A stretch of DNA of 64,000 nucleotides from Skermanella pratensis (GTDB lineage: Bacteria > Pseudomonadota > Alphaproteobacteria > Azospirillales > Azospirillaceae). Where the stretch lies: assembly GCF_008843145.1 (NCBI RefSeq), contig NZ_CP030265.1, positions 1 to 64,000 of the forward strand, in the 5' to 3' direction. Below the pieces are notes generated by a model, which worked only from the letters and a program-made list of their open reading frames with translations, did not search any database and was not told where the DNA came from. Made by a program: the position numbers and the translations under genes. Positions 1 to 64,000 of this stretch are shown here, piece after piece (the stretch's first letter is position 1; each line of letters begins with the position of its first letter).

Positions 1-1377
1 GTGAGCGGTCGGCTCAAGGACGAGGTCGGTGAGACGGCGTATCGGAGCTGGCTGAAGCCGCTCACCGTCAGCGAGCTGAAGGGCGGCGAGGTTCGCATCA
101 CCGTGCCGACCCGGTTCATGCGCGACTGGGTGCTGACCCACTATGCAGACCGGATCCGCGCCCTGTGGTCCGGCGAGAACCCGCGCGTCCAGTCGGTGGA
201 CATCGTCGTGGCGCCCAGCCGGCTGGACGTCGGCACCTCCGCCAACGACGACATGGGTATGGCGGGTGACCTGTCCGCCCCGATTCCCTCCGACGAGGTC
301 GAGGAGGAGCGGCCGACCTCCGGCGCCCAGCTCGGGCTGGACGGCCGCGACGAGCATTTCGCCCATCTGGACCCTCGCTTCACCTTCGAGAACTTCGTCG
401 TCGGCAAGCCGAACGAGCTGGCCCACGCCGCCGCCCGGCGGGTCACCGACGCCGCCACCGTCACCTTCAACCCGCTGTTCCTCTATGGCGGGGTCGGCCT
501 CGGCAAGACCCACCTGATGCACGCCATCGCCTGGCAGATCCGCAAGAAGGATCCCAACCGCCGGGTGCTGTACCTGTCGGCCGAGAAGTTCATGTACCAG
601 TTCATCCGGGCGCTCCGGTTCAAGGACACCATGGCCTTCAAGGAGCAGTTCCGGTCGGTCGACGTGCTGATGATCGACGACGTGCAGTTCATCAGCGGCA
701 AGGACAGCACCCAGGAGGAGTTCTTCCACACCTTCAACGCCCTGGTCGACCAGAACCGTCAGGTGGTGATCTCCGCCGACAAGTCGCCGTCCGACCTGGA
801 GGGGATGGAGGAGCGGCTGCGCTCCCGCCTCGGCTGGGGGCTGGTCGCCGACATACACCCGACCACCTACGAGCTGCGGCTCGGCATCCTCCAGGCCAAG
901 GCCGAGTCGATGAACGTCCAGATCAACTCCAAGGTCCTGGAGTTCCTGGCGCACAAGATCACCTCCAACGTCCGCGAGCTGGAAGGGGCGCTGAACCGCA
1001 TCGTCGCCCATGCCGAGCTGGTCGGCCGCGCGATCACGCTGGAATCGACCCAGGAGGTCCTGCACGACCTGCTCCGCGCCAACGACCGCCGAGTCACCAT
1101 CGACGAGATCCAGAAGAAGGTGGCGGAGCATTACAACATCCGCCTCGCCGACATGCATTCGGCCCGGCGCGCCCGCGCCGTCGCCCGGCCCCGGCAGGTC
1201 GCCATGTACCTCGCCAAGCAGCTCACCGCCCGCTCCCTGCCGGAGATCGGCCGCAAGTTCGGCGGCCGCGACCACACCACCGTGATGCACGCCGTCCGCA
1301 AGGTGGAGGAGCTCAAGACATCCGACCAGAGCTTCGCCGAGGACGTCGAGCTGCTGCGCCGCATGCTGGAGGGCTGA
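1..1377 (+). CDS. dnaA: Chromosomal replication initiator DnaA (5' end cut by window)
   Basis: DnaA binds DnaA boxes at the origin and melts it to load the replicative helicase. The visible 458 residues begin inside N-terminal domain I (the W-L-K-P-L segment near residue 17). The AAA+ domain follows, with Walker [10 protein letters not shown] (about residue 163) and Walker B LMIDDVQF (about 223). Domain IV carries the DnaA-signature helix-turn-helix with [10 protein letters not shown] (about 422-431). Domain I normally has about 10 more residues before this point, so the GTG at base 1 is probably internal and the gene starts upstream of the window. The linker (about residues 75-115) is acidic and poorly conserved, as usual. 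dnaN follows 143 bp downstream. No cluster of DnaA boxes is seen next to the gene. Confidence 0.97.
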
Positions 1378-1400
1378 GCGGAGTTTCCGTTCGGAAATCG

Positions 1401-1428
1401 TTAGCTTTTCGCACGCGTGTGCTATAGT
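1401..1428 (+). promoter_or_regulatory. Possible dnaN promoter
   Basis: A TATAGT hexamer at 1423-1428 lies 16 bp after a weak TTAGCT (1401-1406), in the only gap between dnaA and dnaN, about 90 bp before the dnaN start. The -10 match is good and the -35 match poor. Assignment is by pattern only. Confidence 0.35.
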
Positions 1429-1520
1429 CGGCGCCCGTTTCGCGGCACCCGGCGGGGTGCGCGCGGCAGCGGCCACACCTGTCGGAACCGGCTAAAGCCC
1501 CTCGAGACCAGCGGATCAGC

Positions 1521-2651
1521 ATGAAAATCACGATCGAACGCGCCGCCCTCCTCCGCTCCCTCGGGCATGTTCAAAGCGTGGTGGAACGCCGGAATACGAT
1601 TCCCATCCTGTCCAACGTCATGCTGAAGGCCGAGAACGGCGAACTGGCGCTGACCGCGACCGACATGGACCTGGAAATCGTCGAATCCGTTCCCGCCGAC
1701 ATCGCCCAGCCGGGATCGACCACGGCGCCGGCCCACACCCTGTACGACATCGTCCGCAAGCTGCCCGACGGCAGCCAGGTGGAGCTTGACAGTTCCGGCG
1801 ACAACGGGCTGCTGACGCTGCGGTCGGGCCGCTCCAACTTCAAGCTAGGCTGCCTGCCGGTCGAGGACTTCCCCCAGATGTCCGGCGGCGACATGGCCCA
1901 TCGCTTCACCCTCGCCGTCTCCGACCTGCGGAACCTGGTGGACCGCACCCGCTTCGCGATCTCCACGGAGGAGACCCGCTACTACCTCAACGGCATCTAC
2001 CTGCACGCCACCAAGTCGCGCGCCGGCGAGGCGGAGGTGCCGGTGCTGCGCGCGGTCGCGACCGATGGCCACCGGCTGGCCCGGGTCGAGATCCCGCTGC
2101 CCGACGGGGCGGCCGGGATCCCCGGCGTGATCGTGCCGCGCAAGACCGTGCTGGAGATCCGGAAGCTGATCGACGAGGCGGCCGACCGGATCGAGGTCAG
2201 CCTGTCCGAAACCAAGGTCCGCTTCGGCTTCGACGCCGTGACGGTGACATCCAAGCTGATCGACGGCACCTTCCCCGACTACGAGCGGGTGATCCCGACC
2301 GGCAACGACAAGGTGCTGGAGGTGGACAGCCGCGTCTTCGCCAGCGCCGTGGACCGGGTCGCGACCATCTCGACCGAGAAGAGCCGGGCGGTCAAGCTCA
2401 GCATCGACCGCGGCAACCTGACCCTGTCGGCGACCAGCCCGGAGGCCGGCAGCGCCACCGAGGAGCTGGAGGTCAGTTATGACAGCTCGCCCCTCGAAAT
2501 CGGTTTCAACTCTCGCTATCTATTGGACATCACTCAGCAGATCGAGGGTGAAGGCGCCCGGTTCACCATGGCCGACGCCGCGTCTCCCACGATCGTACGG
2601 GATGTGGCCGACAGTTCGGCCCTGTATGTTCTGATGCCGATGCGCGTTTGA
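1521..2651 (+). CDS. dnaN: DNA polymerase III sliding clamp, beta subunit
   Basis: This is the ring-shaped processivity clamp that tethers polymerase III and many repair proteins to DNA. The 376 residues match the usual length of about 370 and span three clamp domains. The N-terminus is typical of the family (MKITIERAALLRSLGHVQ). The C-terminus ends in VLMPMRV, the conserved peptide-pocket strand with the M-P-M-R motif. It sits between dnaA and recF as in many alphaproteobacteria. The stop codon overlaps a TTG that opens the recF reading frame, so translational coupling to recF is possible. Confidence 0.97.
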   Translation: MKITIERAALLRSLGHVQSVVERRNTIPILSNVMLKAENGELALTATDMDLEIVESVPADIAQPGSTTAPAHTLYDIVRKLPDGSQVELDSSGDNGLLTLRSGRSNFKLGCLPVEDFPQMSGGDMAHRFTLAVSDLRNLVDRTRFAISTEETRYYLNGIYLHATKSRAGEAEVPVLRAVATDGHRLARVEIPLPDGAAGIPGVIVPRKTVLEIRKLIDEAADRIEVSLSETKVRFGFDAVTVTSKLIDGTFPDYERVIPTGNDKVLEVDSRVFASAVDRVATISTEKSRAVKLSIDRGNLTLSATSPEAGSATEELEVSYDSSPLEIGFNSRYLLDITQQIEGEGARFTMADAASPTIVRDVADSSALYVLMPMRV

Positions 2652-2733
2652 CGCGCGGCCGTGCGGGAAGCGCGGCCCTCGCGGCGTGGCCGGGTACGGA
2701 TACGGGTCCGGGCGCCGCCGCGGGTATGGCTGG

Positions 2734-2778
2734 AGTTTCGATGCCGCCAGTTTCGATGCCGCCAGTTTCCATGTCGTC
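2734..2778 (+). repeat. Three tandem 15-bp repeats, each with an ATG, at the recF 5' end
   Basis: Units at 2734-2748 and 2749-2763 are identical (agtttcgatgccgcc), and the third, 2764-2778, is diverged (agtttccatgtcgtc). Each unit contains an ATG in the recF frame and encodes S-M-P-P-V or a variant. The array lies before the conserved RecF domain, so copy number could change without harming the protein. The first unit overlaps a Shine-Dalgarno-like GGAG (2732-2735). Confidence 0.8.
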
Positions 2779-3949
2779 AGGCCCGATAGCCTTGCGCGAT
2801 GCGCCCGCCCCCAGGCTGGCGGTCACCCGCCTGACCTTGACGCAGTTCCGCTGCTATGACGGCGCGCGGCTGAACGCCGACGCGCGCCCCGTCGTGCTGA
2901 CGGGGCCGAACGGCGCCGGCAAGACCAACCTGCTTGAAGCCGTCAGCTTCCTGTCGCCGGGCCGCGGCCTGCGCCGCGCCCGCTTGGCCGACGTGGAGCG
3001 GATCGGGGCCCCGGAGGGCAGCGGCTGGGCGGTCGCGGCCCGGGTCGAGACGCCGTTCGGCCCGGTCGATATCGGCACCGGCCGCGACGGCGCCTCCGAC
3101 GGCCAGTCGGAACGCCGCCTCGTCCGGATCGACGGCCATCCCGTGCGGGGCCAGGTGGCCCTGGCCGAGCATGTGGCGCTGACCTGGCTGACGCCCCAGA
3201 TGGACCGCCTGTTCGTGGAAGGGTCGAGCGGCCGGCGCCGCTTCCTGGACCGGCTGGTGTTCGGCTTCGACCCCGCCCATGCCGGGCGGCTCAGCCGCTA
3301 CGAGCACGCGCTGCGCGAACGCGGGCGCCTGCTGCGCGACGGCCGGGGCGACGACGCCTGGCTGTGCGCGCTTGAGGACGAGATGGCGACCTCCGGCGTC
3401 GCGGTCGCCGCCGCCCGGCGCGACATGGTGGCGCGGCTCCAGCAAGCCTGCGAGCAGGCGACCGGCCCGTTCCCGCGGGCCGACATCGCGGTCTCCGGCA
3501 CGGTGGAGGACTGGCTGGCCGACCAGCCGGCCCTGGCGGCCGAGGACGCGCTCCGCCGCCGGCTCTCCGAATCCCGCCGCCACGAAGGCTCCGGGAGCGC
3601 CGGGGAGGGCGGCACCGCGGGTCCCCACCGAAGCGACCTCGCGGTCCGCCACCGCGGCAAGGACATGCCGGCCGAGTTCTGCTCGACCGGCGAGCAGAAG
3701 GCGCTGCTGATCGCCATCGTCCTGGCCAACGCCCGGCTGATGGCGGCGGAGCGCGGCCAGCCGCCCCTGATGCTGCTGGACGAGGTGGCGGCCCACCTGG
3801 ACGCCGACCGGCGGAGCGCCCTGTTCGGCGAGATCCTGGATCTCGGCGCCCAGGCCTGGCTGACCGGCACCGACGCGGGCACCTTCGCCGAGCTGGGCGA
3901 CCGGGCCAGCTTCTTCCGCGTGGAGGACGCCCATGTCCATCCGGTCTGA
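2741..3949 (+). CDS. recF: DNA replication and repair protein RecF
   Basis: RecF is an SMC-like ATPase that helps load RecA at single-strand gaps with RecO and RecR. The ATPase features are Walker A GPNGAGKTN, the ABC signature STGEQK and Walker B LMLLDEV followed by AHLD. The conserved domain begins at V-T-R-L-T-L-T-Q-F-R-C-Y (from about 2821). The frame is open from a TTG at 2648 that overlaps the dnaN stop, giving 433 residues with a low-complexity, unconserved leader. I prefer ATG 2741 because GGAG sits 5 bp before it; ATGs at 2726, 2756 and 2771 are alternatives. gyrB follows 88 bp later. Confidence 0.93.
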   Translation: MPPVSMPPVSMSSGPIALRDAPAPRLAVTRLTLTQFRCYDGARLNADARPVVLTGPNGAGKTNLLEAVSFLSPGRGLRRARLADVERIGAPEGSGWAVAARVETPFGPVDIGTGRDGASDGQSERRLVRIDGHPVRGQVALAEHVALTWLTPQMDRLFVEGSSGRRRFLDRLVFGFDPAHAGRLSRYEHALRERGRLLRDGRGDDAWLCALEDEMATSGVAVAAARRDMVARLQQACEQATGPFPRADIAVSGTVEDWLADQPALAAEDALRRRLSESRRHEGSGSAGEGGTAGPHRSDLAVRHRGKDMPAEFCSTGEQKALLIAIVLANARLMAAERGQPPLMLLDEVAAHLDADRRSALFGEILDLGAQAWLTGTDAGTFAELGDRASFFRVEDAHVHPV

Positions 3950-3988
3950 CGCTTCGCCCGCCGTCCCGGCCCCCCGATTCTCCGCCGT

Positions 3989-4002
3989 GGGGATTAATCC
4001 CC
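3989..4002. promoter_or_regulatory. Perfect 14-bp palindrome upstream of gyrB
   Basis: ggggattaatcccc is its own reverse complement. It lies 36 bp before the gyrB start, close to a possible -10 (gatagt, about 4024-4029). It could be a protein-binding site at the gyrB promoter or a short hairpin. No regulator can be named. Confidence 0.35.
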
Positions 4003-4028
4003 CGGCATGTACCCCGAAACTCTGATAG

Positions 4029-6524
<2,496 letters not shown>

Positions 6525-6616
6525 GGGGCATCGCTCATCCGAACACGGGAACCATTCCCCGGAAGTCCGGTTCCAAGGTTTCGATCATCGAGTCCATTCC
6601 CGACCACAGGGGGACC

Positions 6617-6670
6617 GTGACGATGACCAAGTTCACCGGGAACACCGGCCAAACTCCGGAGACCGCCTGA
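6617..6670 (+). CDS. Possible 17-residue peptide with a strong Shine-Dalgarno
   Basis: A GTG (6617) or in-frame ATG (6623) is preceded by AGGGGGA (6608-6614) and opens a frame to TGA at 6668-6670. The peptide is hydrophilic (ends TGQTPETA) with no recognisable family. It ends just before the FNR-type box at 6678. The rest of the 6525-6774 gap holds no other candidate gene. The ORF may be chance; only the ribosome-binding site makes it worth recording. Confidence 0.2.
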   Translation: MTMTKFTGNTGQTPETA

Positions 6671-6677
6671 CCGGATC

Positions 6678-6719
6678 TTGATCCGGATCAAGTTTCCCGG
6701 CGGAGTGGCCGCGTATACT
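6678..6719 (+). promoter_or_regulatory. FNR/FixK-type box and -10 before the copper cluster
   Basis: TTGATCCGGATCAA (6678-6691) matches the FNR/Anr/FixK consensus TTGAT-N4-ATCAA exactly and sits in a 16-bp palindrome (6677-6692). TATACT (6714-6719) is centred 32 bp downstream of the box centre. This is the geometry of a class II FNR-activated promoter with the box near -41.5. The inferred start is near 6726, giving a leader of about 49 nt before the ATG at 6775. The ccoN promoter has the same spacing. Confidence 0.75.
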
Positions 6720-6774
6720 CGGAACGAGGCGACCGGAAGTCCGACTCCTGGCGACACTGGCGAGGCCTTCAAGG

Positions 6775-7146
6775 ATGCGACGCGGCATCGGCAAGATCGT
6801 GAGAACCCTGGTGGCGTGCCTGCTGATGCTGGCACTGCCCGGGGCTTCCCTCGTGCCGGACGCCGCGTTCGCCGATCACCTCCGGCACGGCTGCGAGCAT
6901 GCGGCCGACCTCGCCGCCGGAGCCCTTCCTTCCGATACCGGCGGGGGTGATTGCACCGGCACGACCGACACCGGTTTCAAATGCCGGATCGGTTTCCAGT
7001 GCATGACGGTGGCCGGCGGCCTTCCCGCATCCTTCTCCCTGCTCCTGGTCGGCCCGCCCGCCGGTTCGGAACTGCCACCGGCCGCCGCACTGCTGGACGG
7101 CATAGATCCGGCTCCCGTTCTTCATCCTCCCAGGCCGGTCGTCTGA
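6775..7146 (+). CDS. Small exported cysteine-containing protein of the copper cluster
   Basis: The 123-residue product has a basic start (MRRGIGKIVR), a hydrophobic stretch (about residues 11-24) and an A-F-A-D site near residue 33 suggesting signal peptidase cleavage. The mature part has a His/Cys pair (HGCEHAAD) and three further cysteines (about residues 59, 69, 75), so metal binding or disulfides are plausible. No family was assigned with confidence; it resembles the small secreted proteins often found beside copper-resistance genes. It is the first gene after the FNR-type promoter and 94 bp before the Spy-like gene. Confidence 0.6.
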   Translation: MRRGIGKIVRTLVACLLMLALPGASLVPDAAFADHLRHGCEHAADLAAGALPSDTGGGDCTGTTDTGFKCRIGFQCMTVAGGLPASFSLLLVGPPAGSELPPAAALLDGIDPAPVLHPPRPVV

Positions 7147-7240
7147 CCGATCCGGAACGCCGGCTTGCCCGGCGTCGCCTGCACCACGCGTTCGCCCGCC
7201 GCCCTTTCACGACGGCGGCATGGTTCCGATGGAGGAAACG

Positions 7241-7960
7241 ATGAAGACCCTTACCCGCATGACGCTCCCCGTTCTCGCGCTGCTGGCCTCGGCGGCCTTC
7301 GCCCAGGCCCAGCCGCAATCCCCGATGCAGGCCCCGATGCAATCCCGGGCGGACGACCACCAGGCCCACCATCCAGCCGGCCAGACCGCGCAGGCGCAGC
7401 CCGATGCGGCTCCGATGCAGCAGCCGGGCGCCGGCATGGGGATGCGGGGCATGGGCGGCCAACAAGGCATGCCGATGCAGGGAATGCCCATGGGCGGCGG
7501 CCAGGGCGGCATGATGATGGACTGCCCGATGATGCGCTCCGGCCAGGGCGGCGCCTCCGCGGGCATGCCCATGATGCAGGGCATGGGCCAGGGCATGATG
7601 GGAAACATGGGCCAGGGCGGAATGGGCATGCCCTTCGAGCACGCCGAGGGCCGCATCGCCTTCCTGAAGGCCGAGATCGGCATCACCGACGCGCAGCAGA
7701 ACGCCTGGAACGCCTTCGCCGACGCGATGCGCCGCAACGCGGAGACGCACCGGGCCATGCACCGGCAGATGATGAGCGCGGAAGCCGCAGCCGCCTCGGA
7801 CTGGCAGGAGCGTCTCGACCGGCGGACCCGGATGATGACCGCCCGCGCCGAGGCCATGACCGCCCTGAACGCCGCCGCCGGGCCGCTGTTCTCCGCCTTG
7901 TCGGAAGACCAGCGGCAGAAGGCCGAGAGGTTGCTTTCCGGCCCCATGGGCATGATGTGA
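7241..7960 (+). CDS. Met/His-rich periplasmic protein, Spy/CpxP (LTXXQ)-like
   Basis: A signal peptide (MKTLTRMTLPVLALLASAAF) ends at A-Q-A near residue 22. Residues about 25-140 are extremely rich in Met, Gln, Gly and His (repeats such as GMPMQGMPMGG, and a DCPMM motif), typical of periplasmic copper or silver binding. The C-terminal half is helical, with an LTXXQ-type segment (GITDAQQNAWNAFADAMR) as in Spy/CpxP-family proteins. I chose ATG 7241 because GGAGG lies 5 bp upstream; the frame stays open to 7220. Likely role, inferred: metal buffering or envelope-stress chaperone beside the copper exporter. Confidence 0.75.
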   Translation: MKTLTRMTLPVLALLASAAFAQAQPQSPMQAPMQSRADDHQAHHPAGQTAQAQPDAAPMQQPGAGMGMRGMGGQQGMPMQGMPMGGGQGGMMMDCPMMRSGQGGASAGMPMMQGMGQGMMGNMGQGGMGMPFEHAEGRIAFLKAEIGITDAQQNAWNAFADAMRRNAETHRAMHRQMMSAEAAAASDWQERLDRRTRMMTARAEAMTALNAAAGPLFSALSEDQRQKAERLLSGPMGMM

Positions 7961-8039
7961 TGACGGCGGCGGCTCAATTCGCCAGAAATCGATAGGCCTG
8001 AAATCGATCCGCCTGAAACCAGGCCGCCAGAACCACTCG

Positions 8040-8068
8040 GGGGCGCCCGCACCGCGCACGGGCGCCCC
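8040..8068 (+). terminator. Strong GC hairpin between the Spy-like and DUF411 genes
   Basis: A perfect 10-bp stem (ggggcgcccg / cgggcgcccc) with a 9-nt loop ends 15 bp before the next ATG. No T-run follows, so it may be a processing or stability element rather than a terminator, allowing partial read-through to the DUF411 and ATPase genes. Confidence 0.5.
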
Positions 8069-8083
8069 GCTCCGGGAGACATC

Positions 8084-8560
8084 ATGAAGACCAGGAAGAC
8101 CCTGCTCGCCGCACTGACCGGCGCCCTCGCGATCGGCGCCGCCGCCTTCGCCGCGGCCATGCCCGTCCACGCCGAACCGGCCGCCGCCGCCGGCCAGGAG
8201 GTGGAAGTCTGGAAATCCCCCAGCTGCGGCTGCTGCGGCGGCTGGGTGAAGCACATGCAGGCCGCCGGCTTCACCGTGAAGGTCCACGACATCGAGGACG
8301 TGCAGCCGGTCAGGACGGCCAGCGGTGTCCCAGACGCGCTGGGCTCCTGCCACACCGCCAAGGTCGGCGGCTACGTGGTCGAGGGCCACGTCCCCGCGAA
8401 GGACGTCCTGCGCCTGCTCGCGGAGAAGCCGAAGGCGACGGGGCTGTCCGCCCCCGGAATGCCGGCGGACGCGCCCGGCATGGATATGGGGACCGGCCAG
8501 CCCTACGACGTGATCCTGTTCGACGCCGGCGGCGGCGCCAAGGTCTACGCGCGGCACTGA
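8084..8560 (+). CDS. DUF411 periplasmic metal-binding protein
   Basis: The 158-residue product has a signal peptide ending at H-A-E-P (about residue 28). A thioredoxin-like DUF411 domain follows, with SPSCGCCGGW (Cys about 47, 49, 50) and the downstream C-H-T motif (about 90) typical of the family. The C-terminus is Met/Asp-rich (MPADAPGMDMG). DUF411 proteins are commonly encoded next to copper-efflux genes and are thought to bind copper in the periplasm. A good GGGAG precedes the ATG, and the P-type ATPase starts 59 bp downstream. The periplasmic copper role is inference from family and context. Confidence 0.85.
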   Translation: MKTRKTLLAALTGALAIGAAAFAAAMPVHAEPAAAAGQEVEVWKSPSCGCCGGWVKHMQAAGFTVKVHDIEDVQPVRTASGVPDALGSCHTAKVGGYVVEGHVPAKDVLRLLAEKPKATGLSAPGMPADAPGMDMGTGQPYDVILFDAGGGAKVYARH

Positions 8561-8619
8561 TCCCGGCCCGACGGCCCCCCGGCGGTCCGATGTAACGCAC
8601 GAGGAAACGGAGGACCGGC

Positions 8620-10998
8620 ATGGCCGATCCGCATCCCGCAGGCAACCATCACGGCCACCATCACGGCCACCACCACGGCCATGCCCATCCGGACGACGGC
8701 GGGCCGATGGCGAAGGACCCCGTCTGCGGCATGACCGTGGACCCGGCCACGTCCCGGCACCGCGCCGAACATGGCGGGCGGACCCTGCATTTCTGCTCGG
8801 CCGCCTGCCATGACAGGTTCGTCGCCGATCCCGACCGCTACCTGAACCCCGTCGACAAGCCGCCGGAGCCGGCCGGGCAGGGCGTCATCTACACCTGCCC
8901 GATGCATCCCGAGATCCGCCAGGAAGGTCCGGGCACCTGTCCCATCTGCGGCATGGCGCTGGAGCCGGTCGGCGGCGGCGCGGAGGACGGGCCGAACCCC
9001 GAACTCGCCGACATGACCCGGCGTTTCCGGATCGGCGCCATCCTGACCGTCCCCCTGTTCATCCTGGAGATGGCGGCGCACATCCCCGGCATGGGGCTCC
9101 ATGGCATCCTGCCGCCCCGGATCTCCCTGTGGGTCCAGTTCCTGCTGGCCACGCCGGTCGTCCTGTGGGCGGGGTGGCCGCTGCTGGAACGCGGCTGGCG
9201 CTCCTTCGCCACCCGCCGCCTCAACATGTTCTCGCTGATCGCGCTCGGCGTGGGCGCCGCCTACCTGTTCAGCCTCGTCGCCACGTTCCTGCCGGGCCTC
9301 TTCCCGGCCGGGTTCCGGGACGCGGAGGGACTGGTCGCGGTCTATTACGAGGCAGCCGCCGTCATCACCGTCCTGGTGCTGCTGGGGCAGGTGCTGGAAC
9401 TCCGCGCGCGGGAGCGGACCGGCGGCGCCATCAAGGCCCTGCTGAACCTGGCGCCCAAGACCGCCCGGCGCATCCGCGACGGCGGCGAGGACGAGGAAGT
9501 CCCGCTCGACCGCGTGCAGGTCGGCGACCGCCTGCGGGTCAGGCCCGGCGAGAGCGTCCCGGTGGACGGCACGGTGCTCGACGGGCGCGGCGCCGTGGAC
9601 GAGTCCATGGTGACCGGCGAGTCCATGCCCGTGGAGAAGGCGCCCGGGACCAAGGTCATCGGCGGCACCCTCAACCAGACCGGCGCGCTGGTCGTGCGGG
9701 CGGACGGGGTCGGCTCCGACACGATGCTGTCGCGCATCGTCGCCATGGTCGCGGAGGCCCAGCGCAGCCGGGCTCCCATCCAGCGGCTCGCCGACATCGT
9801 GTCCGCCTGGTTCGTGCCCTCCGTCATCGTCGTGGCCGTGCTGGCCTTCGCCGCCTGGATGGCCTTGGGGCCGTCCCCCGCCTTCGCCCATGCCCTCATC
9901 GCCGCCGTCTCGGTCCTCATCATCGCGTGCCCCTGCGCCCTCGGGCTGGCGACGCCGATGTCCATCATGGTCGGCGTCGGCAAGGGGGCGACCGCGGGCG
10001 TGCTGATCAAGAACGCGGAGGCGCTGGAGCGCTTCGAGAAGGTGGACACGCTGGTCGTGGACAAGACCGGCACCCTGACCGAGGGCCGGCCCCGCGTCGT
10101 CGCCGTGGTCCCGGCGCCCGGCTTCGACGAAACTTCCGTCCTGTCGCTGGCCGCGGGACTGGAGCGGTCGAGCGAGCATCCGCTGGCGGCGGCCATCGTC
10201 TCCGCCGCCCGGGATCGCGGCCTGGAATCCCCCGACGTGACCGGCTTCGGGTCGGTGACCGGCAAGGGCGTTTCCGGAAATGTCGGCGGGCGGAACGTCT
10301 CGCTGGGCAACGCCGCCATGATGCGGGACCAGGGCATCGCCCTGGGCGACCTGGAAAGCCGCGCCGACGCCCTCCGGCGGGACGGCGCCACGGCGCTGTT
10401 CGCGTCGATCGACGGCAGGCCCGGCGGCGTGATCGCCGTCGCCGATCCCGTCAAGGCCAGCACGCCCGAGGCGCTCGCTAGGCTGCGCGAGGATGGCATC
10501 CGCATCGTGATGCTGACCGGCGACAACCGGACCACCGCCGAAGCCGTGGCCCGGACCCTCGGCATCTCCGACATCGAGGCGGAGGTCCTGCCCGAGGACA
10601 AGAACCAGGTGGTGAAACGCCTCAGGGCCGGGGGCCGTGTGGTCGCCATGGCGGGCGACGGCGTCAACGACGCCCCGGCCCTGGCGGAGGCCGATGTGGG
10701 GATCGCCATGGGCACCGGGACCGACGTCGCAATCCAGAGCGCCGGCGTGACCCTGGTGAAGGGCGATCTGGCGGGCATCGCCCGGGCTCGGACGCTCAGC
10801 CGGGCCACCATGTCCAACATCCGCCAGAACCTCGTCCTGGCCTTCGTCTACAACGCGCTGGGCGTCCCCGTCGCCGCCGGCCTGTTCTACCCGCTGTTCG
10901 GCTGGACCCTCAGCCCGATCATCGCCGCCGCCGCGATGGCGCTCAGCTCCGTCAGCGTGATCGGCAACGCCCTGCGCCTCAGGACGCTCCGCCTGTGA
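8620..10998 (+). CDS. Copper-type P1B ATPase with His-rich tail, YHS and HMBD domains
   Basis: A heavy-metal-exporting P-type ATPase of 792 residues in the inner membrane. The N-terminus is a His/Gly run (H-H-G-H repeats, residues 9-22). A YHS domain follows (about 31-77, with DPVCGM and FCS-x3-C), then a heavy-metal-binding domain (about 90-117, YTCPMHPEI and CPICGM). There is no classical HMA (GMTCxxC) domain. The core has CPC in [13 protein letters not shown] (about 437), the phosphorylation motif [11 protein letters not shown] (about 481) and the hinge [10 protein letters not shown] (about 680). CPC and context point to Cu(I) or Ag(I). It is the last gene of the cluster. Confidence 0.93.
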
Positions 10999-11144
10999 AG
11001 GACGCTCCGCAGGAACGATGGTCCGCCCCCGCGCGGCTGCCGTCCGGAGATGCCTGCTTCACGACCGAGGCGTCCCTCATGCGGCGCTTGCAATCCCGGG
11101 CTCGGCTACCCTACTGTGAATTCTGCTAAAATATGTGACATGCG

Positions 11145-11432
11145 ATGCGAGACCACCGGAACCGCTTTGCTCTGCCCCTCGCGGGCCTCGACAACGTGCT
11201 TCGATCGTACGGCGGTGCGGTTGCGCCTCCTGTCGTGATTCCCAGGCGCCATGATGACGTGGTTGCACAAGTGGTTGAACGGATCATCGACGACGCCGGC
11301 GTCGCCAGGGCGCGGCGCATCCTCGATGCCGCCGCCAGGGCGGAACGCGGCGGTGCCAAGGTCACCTGGCTGACAGGCATGTCCAAGGAAGAGCGGCGCG
11401 AACGCCTTTTCGGCAAGATGCCGCGTTCCTGA
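11145..11432 (+). CDS. Unrecognised 95-residue protein
   Basis: No family recognised. The protein has a mixed N-terminus and a charged helical C-terminus (ARRILDAAARAERG, then SKEERRERLFGKM). A TAAAAT -10-like hexamer lies at 11127-11132, only 13-18 bp before the ATGs at 11140 and 11145, so the mRNA would be nearly leaderless if this is the promoter. The next gene starts about 75 bp later. It could be the first gene of a small two-gene unit. Coding status is moderate; start uncertain. Confidence 0.4.
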   Translation: MRDHRNRFALPLAGLDNVLRSYGGAVAPPVVIPRRHDDVVAQVVERIIDDAGVARARRILDAAARAERGGAKVTWLTGMSKEERRERLFGKMPRS

Positions 11433-11506
11433 GTTCAGCTGGAATTTCGCGGCCCACCCGACTCTCCCTGCGGTACATCGAACCGAAACCCAAGATCGTC
11501 GGCATC

Positions 11507-11899
11507 GTGGGCGATCATCTCGATGTCAAGGTATCGCTTTCTTCACGCCAGCAATCCGATCTTGAACTGCTGATCGACCTGATCGAATCAGGGGGTGCCG
11601 TTCCCGATCGCTTCTACCGCCCCAGCAGGGATCGCCGGGGTGACGACATGCTCGTCAAGGGCAAGGTGATGCACCTGCATCTGGATGGTCCATCGAATGC
11701 ACTGGTGTATTTGATCCAGTACGACGATGCCGTGCTCATCATCGAAGTGAATTCACATATTCACCTGCACGACGAACCGGAGGGCAAGAAGTTCCGCGCC
11801 GACCTTATCGGCAGAGCCGAACGGAACCTTCATAAAGTTCTTCAGGCCGGACCCGCTCCATTCCCTGCCGGCGGTCGAGGCAGGAAACCTCGGGCGTGA
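11507..11899 (+). CDS. Unrecognised 130-residue protein, possible RelE-like fold
   Basis: Not recognised by family. A central block of alternating hydrophobic strands (MLVKGKVMHLHL, ALVYLIQYDDAVLIIEV) ends in N-S-H-I-H-L-H, a pattern that loosely recalls small RNase toxins of the RelE/HigB type. The frame is open upstream of the GTG used here, back into the preceding gene's 3' end, but without another ATG, GTG or TTG visible. The C-terminal tail is basic (GGRGRKPRA). Together with 11145-11432 it could form a toxin-antitoxin-like pair; this is only a suggestion. Confidence 0.45.
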   Translation: MGDHLDVKVSLSSRQQSDLELLIDLIESGGAVPDRFYRPSRDRRGDDMLVKGKVMHLHLDGPSNALVYLIQYDDAVLIIEVNSHIHLHDEPEGKKFRADLIGRAERNLHKVLQAGPAPFPAGGRGRKPRA

Positions 11900-12131
11900 A
11901 GGCTGTCCCGGCCCTCGACTGGTCACTCTTTCCGCGATGCCGGTTATCCCATCCCGCCCTCGCGGATATCGAGGCCAACCGCCCCGCCGACGCCCCCGCA
12001 CCCATCCGCCGCGCCCTTCCGCCGCACCCTGCAAGATCACGGCGCCGAATCCCGCGTCGGCCTGTTCCTTCCGCTGAACCCGTCGAGCAACGGACCGGGC
12101 ATCGAAGAACGCATCGAACGCGAGGGCTGCC

Positions 12132-13274
12132 ATGAGCTGGTCAATCCCCATCGGGACCGTCAAGGGCACGGTCATCCGGATCCACGTCACCTTCCTGCTT
12201 TTCCTCGCCTGGATCGGCGCGATGCACTACTCGCACGGCGGCGGGCCGGCGGCACTGGAAGGCGTCGTCTTCATCGTGCTGCTGTTCGCTTGCGTGCTGC
12301 TGCACGAGTTCGGCCACGTCTTCGCGGCACGGCGCTATGGCGTTCAGACGCCCGACATCACCCTGCTGCCGATCGGCGGCGTGGCGCGGCTGGAGCGCAT
12401 CCCCGAGAAGCCGTCCCAGGAGCTGGTGATCGCGCTGGCCGGGCCGGCCGTCAACGTCGTGATCGCCGCAGCCCTCTACGTGGCACTCCTAGCCGGCGGG
12501 TTTCCGCTGTCGGTCGGCCTGCCCACCGACGGGTCGGAGGTCCAGAACCCCGGCGTCAGCATGCTGGCCCGGCTCGCCTGGGTTAACGTGTTCCTGGTGC
12601 TGTTCAACCTGATCCCCGCCTTCCCCATGGACGGCGGCCGGGTCCTGCGGGCCTTCCTCGCCCAGCGCATGGGCTATGGGCGCGGCACGGCGGTGGCGGC
12701 CACGATCGGGCAGGGCGTCGCCTTCGTGTTCGGCCTGCTGGGCCTGTTCGGCAACCCCCTGCTGCTGTTCATCGCGCTGTTCGTCTATCTCGCCGCCTCG
12801 TCGGAATCCCATGCCGTGCAGATCCGCGAGGTCTCCCGTGGGGTCATGGCCGGCGACGCCATGATCACCCGGTTCGAAAGCCTGTCCCCCGGCAGCGTCG
12901 TCGAGGACGCCGTGCAGTGCCTGATCCACACCACGCAGCACGAATTCCCCGTCGTGGACGGCTCCGGCCGGCTGCGCGGGGTGCTGACCCGCGACGACAT
13001 GATCCGCGCCCTGCGGGACCGCGGCCCCGACACCCCCGTGCTGGAGGTCATGCGCACCGACATCCCGGTGATCGGCCAACGCCAGAACCTGGAGGAGGCC
13101 CTGCGCCTGATGCAGGAAAACCGTCTCCCCGCCGTCGGCATCGACGACGGCGCCGGCCGTCTGGTCGGGCTGATCACCCCGGAGAATGTCGGCGAGATGA
13201 TGATGATCGAGTCCGCGCGCCCCAAGGGCGGCCCCCGCGCTCCCCGGACTTCGGCGCCGCTCCCCGGCCGGTAA
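12132..13274 (+). CDS. Site-2 protease family (M50) zinc metalloprotease with CBS pair
   Basis: An intramembrane protease-type protein of 380 residues. HEFGH (about residues 58-62) is the zinc-binding catalytic motif, inside a transmembrane segment. F-N-L-I-P-A-F-P-M-D-G-G (about 157-168) supplies the third ligand. Four to six hydrophobic segments are visible. The C-terminus (about 240-355) is a tandem CBS pair, which usually senses adenine nucleotides. The start MSWSIPIGTVKGTVIRIHVTF is typical of the Rip-like subfamily. No substrate is suggested by neighbours. The 230 bp upstream shows no convincing gene. Confidence 0.92.
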   Translation: MSWSIPIGTVKGTVIRIHVTFLLFLAWIGAMHYSHGGGPAALEGVVFIVLLFACVLLHEFGHVFAARRYGVQTPDITLLPIGGVARLERIPEKPSQELVIALAGPAVNVVIAAALYVALLAGGFPLSVGLPTDGSEVQNPGVSMLARLAWVNVFLVLFNLIPAFPMDGGRVLRAFLAQRMGYGRGTAVAATIGQGVAFVFGLLGLFGNPLLLFIALFVYLAASSESHAVQIREVSRGVMAGDAMITRFESLSPGSVVEDAVQCLIHTTQHEFPVVDGSGRLRGVLTRDDMIRALRDRGPDTPVLEVMRTDIPVIGQRQNLEEALRLMQENRLPAVGIDDGAGRLVGLITPENVGEMMMIESARPKGGPRAPRTSAPLPGR

Positions 13275-13287
13275 TCGGCCTGCGGAG

Positions 13288-13327
13288 GGGCGGCGTCCCG
13301 CCGCCCAAGGTGCGCGGGACGCGCACC
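13288..13327. repeat. Two adjacent hairpins with complementary loops
   Basis: Hairpin 1 has stem gggcggc / gccgccc (13288-13294, 13300-13306) and loop gtccc. Hairpin 2 has stem ggtgcgc / gcgcacc (13309-13315, 13321-13327) and loop gggac. The loops are perfect complements, and gcgtcccgc can also pair with gcgggacgc over 9 bp. The element lies just after the M50 gene and may act as its 3' end or be a dispersed REP-like sequence. Confidence 0.6.
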
Positions 13328-13414
13328 CTCCCAGGGATCATGCCCACCGATCTTGAGATTGAATTCCTGAACCAGAAAGGATAAAACACCCAAAATCTAT
13401 CCCCCGCCCGGAGA

Positions 13415-13424
13415 GCCCCGCCAT
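13415..13424 (+). repeat. Left copy of 10-bp target-site duplication
   Basis: gccccgccat directly precedes the left inverted repeat and is repeated exactly at 14679-14688 after the right one. ISAs1-family elements typically duplicate 8-10 bp, so this fits. Confidence 0.93.
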
Positions 13425-14678
13425 CAGGGCAATCGCTTGAAGGGCTGTCATTGTAGGATTCCCTGGATTGTCGGGATGTGATTCAAAGGAATCTCCTTGA
13501 GGAGGAGGTTTCGATGGCGGTTACGGCGGCGGGGACCGGGTTGCTGGCGCACTTCAGTGCGCTGGAGGACCCGCGGCAGAGTGGCAAGGTTTTGTACCCT
13601 CTGCCGGAGATCCTTCTGGTCGTGCTATGCGGAACGCTGAGCGGGTGCGACGACTTTGTCGAGATGGCGCTCTGGGGACGCGAGCACCTGAGCTTTCTGC
13701 GCAGCTTTGAGCCGTTTGCGCGCGGCATCGCCAGCCACGACACCCTCAACGACGTCGTCCGGGCGCTTGATCCGGCCCTGTTCGAGGATTGTTTCGTCAG
13801 CTGGATCAACAGCTTGCGCGGTGCGGCGGGAGCCGAGGAGATCGCCGTGCCGGAGACGATCGCGATCGATGGCAAGACCATGCGGCGCAGCGGCAGCCGG
13901 CGGGGTGCCGGACCGCTGCATCTGGTCTCGGCCTGGGCGTGTGGCCAGCGTCTGGTGCTGGCCCAGGAAGCGGTGACCGGCAAGTCCAACGAGATCACCG
14001 CGATCCCGCGCCTGCTCGACCAACTGGTGCTCAAGGGCGCCCTGGTGACGATCGACGCCATGGGCTGCCAGCGCGCCATCGCCGAGCAGATCGTTGAAGC
14101 CGAGGCCGATTACGTGCTGGCGATCAAAGGCAACCAGAAATCCCTGTATGGCTCGATCCAGCGCGCCATCGCCGAGGGGCGGGCCGAGGACGGCTTCGGC
14201 CTCGACATGGTGCGGACCGAAGACGCCGATCACGGGCGGAACGAGGTGCGCCGGCACTTCATCCTGCACGACGTCAGCACACTCAACCGGCGCCACGCCT
14301 GGCCGGGATTGGGCGCGGTCGGCATGGTCGAGGCCGAGGTCGAGCGCGACGGCAAGACCACCGTCACCCGGCGCTGCTTCCTGTGCTCCCGACCGATGAG
14401 CGCTGCTGAGTTCGCCGCCGTAGTCCGCTCCCATTGGCAAATCGAGAATTCGCTGCATTGGGTGCTCGATGTCGTCTTCCGCGACGACCATGCCCGCGTC
14501 CGCAAAGGCTATGGCGCTAGGAACATGGGCCTGATCAAGCGTATTGCCGTCAACCTGCTGAAATCCGCCACAGATAAAAACAGCCTCAAGGTCCGTCGAA
14601 AAAAAGCTTCCTGGTCAACCGGTTACCTCCACTCCCTCATAATTGGAACTGCCTGAGCGCCTTCAAGCGATTCCCCTG
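13425..14678 (+). mobile_element. Complete ISAs1-family insertion sequence, 1254 bp
   Basis: The element is bounded by 19-bp terminal inverted repeats (13425-13443 and 14660-14678, 18 of 19 matching: cagggcaatcgcttgaagg and caggggaatcgcttgaagg). It is flanked by an exact 10-bp duplication, gccccgccat, on each side. It carries one full-length DDE transposase gene. Matching ends, intact gene and identical duplications indicate a recent insertion that is probably still mobile. It separates GGAGAG (13410-13415) from the ATG of the gene at 14687, so it landed in a ribosome-binding region. Confidence 0.95.
13514..14656 (+). CDS. ISAs1-family DDE transposase
   Basis: The 380-residue transposase has the family N-terminal domain (HFSALEDPRQSGKVLYPLPE) and catalytic core. 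Acidic residues lie in AIDGKTMR, TIDAMGCQ and HWQIENSLHWVLDV. I chose ATG 13514 because GGAGGAGG lies 6 bp upstream; the frame is open from 13478. It ends 4 bp before the right inverted repeat. No internal stop or frameshift is visible. Confidence 0.95.
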   Translation: MAVTAAGTGLLAHFSALEDPRQSGKVLYPLPEILLVVLCGTLSGCDDFVEMALWGREHLSFLRSFEPFARGIASHDTLNDVVRALDPALFEDCFVSWINSLRGAAGAEEIAVPETIAIDGKTMRRSGSRRGAGPLHLVSAWACGQRLVLAQEAVTGKSNEITAIPRLLDQLVLKGALVTIDAMGCQRAIAEQIVEAEADYVLAIKGNQKSLYGSIQRAIAEGRAEDGFGLDMVRTEDADHGRNEVRRHFILHDVSTLNRRHAWPGLGAVGMVEAEVERDGKTTVTRRCFLCSRPMSAAEFAAVVRSHWQIENSLHWVLDVVFRDDHARVRKGYGARNMGLIKRIAVNLLKSATDKNSLKVRRKKASWSTGYLHSLIIGTA

Positions 14679-14688
14679 GCCCCGCCAT
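14679..14688 (+). repeat. Right copy of 10-bp target-site duplication
   Basis: gccccgccat, identical to 13415-13424. Its last two bases are the first two of the ATG of the downstream gene (14687), so the insertion point lies at that gene's start codon. Confidence 0.93.
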
Positions 14689-15499
14689 GCCCGAAGTCAT
14701 CCCCAAGCTCCCCCACCGCCGCGAAGCCTTCGCCCGCCACGTCGCGGCCGGCCGCAGCCTGGCGGAGGCGGCGCGGCTCTCCGGCTATGCCCATGACAGC
14801 GCGCGCCAGACCGGCTCGCGCCTGATGAAGGAGGGGGAGGTCGCCGCCCGGGTGGCCCACCTCGCCGCCGTGGAGGACCGCCGGCAGCGGGAGGAAACCG
14901 ACGAGCTGGTCGGCATCCTCAAGCGCGTGATGCTCGACGCGGTGGATCGCCACCGCCACTCCGCGGCCCTGCGCGCCGTGGATCAGATCGCCCGGTTCCG
15001 CGGCCTCGCCGTCGCCAAGCCGGCGGCGCGCGGGTCCGCCGCCCGTGCCGGGGATGGCGACGCCCCCGCCACCGCCCCCACCTCCGCCGAGGAGTCCGAC
15101 GGTCCCCCCGGCGACGTGGATAATTTCAGCAACATCCTGTTCGACCCGCCGATGCCCCCGGAATCCATCCCTCCGGTCGAGGCCGCCCCCGTCCCCCCGG
15201 ACCCGAAGAAGGAGGAGAGCAAGGCCCGCGAGGCGAAGGCGGAGCGGCGGTCCCTGTGCCGGGACCTGATCGTGAGGCACCACCCCCAATTGATCCCGCG
15301 CGTCCGGGACGGTGCGGAGCCCGAAGCGTTCTTCGACGCGGAATACCGGCTGCTGCCGGCCGACCGGTGGCCCGAGGATCGCCTTCGGCTGCGCGAACCG
15401 GCCCCGGCCTCCCCGGCTTCGGCCCCGGCGTCCCCGGCTCCGGCCCAGGCTCCAGCTCCGGCTTCCTGGGCTTCGACCTCCCCGGCCCGGGGCCGATGA
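14687..15499 (+). CDS. Orphan terminase-small-subunit-like protein with Pro/Ala-rich tail
   Basis: Residues about 8-60 (RREAFARHVAAG, AEAARLSGYAHDSARQTGSR, MKEGEVAARVA) resemble the DNA-binding helix-turn-helix of phage terminase small subunits. The middle is acidic and proline-rich (about 108-180). A second conserved-looking block lies near 185-240 (LCRDLIVRHHPQLIP), and the tail is Pro/Ala repeats. There are no phage genes nearby, so a domesticated regulator or phage remnant is possible. The adjacent insertion sequence removed its Shine-Dalgarno (GGAGAG now at 13410-13415); the present upstream sequence has none. The gene may be poorly translated. Confidence 0.7.
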   Translation: MPEVIPKLPHRREAFARHVAAGRSLAEAARLSGYAHDSARQTGSRLMKEGEVAARVAHLAAVEDRRQREETDELVGILKRVMLDAVDRHRHSAALRAVDQIARFRGLAVAKPAARGSAARAGDGDAPATAPTSAEESDGPPGDVDNFSNILFDPPMPPESIPPVEAAPVPPDPKKEESKAREAKAERRSLCRDLIVRHHPQLIPRVRDGAEPEAFFDAEYRLLPADRWPEDRLRLREPAPASPASAPASPAPAQAPAPASWASTSPARGR

Positions 15500-15591
15500 T
15501 GACGAATCATGACATTCTCCGCCCTGGAACGGCGCCGCACTCGAACAACCCGGACCGCGCCCCTGTTGAGCGGAGTCCCTTCAGCGGGTAC

Positions 15592-15661
15592 CTTGTCATG
15601 CCGTCCGGATCGGCGGCATTCGCCGACATGAACCGCCGATCCCGATGGCAAGGATGACAAG
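15592..15661. repeat. 70-bp interrupted inverted repeat upstream of echA-like gene
   Basis: Outer arms cttgtcat / atgacaag (15592-15599, 15654-15661) and inner arms ggatcggcgg / ccgccgatcc (15607-15616, 15633-15642) surround a 16-nt loop. It sits 63 bp before the start of the hydratase gene, after the terminase-like gene. It may be an operator for the downstream operon or an RNA hairpin ending the upstream transcript. The rest of 15500-15724 shows nothing else. Confidence 0.5.
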
Positions 15662-15724
15662 CTCCCGGCCGTGGCGGCGCGGCGCGGGGCATGCCATGGA
15701 CAGGCCGCCAGGAAGGGACATGCC

Positions 15725-16534
15725 TTGACCACCGACATCAACGATCGGGTGCTGCTCGACATCGCGGGGGGCGTCGCGACGCTGACGCTCAACCGGCCGG
15801 GCGCGCTCAACGCCCTCGACACCAAGCTTGCCGAAGGGCTGTCGGCCGGGCTGTCGCGCTGCGAGGAGGACGACGCGATCCGCGCGGTGGTGATCCGCGG
15901 CGCCGGAGAAAATTTCATGGCCGGCGGCGACATCAAGATGTTCTCCGCCCTGCTGGGCGAGCCGAACGGCGCCCGGCGCAGCTATTTCGAGCGCCTGATC
16001 CATCAGGTCCACGAGTCCATCGTCATCCTGCGGCGCATGCCCAAGCCGGTCGTCGCCAGCGTGCGCGGCGCCGCCGCGGGCTTCGGCGTCAGCCTCGTGC
16101 TGGCCTGCGACCTCGCCATCGCCGCCGACGACGCCGTCTTCACGCTGGCCTACTGCCATATCGGCGTCAGCCCGGACGGCGGCTCGACCTTCCACCTGGC
16201 CCGCGCCGTCGGCATGAAGAAGGCGATGGAGATCGCGCTGCTGGGCGACCGTTTCAGCGCCACCGATGCCGAAAGCCTCGGCCTGATCAACCGTGCCGTC
16301 ACCTCCGCCAACCTGGAGGACGAGACCGCCAAGCTCGCCAACCGGCTGGCGGCCGGCCCGACCGCGGCCTATGGGCGGACCAAGCAGCTGCTCAACGCGT
16401 CGCTCAACACGACCCTGGAAACCCAGCTCCAGGCGGAAGCCGAGCGGTTCGCCGCCAGCGCCGTGACCTCCGACTTCGCGGAGGGCGTCACCGCCTTCCT
16501 GGAGAAGCGCAAGCCCTCCTTCACCGGCAAATAA
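15725..16534 (+). CDS. Enoyl-CoA hydratase/isomerase family protein
   Basis: A crotonase-fold protein acting on acyl-CoA thioesters. Family signs are LTLNRPGALNALD near the N-terminus, AGGDIKMF (oxyanion loop) and GAAAGFGVSLVLACDLAIA. The second catalytic position, usually Glu in hydratases, reads SPDGG, so it may be an isomerase or another crotonase activity. I chose TTG 15725 because GGAAGGG precedes it at proper spacing; the frame is open from 15671. It is followed by the dehydrogenase gene (54 bp) and a binding-protein gene, probably one operon for catabolism of an acyl compound. Substrate unknown. Confidence 0.85.
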   Translation: MTTDINDRVLLDIAGGVATLTLNRPGALNALDTKLAEGLSAGLSRCEEDDAIRAVVIRGAGENFMAGGDIKMFSALLGEPNGARRSYFERLIHQVHESIVILRRMPKPVVASVRGAAAGFGVSLVLACDLAIAADDAVFTLAYCHIGVSPDGGSTFHLARAVGMKKAMEIALLGDRFSATDAESLGLINRAVTSANLEDETAKLANRLAAGPTAAYGRTKQLLNASLNTTLETQLQAEAERFAASAVTSDFAEGVTAFLEKRKPSFTGK

Positions 16535-16588
16535 TCACAAGAACCAGTCGCACCGCGATTCTGCCCCGCGATTTCGGAGGAAACGACC

Positions 16589-17422
16589 ATGGCTCCCCCC
16601 GGCACCGGCACCCTATCGGGCAAGACCCTGTTCATCACCGGCGCCAGCCGCGGCATCGGCAAGGCCATAGCCCTGCGCGCGGCGCGCGACGGCGCCAACA
16701 TCGTCATCGCCGCCAAGACCACCGAGGCCCACCCCAAGCTTCCCGGCACCATCCACAGCGCCGCGGAGGAGATCGAGGCGGCCGGCGGCAAGGCGCTGGC
16801 CGTCCAGGTCGATATCCGCGACGAGGCCCAGATCGCCGCCGGGGTCGCCCGGGCGGTCGAACGGTTCGGCGGGATCGACATCCTGGTCAACAACGCCAGC
16901 GCCATCAGCCTGACCGGCACGCTGGAAACGCCGATGAAGCGCTTCGACCTGATGATGGGCGTCAACGCGCGCGGCACCTTCGCCACGTCGCAGGCCTGCA
17001 TCCCGCATCTCCGCGACGCCGCCAACCCCCACGTCCTGATGCTGTCGCCGCCGCTCGCGATGGACCCCAAGTGGTTCAAGGACCACACGGCCTACACCAT
17101 GGCGAAATACGGCATGAGCATGTGCGTCCTGGGCTTGAGCGCCGAGTTCCGCGACGCCGGCATCGCCGTCAACGCCCTGTGGCCGCGCACCCTGATCGCG
17201 ACCGCCGCCCTCGCCATGATCCCCGGGGTCGATCCCGGGACCGGCCGCAAGCCGGAGATCGTCGCCGACGCCGCCCATGCGATCCTGTGCCGCGACAGCC
17301 GGGGCTGCACCGGCAACTTCTTCATCGACGACGAGGTGCTGGGCCAGCAGGGCGTCACCGACTTCACCCCCTATGCCGTCGATCCGTCGAAGCCCCTGAT
17401 GTCCGACCTTTTCCTGGACTGA
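16589..17422 (+). CDS. Short-chain dehydrogenase (HSDL2/AtuB-like)
   Basis: A Rossmann-fold NAD(P)-dependent oxidoreductase of 277 residues. The cofactor motif is TGASRGIG, then NNAS (the NNAG variant). The active site has Ser in MLSPP and Y-x3-K in AYTMAKYG. The insert after strand 2 (KTTEAHPKLPGTIHSAAEEIE) is typical of the HSDL2/AtuB subgroup. Some members work in citronellol or branched acyl catabolism. GGAGG precedes the ATG. It lies between the hydratase and binding-protein genes, consistent with a short catabolic operon. The exact substrate cannot be read from sequence. Confidence 0.88.
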   Translation: MAPPGTGTLSGKTLFITGASRGIGKAIALRAARDGANIVIAAKTTEAHPKLPGTIHSAAEEIEAAGGKALAVQVDIRDEAQIAAGVARAVERFGGIDILVNNASAISLTGTLETPMKRFDLMMGVNARGTFATSQACIPHLRDAANPHVLMLSPPLAMDPKWFKDHTAYTMAKYGMSMCVLGLSAEFRDAGIAVNALWPRTLIATAALAMIPGVDPGTGRKPEIVADAAHAILCRDSRGCTGNFFIDDEVLGQQGVTDFTPYAVDPSKPLMSDLFLD

Positions 17423-17459
17423 TCCGGGAACACATGGGACGACAGGGAGGAAGAAACGA

Positions 17460-18668
17460 ATGAAACTATCCAAGACCATCCGGGCCGCCTGCGTCGCGGC
17501 CGTCGCGGGCACCGCCGCCGCCGCGATCATCACCGGCGCCATCCCGGCCCAGGCCGTCGAGGTCACCATCGGCTATCTCGGCCGCCAGGAACCGCCGCGC
17601 GAGCCGCTGTCCTTCGTCGAGCCGATCCTCGAGGACGAGGGCATCCAGGGCGCCCAGCTCGGGCTGAAGGACAACGCCACGACCGGCCGGCTGCTCGGCC
17701 AGGACTTCAAGCTGGACGAGGTGATCGTGCCGGAGGACGGCGACCCCGCCGCCGCCGCGCGCGAGATGCTGGGGCGCGGCGTCAGGCTGATCGTCTCCGA
17801 CCTGCCGGCCCAGGGGCTGCTCGCCGTCGCCGACCTGCCGGAAGCCGATGGCGCCCTGATCCTCAATGCCCGGGCGCGGGACGACAGCCTGCGCCGCGAC
17901 CAGTGCCGCGCCAATGTCCTGCACACCATCCCCAGCCGGGCCATGCTGGCCGACGCGCTCGGCCAATACATGGTGTTCAAGCGCTGGACCCGCTGGTTCC
18001 TGGTCGAGGGGCCGGGCGAGGGCGACAAGAAGCTGGCCGAGGCGATCCGCAGGACCGCCAAGCGCTACAACACCCGCATCGTGGTGGACAAGCCCTGGAC
18101 CTTCGAGACCGGCAACCGCCGCACCGACAGCGGCGCCGTCAACGAGCGCGACGCCATCCAGGGGTTCACCCAGGTGGACGACTACGACATCCTGATCGTC
18201 GCCGACGAGGAGGACCAGTTCGGCGAATACCTCGTGGACCGCACGGCCCGCCCGCGTCCGGTCGCCGGGACCCAGGGGCTGGTGCCGACCGCCTGGTCGC
18301 GGGTGACGGAGAACTGGGGCGCCACCCAGCTCCAGCGCCGGTTCGAACGTCAGGCCGGCCGCAGCATGACCGAGCGCGACCACACCGCCTGGCTGGCGGT
18401 CCGCACCGTCGGCGAGGCCGCGACCCGGACCAACTCGGCCGATCCCAAGACGATCGAGGGCTTCATCCGCAGCCCCGACTTCGCGCTGGGCGGCTTCAAG
18501 GGCCAACCGCTCAGCTTCCGCCCGTGGGACGGCCAGATGCGCCAGCCGGTCCTGCTGGTCAACCCGCGCATGCTGGTCTCGGTCTCGCCGCAGGAGGGCT
18601 TCCTGCACCAGGTGACGGAGCTGGACAGCCTGGGTGACGACCGGCCGGAAACCCAGTGCCGGTTCTGA
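17460..18668 (+). CDS. ABC-type binding protein, PQQ-dependent alcohol catabolism type
   Basis: A periplasmic binding protein of 402 residues with signal peptide (cleavage near A-Q-A-V-E, about residue 31). The mature start V-T-I-G-Y-L-G-R-Q-E-P-P-R-E and the body resemble the TIGR03863 family, which accompanies PQQ-dependent alcohol dehydrogenase systems with a beta-propeller protein and ABC ATPase/permease. None of those partners is beside it here; upstream are the hydratase and dehydrogenase, downstream the convergent selB. GGGAGG precedes the ATG. It may act with a transporter encoded elsewhere. Confidence 0.85.
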   Translation: MKLSKTIRAACVAAVAGTAAAAIITGAIPAQAVEVTIGYLGRQEPPREPLSFVEPILEDEGIQGAQLGLKDNATTGRLLGQDFKLDEVIVPEDGDPAAAAREMLGRGVRLIVSDLPAQGLLAVADLPEADGALILNARARDDSLRRDQCRANVLHTIPSRAMLADALGQYMVFKRWTRWFLVEGPGEGDKKLAEAIRRTAKRYNTRIVVDKPWTFETGNRRTDSGAVNERDAIQGFTQVDDYDILIVADEEDQFGEYLVDRTARPRPVAGTQGLVPTAWSRVTENWGATQLQRRFERQAGRSMTERDHTAWLAVRTVGEAATRTNSADPKTIEGFIRSPDFALGGFKGQPLSFRPWDGQMRQPVLLVNPRMLVSVSPQEGFLHQVTELDSLGDDRPETQCRF

Positions 18669-18686
18669 CCTGAAGCCTGGAAGCCT

Positions 18687-18782
18687 GTAGGTCGGCCTTC
18701 GCCCGTCAGGGCGAACGCCGACACCCCGCGCCGACGCTCCGGCCATGGTGTCGGCGTCGGCCTTCGGCCGAGGCCGACCTAC
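18687..18782. repeat. REP-like palindrome between convergent genes
   Basis: Long imperfect inverted repeat: gtaggtcggcctt at the left pairs with aggccgacctac at the right, and aacgccgacacc pairs with ggtgtcggcgt. Two nested hairpins (tcgcccgtcagggcga, and tcggccttcggccga) sit within the arms. Located between the 3' ends of the binding-protein gene and selB, it resembles dispersed intergenic repeats and may serve as a two-way terminator. Confidence 0.75.
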
Positions 18783-18817
18783 GGCTACCTGCCTCCGATT
18801 ACCCGCCCACCTACCCG

Positions 18818-20703
18818 TCAGGACGGCCGCTCCCCCGCTCCGGCGATCACCCGGCGGTCGTCCTGGCGCCGCGTGAAGCCGTCGGCGTCCAGGTGTTCCA
18901 GCAGCGGGATGCTGAACTTCCGCGTGATGCCGAGCAGCCGGCCCAGGTCGGCGACCAGGAAGCCGCCGGCCCGGTCGGCGAGGTGGATCGCCATGATCCG
19001 CTTCGCCTTGGCGACCGCGTCGCGGTGGAACAGGATGTCGCGCTTCTGCACCCGGTCGGTGGTTCGGACCAGCGTTCCGGTGCGGACCAGATAGCGCACC
19101 GCCTGGAACCGGGCCTTGTCCGAACCGACCACGGCGGCGATGTCCGGCGGCGTCAACCCGCCCTCCCGGAAGGGCGCCTCGACCGCCGCGAGGGCGCCCC
19201 GGTCACGCTCCGACAGCAGCGCCGCCGGATCGAAGTCCCGGTGGCGCAGCCGCCCCCCGTCGTTGATCAGGATGCCCTGGCGGACCAGGCCGGCGGCCCT
19301 GGCGGCGACAGTGCGTTCCAGCCGCTCGCGCGGCAGCCCCGGCTCCGTCGGATGGCGGCGGTGATGCTCCTCGACCAGCGCCAGGACGCGGCATTCCAGG
19401 CGGCACCGCACCTCCGTCAGGAGCACGGCGTCCTCTCCCGCAAGCTCCGCCCCGGCGGCGGGCAGGATCCCGCACAGCATTTCACGTGAAACCGCCAGCA
19501 GCCGGCACAGCTCCGCGACCGCGCAGCCGTCGGCGCCGGCGGCCCGCAGCCGGGCCGCCACCACGGCGGCGGGCGGCCCGGCCGCCAGGACGCGCAGGAA
19601 ATCCAGCGTGCCGGCATCGCGGCGCCGACGCCGGCGGGACGCCGGGTCGAGGATCCGCCCGCCGCCGACCGTGGCCGGCGGCGACGGCGTCCGGATGATG
19701 AAAGGCTCGCCGGCCGGTACCGCGACCGCTTCGCCGGCCTGGAGCTGGACCGGCGCGCTGTCTCCCGGCTCCAGCCGGTCCCGGTCCAGCAGCCGCACCC
19801 GGGCCGACGTCTCCGTCGTGCCGAACAGCAGCCGGACCACCGTCCCGCTCCCGAGATCCCGGCCGGCGGAGGGCAGCAGCCTCAACTCGGCGTCGAGCCA
19901 GGCGGAAGGCACCAGCAGGCCGGGCGTTGCCAGTGCCGCCCCCCGCGCCAGGTCGGACCGCTCGACCCCGCGCAGGTTGACGGCGGTGCGCCGGCCGGCC
20001 CCGGCGGCCTCGACCGCCCGGCCATGGATCTGGAGGCTGCGGACCCGTGCGCACCGCCCGCCCGGCAGGATTTCCACCGCGTCGCCGACCCGAAGGGAGC
20101 CGCGCCGGAGCGTGCCGGTCGCGACCGTCCCGAAACCGGCCACCGCGAAAACCCGGTCGGCCGGCAGGAAGAAGACTCCGGCATCCGCTTCGGTCCCGGA
20201 ATCCCGGGGCAGGGTGCCCAGCGCCTCGCGCAGCCGGTCCAGGCCCGCTCCGGTCACGGCGGAGGTCCGGACCGCCGTGACCTCGCCGATGCCCGCGTCC
20301 CGCGCCAGTTCGCAGGCGGCCCGTCCGGCGGCTTCGGCCTGCGCGGCATCCGCGAGGTCGCACTTGGCGACCGCGACGATGCCCCGCTTCACGCCGATCA
20401 GGCCGGCGATCTCCACATGCTCCACGGTCTGCGGCTTGATTCCCTCGTTCGCCGCGACCACCAGGAGCACCGCGTCGATGCCGGTGGCGCCGGAGATCAT
20501 GGTGCGGACGAACCGCTCGTGGCCGGGCATGTCGATCAGGTCGATCTCTCCGCCCGGCACCGCCAGATGGGCGAAACCCAGCGCGATGGAGATGCCGCGC
20601 CGCTTCTCCTCCGCCAGCCGGTCGGTGTCGATACCGGTCAGCGCCTTGACCAGGGCCGTCTTGCCATGGTCCACGTGGCCGATCACGCCCACCAGAGCGC
20701 TCC

Positions 20704-20707
<4 letters not shown>
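18818..20707 (-). CDS. selB: Selenocysteine-specific elongation factor SelB
   Basis: SelB delivers selenocysteyl-tRNA to UGA codons that carry a SECIS hairpin. The 629 residues start MRSALVGVIGHVDHGKT, with G1 GHVDHGKT, G3 DMPGH and G4 AKCD (NKCD-like). EF-Tu-like domains 2 and 3 follow, then C-terminal winged helices (about 400-620) that bind SECIS RNA. The ATG overlaps the selA stop as ATGA, so translation is coupled. The longer in-frame extension back to 22249 is only the open frame read through selA. Confidence 0.95.
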
Positions 20708-22161
<1,454 letters not shown>

Positions 22162-22344
22162 GACCTCGGATGTGGAGGCCGGCGCCCCGGTACCCAGCCC
22201 ATCCAAACGTCCTACCCCGGCCGGAAAGCGGCATGCTGCACAGCGTCAATTCGCCGCTTGTGTCCGGTCATGCCGGGTCTAACGTGATCTTGAAGTAAAA
22301 CGGACGGACAGAGATGTCTTTCCAAGTCATGTGGGAGATAGGAC

Positions 22345-22716
22345 ATGGCAATCATCACGTTTTCATCGCCGACGTTGCATCGCGATGTCACGGTTTATGC
22401 GACGGCCGGCGATACAAAGACCGTTCTGTCCTTGGCGGAGAAGAACGATGTCAGGATTCCGCATGATTGCCGCGAGGGCGACTGCGGGTCGTGCCTGATC
22501 GAAGTGAAGTACCTGGCCGGCAAGCCGAAGATGGCGATCGACCTGACCGAGAAGGAGAAGTCCACCCTTCAGTCGCTCGGGCGCATCACCGCCGCCCAGA
22601 TCGAGGACGCCGAGGTCAACCATGTGGCTCCGCCGTTCCGGCTGGCCTGCCAGTTCATCGCCCGGGACGAGGACATGGTCATCACCTTCACCGGCGAGCC
22701 CGGCGGCGCCGACTGA
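22345..22716 (+). CDS. 2Fe-2S plant-type ferredoxin
   Basis: A small electron-transfer protein of 123 residues. The cluster ligands are C-x4-C-x2-C in PHDCREGDCGSC (about residues 43-51) and a distant Cys in RLACQF (about 104). The C-terminal half has an insertion (KPKMAIDLTEKEKSTLQSLG) between ligand sets, typical of a ferredoxin subgroup in Azospirillum-like bacteria. It is divergent from selA, with 180 bp between starts. The redox partner is not evident from the neighbours. Confidence 0.85.
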   Translation: MAIITFSSPTLHRDVTVYATAGDTKTVLSLAEKNDVRIPHDCREGDCGSCLIEVKYLAGKPKMAIDLTEKEKSTLQSLGRITAAQIEDAEVNHVAPPFRLACQFIARDEDMVITFTGEPGGAD

Positions 22717-22808
22717 CGCCGAAGGGGGGCGGCCCGCCGGCCCGGCGGGGTCGCCCTCTCCTCCGGTCCACTCATTTCCGAAAGGAGTATCCACTTAATC
22801 TTCGTAAC

Positions 22809-22837
22809 GGAATAAACAAAATTGCATAAAATATTCC
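22809..22837. promoter_or_regulatory. AT-rich inverted repeat and possible -10
   Basis: ggaata / tattcc arms (22809-22814, 22832-22837) enclose a TAAAAT hexamer (22827-22832), 30-35 bp before the small membrane-protein gene. This is a sharp AT-rich island in GC-rich surroundings. Likely promoter/operator of that gene; no regulator can be named. Confidence 0.35.
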
Positions 22838-22861
22838 CATACTCCAGTCGAGGGCTTTGGG

Positions 22862-23032
22862 ATGGGTTTGGTTACGAAGACGCTGGAAAGGGCTGCTCCC
22901 GCGCAAGCGTCCGCCACCGCTGCCCGCCCACTGTCCGCGAGGCTGAGCCTCGCGATCTGGATCGTCCTGATGTCCATCCTCTGGGTGCTGGTGGTGGCCG
23001 GCGCCTGCGCCCTGCTCGGCATCGAATTTTAG
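22862..23032 (+). CDS. Small single-span membrane protein, 56 residues
   Basis: ATG 22862 opens a 56-residue frame. The N-terminus is polar (GLVTKTLERA) with an Ala-rich linker; a single strongly hydrophobic helix (about residues 31-53, AIWIVLMSILWVLVVAGACA) ends in LLGIEF. The frame is too short for most gene callers. A plausible promoter lies just upstream. No family recognised. The TM helix and clean frame support coding, but there is no strong Shine-Dalgarno. Confidence 0.5.
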   Translation: MGLVTKTLERAAPAQASATAARPLSARLSLAIWIVLMSILWVLVVAGACALLGIEF

Positions 23033-23116
23033 CCACTCGCGTCGCATTTCCTGGATCGCCGCTTGTTCTCGACGGGTGGTGACCCACCCTCCACATCCGA
23101 GTTCCGGAGGCCAGGA

Positions 23117-24043
23117 TTGCAGCGAACCCACCTGAGGCAGGATACCATCCGTCTGCCGGACGGCCGGCGGCTGGGCTACGCCGAGTATGGCGATCCCGAC
23201 GCACCCCCCGTCATCTATTGCCACGGCTTCCCCAGTTGCCGGCTGGAGCCGGGCATGGTCGAGATCTCGGGCATCCGCCTGGTGGCGCTGGACCGCCCGG
23301 GCTACGGCCTGTCCGATCCCAGGCCGGGCCGAAGGCTGGCGGACTGGCCGGCCGACGTGGCGGCCGCCGCCGACGCCCTCGGGATCGAACGGTTCGCGGT
23401 GGCCGGCGTCTCGGGCGGGGCGCCCTATGCCGCCGCCTGCGCGGCGTTGCTCCGCGGCCGCGTCACCGGGCTGGCGCTGATCTGCGGCATAGCGCCGCCG
23501 AACATGGGATGGGAAGCCGGCGGCGCCGCCGCGCAGCTGATGATGCTCGACCGGCTGCCCGGCTCGGCGGCTCTGGCCGCGGTTCTGGGACGCCGCCTCG
23601 TGCTCGGCCTGCGGTCCGCCTCGCTGCTGCGGACTCTGCTGCGGTTCGGCCGCCTGCCGGAAGCGGACCGCCGTGTCCTGGCAGGCCGGGTCGGCATCCA
23701 TGTGGTGGACAGCTTCCGGGAAGCGCTGCGGAACGGCCCGCAAGGCGCCCTCGACGATGCGCGCATCTTCGCCCAGCCCTGGAATTTTACGGTGGAGGAC
23801 ATCTCGGTGCCGACGGTGATCTGGCACGGCGACATGGACAATCAGGTACCCGTGGCGGCGGCCGAAGTGTACGCAAGGCTGATTTCCCACGCCGAGGTGT
23901 GTATCAAAGATGGTGAGGGTCATTTTTCACTGGTCGTTCAATATAACCACAACATCATTGCTTCTCTTTTTGCCATTGCGGAAAGGTACGTGCTGACCGA
24001 TGTTACATCTTCGGCTCGCACATTTCCGCCTGCGGGGGGATGA
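23117..24043 (+). CDS. Alpha/beta-fold hydrolase
   Basis: A serine hydrolase of the alpha/beta fold, about 308 residues. The oxyanion region is CHGFPSCRLE; the nucleophile elbow is GVSGGAPYA, with Ser in G-x-S-x-G. The acid lies in HGDMDNQVPV and the His in GEGHFSL near the C-terminus, so the triad looks complete. I chose TTG 23117 because GGAGG is 6 bp upstream; the frame is open from 23063. Substrate unknown. pmtA follows 42 bp later on the same strand, possibly co-transcribed. Confidence 0.85.
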   Translation: MQRTHLRQDTIRLPDGRRLGYAEYGDPDAPPVIYCHGFPSCRLEPGMVEISGIRLVALDRPGYGLSDPRPGRRLADWPADVAAAADALGIERFAVAGVSGGAPYAAACAALLRGRVTGLALICGIAPPNMGWEAGGAAAQLMMLDRLPGSAALAAVLGRRLVLGLRSASLLRTLLRFGRLPEADRRVLAGRVGIHVVDSFREALRNGPQGALDDARIFAQPWNFTVEDISVPTVIWHGDMDNQVPVAAAEVYARLISHAEVCIKDGEGHFSLVVQYNHNIIASLFAIAERYVLTDVTSSARTFPPAGG

Positions 24044-24085
24044 GCCGGAAAAACCCGTCTGGTTTCTCAACGACAGAACAAGAAC

Positions 24086-24745
24086 ATGCACATAGATACC
24101 GTACGCGCTGCCTACCGCCGTTATGCCGGCGTCTACGATCTCGTCTTTGGCAAGAGCTTCGAGGCGGGGCGCCAGCAGACTCTCGACCGGATCAACGCGC
24201 GCAAGAAGCTTCGCATCCTCGAAGTCGGGGTCGGCACCGGCCTGTCCCTGCCGGACTACAATCCCGACCACACGATCGTCGGCATCGACGCGTCGGAGGA
24301 GATGCTGAACATCGCGCGCGAGCGGGTCGCCAAGAAGGGGATCCGGAACGTCGAGAGCCTGGTCGAGATGGACGCCCAGAGCATGACGTTCGAGGACCAA
24401 AGCTTCGACGTGGTCGTGGCGATGTATGTGATGACCGTGGTGGAGGACCCGCAGGCCGTGATGAACGAGCTGAAGCGGGTCTGCAAGCCGGGCGGCGACA
24501 TCTACATCGTCAACCACTTCTCGGCGGAGAAGGCCGGCCTGCGGCTGAAGTTCGAACGCATGATCGCCAACTTCGCCGAGCTGCTGGGCTGGCACGCCGA
24601 CATGCCCATGTCGCCGCTGCTGTCCAATGCCGGAATCGAGATCGTGACGATCGCCAAGCTGCCGCCGTTCGGCATGTTCACGATGGTGCACTGCCGGAAC
24701 AGCGACAGCTCGGGCGGTCAGATGCTCCAGGCGGTCGGGACCTGA
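24086..24745 (+). CDS. pmtA: Phosphatidylethanolamine N-methyltransferase (PmtA type)
   Basis: A SAM-dependent methyltransferase of 219 residues that would convert phosphatidylethanolamine towards phosphatidylcholine. SAM motif I is ILEVGVGTGLSLP, followed by IVGIDASEEMLNIA and the catalytic region VVVAMYVMTVVEDP. The sequence closely resembles the Rhodobacter/Azospirillum PmtA type, not the membrane Sinorhizobium type. Such enzymes are peripheral membrane proteins. The upstream hydrolase may be a lipid-related partner, but this is inference. Confidence 0.85.
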   Translation: MHIDTVRAAYRRYAGVYDLVFGKSFEAGRQQTLDRINARKKLRILEVGVGTGLSLPDYNPDHTIVGIDASEEMLNIARERVAKKGIRNVESLVEMDAQSMTFEDQSFDVVVAMYVMTVVEDPQAVMNELKRVCKPGGDIYIVNHFSAEKAGLRLKFERMIANFAELLGWHADMPMSPLLSNAGIEIVTIAKLPPFGMFTMVHCRNSDSSGGQMLQAVGT

Positions 24746-24856
24746 GGGGTCGCGCCGCGGCGGTTCAGGCCCTCCCGCCGACCCGGTCGCCCGGCCGGGC
24801 CGGCAGGCGGACCCGAACCGCCGCGTGATCCCGGCGGACGGGAAGGGCCGGTGACT

Positions 24857-25015
24857 TTACTGCGCCGCGATCAGCAGGATCACCAAGTTCGCCGCCGCGG
24901 CGGCCACCATGGTCGGCACCAGCCAGGTCGGGTGGGTGACGAACAGGGCGACGATGACCAGCAGGCCGACCAGGGCGAGCACGCCGGCGGCCAGGGGCTT
25001 CAGATAGACGTCCAT
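24857..25015 (-). CDS. Small two-span membrane protein, 52 residues
   Basis: The frame starts at ATG 25015 with AGGAG about 8 bp upstream (on the minus strand). It contains two hydrophobic helices (PLAAGVLALVGLLVIVALFV and PTMVAAAAANLVILLIAA) joined by a short THPTWLV turn. It is below the usual length cutoff for gene calling. No family recognised; the hydrophobic pattern and ribosome-binding site support it. It is convergent with pmtA. Confidence 0.6.
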   Translation of the reverse strand: MDVYLKPLAAGVLALVGLLVIVALFVTHPTWLVPTMVAAAAANLVILLIAAQ

Positions 25016-25231
25016 TCCAGGATCTCCGTTACGTGACAGGGGTGCGCATGTGGGCTTGCGCGAAAGCTACACGATGCGGTCGCGCGCGGCTGTTCAAACC
25101 ATGCCGCAGGCTGTGCGGCCTGTTGTCACAAGATTGACGGATTTCCGCCGGATCGCCTCCGCCGGAACCGTCGCCATCGGCGGCGGTTGATCCAGGATTA
25201 CGAACAGACCTGACTGGAAGGAGCCGATGCC

Positions 25232-25888
25232 ATGGAAGAGGCGCACCTGGTCGCTCTCTACACCCGATTCGAGACCGCCCTGCGCGTGATGGACGAGCTG
25301 GGCGCCGAAGGCTTCGGCGCCGAAGCGGTCAACGTCCTGTCGCCCCATGCCGCCGGCCGGCACGGCACCGCCACCGCCGCCGACGTCTCCCCGGACCGTC
25401 CCGGGCGACATGACGTGAACGATTCCGACATCGGCCCGCTGGTCGTGATCGGCCCCCTGGCGGAACAGATCAGGGGCAGGGAGCTCATCCAGGTCCTGCG
25501 TGACCGGGGAATCACGGTCGAAGTCGCCCAGCGCGCCGCGGAAGCACTGCGCCGCGGCGGGTCGATCGTGGTGGTCGACACTGCCGCCGCTGACCATGAC
25601 CGAGCGCTCGCCGTGATCGACCGCCATCAGCCCGGCGGGCTGGAGACCCTGGGGACCACCTATTTCGAGCCCGGCTGGAGCCGCGCCGACGAGGTCGCCG
25701 GGGCCGAAGGCGTGCTGGAGATCGCGGACGACCGGCTGAACGTCAAGAAGCCGGGCGAGGATGCATCGGAGTTCCGGTCCCTGGCACCCGGTCCCGAGGA
25801 ACTGCGGGTGGAGAAATCCGGCGGCCGAAGTTCCGAGGCCGGCAGCGGCGAGTTGCACGGCAGCCAGCCGGCGGGTCCGGACCGCTGA
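25232..25888 (+). CDS. Stress-protein relative with a degenerate YsnF-like tail
   Basis: A 218-residue protein with no exact family call. Residues about 1-140 resemble the general-stress GSP17M-like alpha/beta fold (ALYTRFETALRVMDELGAEGF; two similar halves). Near 168-185, VLEIADDRLNVKKPGE resembles the start of a YsnF/AvaK (DUF2382) repeat (EERLxVxKR) but the repeat then breaks off into a polar, Gly/Ser-rich tail. It may be a truncated member of that family. GGAAGGAG precedes the ATG. A strong hairpin follows the stop. Confidence 0.6.
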   Translation: MEEAHLVALYTRFETALRVMDELGAEGFGAEAVNVLSPHAAGRHGTATAADVSPDRPGRHDVNDSDIGPLVVIGPLAEQIRGRELIQVLRDRGITVEVAQRAAEALRRGGSIVVVDTAAADHDRALAVIDRHQPGGLETLGTTYFEPGWSRADEVAGAEGVLEIADDRLNVKKPGEDASEFRSLAPGPEELRVEKSGGRSSEAGSGELHGSQPAGPDR

Positions 25889-25906
25889 ACAGCGACCTGA
25901 AAGCAA

Positions 25907-25939
25907 GAACCCCCGCATGCTCCAGGGCAGCGGGGGTTC
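25907..25939 (+). terminator. Hairpin after the stress-protein gene
   Basis: A perfect 10-bp stem gaacccccgc / gcgggggttc with a 13-nt loop, 19 bp after the stop codon at 25888. No clear T-run follows, but position and strength suggest transcript end. Confidence 0.6.
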
Positions 25940-26290
25940 GGAAGCGGTTGAGACATTACCGCAATCCGGTGCGATACCGGATCAATTTTGGTAGCATTTG
26001 AGATGCCGTGTCGACGGCAGGCTCAAGTAATCGCCGGCGGACTCATGGATTTTACTCACCCTCCAATCAATCGGCCATTGGCCTATCTTCTGGATTCTGG
26101 CCGGTAAACCGACCGCGGAGAAGTTTATCCTGATCTGACGACCTCCTCGTTCTTACTACATCTTTATGATGTGCCTTTGTCATCGAGCTGTCAAGCGGTC
26201 GCCAGCGTCGAAAAATGCACCCCTCGAAAAAAAATGGAAATCGGCTCTGGACAACGCCTCCGCGGGATCGTAGATACGCGTCCCCACGAC
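25940..26290. other. Gene-free stretch before tRNA-Asp
   Basis: About 350 bp with no supported gene. It is visibly more AT-rich than its surroundings (for example tttatcctg near 26124 and a run of eight A near 26225). It probably carries the tRNA promoter, but I cannot pick -35 and -10 elements with confidence. Confidence 0.5.
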
Positions 26291-26367
<77 letters not shown>

Positions 26368-26533
26368 TTCTCCTCCAGTGAAGATCTTCCAGCGGGAAGA
26401 CTCCTGGTTGCATCACATTCCGATCCAGTAAAAATCAAAAGTGGTATACCGCAAGTCCATGGACTGCTGCGCGGGCCACAAGCACTTGTCCATCTGCTAG
26501 CCTGGACAGACGCGTTCTCCATGGTGGAGAGCC

Positions 26534-28315
26534 GTGGCTGGAGCAATTCCCGTCCATAGACCCCTGAACAGGGGACAGCATCAGGTGTTTTCGTGTTCTG
26601 TCTCAATGAGCGAAAATAGCATTCCCGTTGTTGATCGGCCTTTCTGGCCAGGCGGTGGCAGGGGCGCATCCCTGGAACAGATCCGTACCGCCCTCACGTT
26701 TCCCAATCCCCTGGTGCTGTTGACCGGATCGCCGGAGGTCGGCAAGTCCCGGCTGGTTCGCGAATTGGCGGCCCGCCAGGAGGCCCGGGGTACCGTATGC
26801 GCCGTCGTGCCCGATGCCGGCACGGCTGCCAAGGAACTGACCAGGCTGGAGGAGGAACTCTCGCGGAAGGCATCGCCGCAGGGGGGTATCGCCGCCCCGG
26901 TGCCCCGTGCGCTGCTGGTCGTCGACGGTGTGGATGCTCTCGACGGGGCTGCGCTCGAGCGGTTCGCATTGCTGACCCGCCGGGGAACGCTCGCCTTGCT
27001 CCTGGCCGGGCGCACCGGCCTGATCGAAACCCTCGTCCGCTCCGCTTCCAAAACGGTGCGCGGCGCGATCACGGCCCGCGTGCATCTGGACCCGCTCGAC
27101 GACAGGGCGGCCGAGGATTTCATCGCCGCCTTGATCGCGAGCCGGGGCGAGGTCGCCGGCATCGCCCCTGACACGGTGAGGCGGATCGTCGCCCAGGGCA
27201 ACGGCATACCGGGAGAGATCGAGCGCCTGACTGCCGACGCGATCACGCTGGCCCGTGCCAGCCGGGCCGTGCACATGGCCGCGACGGTTGAGCCGGCTTC
27301 TGAATTTCCCACGTTCCAGCCGCTCGACCTGACGCCTGCAGCGCTGCGGCCGGACCCGTCGCGCTGCCTCACCGCCGCCCCGCGCTCGATGCAGGATGTC
27401 CTCGAGGACCTGCGGACACGGGCGGCGACCGCACCCAGGGCCGGGTGTCCGAAGGACCGCGACGCCCTTTCGGATCCGCCGGCACGGACGCTACCCTCCA
27501 GGAGGAGTCCTGTTCAGCCGGAACCGCCCCGCGGCCGGACACTGCCATGGGCCACCGGCATCGCCCTGGCGGTCGCCGCGACCGCGTTCATCTCGCCCGA
27601 GCCCAAATACGGCGTGCCGACCGTGCATGTTTCCGACAATCCGAATGCCGTCGTGGTCAGCTCGGTCGTTCCGGAACCGGGCGCCGGCATCCGGGCAGCC
27701 GAACCGGGGGTCATGGTGGCCGAACTGGAAGACGAGCAGCCTCGTTCCCGCGACTCCATGACCGACCCGGCGCCCGAACCCGAACCCGAACCGATGGCCG
27801 CCGAACCACCGCCTGCCGAGCAGCCGGCACCCCAGGAACCGGTGATCGAGCAGCCTGCATTCGAAGAACCGGTGATCGAGCAGCCGGTGATCGAGCAACC
27901 GGCAGTCGAGGAGCCCGCCCCCTTATTGCCTGAGCCGAAGCCGACCCTCGCGGAGCCGCCCCCGGAGGAGCAGGCGCCCGCTCCGGTTGTCACCGTGGAG
28001 CCGCCGCCGCCGGAACCGCTGCCACAACCGCGGATCCCGGCGATGGCCGAGAACGCGCTGCTGGACCGGGGCGACCGTCTGATGGCCTTGGGCGACATCG
28101 CCTCGGCCCGGCTGCTGTTCGAGACGGCGGCATCCCAGGGCAGCGGACGGGGGGCGCTTGCAGTGGGCCGGACGCTGGATCCGGCCTATCTCGGCTCCAT
28201 CGGCGTCCGGGGCGTCGCCGGCGATCCGGAGCGCGCCGCCACCTGGTACCGCCGCGCGGCCGACCTGGGAGAAACCTCGGCCGCCGCCCTGCTGGAGTCG
28301 CTGGGACGGCGCTGA
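26534..28315 (+). CDS. ATPase / transmembrane / Pro-Glu repeat / Sel1-like fusion protein
   Basis: An unusual 593-residue protein. Residues about 45-260 are an ExeA-like AAA ATPase with Walker A GSPEVGKS (65-72) and Walker B RALLVVDGVD. A single hydrophobic segment follows near 338-355 (LPWATGIALAVAATAFI). Then come about 90 residues of Pro/Glu repeats (EEPVIEQP, VIEQPAVEEP). The C-terminus (about 505-593) has a Sel1/TPR-like repeat (ERAATWYRRAADLGE). The topology suggests a cytoplasmic ATPase with a periplasmic peptidoglycan-spanning arm, as in GspA-type proteins. Start GTG 26534 has GGAG upstream; ATG 26606 is an alternative. It converges on the DUF445 gene. Confidence 0.75.
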   Translation: MAGAIPVHRPLNRGQHQVFSCSVSMSENSIPVVDRPFWPGGGRGASLEQIRTALTFPNPLVLLTGSPEVGKSRLVRELAARQEARGTVCAVVPDAGTAAKELTRLEEELSRKASPQGGIAAPVPRALLVVDGVDALDGAALERFALLTRRGTLALLLAGRTGLIETLVRSASKTVRGAITARVHLDPLDDRAAEDFIAALIASRGEVAGIAPDTVRRIVAQGNGIPGEIERLTADAITLARASRAVHMAATVEPASEFPTFQPLDLTPAALRPDPSRCLTAAPRSMQDVLEDLRTRAATAPRAGCPKDRDALSDPPARTLPSRRSPVQPEPPRGRTLPWATGIALAVAATAFISPEPKYGVPTVHVSDNPNAVVVSSVVPEPGAGIRAAEPGVMVAELEDEQPRSRDSMTDPAPEPEPEPMAAEPPPAEQPAPQEPVIEQPAFEEPVIEQPVIEQPAVEEPAPLLPEPKPTLAEPPPEEQAPAPVVTVEPPPPEPLPQPRIPAMAENALLDRGDRLMALGDIASARLLFETAASQGSGRGALAVGRTLDPAYLGSIGVRGVAGDPERAATWYRRAADLGETSAAALLESLGRR

Positions 28316-28321
28316 CCGGCG

Positions 28322-29608
28322 TCACTCGATCAGCCGGGTCACCAGGAACAGGGCGGAGCCGACCAGGGCCGCGACGATGGTGCCGGAGATGCGAACATAC
28401 TGCAGGTCGCTGCCGACCGCCGTCTCGATCCGGTCCGATACCGTCCGGGCGTCCCAGTTGTGGACCACCTCGGCGATGAAGCGGCCGATACCGCGCCGCC
28501 AGGGCGAGATGAGGTCCAGCGCCAGCCGCTCGGCCGAGGCGTTGAGACGCGCCCGCATGGCGGGGTCCGTCTCCAGCGCCGACCCCAGCGACTTCAGGCC
28601 GGTGACCAGCGCCTCGCGCGTCCGGCCATCGGGCCGTTCCAGGTCGTCCAGCGTGATCCGGCGCACCTCGTCCCACAACCCGGCCAGCCAAGCCTGGATT
28701 TCCGGCTGGTCGAGCAGCCGTGCCTTGGCCGCCTCGACCTGGGCGCGGGTGTCGGCGTCGTCCTGAAGGTCGCGGGCCAGATCCTCGATCGCCAACTCCA
28801 TGCGGATGCGCATCGGCGATGCCGGGTCGAGCAGTTCCTTCAGGTAATCGTGGGCCCCGCTGCTCAGGGAGCGGGCGACCCGCCGGTCGATCGCCTTGGG
28901 AATCCACCAGCCGCTGCGCTGGCCGACCATCGCCTCCAGCCGGCCCTGGTTGCGGTCCATCAGGTCCAGCGCCCAGGCCACCGCGCGCTCCAGCAGGGGC
29001 TGGTGCTGCCCGCTGGCAACCAGCACGCCCAGCACCTTGCCGATCACCGGCGCCACTTCGGTCCCCCGCAGCTGCTCGCCCAGCGCCCGGCCGAAGAAGT
29101 CGCGCAGCTCGCGGTCCTCGATCGACCGGATCACGCCGGGCAGCGTCGCGACCAGCCGGACGGCCAGCGCCTCCGCCGTGCCGGGCGCATTCAGCCAGCC
29201 TACCAGCCGCGCCGCCGGATCGACCGAGCGGAGCTTCGCCACGACCAGCGACGGCTCCAGGAAGTTGCGTTCGACGAAGCTGCCGAGCCCGTCGCCGATG
29301 CGGTCCTTGCTGGACGGGATGATCGCGGTGTGCGGGATCGGCAGGCCCAGGGGCCGGCGGAACAGCGCGGTCACCGCGAACCAGTCCGCCAGCGCGCCGA
29401 CGATCGCCGCCTCCGACGCGGCGCGCAGCAGCAGTATCCAGAATCCCGGCTCCGGCACGAAGCGCAGGGCCACGAACAGGGTCGCCGCGAACAGCAGCAG
29501 CCCCGTGGCCAGCCTCCTATTGCGCCGGAGCAGGCGGCGCTGCGCTGCCTCGTGGTCCGTATCGGTATCCGGCTGATCGATCAATTTCCCTCCGCGTCGG
29601 CTCTCCAA
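28322..29608 (-). CDS. DUF445 family membrane protein
   Basis: A 428-residue member of the DUF445 (YjiN-like) family. A hydrophobic N-terminal region (about 35-55) is followed by the family hallmark ALADWFAVTALFRRPLGLPIPHTAIIP (motif near residues 92-118) and a long helical body. A last hydrophobic helix (IVAALVGSALFLVTRLI) ends the protein, so both ends are membrane-associated. Function is unknown in the family. The stop lies 6 bp from the stop of the convergent ATPase fusion gene. patZ lies upstream on the same strand, 39 bp away. Confidence 0.88.
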   Translation of the reverse strand: MESRRGGKLIDQPDTDTDHEAAQRRLLRRNRRLATGLLLFAATLFVALRFVPEPGFWILLLRAASEAAIVGALADWFAVTALFRRPLGLPIPHTAIIPSSKDRIGDGLGSFVERNFLEPSLVVAKLRSVDPAARLVGWLNAPGTAEALAVRLVATLPGVIRSIEDRELRDFFGRALGEQLRGTEVAPVIGKVLGVLVASGQHQPLLERAVAWALDLMDRNQGRLEAMVGQRSGWWIPKAIDRRVARSLSSGAHDYLKELLDPASPMRIRMELAIEDLARDLQDDADTRAQVEAAKARLLDQPEIQAWLAGLWDEVRRITLDDLERPDGRTREALVTGLKSLGSALETDPAMRARLNASAERLALDLISPWRRGIGRFIAEVVHNWDARTVSDRIETAVGSDLQYVRISGTIVAALVGSALFLVTRLIE

Positions 29609-29647
29609 CGCGGAGGGCGGAGGGAGGTTCCCCAGGGGAGCGGCCGG

Positions 29648-32347
29648 TCAGGCGTTGCCGGACGGCTCGGCTAGGGAAATCCGGACCTCCACCACGCCCG
29701 GCTCGTCGCGATTCTCCCGCCGGGTGAAGCCCAACTCGTGGCACATCGCCAACATGGTGGTGTTCTCGCGCAGCACCTCGCCGAACACCTCGCCGATGCC
29801 CCGGGAACGGGCATACTCGATGATCTGGGTCATCAGGACGTAGCCCAGGCCCTTGCCCTTCATGTCGCTGCGCACCATCACGGCGTATTCGGCTTTCTGA
29901 TTGTCCGGGTCGGCCGCGATGCGGACGATGCCGTAGAGCTCGTCCTGGCCGTCGGCCATCTGAGCCACGGCGACCAGCGCCATCTCGCGGTCATAGTCGA
30001 TCTGGGTCAGCTTGGCGGCCATCTGGTGCGACAGGCGCTTCATCGGCGCGAAGAAGCGCAGGCGGATGTCCTCCGGGGTCATGCGCTCGAACATCCGGTG
30101 GATGATCGGCTCGTCCTCGGGCCGGATCGGGCGCAGCAGGAACTCCCGCCCGTCGTTGAGCTTGACCCGCTTCTCCAGCTTCTTCGGGTAGGGCCGGATC
30201 GCGAGCCGCCGGGATCCTGGAAGAAGGGCGGGCACCGCCACCTTGATGCGGGCGTCGAGCGCCAGCACCCCGGTGTCGTCGGCCAGCAGCGGGTTGATGT
30301 CCAGCTCGACGATCTCGGCGATGTCGGTGATCAGCTGGCTGACCTTGATCAGGGTCAGCGCCACCTGGTCGTTCGCGGCGGGCGGCCGGTCGCGGTAGCC
30401 CTGGAGCAGCTTCCAGACCCTGGTGCGCGACATCATCTCGCGCGCGAGATTGGTATTGAGCGGCGGCAATCCCAGCGCCTTGTCCTGGACCACCTCGACC
30501 GAGGTGCCGCCCTGGCCGAACAGCAGCACCGGCCCGAACAGAGGGTCGTCGGCGACGCCGACGATCAGCTCGTGGGCGCCGGGCTTGCTCGCCATGGCCT
30601 GGACGGTGAAGCCTTCGATGTCGGCGTCGGGCCGCAGCGCCCGGACCCGCTCCAGCATGGCCACGGCCTTGGCGTGGACCTCCTCCGGCGTCTTGATGTG
30701 GAGCTGGACGCCGCCGATGTCGGACTTGTGGATGATGTCGACCGACAGGATCTTGAGGGCCACCGGCCTGGCGATGCGGCGCGCGGCCTCGGCCGCATCC
30801 TCCGGGGTGCGGGCCTTCAGCGTCTCGACCACCGGGATGCCGTAGGCTTCCAGGACGTGCTTGGCCTCGAACTCGCTGAGCCAGCTCCGGCCGTCGGCGA
30901 TGGCCGCGTCGATCAGGGCGCGCGCCGCCTTCTCGTCGACCTGGAACTGCTCGGGCGTGCTGGCCGGAGTCTCCATCAGCAGCTCCTGGTTCTTGCGGTA
31001 GCGCACCAGGTGCATGAAGGCGCGGACGGCCTTGCTCGGCGTCTCGTAGGTCGGGATCCGGTTGGCGGCGAACAGGTGCCGCGCCTCCTGCGCGGAGGTG
31101 TCGCCGAGCCAGCTCGTCAGGACCGGATGCTTGCGCCCCTTCAGGGCGTCCACCACGGCCCGCGCCGACTCGGCGCCGTCCGCGACCGCGACCGGGCAGT
31201 TGATCACCAGGATGGCGTCATGGTTGCGATCGCCGAGCAGCGCCGCGAGCGTGTCGGCATAGCGCTTGCCCGAGGCGTCGCCGATGATGTCGATCGGGTT
31301 GCCGCGGCTCCAGGTCGGCGGCAGGACGGCGTTCAGCTTCGCCATCACGGTCTCGTCCAATCCGGCGAGGCAGCCGCCTTCCTCGATCAGGGTGTCGGTC
31401 GCCATCACGCCTATGCCGCCGCCGTTGGTCACGATCGCCAGCCGATCGCCGGTTATCTGCACGCCCATGGCCAGCGTCTCGACGGCGTCGAACAGCTCGT
31501 CCAGCTCGACCACGCGCAGCATGCCGGCGCGCCGGAAAGCCGCGTCGTAGACGTCGTCATGGCCGGCCAGCGCGCCGGTGTGGGAGCTGGCGGCCTTCGC
31601 CGCCTCGTCGGTGCGGCCCGAGCGGATCACGATGACCGGCTTCTGGCGCGCCGCGGCGCGGGCCGCCGACATGAACTTGCGGGCGTGGGTGATCGCCTCG
31701 ACATAGAGGCAGATGGCGCGGGTGTTGTAGTCGGCCGCCATGTAGTCGAGCAGGTCGCCGAAATCCACGTCGGCCATGCCGCCCAGTGAGATCAGGTGGC
31801 TGAAGCCGACGTTGCGGCTGGTCGCCCAGTCCGCGATGGAGGTCACGACGGCGCCGGACTGGGCGATCAGCGCGATATCGCCCTTGATGGGATTGACGTG
31901 GGCGAAGCTGGCGTTGATGCCGCGCCCGGGCACCATGACGCCCAGGCAGTTCGGCCCGGCGATCCGCATCAGGTGGGGGCGCGCCGCGTCCAGGACGCGC
32001 TGCTGGAGGGCCTTGCCCTCCGGCCCCAGCTCGCCGAAGCCGGCGGTGATGATGATGGCCGCCTTGGTGCCGCGCTCGCCGAGCTGGCGGACCAGGTCGG
32101 GGACCGTGTCGGGCGGCGTGCAGATCACCGCCAGGTCCGGGGTGATCGGCAGCGACTCGACCGTGGGGTAGCACAGCACGCCCTCGATCGACCGCTCGTG
32201 CGGGTTGACCGGCATCACCGGCCCGTCGAAACCGGCGTTGAAAAGGTTTCGGGCTACGACCGCGCCGATGGATTTTGGCTGGCGGCTGGCGCCGATCAGG
32301 GCGATCGACGTGGGCTTCAGCAGGGAGTCGAGATTGCGAACGGTCAT
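29648..32347 (-). CDS. patZ: Protein lysine acetyltransferase, PatZ/YfiQ type
   Basis: A 899-residue protein combining an ADP-forming acyl-CoA synthetase-like body with a C-terminal GNAT domain. In order: CoA-binding domain (about 8-135, SIALIGASRQPKSIG), succinyl-CoA-ligase-like domains (about 150-440), ATP-grasp (about 475-700) and GNAT (about 735-890, with V-R-S-D-M-K-G-K-G-L-G acetyl-CoA loop). In E. coli, PatZ acetylates and inactivates acetyl-CoA synthetase; similar control of central metabolism is expected. It lies downstream of ppa and a macro-domain gene on the same strand. Confidence 0.9.
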   Translation of the reverse strand: MTVRNLDSLLKPTSIALIGASRQPKSIGAVVARNLFNAGFDGPVMPVNPHERSIEGVLCYPTVESLPITPDLAVICTPPDTVPDLVRQLGERGTKAAIIITAGFGELGPEGKALQQRVLDAARPHLMRIAGPNCLGVMVPGRGINASFAHVNPIKGDIALIAQSGAVVTSIADWATSRNVGFSHLISLGGMADVDFGDLLDYMAADYNTRAICLYVEAITHARKFMSAARAAARQKPVIVIRSGRTDEAAKAASSHTGALAGHDDVYDAAFRRAGMLRVVELDELFDAVETLAMGVQITGDRLAIVTNGGGIGVMATDTLIEEGGCLAGLDETVMAKLNAVLPPTWSRGNPIDIIGDASGKRYADTLAALLGDRNHDAILVINCPVAVADGAESARAVVDALKGRKHPVLTSWLGDTSAQEARHLFAANRIPTYETPSKAVRAFMHLVRYRKNQELLMETPASTPEQFQVDEKAARALIDAAIADGRSWLSEFEAKHVLEAYGIPVVETLKARTPEDAAEAARRIARPVALKILSVDIIHKSDIGGVQLHIKTPEEVHAKAVAMLERVRALRPDADIEGFTVQAMASKPGAHELIVGVADDPLFGPVLLFGQGGTSVEVVQDKALGLPPLNTNLAREMMSRTRVWKLLQGYRDRPPAANDQVALTLIKVSQLITDIAEIVELDINPLLADDTGVLALDARIKVAVPALLPGSRRLAIRPYPKKLEKRVKLNDGREFLLRPIRPEDEPIIHRMFERMTPEDIRLRFFAPMKRLSHQMAAKLTQIDYDREMALVAVAQMADGQDELYGIVRIAADPDNQKAEYAVMVRSDMKGKGLGYVLMTQIIEYARSRGIGEVFGEVLRENTTMLAMCHELGFTRRENRDEPGVVEVRISLAEPSGNA

Positions 32348-32487
32348 GGCCGGTCCCGGATCGTGATCAAGTCATCCGGCCCCCGTACCGACAACCGGCC
32401 GGCGGGACGGAGGTCTCTTTGATGCGGGGCACCATACCCGCGCGGGACCATTCCGACAATTCAAGGTTCCGGGGGGCGGGTGCGGTA

Positions 32488-33012
32488 TTACGCCCCAAGC
32501 AGCTCCCGGTAGAGGCCGGCGGTGGCTTCGTCGAAGCAGACGAACCGGACTTCGGCGATCCCGGGCAGGCCGGCCAGCGTGCCGATCACGGTATCGACCG
32601 CGATGCGCGCCGCGCGTTCGGGGGGAAAGCCGTAGATGCCGGTGCTGATCGCGGGAAAGGCGATGGTCGCGAGCCCGTGACGGTCCGCGAGCAGCAGGGC
32701 CGAACGGTAGCAGCCGGCGAGCGCCTCGTCCTCGCCCGCTGAACCGCCGCGCCAGACCGGCCCGACGCAGTGGATCAGCCTCGACGCGGGAAGGTCGTAG
32801 GCGCCGCTGATCCGGCATTCGCCGGTAGGGCAACCGGCGATTCCGTCCAGTTCGCGCTGGAGCCCGGGGCCGGCCGCCCGGTGGATCGCGCCGTCGACGC
32901 CGCCGCCGCGCTTGAGGGCGCCGTTGGCGGCGTTGACGATCGCATCCACCCGGCAGAGGGTGATGTCGCCCCGCAGGACGGTCACCCGGCCGATCGGCTG
33001 GGACCCGGTCAT
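32488..33012 (-). CDS. Macro-domain protein, O-acetyl-ADP-ribose deacetylase-like
   Basis: A 174-residue macro domain that would bind ADP-ribose and hydrolyse O-acetyl-ADP-ribose. Family motifs are DAIVNAANGALKRGGGVDGAIH (with N-A-A-N and G-G-G-V), CPTGE and the phosphate loop AISTGIYGFP. It resembles E. coli YmdB. It starts 26 bp after the ppa stop, so both are probably co-transcribed; patZ follows 140 bp later. A link to sirtuin deacetylation, which produces O-acetyl-ADP-ribose, is a reasonable inference. Confidence 0.92.
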   Translation of the reverse strand: MTGSQPIGRVTVLRGDITLCRVDAIVNAANGALKRGGGVDGAIHRAAGPGLQRELDGIAGCPTGECRISGAYDLPASRLIHCVGPVWRGGSAGEDEALAGCYRSALLLADRHGLATIAFPAISTGIYGFPPERAARIAVDTVIGTLAGLPGIAEVRFVCFDEATAGLYRELLGA

Positions 33013-33038
33013 CCGATCAGCTCCGGCGATCCAGCCGG

Positions 33039-33572
33039 TTACCCTTCGGCGTTATACTTGTCGATCGACTGCTGGATGATCTTCGCGGCCTCCTCGGCGT
33101 CGCCCCAGCACTTGATCTTGACCCACTTGCCCTTCTCCAGGTCCTTGTAGTGCTGGAAGAAGTGCGCGATCTGGTCGAGCAGGATCTCGGGAAGGTCCTT
33201 GTAGGACTTCACGTCGCTGTAGAACGGATGCAGCTTGTTGACCGGAACCGCGAGGACCTTCTCGTCCTGGCCGGCCTCGTCCTCCATGATCAGCACGCCG
33301 ATCGGCCGCGACCGCAGGACGGCGCCCGGCTGGATCGGCCGGCGGCCGACCACCAGCATGTCGCACGGATCGCCGTCGTCGGACAGGGTGTGCGGGATGA
33401 AACCGTAGTTGCACGGGTAGTACATGGCGGTGTGCAGGAACCGGTCGACGAACAGCGCGCCGCTTTCCTTGTCGACCTCATACTTGATCGGCTCGCCGCC
33501 CATCGGGATTTCGATGATGACGTTGACGTCCCACGGTGCGTCGTTGCCCACTGGGATCTTCGAGATATCCAT
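33039..33572 (-). CDS. ppa: Inorganic pyrophosphatase, family I
   Basis: Hydrolyses pyrophosphate to drive biosynthetic reactions; cytosolic. The 177 residues match the bacterial hexameric form. The active-site signature is DGDPCDMLV (metal-binding Asp residues), preceded by the substrate region KYEVDKESGALFVDR and YPCNYGFIP. It is the first gene of the ppa-macro-patZ run. The 260-bp divergent region towards the binding-protein gene at 33833 must hold promoters for both directions. Confidence 0.97.
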   Translation of the reverse strand: MDISKIPVGNDAPWDVNVIIEIPMGGEPIKYEVDKESGALFVDRFLHTAMYYPCNYGFIPHTLSDDGDPCDMLVVGRRPIQPGAVLRSRPIGVLIMEDEAGQDEKVLAVPVNKLHPFYSDVKSYKDLPEILLDQIAHFFQHYKDLEKGKWVKIKCWGDAEEAAKIIQQSIDKYNAEG

Positions 33573-33832
33573 GAACTTTTCCCTCGGTTCCGATCGGTTG
33601 CGCCCTGTCTGGCGCGGTTCCGACCGCGCCGGCTCTTGTCACCAGGCTTCTGGCGCGGGCCGGAGTTTAGCGTAGAGACCATAAACGGGCCATACTTGCA
33701 AATAGGCGCAACGTCACGGCTCCTATTGGTCGCACCCCTTGAGTGCTGCTTCGTTGGTAGCCGTTCTTTGGTGGAGTCCGGCCGGTCGATCCGGCTTGCG
33801 CGCAAGCGGCCGGATGCGGACACTCGCCGTCC

Positions 33833-35662
33833 ATGTGCGCAATTCCGATCCGCCGCCTGCTGGCGGCCGTCCTCGTCCCGGCCTTCCTCGCCGCCGCGCC
33901 TGCCGCCGCGGACGGTGGGCACCCGGCCCACGCCATCGCCATGCACGGCGAACCGCGCTATCCCGCCGGGTTCGACCATTTCGACTATGCCGACCCGGCG
34001 GCGCCCAGGGGGGGAATCTTCCGCAACGCCGCCGGGGGCACCTTCGACACCCTCAATCCCTTCATCGTGCGCGGCCGCGCGGCGCTGGGGCTGGGCTATG
34101 TGACGGAGAGCCTGATGCAGCGGAGCTGGGACGAGCCGTTCTCGCTCTATGGGCTGATCGCCGAGTCCGTCACGGTGCCGGACGACCGTTCATGGGTCGA
34201 GTTCACCCTGAACCAGTCCGCGCGCTGGCACGACGGCGTGCCGATCACGCCGGCCGACGTGCTGTTCTCGTGGCGCACCCTGCGCGACCAAGGCCGGCCC
34301 AACCACCGGAGCTACTATGCGCGCGTGTCCCACGCCGCCCAGACCGGCGGGCGGAGCGTGCGGTTCACCTTCGCCCAAGGTCAAGGTACCGGGGATGCCG
34401 GGGACATCGACCGCGAGATGGCCCTGATCATGGGCCTGATGCCGATCCTGCCGGAACATTACTGGAAGGACCGCGAGTTCGACCGAACCACGCTGGAACC
34501 GCCGCTGGGCAGCGGGCCGTACCGGGTCGCGCGGTTCGAGCCGGGCCGCTCGATCGCCTACGGGCGGGTGCCGGACTATTGGGGCCGCGACCTCGGCGTC
34601 AACCGGGGCCAGTACAATTTCGACGAGATCCGCTATGACTATTACCGTGACGACAGCGTGGCGCTGGAGGCGTTCAAAGCCGGAGCCTACGATTTCCGGC
34701 GCGAGACCGACCCGGCCAAATGGGCCACCGGCTATGGTTTCCCGGCCGCGCGCGATGGCCGGGTCACGCTGGAACGGCTGCCCCACGGCCGGCCGGAGCC
34801 GATGCGCGGCCTGATCTTCAACACCAGGCGCCCCGCGTTCGCCGACCCGAAGGTGCGCGAGGCGCTGGGCTACGCGCTCGACTTCGAATGGATCAACCGC
34901 ACCCTGTTCCACGGGGCCTACCGCCGGACGGCCAGCTACTACCCCAATTCCGAGCTGGCGGCGGCCGGTCCGCCGGGGCCGGCCGAACTGGCGGTGATGG
35001 AGCCGCTGCGACGCCACCTGCCCGCCGAGGCGTTCGGGCCGGCCCATGTCCCGCCCGCGACCGACGGAAGCGGACCGGCGGGATTGCGCGTTAACCTGCG
35101 CCGGGGCCAGCAGTTGCTGGCTGAAGCGGGCTGGACGGTCCGGGACGGCCGTCTGGTCGATTCCGGCGGCGCCCCGCTGGAGTTCGAGATCCTGCTGGTA
35201 TCGCCGGGGGACGAGAAGGTGGCGCTGGAATATGCCAGGGCGCTGCGGCGCATCGGGGTTTCGGCGCGCGTCCGCACCGTGGACAGCGCCCAGTACCAAG
35301 CCCGGCTGGAGAGCTTCGACTTCGACATGACCCTGAACCGCTGGACCTCCACCCTGTCGCCCGGCAACGAGCAGCTCTATTACTGGGGCAGCGACGCGGC
35401 CGACCAGGAGGGCAGCCGGAACTATGCCGGCATCCGCAGCCCGGCGGTAGACGCGCTGGCGCGGGGGCTGGGCACGGCCCGGGACCGGGCCGACCTGGTC
35501 GCCCGGGTCCGCGCGCTGGACCGGGCGCTGACCTGGGGGCATTATGCCGTTCCGCTCTACCACCTGCCGGACGACCGGGTCGCCTACTGGGCCCGGCTCC
35601 GCAGGCCGGCGGTGACTCCGGTCTACGGCATGGTGATCGACGCCTGGTGGATCGGGGAGTAG
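33833..35662 (+). CDS. YejA-like peptide ABC transporter substrate-binding protein
   Basis: A family 5 extracellular solute-binding protein of 609 residues with a signal peptide (cleavage near A-A-A-D, about residue 26). The body (HAIAMHGEPRYPAGFDHFDYA, then GTFDTLNPFI) matches the YejA group, which binds oligopeptides or microcin C-like substrates. No permease or ATPase genes adjoin it, so it must work with a transporter encoded elsewhere. The gene ends 90 bp before the HisKA_2 kinase gene. Confidence 0.9.
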   Translation: MCAIPIRRLLAAVLVPAFLAAAPAAADGGHPAHAIAMHGEPRYPAGFDHFDYADPAAPRGGIFRNAAGGTFDTLNPFIVRGRAALGLGYVTESLMQRSWDEPFSLYGLIAESVTVPDDRSWVEFTLNQSARWHDGVPITPADVLFSWRTLRDQGRPNHRSYYARVSHAAQTGGRSVRFTFAQGQGTGDAGDIDREMALIMGLMPILPEHYWKDREFDRTTLEPPLGSGPYRVARFEPGRSIAYGRVPDYWGRDLGVNRGQYNFDEIRYDYYRDDSVALEAFKAGAYDFRRETDPAKWATGYGFPAARDGRVTLERLPHGRPEPMRGLIFNTRRPAFADPKVREALGYALDFEWINRTLFHGAYRRTASYYPNSELAAAGPPGPAELAVMEPLRRHLPAEAFGPAHVPPATDGSGPAGLRVNLRRGQQLLAEAGWTVRDGRLVDSGGAPLEFEILLVSPGDEKVALEYARALRRIGVSARVRTVDSAQYQARLESFDFDMTLNRWTSTLSPGNEQLYYWGSDAADQEGSRNYAGIRSPAVDALARGLGTARDRADLVARVRALDRALTWGHYAVPLYHLPDDRVAYWARLRRPAVTPVYGMVIDAWWIGE

Positions 35663-35752
35663 GGACATATCCGCAGTATCATGGCCCGCTGGTTCGAGGT
35701 CTGACGAACTATCGACTGTCGCCGTGCGGTCAAACCGGATAAGAGTTGCCCT

Positions 35753-37849
35753 TTGGCCCCGCCGACATCGTCCCTAGCCGCTCCCGCCGCGGCGGACCCG
35801 GACAGATTCGAGTTCAAGCCCGCCATGAAGCAACGCCTCCAAGTCGTTGTCCTCGCCACGGCCGTCCTGCTCCCGCTCCTGGCGTTTTCCAGCGCCATGG
35901 TCGTGCTGTTCGACCGCCAGCAGAAGGAGACGGTCGAACGCATGCTCAGCCACGCCGCCGCGGCACTCGAGGATGCGCTGGACCGGGAGCTCGTGTCCAA
36001 CATCGTGGGGCTCGAGTCGCTGGCGACCTCCATCCATCTGGACGATAACGACATCGTCAATTTCGCGGCGGTGGCGCGCCGGCTGCTGGAAAGCCGGGGG
36101 AACTGGCTGTCCCTGCGGCTGCTGCGGGCCGGCGACGGAACTCCGCTGCTCACGTTGCCCGCCGGAGGCGGCGGCGTTGACGCGACGACATCGCCGCCGT
36201 CGCCCGAAACGGTTACCGGTGTCGTCTCGGCAAGGCTGCCGGCCGTGAGCGAGGTGCGGCACGACGCCCGCGGCGAACCCTTCGTTTCGATCGTCGTCCC
36301 GGTGCTGCGGAACGGCGCCGCCGTCTATGCCCTGTCGGCCGACTTGCGCAGCCGGGCGCTCAGCGCGGCGCTGGGTGGGCCGAAGATGCCGGCCGACTGG
36401 GTCGGCGCGGCCCTCGACACCGAGCGGGTAATCCTCGCCAGGACCCGCAGGCAGGAGGAGTTCGTCGGGAAGCCGGCTACAGAGTCGCTCCGGCAGCGGA
36501 TCGACCAGGGCGATCAGACCTTCTTCTTCGCCCGCAGCAAGGAGGGCGAGGAGGTCTACAGCGCGTTCGTCACGTCGCCCTCGACCGGCTGGACCGTGGT
36601 GGTGGGGGCGCCCGGCGAAACGGTGGCCGGCCCCGTGCGCCGGTCGCTCATGGCGGTGACCGGCGGCGGCCTCCTCGCGCTGGCCGCCACCGTCGGGCTC
36701 GGCGCGCTGCTGGTCGGCAACGCCAACCGCCGGCATGCCATGGAACGCAGGCTGCTGGCGCTGGAGGGCGAGCGGATGGCCGAACGGCGGCTCGCCGACG
36801 TGGCGGCCAACCTGCCCGGCATGATCTTCCGGCGGGTCCGGGACCCTGACGGCGCGATACGCTATCCTTATCTGAGCGCGGGGCTGAACAGCCTTGCCGG
36901 AGAGGTGCCGGAAGCACCGCCGGGCGCCGACGAGCTGGAGCTGCTGATCCACCCCGAGGACCGCGACGGCTGGCGGGAAGTCTTCCGGCCGGCCGAGGAC
37001 GGCAGCCGGCTGCAAACCCCGGAGACGCCACCCCTCGAAGCCCGGCACCTGGAGGCCAGGATCGGCCCTACCGCCGGACCGGTCCGCTGGGTCCGCATCA
37101 TGGCGCGCCCCGTGCTGACCGGCGAAGACGAAACGGCGTGGGACGGCGTAGCCCTGGACGTGACCGACCTGAAGGAAACCCAGAACCGGCTGGCCACCTC
37201 GCTCGCCGAAAGTCGGGAACTGCTTCAGGAGGTCCATCATAGGGTAAAAAACAACCTCCAGGTGGTCTGGAGCCTGATCCAGCTCGAGGCGATGCAGATC
37301 GAGGATCCGCAGGCCCGCGACCGGATGGAAATCATCGGGCAGCGGATCGGCGTCATGGGCAGGATCCACGAACAGGTCTATGCCTCGAAGGAATTCTCCC
37401 GGATCGACTTCGGACGCCAGCTGCGCGGGCTGTGCGAGGCCCTGGCCCGTACCTTCGGCAACCCTCCCGGGATCAAGCTGGAAGTCTCGGGCGACACCCT
37501 GTCCTGCCACCTCGACACCGCGATCCCTCTGGGCCTGATCGCCAACGAGCTGGTGGCGAATGCCTTCAAGCACGCCTTTCCCGGCGGGAACGGGACGATC
37601 CGGATCGGCCTGCACGCCGAGGGCGGCGGCGCCGTGCTCGAGATTTCGGACGACGGCGTCGGCATGTCCGGCGCGAGTACCGATCGCGGCCTAGGGCTTC
37701 GGCTCATCAAAGGGCTGCTCCGGCAGATCGGGGCGACCATGCGAACCGGGCCCGGCGACGCCGGAACGGCCGGGGCCGCTGATGCGGGTGGCGGAATCGG
37801 GGGAACCCATGTCACAATCTCGATCCCGGGACCCTGGTATGCCCAATGA
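35753..37849 (+). CDS. Membrane sensor kinase, HisKA_2 type
   Basis: A histidine kinase of 698 residues. A first TM (about 31-52) is followed by a periplasmic Cache-like sensor, a second TM (about 300-322, VTGGGLLALAATVGLGALLV), a PAS domain (about 345-470) and a HisKA_2 dimerisation domain. The H-box reads EVHHRVKNNLQVV, with the phosphorylated His near residue 496. The ATPase has NELVANAFKHAF and DDGVGM. This class often works in general-stress or light signalling of alphaproteobacteria. No response regulator adjoins it. The TTG start is weak; ATG 35825 is an alternative. Confidence 0.85.
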   Translation: MAPPTSSLAAPAAADPDRFEFKPAMKQRLQVVVLATAVLLPLLAFSSAMVVLFDRQQKETVERMLSHAAAALEDALDRELVSNIVGLESLATSIHLDDNDIVNFAAVARRLLESRGNWLSLRLLRAGDGTPLLTLPAGGGGVDATTSPPSPETVTGVVSARLPAVSEVRHDARGEPFVSIVVPVLRNGAAVYALSADLRSRALSAALGGPKMPADWVGAALDTERVILARTRRQEEFVGKPATESLRQRIDQGDQTFFFARSKEGEEVYSAFVTSPSTGWTVVVGAPGETVAGPVRRSLMAVTGGGLLALAATVGLGALLVGNANRRHAMERRLLALEGERMAERRLADVAANLPGMIFRRVRDPDGAIRYPYLSAGLNSLAGEVPEAPPGADELELLIHPEDRDGWREVFRPAEDGSRLQTPETPPLEARHLEARIGPTAGPVRWVRIMARPVLTGEDETAWDGVALDVTDLKETQNRLATSLAESRELLQEVHHRVKNNLQVVWSLIQLEAMQIEDPQARDRMEIIGQRIGVMGRIHEQVYASKEFSRIDFGRQLRGLCEALARTFGNPPGIKLEVSGDTLSCHLDTAIPLGLIANELVANAFKHAFPGGNGTIRIGLHAEGGGAVLEISDDGVGMSGASTDRGLGLRLIKGLLRQIGATMRTGPGDAGTAGAADAGGGIGGTHVTISIPGPWYAQ

Positions 37850-37936
37850 CGGAAATTATTTTGTCGAACGGACAGGCGAACCCACTTTAGAAACAGTTTA
37901 GTCTAGAGCGCTAGTCCGCAGAAAATCGAGGAACCC

Positions 37937-38371
37937 ATGCCCACGCGCCTGGAAGAACTGTGCGTCCAAAAAGGTCTGAAGATGACGGAGCAGCGCCGGG
38001 TGATCTCCCGCGTGCTTTCCGAATCGACCGACCATCCCGATGTCGAGCAGGTCTACCGTCGTGCCGTCGAGATCGATCCCAAGATCAGCATCGCCACCGT
38101 CTATCGTACCGTGCGCCTGTTCGAAGAGGCGAACGTCATCGAGCGTCTGGATTTCGGCGACGGCCGGTCGCGGTTCGAGGAGAATCGGGAGGAACACCAC
38201 CACCACCTGATCGATCTCCAGTCCGGCGAGGTGATCGAGTTCGTCAACGAGGAGATCGAGCGGCTGAAGGAACGGATCGCCCGGGAGCTCGGCTATGAAC
38301 TGATCGGGCACCGGCTGGAGCTCTACGGTGTTCCGACGAACCGGACGTCCAAGCCCGGCGGCGACAAGTGA
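37937..38371 (+). CDS. fur: Fur-family metal-responsive regulator
   Basis: A 144-residue repressor of the Fur family. The winged-helix domain (about 1-85) includes VYRRAVEIDPKISIATVYRTVRLFEE. The metal site HHHHLIDL (about 92-99) follows. Zinc-type CxxC motifs are absent, as in some alphaproteobacterial members. Irr or Mur function cannot be excluded, as many alphaproteobacterial Fur homologues sense manganese or haem. The gene is alone, followed by a small conserved-looking ORF. Confidence 0.88.
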   Translation: MPTRLEELCVQKGLKMTEQRRVISRVLSESTDHPDVEQVYRRAVEIDPKISIATVYRTVRLFEEANVIERLDFGDGRSRFEENREEHHHHLIDLQSGEVIEFVNEEIERLKERIARELGYELIGHRLELYGVPTNRTSKPGGDK

Positions 38372-38413
38372 CACCGGGTTCAGCGATTTTCAGGCAGTGA
38401 GTTCCAGGCGCAC

Positions 38414-38629
38414 ATGACAAGTATTCCGCCCGAAGGGTCCGGCGGAAAGGCGGCGGCCTGCATGCCGGCGGTCGTCCGAGCCTATCGGGAGCTTCGTGGA
38501 AAAGGGCAGCCCGACCGCTTCGCGTTCGAAGCCGCCCTGACCATCTATCTCTGGCATTGCCCCCTGGTCCCGACCCTGGAAGCGAGCCAGATCGTCGCCG
38601 GGTGGGTCCGGGAAAGCGTCACGCACTAA
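38414..38629 (+). CDS. Small conserved-looking protein, 71 residues
   Basis: No family recognised. The sequence has a compact hydrophobic core (DRFAFEAALTIYLWHCPLVP, then EASQIVAGWVRE) that suggests a folded helical protein. The ATG has no strong Shine-Dalgarno. It lies 42 bp after the Fur-family gene and may be co-transcribed. Coding is likely but unproven. Confidence 0.55.
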   Translation: MTSIPPEGSGGKAAACMPAVVRAYRELRGKGQPDRFAFEAALTIYLWHCPLVPTLEASQIVAGWVRESVTH

Positions 38630-38689
38630 GGGGCGCCAAGCCTTCAGGCGCACCCCGTTCCGGACGAGGCGGGAACCGTGCCGCCCCGG

Positions 38690-38926
38690 TCAGTCCTCTT
38701 CCTCGGCATCCTGCTCGATCTGGCTGGCCAAGTCGCGCAGCATGTCGACCACATCGGCGTGGCTGGTCTCCTCGACCGCCTGGTTGACCGCGGCCTCGAT
38801 CATGGCGACGGCGACATAGGAGGACAGCGGCCCGCCTTCCTTCATCGCCGCCTCGAGGTGCTTCTCGGCGATGTCGAGCGCCTTGTCGAACATGGCTTCG
38901 GCAGGGCTGTTGTTCTGGTCGGTCAT
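38690..38926 (-). CDS. Small acidic helical protein, 78 residues
   Basis: No family recognised. ATG 38926 has AAGGGGA 8 bp upstream on the minus strand; the frame stays open further back but without codon sense. The product is rich in Ala, Glu and Asp (AEKHLEAAMKEGG, then MLRDLASQIEQDAEEED), probably a helical bundle. It is divergent from the thioesterase gene, sharing a 244-bp intergenic region. Confidence 0.6.
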   Translation of the reverse strand: MTDQNNSPAEAMFDKALDIAEKHLEAAMKEGGPLSSYVAVAMIEAAVNQAVEETSHADVVDMLRDLASQIEQDAEEED

Positions 38927-39170
38927 TTCAGGATCCCCTTGGGGCATGGTGGTCGCGTCTGGTGATGGGTCGATGTGCGAGCTATAGCATTCCGGATCGA
39001 AAGGCGCGTGGCAAATATGCCCCGCTCCGCAGCGCCGGCTTCCCTTGCGGTAACGAACGAGAACCCGCTTTGCTGCATCCGGGACATGGCCGGAGCGGAA
39101 GCGGACCCGCCAGGTGGAAGCTCCGCGCCGCCGACAGGACCCGATCACAGTCAGACCGAGGATGAACGAC

Positions 39171-39605
39171 ATGGCAGATACGGAAACTCCGGAAGCGACC
39201 AGCCCGGACTTCTACCGGTACTGGATCGACGAGACCGTCCGTTTCGCCGACCTGGACCCCGTCGGGCACGTCAACAATGCCGCCATCAGCACCTATTTCG
39301 AGAGCGCCCGGGTGGCGCTGTTCCACGATTCCGGCAATTCGCCGGTGTCGGGGCCGCGCTCGGTCGTGATCGCGCGGCTCACCATCGATTTCCGGGCCGA
39401 ACTGCATTATCCCAGCCGGATCCGGATCGGCCTGCGGGTGACCCGGTTCGGCCGTTCGTCGCTGACGCTGGCAGGTGCCGTGTTCCGTGACGATACCTGC
39501 ATCGCGACCAGCGAGGCGATCTGCGTGATCATCGACGTGGCCGAGCGCCGCTCGGTCGAAATCCCGGCCGACGTCCGCGCGCGCCTGACCGGGCTGGCCG
39601 GCTGA
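39171..39605 (+). CDS. Hotdog-fold acyl-CoA thioesterase
   Basis: A 4HBT-type thioesterase of about 144 residues. The motif F-A-D-L-D-P-V-G-H-V-N-N-A contains the catalytic Asp seen in the 4HBT family, followed by the helix STYFESARVALF. Expected reaction: acyl-CoA to free acid plus CoA. ATG 39171 has GAGG at proper spacing; ATG 39162 is a near alternative. It ends 3 bp before the methyltransferase gene, so the two are likely in one operon. Confidence 0.88.
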   Translation: MADTETPEATSPDFYRYWIDETVRFADLDPVGHVNNAAISTYFESARVALFHDSGNSPVSGPRSVVIARLTIDFRAELHYPSRIRIGLRVTRFGRSSLTLAGAVFRDDTCIATSEAICVIIDVAERRSVEIPADVRARLTGLAG

Positions 39606-39608
39606 TCC

Positions 39609-40931
39609 ATGGCACGCCGACCGCAGCGGCGCCACCAGCGCAAGAGGCCCGCGCCCGCCGCCTTCGCCCCGGTGACGCTCGAGATACTGGAAATCGGCGC
39701 GCGGGGCGACGGCCTCGCCGAGCATGCCGGACGCCGGGTCTACGTGCCGCTGACGGTGGCCGGCGACCGCGTCCGCGCCGCCCTCGGCGAGCCGCGCGGG
39801 GACGGAGTCGCCGCCACCCTGCTGGAGGTGTCGGAACCCGGCCCGGACCGCGTGGCACCGCCCTGCCGTCATTTCGGCACCTGCGGCGGCTGCGCGCTCC
39901 AGCATTTGGAGGATGCGGCCTATGGCGCCTGGAAGCGCTCCCAGGTATCGGCCGCGCTGGCCCGGGCCGGGCTTGCCGGCGCCGAGGTCGCGCCGACCGT
40001 CCGGACCGTCGCGGCGAGCCGCCGGCGCGCCACTTTCGCGGCGGCCAGGCGCGGCGGCCGGTGCGTCCTGGGCTTCAACGAGCGGTCGAGCCACCGGATC
40101 GCCGCGGTGACCGGCTGCCTTGTGGTCGAGCCGGCGATCCTGGACCTGCTGGCTCCGCTCGAAGCCCTCCTCTGCGCGGTCCTGCCGGACGGCGGCACGG
40201 CGGACGTCGCCGTGGCGGTGCTGGACGGCGGTATCGACCTGCTGCTGACCGGCGGTCCGGAGCCCGGGCTGGACGCGCGGGAGCGCATGGCCGCCTTCGC
40301 GGAAACCCACGACATCGGCCGGCTGTCGTGGCGCCGCTCCGCCACGGCGGCGGCGGAACCGGTCGCCGCCCGCCGGACGCTCCATGCCCGGTTCGGCGGG
40401 ATCGCCGTTCCGGTGGAGCCGGGAGCCTTCCTTCAGGCGAGCGCCGCGGGCGAGGCGGCGCTGGTCGAGGCGGTGCTGGCAGGAGTCGGTCCAGCCGCCC
40501 GCGTCGCCGACCTGTTCGCCGGGCTCGGCACCTTTACCTTTCCCCTGGCGTCGCGGGTTGTCCCCGGGGCCGCCGTCCACGCGGTCGAGGGCGACGCCTC
40601 GACCCACGCGGCGCTGGTGGCCGCCGGCAGGGGGCAAGCGGGCGTGACGGCGGAGCGCCGGGACCTTTTCGCCGATGCTCTGGGTGCCGAGGAGCTTTCC
40701 CGCTTCGATGCGGTGGTCTTCGATCCGCCGCGCGCCGGCGCCCGCGCCCAGTCGGTCCAACTCGCCGCGTCGGCCGTCCCAACGGTGGTCGGCGTGTCCT
40801 GCAACCCGGCGACATTCGCGCGCGATGCCCGCACGCTCGTCGATGGCGGCTATCGCCTGGAGCAAGTCACGCCGGTCGACCAGTTCCTCTGGTCGTCCCA
40901 TGTCGAGCTGGTCGGGGTGTTCCGGCGGTAG
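39609..40931 (+). CDS. TrmA/RlmD-family RNA uracil-C5 methyltransferase
   Basis: A class I methyltransferase of 440 residues acting on uridine in rRNA or tRNA. An N-terminal TRAM-like domain (about 18-75) is followed by [4Fe-4S] ligands C-x5-C-x2-C in PCRHFGTCGGC (about 89-98), with another Cys near 177. SAM motif DLFAGLGTFTF and the catalytic cysteine motif GVSCNPATFARD complete the core. RlmC or RlmD specificity cannot be told from sequence alone. It sits directly after the thioesterase gene and ends 20 bp from the convergent PYP-like gene. Confidence 0.9.
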   Translation: MARRPQRRHQRKRPAPAAFAPVTLEILEIGARGDGLAEHAGRRVYVPLTVAGDRVRAALGEPRGDGVAATLLEVSEPGPDRVAPPCRHFGTCGGCALQHLEDAAYGAWKRSQVSAALARAGLAGAEVAPTVRTVAASRRRATFAAARRGGRCVLGFNERSSHRIAAVTGCLVVEPAILDLLAPLEALLCAVLPDGGTADVAVAVLDGGIDLLLTGGPEPGLDARERMAAFAETHDIGRLSWRRSATAAAEPVAARRTLHARFGGIAVPVEPGAFLQASAAGEAALVEAVLAGVGPAARVADLFAGLGTFTFPLASRVVPGAAVHAVEGDASTHAALVAAGRGQAGVTAERRDLFADALGAEELSRFDAVVFDPPRAGARAQSVQLAASAVPTVVGVSCNPATFARDARTLVDGGYRLEQVTPVDQFLWSSHVELVGVFRR

Positions 40932-40951
40932 GGCAACCGTTTTGCGGCAAA

Positions 40952-41335
40952 TCAGTCGCGCCGGATGAAGATCCAGCAGCCGCCGTCCGAGGCGGGCTGG
41001 ATGCGCACCTGAAGCTCCCGCGAGCGGTCGGCGAAATCGCCGATCCAGCCGAACTCCAGGTCGTACTTGCCGACGGCCCTGGCGCGGTCGATCCGGCCGC
41101 GAAACTCCTTGTTGTCCATGCAGGGCGCCATGTCGGTGAAGAACGACCGGCCGAGCGCCGGGCGCCCCCCGTAGCCGGAAAGCCGTGCCTCCGCGGCGCT
41201 GTAGAAGGTCACGTCACCCTTGGCGTCGAGCCGGATCGCCCCGAAAGGCAGCCCATCGACCTCGGACGGCGGCAACCGCTCGATGGTCCCAGCAAGGTCG
41301 GGCATGTCGAAATCGACTTCGGACGAGTCGTTCAT
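40952..41335 (-). CDS. Photoactive yellow protein homologue (PYP-like PAS photosensor)
   Basis: A 127-residue PAS protein that aligns with photoactive yellow protein almost end to end (PYP has 125). VDGLPFGAIRLD, FYSAAE and FFTDMAPCMDNKEF match the PYP core. By alignment, Tyr45, Glu49 and Cys72 correspond to PYP Tyr42, Glu46 and the chromophore-binding Cys69; Ser53 replaces Thr50 and Tyr55 replaces Arg52. The chromophore pocket is thus largely kept and p-coumarate binding is plausible. The ATG overlaps the kinase stop as ATGA, so it is coupled to the kinase. No ammonia-lyase or coumaroyl-CoA ligase gene is in the window. Confidence 0.85.
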   Translation of the reverse strand: MNDSSEVDFDMPDLAGTIERLPPSEVDGLPFGAIRLDAKGDVTFYSAAEARLSGYGGRPALGRSFFTDMAPCMDNKEFRGRIDRARAVGKYDLEFGWIGDFADRSRELQVRIQPASDGGCWIFIRRD

Positions 41336-44300
41336 GGCCTGCTCCGTTGGTGGGCGTCGGGACCCGCGAGATCGGTGAAACAGGCGATGCCCAGGATGTG
41401 GGTCACCAGGGTACCGTCCGACGAGAGGGGAAGCAGCAGCCGTTCGAACAGCAGCGGCGCCGCGTCGGCGAGCGCGTAGCGGGCATATTCGTAGGAGGGC
41501 GACTCCGATTCGATGCAGCGGCGGTACGAGGCGCCGGCGGAGCCCAGTTCTTCGCCGCCGTCGTCGACCAGTTCGCCGACCAGCGGCCGCCCCAGCCTTT
41601 GGGCAAGGGCGTCGCCGATCCGCAGGTAGCGGAACTCCCCGGTACGACCGCTGCCGATCGCTTCGACCAGGAAACTGTTATCGGCCACGGGTCGGTCGTC
41701 GGGCGGGAAAAGATCGGTTCCCGGCAGGCGGCCGCCTGTGATCCGCGCCGTCTTCCAGCGTTCATAGGCATCGCGCAGGCGGGGACTCCTCAACCGGTTG
41801 CGCAGCTTGTCTGCCGCGGACTCGGCCTGAAGCGCCGGTGGAAGGCGGCCCAGCCGTTCCAGGACCGCCTCGGCCAGCTGGGTCTTGCTGAACGGCTTGC
41901 GAAGCAGCCGCTCGCCGTCCGGCACGGTGTCCTGGCGGTCGCCGCTGATGAACAGGACCGGCAGGTTCGGCCGGTCGAGCCGCAGCCGGGTCCCCAGGAC
42001 CGGACCGGAGTCGCCCGGCATCGTGATGTCGGTCACGACGAGGTCCAGCGGGTCCGTGAGATGCGCCAGGGCGATCGCGGTCTCGGCGCTCCGGGCCTCG
42101 ATCACGGCGTAGCCGAGATCGCGCAGCAGGTGTGCGGTCAGCGCCCGGAGGCTGTCGTCGTCGTCCACCAGCAGGATCGTGGCGCCTCCCCCCGGCGAGG
42201 CAGGCCCGGCAGCCGGCAGTTGCTCGTCCTCGCGCGCCGAGATCTGGGCGCGCGGCAGGTGCAGTTCGATCGTGGTCCCGGCCCCGACGGCGCTGAGGAT
42301 CCGCAGCTTGCCGCCGGACTGCGCGGTCAGGGCATGGGCGGAGGCGAGGCCGAGGCCGGTGCCCCTGCCGCGCGGCTTGGTGGTGAAGAAGGGCTCCGAC
42401 GCCCGGGCGACCACTTCCGGCGTCATGCCCACGCCGCTGTCCTTCACGGAAATGAGGATCCCCTCCCGCGACCCTGTGCGCTCGTCGGCGGGAAGGTTGC
42501 GGGCCGATATCTCCAGCTCGCCGCCGTTCGGCATGGCGTCCCGGGCGTTGGCCGCCAGGTTCAGCAGGACCGCGTTCAGGCGCGAGGGGTCGACGATCAC
42601 CGGCCAGAGATCGCCCTGGAGGTCGAAGGCGCAGCGCACCCCGCTGCCCGCGGTGTGGCAGATCATGTCTTCGCTTTCGCGCAGGACCGCGGTCAGGTCG
42701 ACCAGGGCCGGCTGCGTCTCCTCCCGCCGGGCGAAGGCCAGCAGGTGATGGATCAGGCCGGTCGCGCGGACCACCGCCTGCTCCCCCAGGTCGAGGATCC
42801 TGACCTGCTCCGGAAGGTCGATCCGCCGCCTGAGCAGGCTGTAGCTGCTCTGGATGACGGACAGGATGTTGTTGAAGTCGTGCGAGACGCCGCTGACCAG
42901 CTGGCCCAGCGCTTCCAGCTTCTGGGACTGCAGCAGCGCCGCCTGGGTCTCTTCCCTCCGGCGGATCTCCGCCGTGAGTTCTCGGGCGGCGTCGGTCAGC
43001 GCGCGGGTGCGCTCGGCGACGCGCGCCTCCAGGGCCGCGTTGCTGTCGCGCAGGATGGCCTCGGCGGTCTTACGCTCGGTGACGTCCCAGTTGACCCCGA
43101 TGATGCGCTCGGGCCTGCCGGCCGCATTCCGCTGCACGCTGCACCGGATCGACAGCCAGCGGACTTCCTCCCTGTGCCGGAGCGGATCCGGAGGGCGCCG
43201 GACGCGGAAATCCATCTCGAACCCCTGGCCTGTCCGGACGGCCTGGTCTATCCGGTCCATCAGGGTGGCGCGATCCTCGGAGTCGATCAGTGCCCCGAAC
43301 GCATTCAAGCTCGGCGCGGGCGTGGCCGGGTCGAGCCCGAACAGGCGGTACTGGATATCGTTCCACGCCATGCGGGTGTCCGCCACGTCCATCTGCCAGA
43401 TGCCGATCGCGGCGGCGTCGAGCGCGAAGCGCAGGCGTTCCTCGCTCTCCCGCAACGCCGCCTCGACCTGCTTGCGGGCGGTGACGTCGGCGGTGATTCC
43501 GGTCAGGCGGACCTTGCTGCCGTCCAGATCGAAAACGGCCGCCGCGGATTCCTCGAGCCAGGCCACCGCGCCGTCGGGGCGCTGGTAGCGGTAGGAGACG
43601 GTGTAGTTCGGGGAAGCAGGCTCCAGCCGGGTTACGGTGGCGGCGAACTCCACGCGGTCCTCCGCATGGACGGTCGCGAAGAAATTCCGTCCGGTATCCG
43701 CCGTCGCATCCCCCTCCAGGCCGAGGATCGCCGCGCAGCCTTCGCTCCTGCGCACGGCGTCGGTCCCGATGTCCCAATCGAAGGCGAACATGCGTCCGGC
43801 GGCCATCGCGCGGGCCAGCTGTTCCTCGGCGTCGATCAGCTGGCGTTCCAGCAGCTTGTTCGCGGTTATGTCCGTGGTGGTGCCGACGAAGCCGGTGATC
43901 TCTCCCGCATCGTTCCGCTCGACCAGGGCTTCGCCCAGCACCCAGGTGGTTTTGCCCGATGGCGTGCGGAAGCGGTATTCGAAACGGAAGGGCCGGTTAT
44001 CGAGGGCGCTGCGACGCCATTCGGAGAAGACCCGGTCGTAGTCCTCCGGATGGAGGAAGTCGGTCCAGCCGTTGCCGAGCGCCTGCTCCGGCCGGGCGCC
44101 GGCCATTTCGCACCAGCGCTCGTTGACGCCGGTGCAGCGCCCCTCCGGGTCCGTGCGGAAGATCCCGACCGGCGAGCCGAGCTCCAGGATACGGTACTGG
44201 CTTTCGGCCGCGCGCAGCGCCATGGACCTCTCGTCCAATTTCTGGAAGGCCGCGGTGAGGGCCAGGCCGATCTCGTTGGCTTCCCGCCAGCCGGTGCGGA

Positions 44301-45288
44301 TCCGGGGAACGGCTTCGCCGCCCCCCAACGCTCTGCCCGCCAAGGTCAGCCGTTGCGCCGCCCGCGACATTCGGAGGCCCAGGCCGAAGGCCAGGAGCCC
44401 GGACAGGGCGAGCAGGACGCTGCCGAGCAGAACGGAAGACCAGAGTTCGGCCATGACCGCGGCGTCGACGGCTTGGTCGGGCAGGCCGACCGTGGCGACC
44501 CATCCGGTCAGGTCGGACCTGCTGTAGCCCGAGACGAGATCGGCGCCTCCCGGTCCGGCCGCGGTCGTCACGCCCTCGCTTGCGATCCTGCCGGGCGATC
44601 CGGCCCCGCCGGCGCCCTCCCGGTTCGGGCTCTCGCGGGCCGGCACGCGGGTCAGGACGTTGCCTTTGCGGTCGGTGACGGTGGCGGTCAGGCCATCGCC
44701 GATGCGGGCCTGGGTCAGGATTTCCCGGATGCGCTTCAATGGCAGGCTGGCGGTCAGGAAATAGGCGACCTCTCCGGCTCGAAGGACCGGGACGACGATG
44801 CCGATGACCTCGGTCCCCGAGACCGGCCCGATCATCAGGTCGGATACGCGGGGCATCCTGGTTTCGAGAACAGACCGCGCGACATCGTCGTCGAAGAAGG
44901 AAGGCAGCGGCGTGTTCCAGGGAACCCGCGTGTTGAGCCGCTGCTGCTCGGTCCGGTCGGTCAGGAGGATGACGATTCCGTGGCGCTCGGTGATCCGGCT
45001 CGCCTGCTGGTGGAAGGTCGCGAAATCCTCCTGCTGGAGCGACGGCATCAGGGCCAGGGTCTCCAGCATCGCCATCACGCCGCGCATGTCGCGATCAATC
45101 ATGGCAGTGATCGACCGCGATTCCTTGAGCAGATCGCGCTCGATCTGTGACCGCTGGAGGTCGACTTGATGCAGCAGCAGATAGGACGCAAATATCGAAA
45201 CCGGTATGAACAGGCCAAGCGCCAGCAAAACCAGATGACCCCTGGTGGAAATGCCTTGGTTTCTACAGACTAAGCTAATACGAGACAT
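41332..45288 (-). CDS. Large multi-PAS hybrid histidine kinase
   Basis: A membrane hybrid kinase of 1318 residues. Two TM helices (about 20-42 and 278-300) flank a Cache-like sensor region. Three or four PAS/PAC units follow (about 350-720, motif such as FLHPEDYDRVFSEW). The HisKA box GVSHDFNNILSV has the phosphorylated His near 803. The ATPase has NLAANARDAMP and GTGLGLA. A receiver domain with VVTDITMPG has its Asp near 1086. The last about 180 residues look like a PAS_5 domain. The PYP-like gene overlaps its stop codon and is probably a signal input. No separate response regulator is adjacent. Confidence 0.93.
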   Translation of the reverse strand: MSRISLVCRNQGISTRGHLVLLALGLFIPVSIFASYLLLHQVDLQRSQIERDLLKESRSITAMIDRDMRGVMAMLETLALMPSLQQEDFATFHQQASRITERHGIVILLTDRTEQQRLNTRVPWNTPLPSFFDDDVARSVLETRMPRVSDLMIGPVSGTEVIGIVVPVLRAGEVAYFLTASLPLKRIREILTQARIGDGLTATVTDRKGNVLTRVPARESPNREGAGGAGSPGRIASEGVTTAAGPGGADLVSGYSRSDLTGWVATVGLPDQAVDAAVMAELWSSVLLGSVLLALSGLLAFGLGLRMSRAAQRLTLAGRALGGGEAVPRIRTGWREANEIGLALTAAFQKLDERSMALRAAESQYRILELGSPVGIFRTDPEGRCTGVNERWCEMAGARPEQALGNGWTDFLHPEDYDRVFSEWRRSALDNRPFRFEYRFRTPSGKTTWVLGEALVERNDAGEITGFVGTTTDITANKLLERQLIDAEEQLARAMAAGRMFAFDWDIGTDAVRRSEGCAAILGLEGDATADTGRNFFATVHAEDRVEFAATVTRLEPASPNYTVSYRYQRPDGAVAWLEESAAAVFDLDGSKVRLTGITADVTARKQVEAALRESEERLRFALDAAAIGIWQMDVADTRMAWNDIQYRLFGLDPATPAPSLNAFGALIDSEDRATLMDRIDQAVRTGQGFEMDFRVRRPPDPLRHREEVRWLSIRCSVQRNAAGRPERIIGVNWDVTERKTAEAILRDSNAALEARVAERTRALTDAARELTAEIRRREETQAALLQSQKLEALGQLVSGVSHDFNNILSVIQSSYSLLRRRIDLPEQVRILDLGEQAVVRATGLIHHLLAFARREETQPALVDLTAVLRESEDMICHTAGSGVRCAFDLQGDLWPVIVDPSRLNAVLLNLAANARDAMPNGGELEISARNLPADERTGSREGILISVKDSGVGMTPEVVARASEPFFTTKPRGRGTGLGLASAHALTAQSGGKLRILSAVGAGTTIELHLPRAQISAREDEQLPAAGPASPGGGATILLVDDDDSLRALTAHLLRDLGYAVIEARSAETAIALAHLTDPLDLVVTDITMPGDSGPVLGTRLRLDRPNLPVLFISGDRQDTVPDGERLLRKPFSKTQLAEAVLERLGRLPPALQAESAADKLRNRLRSPRLRDAYERWKTARITGGRLPGTDLFPPDDRPVADNSFLVEAIGSGRTGEFRYLRIGDALAQRLGRPLVGELVDDGGEELGSAGASYRRCIESESPSYEYARYALADAAPLLFERLLLPLSSDGTLVTHILGIACFTDLAGPDAHQRSRP

Positions 45289-45573
45289 TACTGGCTAGCC
45301 CCTGGCTTTGCCTAAAATATTTCTCTCTGCCCATAAGTCCGTTGCTTGGATGGTTTTTTCTTGGTTCGGACTTAAAAAGTTAATCAGGTATGGCTGGTAT
45401 AGGGTGCGCCGAGGACGAGCTACCACGGAAAACGGGCATGTTGTAACATGCATTTCCCTTCGCAGGCCAGTGACATGATCCGGCGATCTATTGCCTTGTT
45501 CTTCTGTCCCAGCCGGTAAGGGGAGCGCGAACCTACCCCTTTCTTTACCACTCTTTGCCGTCCTGCTTCGGGA

Positions 45574-48500
45574 TCACCCGGCCGCCGCGATCGCCGCGGC
45601 CGCCTCGCGGTCCTCCCGGGCCAGGGCGGTCAGGCCGAAATCGTGCAGGATCGCGTAGAGCGACGGGACCACCACGAGCACCAGCACGGTGGACGCCAGC
45701 AGGCCGAACACCAGGCTGACCACCAGCGGCTGGAGCACCTGGGCCTGGAGGCTGCGCTCGGCCAGCAGCGGCAGCAGCCCGGCGATGGTGGTCAGGGAGG
45801 TCAGCAGCACCGCGCGGAAGCGCTGGCGGCTGGCGATCCGGGCGGCCGACACGACGTCGCGTCCCTCCCGCGCGCGGAGCTTGACGAACTCGACCAGCAG
45901 GATCGAGTCGTTGACCACGATGCCGGCCAGCGAGACGAAGCCGATCATGCTGGGCATGGAGACGTCGAAGCCGGCCAGCCAGTGCCCCCAGACCACGCCG
46001 ATCAGGGCCATCGGGATCGCGACCATGACGATGGCCGGCTCGATATAGCTGCGGAACTGCAGGCTCAACAGCACGAAGATGCCGAACAGGCCGATCATGA
46101 AGCCGCGCTTGAGGCTGTCGCCGGTCTCGCCCTGCTCCCGCTCCTGGCCCTCCAGCGTGATGTCGACGTCCGGAAAGCGGGCGCGCAGCTCGGGCAGGAA
46201 GCGGGCGCGGGTATCGGCGATCACCTCGTTGGCATTGGCGATCCGGGTGTCGATCTCGCCCCGGACGATCACGGTGCGCCGGCCGTCGATCCGGCCGATC
46301 CGGGCATAGCCGCGGTCCGGCTCCAGCACCGCGATCGAGCGCAGCGGCGCCTGGCCGCCGTCGGGCAGGGTGACCGGGAAATCCTCCAGGTCGGCCAATG
46401 TGGTCCGGTCGGCGGCGGCCAGCCGGACGTCGACCTCGATCGACTCGCTGCCGACCTGGAGCTCCGCCGCGGTCTGGCCGAAATATGCCGCCCGGAGCTG
46501 GGCCGCGAGTGCCGCCGAGTCGAGCCCCTGGCCGAAGATGCCTTCGCGCAGGCGAAGCCCCATCTCCGGCTTGCCCGGGCGCAGGTCGTCGGACAGGTCC
46601 TCGACACCCCGATAGCGGCCCAGCCAGTCCTGAAGCTCCAGCGAGGCCGCCTTCAGCCGGTCCAGGTCGCCGCCGGCCAGCCTGATGTCGATCGGCAGAC
46701 CGCCGGGGCCGACCTGCGCCTCCTTGAAGGTCAGCGCCAGGACGTCGGGCAGGAGGCCGATCTCGGCCCGCCACAGGGCGGTGATCTCGTCGATCGTGCC
46801 GTCCCGCCGCTCGGCCGTGAGCAGGTCGGCGGAGACCGAGGCGAGATGCGGTCCGGTCTCGTAGGCGTCCTGGTTCTCGTTGAACCGCACGGTCACCGCC
46901 CGGACCAGCGCGGCGCCGTCGGGCTGGCGCGGGGCGAGATTCGCGGCGACGCGGTCGAGCGCCCCGGTCACCCGGGCCACGACCTCCTCGGTCCGGGCCA
47001 GCGGCGTGCCCTGGGGCAGCAGGATGCGCGCCTCCAGCACGTTGCCGTCGATCTGCGGGAAGGCCCGGAACTTGACGGTGCCGCCGGCGAGCATGGCGGC
47101 CGACACCAGCACCGCGCAGATCACCAGCCCGAGCGTCAGGTAGCGCCACTCCACCGCCCGGTCCACCAGGCCGCCGAGCAGCCGGTCGCGCACGAAGTCG
47201 AACCCGCGGTCGAGCCGCACCCTGACCGCGTTCCGCCGCTCGCCGCCGGGCGGGATGCTCTTCGCCAGATGATGCGGCAGGATCAGGAAGGCTTCGACGA
47301 TGCTGACCGTCAGCGCGACGATGAGCACCACCGGAAGCACTGCCATCACTTTGCCGATGTCGCCCTCCATCAGGATCAGCGGCCCGAACACGCAGACCGT
47401 CGTCACGTAGGAGGCGAAGACCCCCGACGCGACCTCGCGCGTGCCCTCGATCACCGCCTCCATCGGCGGCAATCCGGCGGCCAGCTTGGTCGCCACGTTC
47501 TCGGCGATCACGATGGCGTCGTCCATCAGCAGGCCCAGTGCGATCAGCAGGCTCACCATGGTGATCATGTTGATCGACAGGCCCATGAACTGCATGGCGA
47601 AGATCGTGCCGGCCAGCGCCACCGGCAGCCCCATGGCGACCCAGAAGGAATAGCGCAGGCTGAAGAACAGCCACATGGACAGGAAGACCAGGACCACTCC
47701 CTGGAGCGCGTTGCCGGTCAGCATGTCCAGCCGGTCCTGCACGATCGAGGAGACGTCCTGGGTCAGCGCATAGCCGACGCCGGGAGGCGCCGTGCGGAGT
47801 TCCTGCTCGACGAAGCCGCGGACCGCGGCCATCACCCGCAGCGTGTCCTGCTGCTTGGTCTTGGTCACCCGGAGCATGGCGGCGCGCTTGCCGTCGAACA
47901 GGGTCTTGGCCTCGTCCAGCTCGAACCGTTCGGTGATCGCCGCGATGGCGCCGAGGCGCACCTCGCCGCCGCCGGCCCCGCCGATCACGACGAGGTCGGC
48001 GAGCTGGCGCACGGTCCGGCGCTCGTCGGCGAAACGGACGGTCAGGCTGCGCTCCGCCGTCTCCAGGGTGCCGGCCGGCTGGTCCAGGCTCTGGCGGCCG
48101 ATGATGCCGGCGACGTCGGCGACGCTCAGCCCGTGGGCGCGCAGCGCGCCCTGGTCCAGCTCGACCCGGATCTGGCGCTGGGAGAAGCCGGTCAGCGTCG
48201 CTTCCGACACCTCGGGCAGGCGCAGCAGGCGCTCGCGCACGCCCTCGGCGTAGATCTTCAGGTCGGGCACCGACATCGGGCCGGTGACGGCGATCGACAC
48301 CACCCGGTCGGTCAGGTTGAGCCGCTTGATCACCGGCCGCTCGACCAGGTCGGGGAAGGCGGTGATCGCCTCGACCTCGGCCTTGACGTCCTCCAGGAAG
48401 CGGTCGGGATTGCCGCCCTCGACCATGTCGATGATGGCGGCGGCCAGCCCTTCGCGCGATTCGCAGCGGACCTCGTCCACGCCGCTGACGCCGGCGACCG

Positions 48501-48702
48501 CGTCCTCGATGCGCTGGCAGACCGCCTCCTCGACCTCCTCCGCGCTGGCGCCGGGGTAGGGGATCTGGATCTGCACCTGGCTGAGGGTGAAGTCGGGGAA
48601 GGTCTCCCGCCGCAGCCCCGGCGCCGTGACCAGCCCGATCACCAGCAGGAACAGCATCAGCAGGTTGGCGGCGGTCGGGTGGCGGGCGAACCAGGCGATC
48701 AT
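45574..48702 (-). CDS. RND-family efflux transporter
   Basis: An inner-membrane proton-driven efflux pump of 1042 residues, the usual AcrB/MexB size. It begins with MIAWFARHPTAANLLMLFLLV and repeats the two six-helix halves with large periplasmic loops. The proton-relay Asp pair is in GLLMDDAIVIAENV (about 405-418). It lies 13 bp after its adaptor gene, forming an adaptor-pump pair; no outer-membrane factor gene is in the window. Substrate class cannot be read. The upstream 285-bp gap after the kinase gene shows no gene. Confidence 0.93.
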   Translation of the reverse strand: MIAWFARHPTAANLLMLFLLVIGLVTAPGLRRETFPDFTLSQVQIQIPYPGASAEEVEEAVCQRIEDAVAGVSGVDEVRCESREGLAAAIIDMVEGGNPDRFLEDVKAEVEAITAFPDLVERPVIKRLNLTDRVVSIAVTGPMSVPDLKIYAEGVRERLLRLPEVSEATLTGFSQRQIRVELDQGALRAHGLSVADVAGIIGRQSLDQPAGTLETAERSLTVRFADERRTVRQLADLVVIGGAGGGEVRLGAIAAITERFELDEAKTLFDGKRAAMLRVTKTKQQDTLRVMAAVRGFVEQELRTAPPGVGYALTQDVSSIVQDRLDMLTGNALQGVVLVFLSMWLFFSLRYSFWVAMGLPVALAGTIFAMQFMGLSINMITMVSLLIALGLLMDDAIVIAENVATKLAAGLPPMEAVIEGTREVASGVFASYVTTVCVFGPLILMEGDIGKVMAVLPVVLIVALTVSIVEAFLILPHHLAKSIPPGGERRNAVRVRLDRGFDFVRDRLLGGLVDRAVEWRYLTLGLVICAVLVSAAMLAGGTVKFRAFPQIDGNVLEARILLPQGTPLARTEEVVARVTGALDRVAANLAPRQPDGAALVRAVTVRFNENQDAYETGPHLASVSADLLTAERRDGTIDEITALWRAEIGLLPDVLALTFKEAQVGPGGLPIDIRLAGGDLDRLKAASLELQDWLGRYRGVEDLSDDLRPGKPEMGLRLREGIFGQGLDSAALAAQLRAAYFGQTAAELQVGSESIEVDVRLAAADRTTLADLEDFPVTLPDGGQAPLRSIAVLEPDRGYARIGRIDGRRTVIVRGEIDTRIANANEVIADTRARFLPELRARFPDVDITLEGQEREQGETGDSLKRGFMIGLFGIFVLLSLQFRSYIEPAIVMVAIPMALIGVVWGHWLAGFDVSMPSMIGFVSLAGIVVNDSILLVEFVKLRAREGRDVVSAARIASRQRFRAVLLTSLTTIAGLLPLLAERSLQAQVLQPLVVSLVFGLLASTVLVLVVVPSLYAILHDFGLTALAREDREAAAAIAAAG

Positions 48703-48715
48703 GGCGGGTGCCCGG

Positions 48716-50131
48716 TCAATGCATCGGGGGCGCCGCGGCGGCGTCCCACGCGAGGCCGGACTCGGCGGCCTCGTCGCGCAGCGGCGCCAGCAGCATGCCC
48801 TCCACCGCCGGGATCAGGTCGGAGATCACCACGCGCTCGCCCGGCCTCAACCCTTCCGCGACCGTTATGAAACCGCCATGGGCGTCGGCGACCGTGACGC
48901 GGCGGATCTCCAGCCGGTCGTCCCGGGTGGCGACATGGACTTGGTCCCCGGGCTGCAGGGCCGCCCGGGGGATGACCGGCACCGGCGGGCCGGGGGGAGC
49001 CCTCAGTTCGACTTCGACGAACATGCCCTTGGTCAGCGGCGGCCGGATACCGGGTATGGCCCTGGCATAGGGCTGGTCCACCACGACCATCACGTCGATC
49101 GTGCGGGTCTTGGGATCGACGCCGTCGCCCATGCGGGCGAACCGGGCGGGCCATTCGGCCGACAGGGTGCCGGTGCGCAGCCGGACCACCGCCTCCAGCC
49201 CCAGCTTGTCCAGCGGCGGCAGGCCGCGGCCGGGTTCGACCGAACCGCCGCCGAGCAGCCCGGCGACGAGCGGCCGCAGCCGGTCCAGCGGCACCTGGGC
49301 CGCCACCTCGGCCAGCTCGATCCCGTCGGCGCCGGCGAGCTGGGTGCCGGGTGCCGCGTACTGCCCGCGCTCCACCGAGACCTCGTTGATCCGGCCGGTG
49401 AAGGGCATGCGGATTTCCGTCCGTTCCAGCGCCAGCCGGGCCTCGGACAGCTGCGATTCCTGGAGCGCCGCCGTGGCCCGCAGCTGGTCGCGCTGGCTGG
49501 GGATCAGGTCGAGCGAGGTCTGCTGGCCCTGGAGCCGCTGGCGCTGGGCCAGCATCGAGTTGAGCGCCTGATCGAGCGCCGACTGGCTGCCGGCGCCCGA
49601 GGCCGACAGGTTGCGCTTGCGATCCACGTCCTGGGTGGTGACGGCCAGCGCCTCGCGCTCGATCGCGACCGCCTGGCGGAGGTTGACCTCCCGGACGTCC
49701 AGCTCCCGGATCTGCGCCTCGGTGGAGCGCTGCTGCGCCTCCATGCGGGCGATCGCCAGCTCGTAGTCGGCGGGGTCGATCCGCACCAGCAGGGCGCCGG
49801 CGGGCAACAGGGCGCCGCGCTTCAGGTCGGGATGGATCTCGACGACGGTGCCGCCGACCTGGGCGATGGCGGTCCAGACCCGGTCGGGGCGCACCGGGCC
49901 GAAGCCGGTGGCGCGCGGCGCCACGGGCAGGGCCGCGACCTCGATCACCCGCGCCGGCCGCGCGGTCTCGGCCCGTTCGACCTGGACGGGCGCCGCCTTG
50001 TCGCGGGCGAAGGTGACGAGGACGAAGGCGCCGAGCAAGATGGGCGGGACGATCAGGAGGCGGCGCCACCATGACCTGCCCGTCGCCCCCGGGGCGGGGA
50101 CCCGGTTTTCTCCGGGCCGGCTGGCGGACAT
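48716..50131 (-). CDS. RND periplasmic adaptor (membrane fusion protein)
   Basis: A membrane fusion protein of 471 residues. An N-terminal membrane anchor (SWWRRLLIVPPILLGAFVLV, about 23-42) is followed by barrel-sandwich, alpha-hairpin (repeats such as EALAVTTQDVDRKRNLSASG) and beta-barrel segments. I chose ATG 50131 because GAGGGA lies 8 bp upstream; the frame is open to 50317. It precedes the RND pump gene by 13 bp and is surely in the same operon. Confidence 0.93.
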   Translation of the reverse strand: MSASRPGENRVPAPGATGRSWWRRLLIVPPILLGAFVLVTFARDKAAPVQVERAETARPARVIEVAALPVAPRATGFGPVRPDRVWTAIAQVGGTVVEIHPDLKRGALLPAGALLVRIDPADYELAIARMEAQQRSTEAQIRELDVREVNLRQAVAIEREALAVTTQDVDRKRNLSASGAGSQSALDQALNSMLAQRQRLQGQQTSLDLIPSQRDQLRATAALQESQLSEARLALERTEIRMPFTGRINEVSVERGQYAAPGTQLAGADGIELAEVAAQVPLDRLRPLVAGLLGGGSVEPGRGLPPLDKLGLEAVVRLRTGTLSAEWPARFARMGDGVDPKTRTIDVMVVVDQPYARAIPGIRPPLTKGMFVEVELRAPPGPPVPVIPRAALQPGDQVHVATRDDRLEIRRVTVADAHGGFITVAEGLRPGERVVISDLIPAVEGMLLAPLRDEAAESGLAWDAAAAPPMH

Positions 50132-50261
50132 GGCGGAATCCCTCGGATCAATTGTTTCAGGCTGCGCTAATATATCCGGAAGGGACGATCGGCGCTCACC
50201 TGAAAATGTCGCAGGGCCGCCCCTTTTCCAAGGGCGGCCCCGGACATGCGTCACATGGATG

Positions 50262-51284
50262 TCAGCGGGCGGTGGCGGATGCCTCCTCCGCCTTGGGGCC
50301 GCCACCGCCGCCGCCACCCCGGGTCATGACAAGGGACACGATGACGCCGGCGGCCAGCAGGCCGAAGGTGACGGACAGCGAGATGACCGGGTCCAGCTTG
50401 CCGTAGAACTGGTTGTAGAAGATCTTGCCGCCGATGAAGATCAGCACCAGCGACAGCGCGTATTTCAGGTAATGGAACCGGTGGACCATCGCCGCCAGCG
50501 CGAAGTAGAGCACCCGCAGGCCCAGGATCGCGAAGATGTTGCTGGTGTAGACGATGAACGGGTCGGTCGTGATCGCGAAGATCGCGGGCACGCTGTCCAC
50601 CGCGAAAACCAGGTCTGCGAACTCGATCAGCACCAGCGCCAGGAACAGCGGGGTCACGAACCGCACCATCCTGCCCGATCCGCTCGGGTCCGGAAGCTTC
50701 ACGAAGAACTTCTCGCCGTGGAGCCGGTCGGTGACGTTGAGCCGCCTGCGCAGGAACTTCAGGATCGGGTTCTTCTCGATGTCCGGCATGTTGTCGGACA
50801 CCAGCAGCATCTTGACGCCGGTGATCAGCAGGAAGGCGCCGAAGATGAAGAGGATCCAGTCGAACTCGGTGACCAGCGCGGCGCCCAGGCCGATCATGAT
50901 GCCGCGGAGCACGATGACGCCCAGGATGCCCCAGACCAGCACCCGGTGCTGGTAGAGCCGGGGAATGGCGAAGTAGCTGAAGATCAGCGATATGACGAAC
51001 ACGTTGTCCATCGCCAGGCTCTTCTCGACGAAGAAGCCGGTGAAGTACTGCATGCCCGGCTCGGGGCCGAAATACCACCAGACCCAGGTGCCGAACAGGC
51101 AGCCCATGGCGATGTAGCCGGCGCTGAGCCAGAGGCTTTCGCCGATGCCGATCTCGTGGGTCTTGCGGTGCAGCACGCCGAGGTCGAAGGCCAGGAGGGC
51201 GATGACGATGGCGATGAAGGTGAACCAGATCCAGGCGGGCTTGCCTAGGAAATCCGCCGATAAGACGGCGAGAAGGGCGTCCAT
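50262..51284 (-). CDS. TerC/Alx-family membrane protein
   Basis: A polytopic membrane protein of 340 residues with about nine hydrophobic segments. Family motifs are SLAMDNVFVI (acidic residue in helix) and FADLVFAVDSVPAIFAIT. TerC/Alx proteins are linked to manganese export and tellurite resistance. The C-terminus is a Gly-rich tail. It is a single gene. The 190-bp upstream region has GC-rich stems, but I did not find the conserved core of the manganese riboswitch. Confidence 0.9.
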   Translation of the reverse strand: MDALLAVLSADFLGKPAWIWFTFIAIVIALLAFDLGVLHRKTHEIGIGESLWLSAGYIAMGCLFGTWVWWYFGPEPGMQYFTGFFVEKSLAMDNVFVISLIFSYFAIPRLYQHRVLVWGILGVIVLRGIMIGLGAALVTEFDWILFIFGAFLLITGVKMLLVSDNMPDIEKNPILKFLRRRLNVTDRLHGEKFFVKLPDPSGSGRMVRFVTPLFLALVLIEFADLVFAVDSVPAIFAITTDPFIVYTSNIFAILGLRVLYFALAAMVHRFHYLKYALSLVLIFIGGKIFYNQFYGKLDPVISLSVTFGLLAAGVIVSLVMTRGGGGGGGPKAEEASATAR

Positions 51285-51473
51285 GTGCCGAGTGACCCGT
51301 TACGCTGCTGCGTCGGCTGTTGCTGACGAAGGTCCGACATCACGGCCGACGCCTCGGCCGCCAGCGGGGCCCGGACCCTTATGCTTTGGCCATGCCGAGA
51401 TGGTTCCGGGCGCCCGCCGGCACAAGTCCCCGTGAATCGAAATACGATCAATTGAAAAACAATAGCGGCAAAA

Positions 51474-53345
51474 TCAGGCGCCGGGAGCGGCCGGGTCGGA
51501 CGGTGGCGCCGGGCGCAATGCGACGGTGAAGACAGCTCCCCCCTGCTCATGGTTGGCGGCGGTGATCCGGCCGCCGAAGTCCTGGACGATGCCGTAGCTG
51601 ATCGACAGGCCGAGCCCCAGCCCCACCCCGACCTCCTTGGTGGTGAAGAACGGGTCGAACAGCCGGGGCAGGTCCTCCTCCGGGATGCCGGGACCCGTAT
51701 CGCGCACCTTCAGCAGGACATGCCCGTCGGCCCGGTCCAGGCTGACGGTGACGCGCCGGCGGTTGCGGGCGGAAACCGCGTCCAGCGCGTTGCGCAGCAG
51801 GTTGACGACCACCTGTTCCAGCCGCGCCTCGTCGGCCAGGACCATCGGAACCCGTTCCGGCCCCGTTTCATCCGGCAGCTCGAGCACCATTTCGGCGCCC
51901 AGGGCATTGGCCTGGGCGCCCAGCAGCGCCATGGACCGTTCGACCGCGACGCGGGGGGAGACGGGCCCCAGCATCCCCGACGACTTGCGGGCGAAGGTCT
52001 TGAGCTGCCGGGTAATCGTCGCGACCCGCTCGGTCAGCCCCGTGATCTCCAGCAGGTTGGCGCGCACCAGGTCGAGGCGCCCGCGGTCCAGCAGCAGCCC
52101 GGCATTCTCGGCATAGGACCGGATCGCGGAGATCGGCTGGTTGACCTCGTGCACGATCCCCGCGGCCATCTGGCCGAGCGCCGCCAGCTTCGCCGCCTGG
52201 ATCAGGTCCTCCTGGGCGCGCCGGGCCGCCTGTTCCGCCCGCTCGCGCTCGGCGATCTCTCCGGTCAGGCGCGCGTTGGCGGAACTCAGCTCGGCGGTCC
52301 GCTCGGTGACCCGGTGCTCCAGCATCAGGTGTGCGCGCCGCTGGTATTCCAGCCGTTCCACCATCGCCAGCCGGCGCTGAAGCACCACCAGCCCCGCCGC
52401 CAGCAGCAGGAGCGTCGCGATGCCGGCGCTGAGGCCGGCCGACCAGGCGCGGGCGTCGGCCGGCCTGCTGTCGAGCGCCACATGGACCTTCCAGTCCGTG
52501 TCGGGGACCGGCGCATGGTGGACCAGGGCGCTGTCCAGCCGGGGCAGGGGCTCCAGGCCGGTGCCCTCGTATTGCTGGCTGGCCTCGAACTCGCGCCGCG
52601 CCGCCGGCGTCAGCGGCGCCAGGGTGCGGAAGCGCCAATCCGGGACATTGGTGATGAAGACGACGCCGTGCCGGTCGGTGACGAACACCCGTTCGCCGGC
52701 CATGTCGTGCCAGGTCGCCTCCAGCGGCTCCATGGCGACCTTGGCGACCACCACGCCGACCGTGTGGTGCTCCGCCCAGACGGGAGCCCAGACCGGGTAC
52801 GCAATATAATAGCCGGGCTTCTGCGAAGTCGTTCCCATCGCGAAATAACGCCCGACGCGCCCCGCCACCGCCTCCCGGAAATAGGGGCGGAAGGCGAAGT
52901 TGCGGCCGATGAAGCTGGACTCCTCGGTCCAGTTGCTCGACGCCAGGGTGGTGCCGTCGCGCGCCATGACGTAGAGCGCCGACAGCGAGGCCCCGGCGTT
53001 CAGCGTCGCCAGCTTGCGGTCGACCCGGTCGACCAGCGCGATGTCGCGCGGCGAGGCGAGCAGGGCCGCCACGTCGGGGTCCCAGGCCAGGGTCAGCGGC
53101 AGGACGCGGTACTTCTCGATCTCGGCGGTCAGGGTGGCGGTATAGAGCGTCAGCCGCGCCTGCGCCGTCTCGGCCAGTTCGTCCAGGGCCTGCCCGCGCG
53201 CCCACTCCGCCGCGCCCCAGGAGGCGGGCGGCACCAGGATGCAGGCCGCCAGGGCCAGGGCTGCCGCCAGCCCGCGGAAACCGCGCGGGTAGGTCCCCGG
53301 CCATGCCGGGCGCCACCTTCCCCATCCCCAGGTCGATCCGGTCAC
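51474..53345 (-). CDS. DctB-like sensor histidine kinase
   Basis: A membrane histidine kinase of 623 residues. TM1 (about 24-45) and TM2 (about 300-322) flank a DctB-type double-PAS periplasmic sensor (RNFAFRPYFREAVAGRVGRYFAMG, split here as the family block near 150-175). The dimerisation domain has AAGIVHEVNQPISAIRSYA with the His in the H-E-x-N-Q-P form of DctB-like kinases. ATPase motifs are NLLRNALDAV and DTGPGIPEE. Family members sense C4-dicarboxylates; the ligand here is unproven. No DctD-type regulator or dct transporter adjoins it. Confidence 0.88.
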   Translation of the reverse strand: MTGSTWGWGRWRPAWPGTYPRGFRGLAAALALAACILVPPASWGAAEWARGQALDELAETAQARLTLYTATLTAEIEKYRVLPLTLAWDPDVAALLASPRDIALVDRVDRKLATLNAGASLSALYVMARDGTTLASSNWTEESSFIGRNFAFRPYFREAVAGRVGRYFAMGTTSQKPGYYIAYPVWAPVWAEHHTVGVVVAKVAMEPLEATWHDMAGERVFVTDRHGVVFITNVPDWRFRTLAPLTPAARREFEASQQYEGTGLEPLPRLDSALVHHAPVPDTDWKVHVALDSRPADARAWSAGLSAGIATLLLLAAGLVVLQRRLAMVERLEYQRRAHLMLEHRVTERTAELSSANARLTGEIAERERAEQAARRAQEDLIQAAKLAALGQMAAGIVHEVNQPISAIRSYAENAGLLLDRGRLDLVRANLLEITGLTERVATITRQLKTFARKSSGMLGPVSPRVAVERSMALLGAQANALGAEMVLELPDETGPERVPMVLADEARLEQVVVNLLRNALDAVSARNRRRVTVSLDRADGHVLLKVRDTGPGIPEEDLPRLFDPFFTTKEVGVGLGLGLSISYGIVQDFGGRITAANHEQGGAVFTVALRPAPPSDPAAPGA

Positions 53346-53391
53346 GGCGCCCTGCCTTTCCTGCGTTCCGTCTGCGAAACGACTGTCGGCA

Positions 53392-54588
53392 TCAGTCCAG
53401 TTGCAGCACCTGCGCCTTCAGGTACGCGGTCTCCGGCAGATACGGGTGGACCGGATGGTCCGGCGCCGCACCGCCGGTCCGCAGGATCCGTCCCGAGCGG
53501 CGGGCGTCGCCCAGGCCCCGGGAGACCTGCTCGGCGAACAGCGGCACGTCCACATTGTGGCTGCACGACGCGACCAGCAGGAAGCCGCCCGGCGCCGTGA
53601 TCGAGGCGGCCAGCCGCGTCATCTTGCGATAGGCCCGGGTCCCGGCCTGCAGGTCCTTCTTCGATTTCACGAAGGCCGGCGGGTCGGCGATCACCACGCC
53701 GAACCGCTCGCCGGCCGCCGCCAGCCGTTCCAGCTCCTCGAAAGCGTCGGCCCGGCGGAACTCGCACAGGCCGGCGACTCCGTTGGCCTCCGCCGCGCGG
53801 ACGCCGTTGGCGAGAGCCGATTCCGACCGGTCCACCGCGACGACCGACTCGGCCCCGGCCTTGGCGCACTGGACCGCGAAGCCGCCGTTGTAGCTGTAGA
53901 AGTCGATCACCCGCGCGCCGCGCGCCAGCGCCGCGATCGCCGCCCGGTTGTCGCGCTGGTCGTAGAACCAGCCGGTCTTCTGTCCGGCGCCCGGATCGGC
54001 GAAGAAGGTGCAGCCGTTCTCCTCCAGCCGGATCGCGCCGTCCAGTTCCCCCTTGGCGACCCTGACCTCGCCGCCCAGGCCTTCGAGCCCGCGCGCCGGG
54101 CTGTCGTTGCGCAGGACCACCGCGGCGGGCGACAGCACCTCGTCCAGCGCCTCCAGCAGGGAAGGCGTCAACCGGTCCATCCCGGCGGAGTTGGCCTGGA
54201 CGACCACCGCGTCGCCGAACCGGTCGACGACCAGGGCCGGCAGCCCGTCGGCTTCGGCGTGGACCAGCCGGTAGAACGGCCGGTCGTAGAGCCGCTCGCG
54301 CAAGCTCAGCGCCCGGTGCAGCCGTTCCGCCAGGAAGCCGCGGTCGATCGCCGCGTCCGGGTCGCGCGACAGCATCCGCGTGCAGATCAGCGTATGGGGG
54401 TTGAAGGTGGCGGCGCCCAGCGGTGCGCCATCGTGGGTCACCACCCGGACGACGCTGCCCGGCGGGATCGCCTTGGCCGTGTTGTCCATGTGGATCTCGT
54501 TGGAATAGACCCAGGGATGGCCGTGCTGGACCCGCTTGTGCCGGCTCGGCTGCAGGCGGATGGTGGGTCGGGGGGCAATGTCGCTCAT
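53392..54588 (-). CDS. rlmI: 23S rRNA (cytosine-C5) methyltransferase RlmI
   Basis: A SAM-dependent methyltransferase of 398 residues, with an N-terminal PUA domain (HPWVYSNEIHMDN) and a Rossmann domain (DFYSYNGGFAVQCAKAGA). The catalytic region IADPPAFVKSKKDL and the cysteine SCSHNVD match the RlmI family, which makes m5C in 23S rRNA. It is upstream of the DctB-like kinase gene (46 bp) on the same strand; the functional relation is unclear. Confidence 0.93.
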   Translation of the reverse strand: MSDIAPRPTIRLQPSRHKRVQHGHPWVYSNEIHMDNTAKAIPPGSVVRVVTHDGAPLGAATFNPHTLICTRMLSRDPDAAIDRGFLAERLHRALSLRERLYDRPFYRLVHAEADGLPALVVDRFGDAVVVQANSAGMDRLTPSLLEALDEVLSPAAVVLRNDSPARGLEGLGGEVRVAKGELDGAIRLEENGCTFFADPGAGQKTGWFYDQRDNRAAIAALARGARVIDFYSYNGGFAVQCAKAGAESVVAVDRSESALANGVRAAEANGVAGLCEFRRADAFEELERLAAAGERFGVVIADPPAFVKSKKDLQAGTRAYRKMTRLAASITAPGGFLLVASCSHNVDVPLFAEQVSRGLGDARRSGRILRTGGAAPDHPVHPYLPETAYLKAQVLQLD

Positions 54589-54657
54589 GGCCCGCAGTCT
54601 AGCGGTTGCCGGCGCCCTGGCAACAGCAAGAGGGTCCCCGGCCTTCCCGTGCCCGTC

Positions 54658-55203
54658 CTACTGGTCGTTCGCGATATCCAGCGTGACGGGCGCCATCTCG
54701 ATCATCAGCTTGCACAGCCTCAGGGTCTCCACGGCATGGCCCGCCTCCCGGAAGCTGTTCAGCAGCCAGTTGCAGTATTCCGGCAGGCTCGAATAGTCGT
54801 CCGGCAGGTTGGTGTGGATCGCGGTGCAGCCGAGGTCGCCGGCGACCCTGTCCATCGCGCCGAGCAGCGCGTCGGCGGCGCCTGCCAGGTCGAACAGGTC
54901 GAGCACGATGAAGTTCTCGACCGCCAGCACCCGGCCGTGGCGCAGGTGGTTTTCTACCGCATAGCTGAACAGGCCGTGGATGTAGCCGCGGGCGTTCTGC
55001 ACGGTCATGATTCCCCGGGGCCGGGTCCGGCTTTTCCCCGAGGGGGATTGGCCGCCGGTTTCAAGCTCCGGAACCGCCAGGACGGCTGCGGCAAAATCGC
55101 GCCATCGCTCCACGTCGAGATCGGGTGCGATCGTCTGCACCACCGGGAAAGCCTGGTCGATCTGACGGCGGGCTAAGGGTTTTGCAACATAATTGTCGTG
55201 CAT
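54658..55203 (-). CDS. Unrecognised 181-residue protein beside cbb3 oxidase genes
   Basis: No family recognised with confidence. It has a mixed alpha/beta pattern (GYIHGLFSYAVENHLRHGRVLAVENFIVLDLFDLAG) that recalls a GNAT acyltransferase fold (strand-helix with an acetyl-CoA loop), but no clear loop is seen. I chose ATG 55203; the frame starts at GTG 55218. It is divergent from ccoN, and the FNR/FixK-type box at 55261 lies between them, so it may share oxygen control. Confidence 0.65.
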   Translation of the reverse strand: MHDNYVAKPLARRQIDQAFPVVQTIAPDLDVERWRDFAAAVLAVPELETGGQSPSGKSRTRPRGIMTVQNARGYIHGLFSYAVENHLRHGRVLAVENFIVLDLFDLAGAADALLGAMDRVAGDLGCTAIHTNLPDDYSSLPEYCNWLLNSFREAGHAVETLRLCKLMIEMAPVTLDIANDQ

Positions 55204-55260
55204 GGGCGTCTCGACCACGGGTCAGGACGTGACGATGGCAGCCCCCGAGCCCATGGGTCC

Positions 55261-55302
55261 TTGACGTAGATCAATGTTGCCGGCCAGCGGCATCCCCATA
55301 GT
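55261..55302 (+). promoter_or_regulatory. FNR/FixK-type box and -10 before ccoN
   Basis: TTGACGTAGATCAA (55261-55274) matches TTGAT-N4-ATCAA with one mismatch. CATAGT (55297-55302) is centred 32 bp downstream, giving a class II FNR layout with the box at about -41.5 and a start near 55309. This is the same spacing as the copper-cluster promoter at 6678-6719. Low-oxygen induction of ccoNOQP by FixK, FNR or Anr is well known. Confidence 0.75.
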
Positions 55303-55445
55303 CCCCACCCGTCAAAGGGATTTGCGTACGTGCCGCGTGCCGTCGCGGTGGTGCGGACCCGGCACGATGGAATAAGAGCAACCTTACGGTGGCGAGGAAC
55401 GACCGGCCCGTCCGGCCCGTCCCCGCCAGACGGGAGATATAGGTA

Positions 55446-56948
55446 ATGACAGCAGCGACCCTGTCCCACGGTTCGTCCGTGGGAGGCGAGCGGGCAGGTG
55501 AGGAGGCCGTCTCGTACAACGAGGCTGTCATCCGCCTGTTCGTCATCGCCACCGTTTTCTGGGGCGTGATCGGCTTTACCGCCGGCATCTTCATCGCCCT
55601 GCAACTGGCGTTCCCGGTGCTGAACCTGGGCCTGGAATGGACCAGCTTCGGCCGCCTGCGGCCACTGCACACCTCGGCGGTGATCTTCGCCTTCGGCGGC
55701 AACGCCCTGTTCGCCACTTCGCTGTACGTCGTCCAGCGCACCTGCCGGGCTCCGCTCTGGGGCGGGCCGGCGATCGCCAACTTCCTGTTCGTGGGCTACC
55801 AGCTCTTCATCGTGCTGGCGGCGTCGGGCTACGTCCTGGGCATCACCCAGGGCAAGGAATACGCCGAGCCGGAATGGTACGTCGACCTGTGGCTGACGGT
55901 CGTCTGGGTGGTCTACCTGCTGACCTTCGTCGGCACGATCATGCAGCGCCGCGAACCCCACATCTACGTGGCCAACTGGTTCTACCTGGCGTTCATCGTG
56001 ACCATCGCGATGCTTCACCTGGTCAACAACCTGAACGTCCCGGTCTCGTTCTTCGGCACCGCCAGCTATCCGCTTTTCGCGGGCGTGCAGGGCGCGCTGA
56101 TCCAGTGGTGGTACGGCCACAACGCGGTGGGCTTCTTCCTGACCGCCGGCTTCCTGGGCATGATGTACTACTTCATCCCCAAGCAGGCGGGCCGCCCGGT
56201 CTATTCCTACCGGCTGTCGATCATCCACTTCTGGTCGCTGATCTTCCTCTACATCTGGGCCGGCCCGCACCACCTGCACTACACGGCCCTGCCGGAATGG
56301 GCGCAGACGCTGGGCATGACCTTCTCCGTCATGCTGTGGATGCCGTCCTGGGGCGGCATGATCAACGGCATCATGACCCTGTCCGGCGCCTGGGACAAGC
56401 TGCGCACCGACCCGGTCCTGCGCTTCCTGGTCACCTCGGTCGCGTTCTACGGCATGAGCACCTTCGAAGGCCCGGTGATGTCGATCAAGGCGGTCAACGC
56501 CCTGTCGCACTACACCGACTGGACCGTCGGCCACGTCCACTCCGGCGCGCTCGGCTGGGTCGCCTTCGTCAGCTTCGGCGCGGTATACTACCTGGTTCCC
56601 CAGCTCTGGAAGGCCCAGCGGCTCTACTCGCTGCGGCTGGTCAGCTATCACTTCTGGACCGCCACCATCGGCATCGTCCTCTACATCACCGCGATGTGGA
56701 TCTCGGGCATCATGCAGGGCCTGATGTGGCGCGCCTACGACAACCTCGGCTTCCTGCAGTACTCGTTCGTCGAGACCGTGGCGGCCATGCATCCCTTCTA
56801 CGTGATCCGCGCCATGGGCGGCGTGCTGTTCCTGATCGGCGCCCTGATCATGGTCTACAACCTGTGGCGGACGACCAAGGGCGACATCCGGGTCGAGAAG
56901 GCCTACGTCACCGCCCCGACGCGCAAGTTCGCGCCGGCCGCCGAGTAA
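55446..56948 (+). CDS. ccoN: cbb3-type cytochrome oxidase subunit I
   Basis: The catalytic haem-copper subunit of the high-affinity cbb3 terminal oxidase, inner membrane. The 500 residues carry about 12 TM helices. Haem and Cu_B histidines lie in [33 protein letters not shown] and [10 protein letters not shown], all present. It is the first gene of ccoNOQP. The 37 residues before the first helix (start [13 protein letters not shown]) are typical of the family in alphaproteobacteria. Confidence 0.96.
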
Positions 56949-56960
56949 GGACCCAGCACG

Positions 56961-57710
56961 ATGGCTAGCACCGACAAGAAGCCCGGCCTTTTCAATCACG
57001 GGCTGATTGAAAAGAACGTTACCCTGATGATGGTCCTGATCCTGCTCACCGTCTCGATCGGCGGCCTGGTCGAGATCGTCCCCCTGTTCACCATCGAGAC
57101 CACCATCGAGAAGGTGGAGGGGGTCCGCCCCTACACCCCGCTCGAGCAGATGGGCCGCAACATCTACGTCCGCGAAGGCTGCTACAACTGCCACAGCCAG
57201 CAGGTCCGTCCGTTCCGCGACGAGGCCGAGCGCTATGGCCACTACAGCCTGGCGGCGGAGAGCATGTACGACCATCCCTTCCAGTGGAGTTCGAAACGCA
57301 CGGGCCCGGACCTAGCCCGGGTCGGCGGCAAGTACTCCAACCAGTGGCAGGTCGCCCATCTGGTCGATCCGCGCGCCCTGGTGCCGGAATCGATCATGCC
57401 GGGCTACGCCTTCCTCCTGGACCGCCCGCTGAAGTACGGCGACGTCAAGGAGCATCTGAAGACCCTGAGCATCGTCGGGGTCCCCTACACCGCCGAGCAG
57501 ATCGACGTCGCCGCCAAGGACCTCGAGGTCCAGCAGCGGCCGGACGGCGAGACCGACGGTCTCCTGGCCCGCTATCCCAAGGCCGTCGTCGCCGATTTCG
57601 ACGGCAACCCGAAGGTCGTGACCGAGATGGATGCGCTGGTCGCTTACCTGCAGATGCTCGGTACCCTGGTCGACTTCACGAAGTATCAGCCGGCCGATTT
57701 CAAGCAGTAG
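56961..57710 (+). CDS. ccoO: cbb3-type oxidase subunit II (monohaem cytochrome c)
   Basis: The membrane-anchored cytochrome c subunit of 249 residues. One N-terminal TM helix (about 22-42, [21 protein letters not shown]) is followed by the haem-binding C-Y-N-C-H (Cys74, Cys77, His78). The Met ligand is expected in the PESIMPGY region. It starts 12 bp after ccoN, in the same operon. Confidence 0.96.
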
Positions 57711-57722
57711 TTGGTGGAACCA

Positions 57723-57884
57723 GTGGATCTGAACGCAATCGCGTCGTTTTTGCGCTCCTTCTGGACGGTTTGGTTGATGCTGCTGTTCGTCGGCGTCCTG
57801 TTCTGGGCCTTGCGGCCCAAGAACAAGGCGAAGTTCGACGAAGCCAGCCGCATCCCGTTCAAGGATGAAGGCCAGGAGAAATAG
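57723..57884 (+). CDS. ccoQ: cbb3-type oxidase small subunit CcoQ
   Basis: A single-span subunit of 53 residues (one helix, FWTVWLMLLFVGVLFWALRP), between ccoO and ccoP. It stabilises the complex. I chose GTG 57723 (product VDLNAIASF) with GGTGGA 4 bp before; an in-frame GTG at 57714 would give 56 residues. It is below the usual gene-calling length and easily missed. It ends 3 bp before ccoP. Confidence 0.85.
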   Translation: MDLNAIASFLRSFWTVWLMLLFVGVLFWALRPKNKAKFDEASRIPFKDEGQEK

Positions 57885-57887
57885 GTC

Positions 57888-58763
57888 ATGCCGACCAAGG
57901 TTGAAAAGGACTCCCTGTCGGGGGTCGATACCACCGGCCACGAGTGGGACGGTATCCAGGAACTGAACAACCCGCTGCCGAAGTGGTGGCTCTACGTCTT
58001 CTACGTCTGCGTCGCCTTCTCGGTGGTGTACTGGATCCTGTACCCGGCGATCCCGCTGGGCACGACCTACACCACCGGTATCCTGGGCTACAGCCAGCGC
58101 GAGACGGTCGTCGCCGACCTGGCGAAGGCCCGCGAAGCCCAGGGCGCCTTCCGCACGAAGATCGAGCAGTCCTCGTTCGATCAGATCCTGGCCGACCAGG
58201 ACCTGCTGGCCTTCGCCACGGCCGGCGGCCGCACGGCGTTCGCCGACAACTGCGCGGCCTGCCACGCGGCCGGCGGCGCCGGTGCCAAGGGCTACCCGAC
58301 GCTGGCCGACGACGATTGGCTGTGGGGCGGCAAGGCGGATGACATCCATACCACGCTGCTGCACGGCATCCGCTCGACCAACGACGAGGACACCCGCATC
58401 TCGGAGATGCCGAAGTTCGGAGTCGACCAGCTGCTGACCCGTCCGCAGATCGACGACACGGCCGAGTATGTCCTGTCGCTGACCGGCCGGGAGACGGACA
58501 AGGCCGCCGCCGGCCGCGGCGCCGCGGTGTACGCGGAGAACTGCGCGTCGTGCCACGGCGAGCAGGGCGAGGGGATGCGGGAAGTCGGGGCTCCCCGGCT
58601 GAACGACAACATCTGGCTCTATGGCGGCGACAAGAAGACCGTCGTCGAGACGATCACCTATGCCCGCGCCGGCGTCATGCCGGCCTGGAGCAGCCGTCTG
58701 GACCCGGTCACCATCAAGCAGCTCGCGGTCTACGTCCACAGCCTGGGCGGCGGCGAGAAGTAA
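57888..58763 (+). CDS. ccoP: cbb3-type oxidase subunit III (dihaem cytochrome c)
   Basis: The dihaem cytochrome c subunit of 291 residues. An N-terminal TM helix (about 32-52, WWLYVFYVCVAFSVVYWI) is followed by two haem sites: C-A-A-C-H (Cys122, His126) and C-A-S-C-H (Cys219, His223). Met ligands are expected in EMPKFG and VMPAWSS. It is the last gene of ccoNOQP; no ccoGHIS maturation genes follow. A strong hairpin lies after the stop. Confidence 0.96.
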   Translation: MPTKVEKDSLSGVDTTGHEWDGIQELNNPLPKWWLYVFYVCVAFSVVYWILYPAIPLGTTYTTGILGYSQRETVVADLAKAREAQGAFRTKIEQSSFDQILADQDLLAFATAGGRTAFADNCAACHAAGGAGAKGYPTLADDDWLWGGKADDIHTTLLHGIRSTNDEDTRISEMPKFGVDQLLTRPQIDDTAEYVLSLTGRETDKAAAGRGAAVYAENCASCHGEQGEGMREVGAPRLNDNIWLYGGDKKTVVETITYARAGVMPAWSSRLDPVTIKQLAVYVHSLGGGEK

Positions 58764-58796
58764 GAGGCTCCTCCCGCAAGGGTCGGCACCTGGGCA

Positions 58797-58822
58797 CGCC
58801 GGGGAAGTCCGCTTCCCCGGCG
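58797..58822 (+). terminator. Terminator hairpin after ccoP
   Basis: A perfect 11-bp stem cgccggggaag / cttccccggcg with a 4-nt loop (tccg), starting 34 bp after the ccoP stop. The T-run after it is weak, but its strength and position suit the end of the ccoNOQP transcript. Confidence 0.75.
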
Positions 58823-58969
58823 TTCGCCGTTGGTCGATCGCCCTCTTGACCAGCACCGGGCTGTTTGTTCAGATCGCTATAACATATGATCATTAGGGCA
58901 GTCGGAGCGCGGCTGAGCTTGTGGAACCCGCGGGACAGTATCGCCACGTCGGCTTCCGATGAGGATGTC

Positions 58970-59827
58970 ATGGGCAAGGTGATCAGGATACGGATCAGCG
59001 GGACCGGCGTTGGCACCGATGCTCCGGGCGTCGAGGATCTGCTCGATCAGGTCAGGGATTGTTTCGAGATACTGCGCGGGGTCGAGGAAGCGATGGCCGG
59101 GGATGGGATGCCGGGTATCGACTGGCGTATCGTCAATGCCGGCCGCAACAGCCCACTTGCCCTTGAGTGCGAAGCTTTCTCCAGGACTCCTGGGAGAACC
59201 ATCGACCATCGTGCCGAACTGGTGATGAGCCATACAGCATTGGGGCTCGAAAAGCTTCAGGAGAGCGGGCAAAGGCCGGAATATTTCACGGACAAGGTTC
59301 TGGTCAGGGCGCGTGGGATATTTGAGCGCGTAAACAATGGCCTCTGCTTGACCGAGTTGGATTTCGGTACGGGATTGCCGAGGATAATGATTACCTCGGA
59401 AACAGGGCAGGGCGCCGTGGCAAACGTCCGCCGAGTCCTGGAACCCGTTTCCAGGCCGTATCGCGAAACGGGCTCCCTGGAGGGCTTCGTCCACAGTGTC
59501 GAACGTGACGGTTATGGCCGGAAAATCCTTTTCGTCCGCCACAGGATAACCGGAGAGACCGTCAAGTGCATCCTGAACGGAAAAGCGATTGCCGAAGTCG
59601 AGGAGCGCCAGATCGCCGACGTGTTCCAAGGCCGACGAGTCCAAGTATCCGGTATTTTGCATTTCAAAAGTCTTGGCAGGATTGTCCAACTGGATGCCGA
59701 GGATCTGAAGTTCTTCCCCCACCGCAGTGAATTGCCGCAGGTCGATGATATCATCGACAGGGATTTTACCGATGGGATGACTTCCGGAGAATACCTGGAG
59801 AGGTTGCGGAATGGCCGCTTCTCCTAA
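58970..59827 (+). CDS. Unrecognised protein with possible OB-fold, partner of PIN gene
   Basis: No family recognised. The 285-residue product has an N-terminal region (VEDLLDQVRDCFEILRGVEEAM, helical) and a C-terminal block (about 190-265) with a five-strand pattern: GSLEGFVHSVERDG, KILFVRHRITGETVKCIL, VFQGRRVQVSGILHF. This pattern recalls an OB-fold nucleic-acid-binding domain. I chose ATG 58970 with GAGG 5 bp before; the frame is open from 58886. It overlaps the PIN-domain gene by 17 bp. The most likely role is partner or antidote of the PIN protein (inference). Confidence 0.65.
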   Translation: MGKVIRIRISGTGVGTDAPGVEDLLDQVRDCFEILRGVEEAMAGDGMPGIDWRIVNAGRNSPLALECEAFSRTPGRTIDHRAELVMSHTALGLEKLQESGQRPEYFTDKVLVRARGIFERVNNGLCLTELDFGTGLPRIMITSETGQGAVANVRRVLEPVSRPYRETGSLEGFVHSVERDGYGRKILFVRHRITGETVKCILNGKAIAEVEERQIADVFQGRRVQVSGILHFKSLGRIVQLDAEDLKFFPHRSELPQVDDIIDRDFTDGMTSGEYLERLRNGRFS

Positions 59828-60344
59828 GCGGATCTACTGGGATGCCTGCGTGTGGATCGCCCTCATTCAGGATGAACGGATTCCCCTCGTCGGCGGCGGC
59901 ATCGAGTTGCGCGGGGCACTATGCCGTGCCGTCGTCTCGCAAGCTGAGAAAGGCAAGACTGAAATCTTTACGTCTGCCTTTTGCCTGATCGAGGTCTGCA
60001 AGGCAGGCGATATCAAGGTCGGTTATGATTCGGGTAAGTTGGCCGCTTTCTTCGAGAACGACTATATCGTCATCGTGAACATCGACCGGCAAGTCGGAGA
60101 GCGCGGTCGTGCCCTTATGCTGTCTGGGTATCCCAAGCTGAAGCCGGCGGACGCATCGCATCTTGCCGCGGCGCTGGTGTGGAATGCGGACGAGATGCAC
60201 ACGTTTGATGACATTCTCCTGGGTCTGGACGGCAAGCTGGACAAGCGGGACGGCACCACACTCCGGATCTGCAAGCCGTCCCAGGGCGGTCCGCCGCTCC
60301 CTTTGTTGGAACCTGAAAAACGGGAGTGGGCAGATGGCTGGTAA
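59811..60344 (+). CDS. PIN-domain ribonuclease-like protein
   Basis: A PIN-type nuclease of 177 residues. Acidic metal ligands expected for PIN domains are visible: Asp11 in YWDACVWIALI, Glu near residue 61 in AFCLIEVCKAG, Asp near 113 in KPADASHLAAAL, and Asp near 133. VapC-type toxins share this fold, but this one is longer and its partner (58970-59827) is unlike VapB. It overlaps that partner by 17 bp, showing close co-expression. The tail (PPLPLLEPEKREWADGW) is polar. Confidence 0.85.
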   Translation: MAASPKRIYWDACVWIALIQDERIPLVGGGIELRGALCRAVVSQAEKGKTEIFTSAFCLIEVCKAGDIKVGYDSGKLAAFFENDYIVIVNIDRQVGERGRALMLSGYPKLKPADASHLAAALVWNADEMHTFDDILLGLDGKLDKRDGTTLRICKPSQGGPPLPLLEPEKREWADGW

Positions 60345-60458
60345 AATCCCGGTAGCCCCGGCGCGTCCTTGGCCATAGCGGTTTCGAACGGTGCCGGATC
60401 ACGGGCGGATACGGATTTCACGATCGCCGCCGCCGGCCGCGAACCATTTCTTCAAACT

Positions 60459-60498
60459 ATCCGTGTTAATCCGTGGGCATCCGTGTCCATCCGTGATC
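60459..60498. repeat. Four tandem 10-bp repeats (atccgtgNNN)
   Basis: Units at 60459, 60469, 60479 and 60489 each begin atccgtg, with variable last three bases (tta, ggc, tcc, atc). The 10-bp period matches one helical turn. A related tccatccgg lies at 60507-60515. The array sits 44 bp before the secreted-protein gene and may be a dispersed intergenic repeat. Confidence 0.75.
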
Positions 60499-60541
60499 CG
60501 TTCAAGTCCATCCGGCAGGAGCCGAACCGGGTATCCCGACG

Positions 60542-61027
60542 ATGCGCCGCCCCTTTTCCCTGCTATCGGCCTTGATGCTTGTGCAACTGGCCCTTGCTTG
60601 CGACGCGCAGGCCGAGCAGCAGAGCCTCGACCGAACCGCGCCGCCGCATTTCGAGGCGTTCCCGGTGTCCCCCTGGCCGCCGGACTGGCAGTACCCGTTC
60701 CGCGCCACCCCGATCCGGCCGGAGCGGATCGTCTACCGCCTCAAGGGCAGCATCCGCCAGGTGGCGAAGGTCGATCCCGTCCTGTCCAAGGCTTGCCGCC
60801 GCGGCGCCTTCGTCCAGCGGCTCAACTCGATCTTCCGCGTGCAGTCGGCCGACGACCGGCCCTACGGCATCGGCTGGGGATCGGGCGTCAACCTGCACGA
60901 TCCGGAAAAGCGCAGCACGCTCGACAAGGTCTACCTGTTCGACCGGCAGGATACCGGGCTGTGCGCCGTCTGGGTCGCGCCCCTGGAGTCCCTGCGCCCC
61001 TATCTCGACCCGAGCCCGTCACGCTGA
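60542..61027 (+). CDS. Secreted protein of unknown function
   Basis: The 161-residue product has a signal sequence (MRRPFSLLSALMLVQLALAC); the L-A-L-A-C pattern (Cys20) could also make it a lipoprotein, while A-Q-A-E (about 25) fits type I cleavage. The mature part has conserved-looking blocks (PERIVYRLKGSIRQVAK, GWGSGVNLHDPEKRSTL, LCAVWVAP) and two further Cys, suggesting a folded periplasmic domain. No family recognised. carB begins about 210 bp downstream. Confidence 0.6.
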   Translation: MRRPFSLLSALMLVQLALACDAQAEQQSLDRTAPPHFEAFPVSPWPPDWQYPFRATPIRPERIVYRLKGSIRQVAKVDPVLSKACRRGAFVQRLNSIFRVQSADDRPYGIGWGSGVNLHDPEKRSTLDKVYLFDRQDTGLCAVWVAPLESLRPYLDPSPSR

Positions 61028-61174
61028 GCGCGACGCTCCGACGCGTGCGTCCGGGGAAATCCTGCAATCACCGGGCAACGTCGCGCTTCCCGCAGGGGAC
61101 TTGAGCCTCTATATAGGGGCGGGCCGTCACTCCGGGGTCTTCAGCGGTCGGATCGGCGTGCCATTCATTCGAAC

Positions 61175-61203
61175 CTTCTCTCCTTTTCGGGGAGGGGATT
61201 TTT
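61175..61203 (+). terminator. Terminator-like hairpin in the carB leader
   Basis: Stem cttctctcc / ggggagggg (with G-T pairs) and a 5-nt loop ttttc, followed directly by attttt (61198-61203). It ends 33 bp before carB. It may end the upstream transcript or act as an attenuator for carB; I see no leader peptide to prove the latter. Confidence 0.5.
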
Positions 61204-61235
61204 GTTGCGCCTGAAGTTACCAGAGCCCGAGCGCC

Positions 61236-64000
<2,765 letters not shown>

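Follow-up and report, generated by a model that had tools for sequence, protein, structure and literature searches.

The window, as we call the whole stretch of 64,000 nucleotides from Skermanella pratensis analysed here, contains a hybrid histidine kinase gene that runs into the gene for a PYP-like protein of 127 residues, and this pairing is real and conserved in Skermanella. Judged by its sequence, the small protein belongs to a distinct long-branched PYP lineage that is new here and that we found only in Skermanella and in one genome of another genus (G012). The original prediction overlooked what appears to be the conserved partner, the PAS_5-like C-terminal domain of the kinase. The unit shared by both genera would be the PAS_5/PYP pair, which is likewise new here; the rest of the kinase is seen in this position only in Skermanella. 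The features of the locus are as follows.

41332..45288, minus strand: hybrid histidine kinase, 1318 aa (open reading frame, Pfam, motifs, hydrophobic stretches)
44497..45156, minus strand: dCache_1-like sensor region, aa 45-264, 30.9 bits, below the Pfam cut-off of 45 (Pfam)
42718..42909, minus strand: HisKA, aa 794-857, candidate phospho-His 803 (Pfam, motif)
42247..42591, minus strand: HATPase_c, aa 900-1014 (Pfam)
41863..42177, minus strand: receiver domain, aa 1038-1142, candidate phospho-Asp 1087 (Pfam, motif)
41335..41805, minus strand: PAS_5-like C-terminal domain, aa 1162-1318, proposed PYP dock (homology to the G012 PAS_5 protein)
41342..41345, minus strand: GGAG within the kinase gene, candidate ribosome-binding site of the PYP gene (pattern only)
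41332..41335, minus strand: ATGA overlap of the kinase stop TGA and the PYP start ATG (open reading frames, sequence)
40952..41335, minus strand: PYP-lineage single-domain protein, 127 aa (open reading frame, profile and PDB homology)
41201-41203, 41189-41191 and 41120-41122, minus strand: codons of Tyr45, Glu49 and Cys72 in the PYP gene

A search of the PDB with the 127-residue protein returned PYP or Ppr for all of the top 33 sequences, with a best E value of 4e-22. These matches continue to an E value of 1.7e-13, and the 34th sequence, FixL, has an E value of 0.3, in line with the assignment of the small protein to the PYP family in the original prediction. The TIGR02373 photo_yellow profile matches at 93.5 bits (E = 9.5e-27), below its curated cut-off of 143.05; this profile is reported to recover just ~20% of PYP homologues (PMC9664959). 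The protein is homologous to PYP, in preference to other PAS domains, at a level far beyond chance. The alignment also agrees with the predicted placement of Cys72, Tyr45 and Glu49 at the positions of Cys69, Tyr42 and Glu46 of H. halophila PYP, whose numbering is used below. Thus, the protein has the homology, the Cys69 and the Tyr42 and Glu46 by which the PYP family is defined in PMC9664959. The Cys69 equivalent is present in all six members of the lineage, and Tyr42 and Glu46 are both found in the five Skermanella proteins; G012 has Phe42 and Glu46. The Skermanella proteins further share Phe62, Phe63, Ala67 and Pro68. Loss of the cysteine in close relatives that keep the gene pair had been named as a possible refutation, and it was observed in none of the five Skermanella genomes. 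The PYP gene is under purifying selection, with Nei-Gojobori dN/dS values of 0.24-0.42 for ten Skermanella pairs. AlphaFold models of two PYP sequences were too poor to use (mean pLDDT, 57.6) and were set aside.

The order of domains in the kinase is dCache-like region, three PAS domains (PAS_3 by Pfam), HisKA, HATPase_c, receiver and PAS_5-like domain. The dCache-like region has a hydrophobic stretch on either side, at residues 15-42 and 276-308, which is the layout of a membrane sensor. The phospho-His, ATP-binding and receiver phospho-Asp motifs were all found, as expected of the multi-PAS hybrid kinase originally proposed, and the protein has the HisKA, HATPase_c and receiver domains, with phospho-His and phospho-Asp, of a hybrid histidine kinase. 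The last 157 residues (1162-1318) on their own gave no Pfam match, including to PAS_5 (PF07310, gathering score 22), and PF07310 matches two of the six aligned members of the C-terminal domain set (G012 protein included) at E ≤10. We use the label PAS_5-like because the domain is homologous to the PAS_5 protein of G012 (see below). AlphaFold models of two kinase C-terminus sequences had a mean pLDDT of 42.9 and were also discarded as too poor. The kinase of S. aerolata has the same two ends and one PAS_3 stretch less, giving 1190 residues when counted from the first ATG of the frame. A second dCache-like kinase, with a HisKA_2/HWE core, is encoded ~3.1 kb from the pair (35753-37849, plus strand).

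The kinase and PYP open reading frames have four nucleotides in common, which bears out the ATGA overlap described in the original prediction. The GGAG lies 6 nucleotides ahead of the PYP ATG. A promoter scan found none, where 0.5 would be expected by chance. The PYP gene is present in all five Skermanella genomes examined, the other four proteins being 71-91% identical to that of the window. A comparison of gene order in relatives had been suggested as a check; it places the kinase directly ahead of the PYP gene in five out of five genomes, although in G004 the contig stops inside the kinase. The four-nucleotide overlap is found in four of the five, S. aerolata having a gap of 2 nucleotides instead. 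Overlaps of 1-4 nucleotides are common among bacterial genes in general, and the arrangement could serve co-expression only, the PYP acting on another partner and the overlap just fixing the stoichiometry. The absence of the overlap in S. aerolata fits such an explanation. We nevertheless consider it rather improbable, given that the linkage of PAS_5 and PYP is shared by two genera, whereas the rest of the kinase is not.

To place the small protein among its relatives, we surveyed 82 genomes of the Azospirillaceae family at a PYP threshold of E ≤1e-12 and found PYP in 19. A profile built from the five Skermanella proteins and the G012 protein scores these same six members at 203-247 bits, and everything else at ≤96 bits. 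In a tree of 36 sequences the lineage forms one branch (support 98/96), separate from 15 canonical and four clade-C-like PYPs; the group labels are ours and follow the description in PMC9664959. A tree with PAS domains of the kinase as outgroup was marred by long-branch joins, and for this reason we used the tree without an outgroup. We are unsure of the exact position of the lineage, whose branches appear long. Searches with the profile gave nothing above 96 bits in 385 genomes of the class (E limit 1e-18) and nothing above 77 bits in 398 genomes of the phylum (E limit 1e-10) besides the genome of the window; the two sets partly overlap, and as scoring covered just 10-11 first-look candidates in each genome, a member may have been missed. 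A search at the level of the order covered the 82 genomes of the family survey and brought no addition. A scan of genome contigs yielded one locus, that of S. aerolata. All six records from a plasmid search carry either remote PYPs or PAS proteins that resemble PYP.

It might be argued that the protein is an ordinary canonical PYP that has come to lie next to a kinase by chance. The pocket triad is present, PYP-kinase operons have already been published (PMC12826048), and a tree in which the lineage groups with the canonical PYPs cannot be rejected (AU test, p-AU 0.18). However, the score falls below the TIGR02373 cut-off, the lineage has its own branch away from the canonical PYPs, and canonical pocket positions are changed: the lineage has Ser43, Tyr52 (Phe in G012), Met70, Trp94 (His in G012), Gly96 and Asp100 where H. 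halophila PYP has other residues. We regard this explanation as very improbable.

The evidence for a PAS_5 partner comes from G012. Its PYP is the nearest relative outside Skermanella (43% identity, 97.2 bits, E = 3e-27; the next genome scores 78.8 bits, E = 2e-21) and has Phe42 and Trp62 in the pocket. The gene follows a free-standing PAS_5 gene (PF07310, 45.5 bits) at a distance of 6 nucleotides. When the last 157 residues of the kinase were searched against the 82 family genomes, the best match outside Skermanella was this very PAS_5 gene, with an E value of 8e-17; the next non-Skermanella match has an E value of 2.2e-11, and the other matches in G012 are at 3.1e-10 or weaker. G012 contains 12 PAS_5 matches at E ≤0.01 and, by our estimate, ~4000 genes. 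The odds of a random PAS_5 neighbour in this genome are ~0.6%, not counting the requirement that it be the best match. Relatives of three genes that neighbour the window pair are found within ~8 kb in G012: RlmD (55% identity, E = 5e-139), a thioesterase (43%, E = 2e-33) and a small protein (83% over 70 residues, E = 9e-40). The presence of these three relatives suggests that the two loci stem from one ancestral region, in which the rest of the kinase was either gained in Skermanella or lost in G012. The PAS_5/PYP linkage is known from these two genera. We also considered other PAS_5 matches of the family as PYP neighbours. Six neighbourhoods were read (L083, L084, L086 and L087 in genus g11, L085 in g5 and L088 in g12) and none contained a PYP gene, in agreement with the surveyed PYP positions.

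The genome of the window contains a second PYP, a domain at the C-terminus of a PAS/HisKA/HATPase_c kinase (G000:C1:1112929-1116125, minus strand, the region including a ligase gene; the locus also corresponds to L004 18921-19901 together with L005 1-2225, minus strand). In the alignment this domain has the triad as well as Asn43, Arg52 and Phe96. According to our gene calls, the gene for a 425-residue AMP-binding protein lies 8 nucleotides upstream of the fusion (G000:C1:1114851-1116125). The protein is 46% identical (E = 4.5e-108) to the product of the AMP-binding gene adjoining an annotated pyp gene in Caballeronia, and we infer the substrate of this PYP-type ligase from gene association. 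In G001, a match to the ligase at C1:1152320-1153570 has one TGA inside. We scored up to the 21 best first-look candidates per genome (21 of 26 in G012). At E ≤1e-25, the ligase was found in 17 of the 19 genomes that have a PYP and in none of the remaining 63. The 14 other single-domain PYPs found in the family, 12 of which fall among the canonical PYPs of the tree and two of which were not placed in it, all have the ligase within 0.9 kb; by coordinates, this is true of none of the six genes of the window lineage.

The two PYP genomes in which we found no ligase of this type are G012 and G006. The PYP domain of G006 is identical to PDB entry 1MZU over 115 residues and therefore belongs to Ppr, the R. 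centenum protein known as a photoreceptor (PMC12826048, Table 1). As no ligase of this type was found in the genome encoding Ppr either, its lack is no proof of a missing chromophore. In G012, whose sole PYP is of the window lineage, the search gave no match to the ligase and none to an aromatic lyase (lyase threshold E ≤1e-40; 11 of 11 candidates scored).

The genome of the window contains a single aromatic lyase, which scores 667 bits as a HutH equivalog (cut-off 539), and we found no TAL-type lyase in it. At the columns where the lyases beside PYP genes in S. aerolata and Indioceanicola have His-Leu, which we take to be TAL-like, the HutH-type lyase has Ser-His. We considered HutH as a source of p-coumarate and rejected it for its histidine-lyase-like motif, despite the fact that the genome gave no match to urocanase. 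Of the enzymes that the original prediction proposed to search for, a PYP-type ligase is thus present and a TAL-type lyase was not found. Loading of the window PYP with p-coumarate, which could come from the soil, is plausible in Skermanella. The HutH-type lyase gene at L004:5500-7041 (minus strand) is followed by an acyl-CoA ligase gene at 3799-5085 (minus strand), and G001 and G002 both have the lyase at 94% conservation. In Indioceanicola profundi (L042:3534-8691, minus strand), genes for a canonical PYP, a ligase, a TAL-like lyase, a clade-C-like PYP and a GGDEF protein follow in this order, the last four overlapping by one nucleotide per junction in our gene calls. S. aerolata has a row of genes (L048:7297-11908, minus strand) for the end of a kinase-fused PYP, a canonical PYP, a 236-residue protein with an MCP signalling domain, a ligase and a TAL-like lyase, possibly a phototaxis operon.

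Our favoured, though tentative, reading of the pair, to which we give somewhat less than an even chance, is a split sensor: a protein of the PYP lineage would be made together with a membrane hybrid kinase, dock on its PAS_5-like C-terminus and provide a light-driven input by means of p-coumarate. We infer docking, chromophore, action of light and direction of output; homology, conservation of the residues and of the pair, and, in two genera, the linkage of PAS_5 to PYP were computed. The docked PYP would act as an input apart from the dCache-like and PAS domains of the kinase. In Skermanella, Cys72 would probably carry p-coumarate, loaded by the ligase from the second-PYP locus. Light would alter the contact between PYP and PAS_5 and, through it, the activity of the kinase or of the receiver. 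Met100 has been proposed to catalyse reisomerisation (PMC9664959), and if the protein loads, its changed pocket would predict slow recovery. Given the co-translation, the conserved pair and the kept pocket, the PYP is most likely a separable input subunit that would dock on the PAS_5-like domain. Counting against a split sensor, the ligase is explained by the second PYP. We found no TAL-type lyase in the host, and G012, in which neither ligase nor aromatic lyase was found, has Phe42 and Trp62. Positions 43, 52, 70, 94, 96 and 100 also differ in the alignment from those of H. halophila PYP. Further points against are that the linkage to PAS_5 comes from two genera and that the kinase domain of the window itself did not match PAS_5.

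The strongest alternative is a protein that has retained the PYP fold but given up p-coumarate: a PAS_5 partner that senses otherwise through the cysteine (thiol or redox state, or another ligand), or a structural adaptor of the kinase. We consider this a substantial possibility, if still an improbable one. The lineage is separate and long-branched with support of 98/96, its pocket loop 96-103 is rebuilt, with Gly96, Asp97, Phe98, Asp100 and Arg103 invariant in six out of six members, ligase and lyase were not found in G012, and the ligase is nearby in 0 of 6 members, whereas all 14 other single-domain PYPs found in the family have it close by. Neofunctionalised PYPs have also been proposed (PMC9664959). 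On the other hand, the equivalents of Tyr42, Glu46, Ala67, Pro68 and Cys69 are invariant in the five Skermanella proteins, where a protein without a chromophore should have drifted, and R. centenum, in which no ligase of this type was found either, has a known photoreceptor in Ppr. In a bolder reading, to which we give clearly less than an even chance, this Azospirillaceae lineage would have become a dedicated partner of a PAS_5 domain, forming a light-gated (in G012 perhaps chromophore-free) PAS/PAS heterodimer that became linked to a hybrid kinase in Skermanella.

The relay of the PYP signal is described as an important gap, and 83% of PYP homologues that contain Cys69 are single-domain proteins (PMC12826048). 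The pair offers a named candidate contact, the 157-residue PAS_5-like domain, which is separable from the kinase, and in G012 both the PAS_5 domain and PYP occur as proteins of their own. Comparison with the ligase-linked, kinase-fused PYP of the same cell would help to tell light sensing apart from reuse of the PYP fold for another purpose. If the reading as a PAS_5 partner is true, the pair would offer a defined, separable system for studying how a free PYP relays its signal.

The original prediction took the coupling to a kinase to be non-standard. This does not hold: PMC12826048 tabulates pyp operons with HisKA in eight and HATPase_c in nine cases upstream of pyp, and lists C-terminal kinase-PYP fusions, one of which is also found in the genome of the window. 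Clade A PYPs are often beside signalling proteins, including histidine kinases, and the legend to Fig. 4B provides for overlapping genes (PMC9664959). The main texts of PMC12826048 and PMC9664959 contain no mention of Skermanella, and their supplementary tables may list the pair. The pair is also not reported in the accessible text of the literature on Skermanella and PYP (including PMC2993699), on PAS_5 and PYP, and on PYP-histidine kinase operons in Azospirillum.

The window PYP resembles the clade A PYPs of the H. halophila type in homology, length, the Tyr42/Glu46/Cys69 triad and the APC motif, but differs from them in its own lineage, in Tyr52, Met70, Trp94, Gly96 and Asp100, in the lack of an adjoining ligase and in its PAS_5-type partner. 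Like the operons in Table 2 of PMC12826048, the window has a histidine kinase gene upstream of pyp; here, however, it is a hybrid kinase with a PAS_5-like C-terminus, and the PYP is of another lineage. In the kinase-PYP fusions a PYP is also linked behind a kinase, but that of the same genome is fused, combines the triad with canonical Asn43, Arg52 and Phe96 and has its ligase gene 8 nucleotides upstream, whereas the window PYP is a separate protein with no ligase gene adjoining. Ppr of Rhodospirillum centenum, from the same bacterial family (G006), also links PYP to a histidine kinase, but in a single PYP-phytochrome-HisKA protein with PYP at the N-terminus. Finally, the C-terminal domain of the kinase is homologous to a PAS_5 protein (PF07310), but PAS_5 matches in the surveyed genomes mostly sit in open frames of <300 residues, whereas the PAS_5-like domain in the window forms the end of a hybrid kinase.
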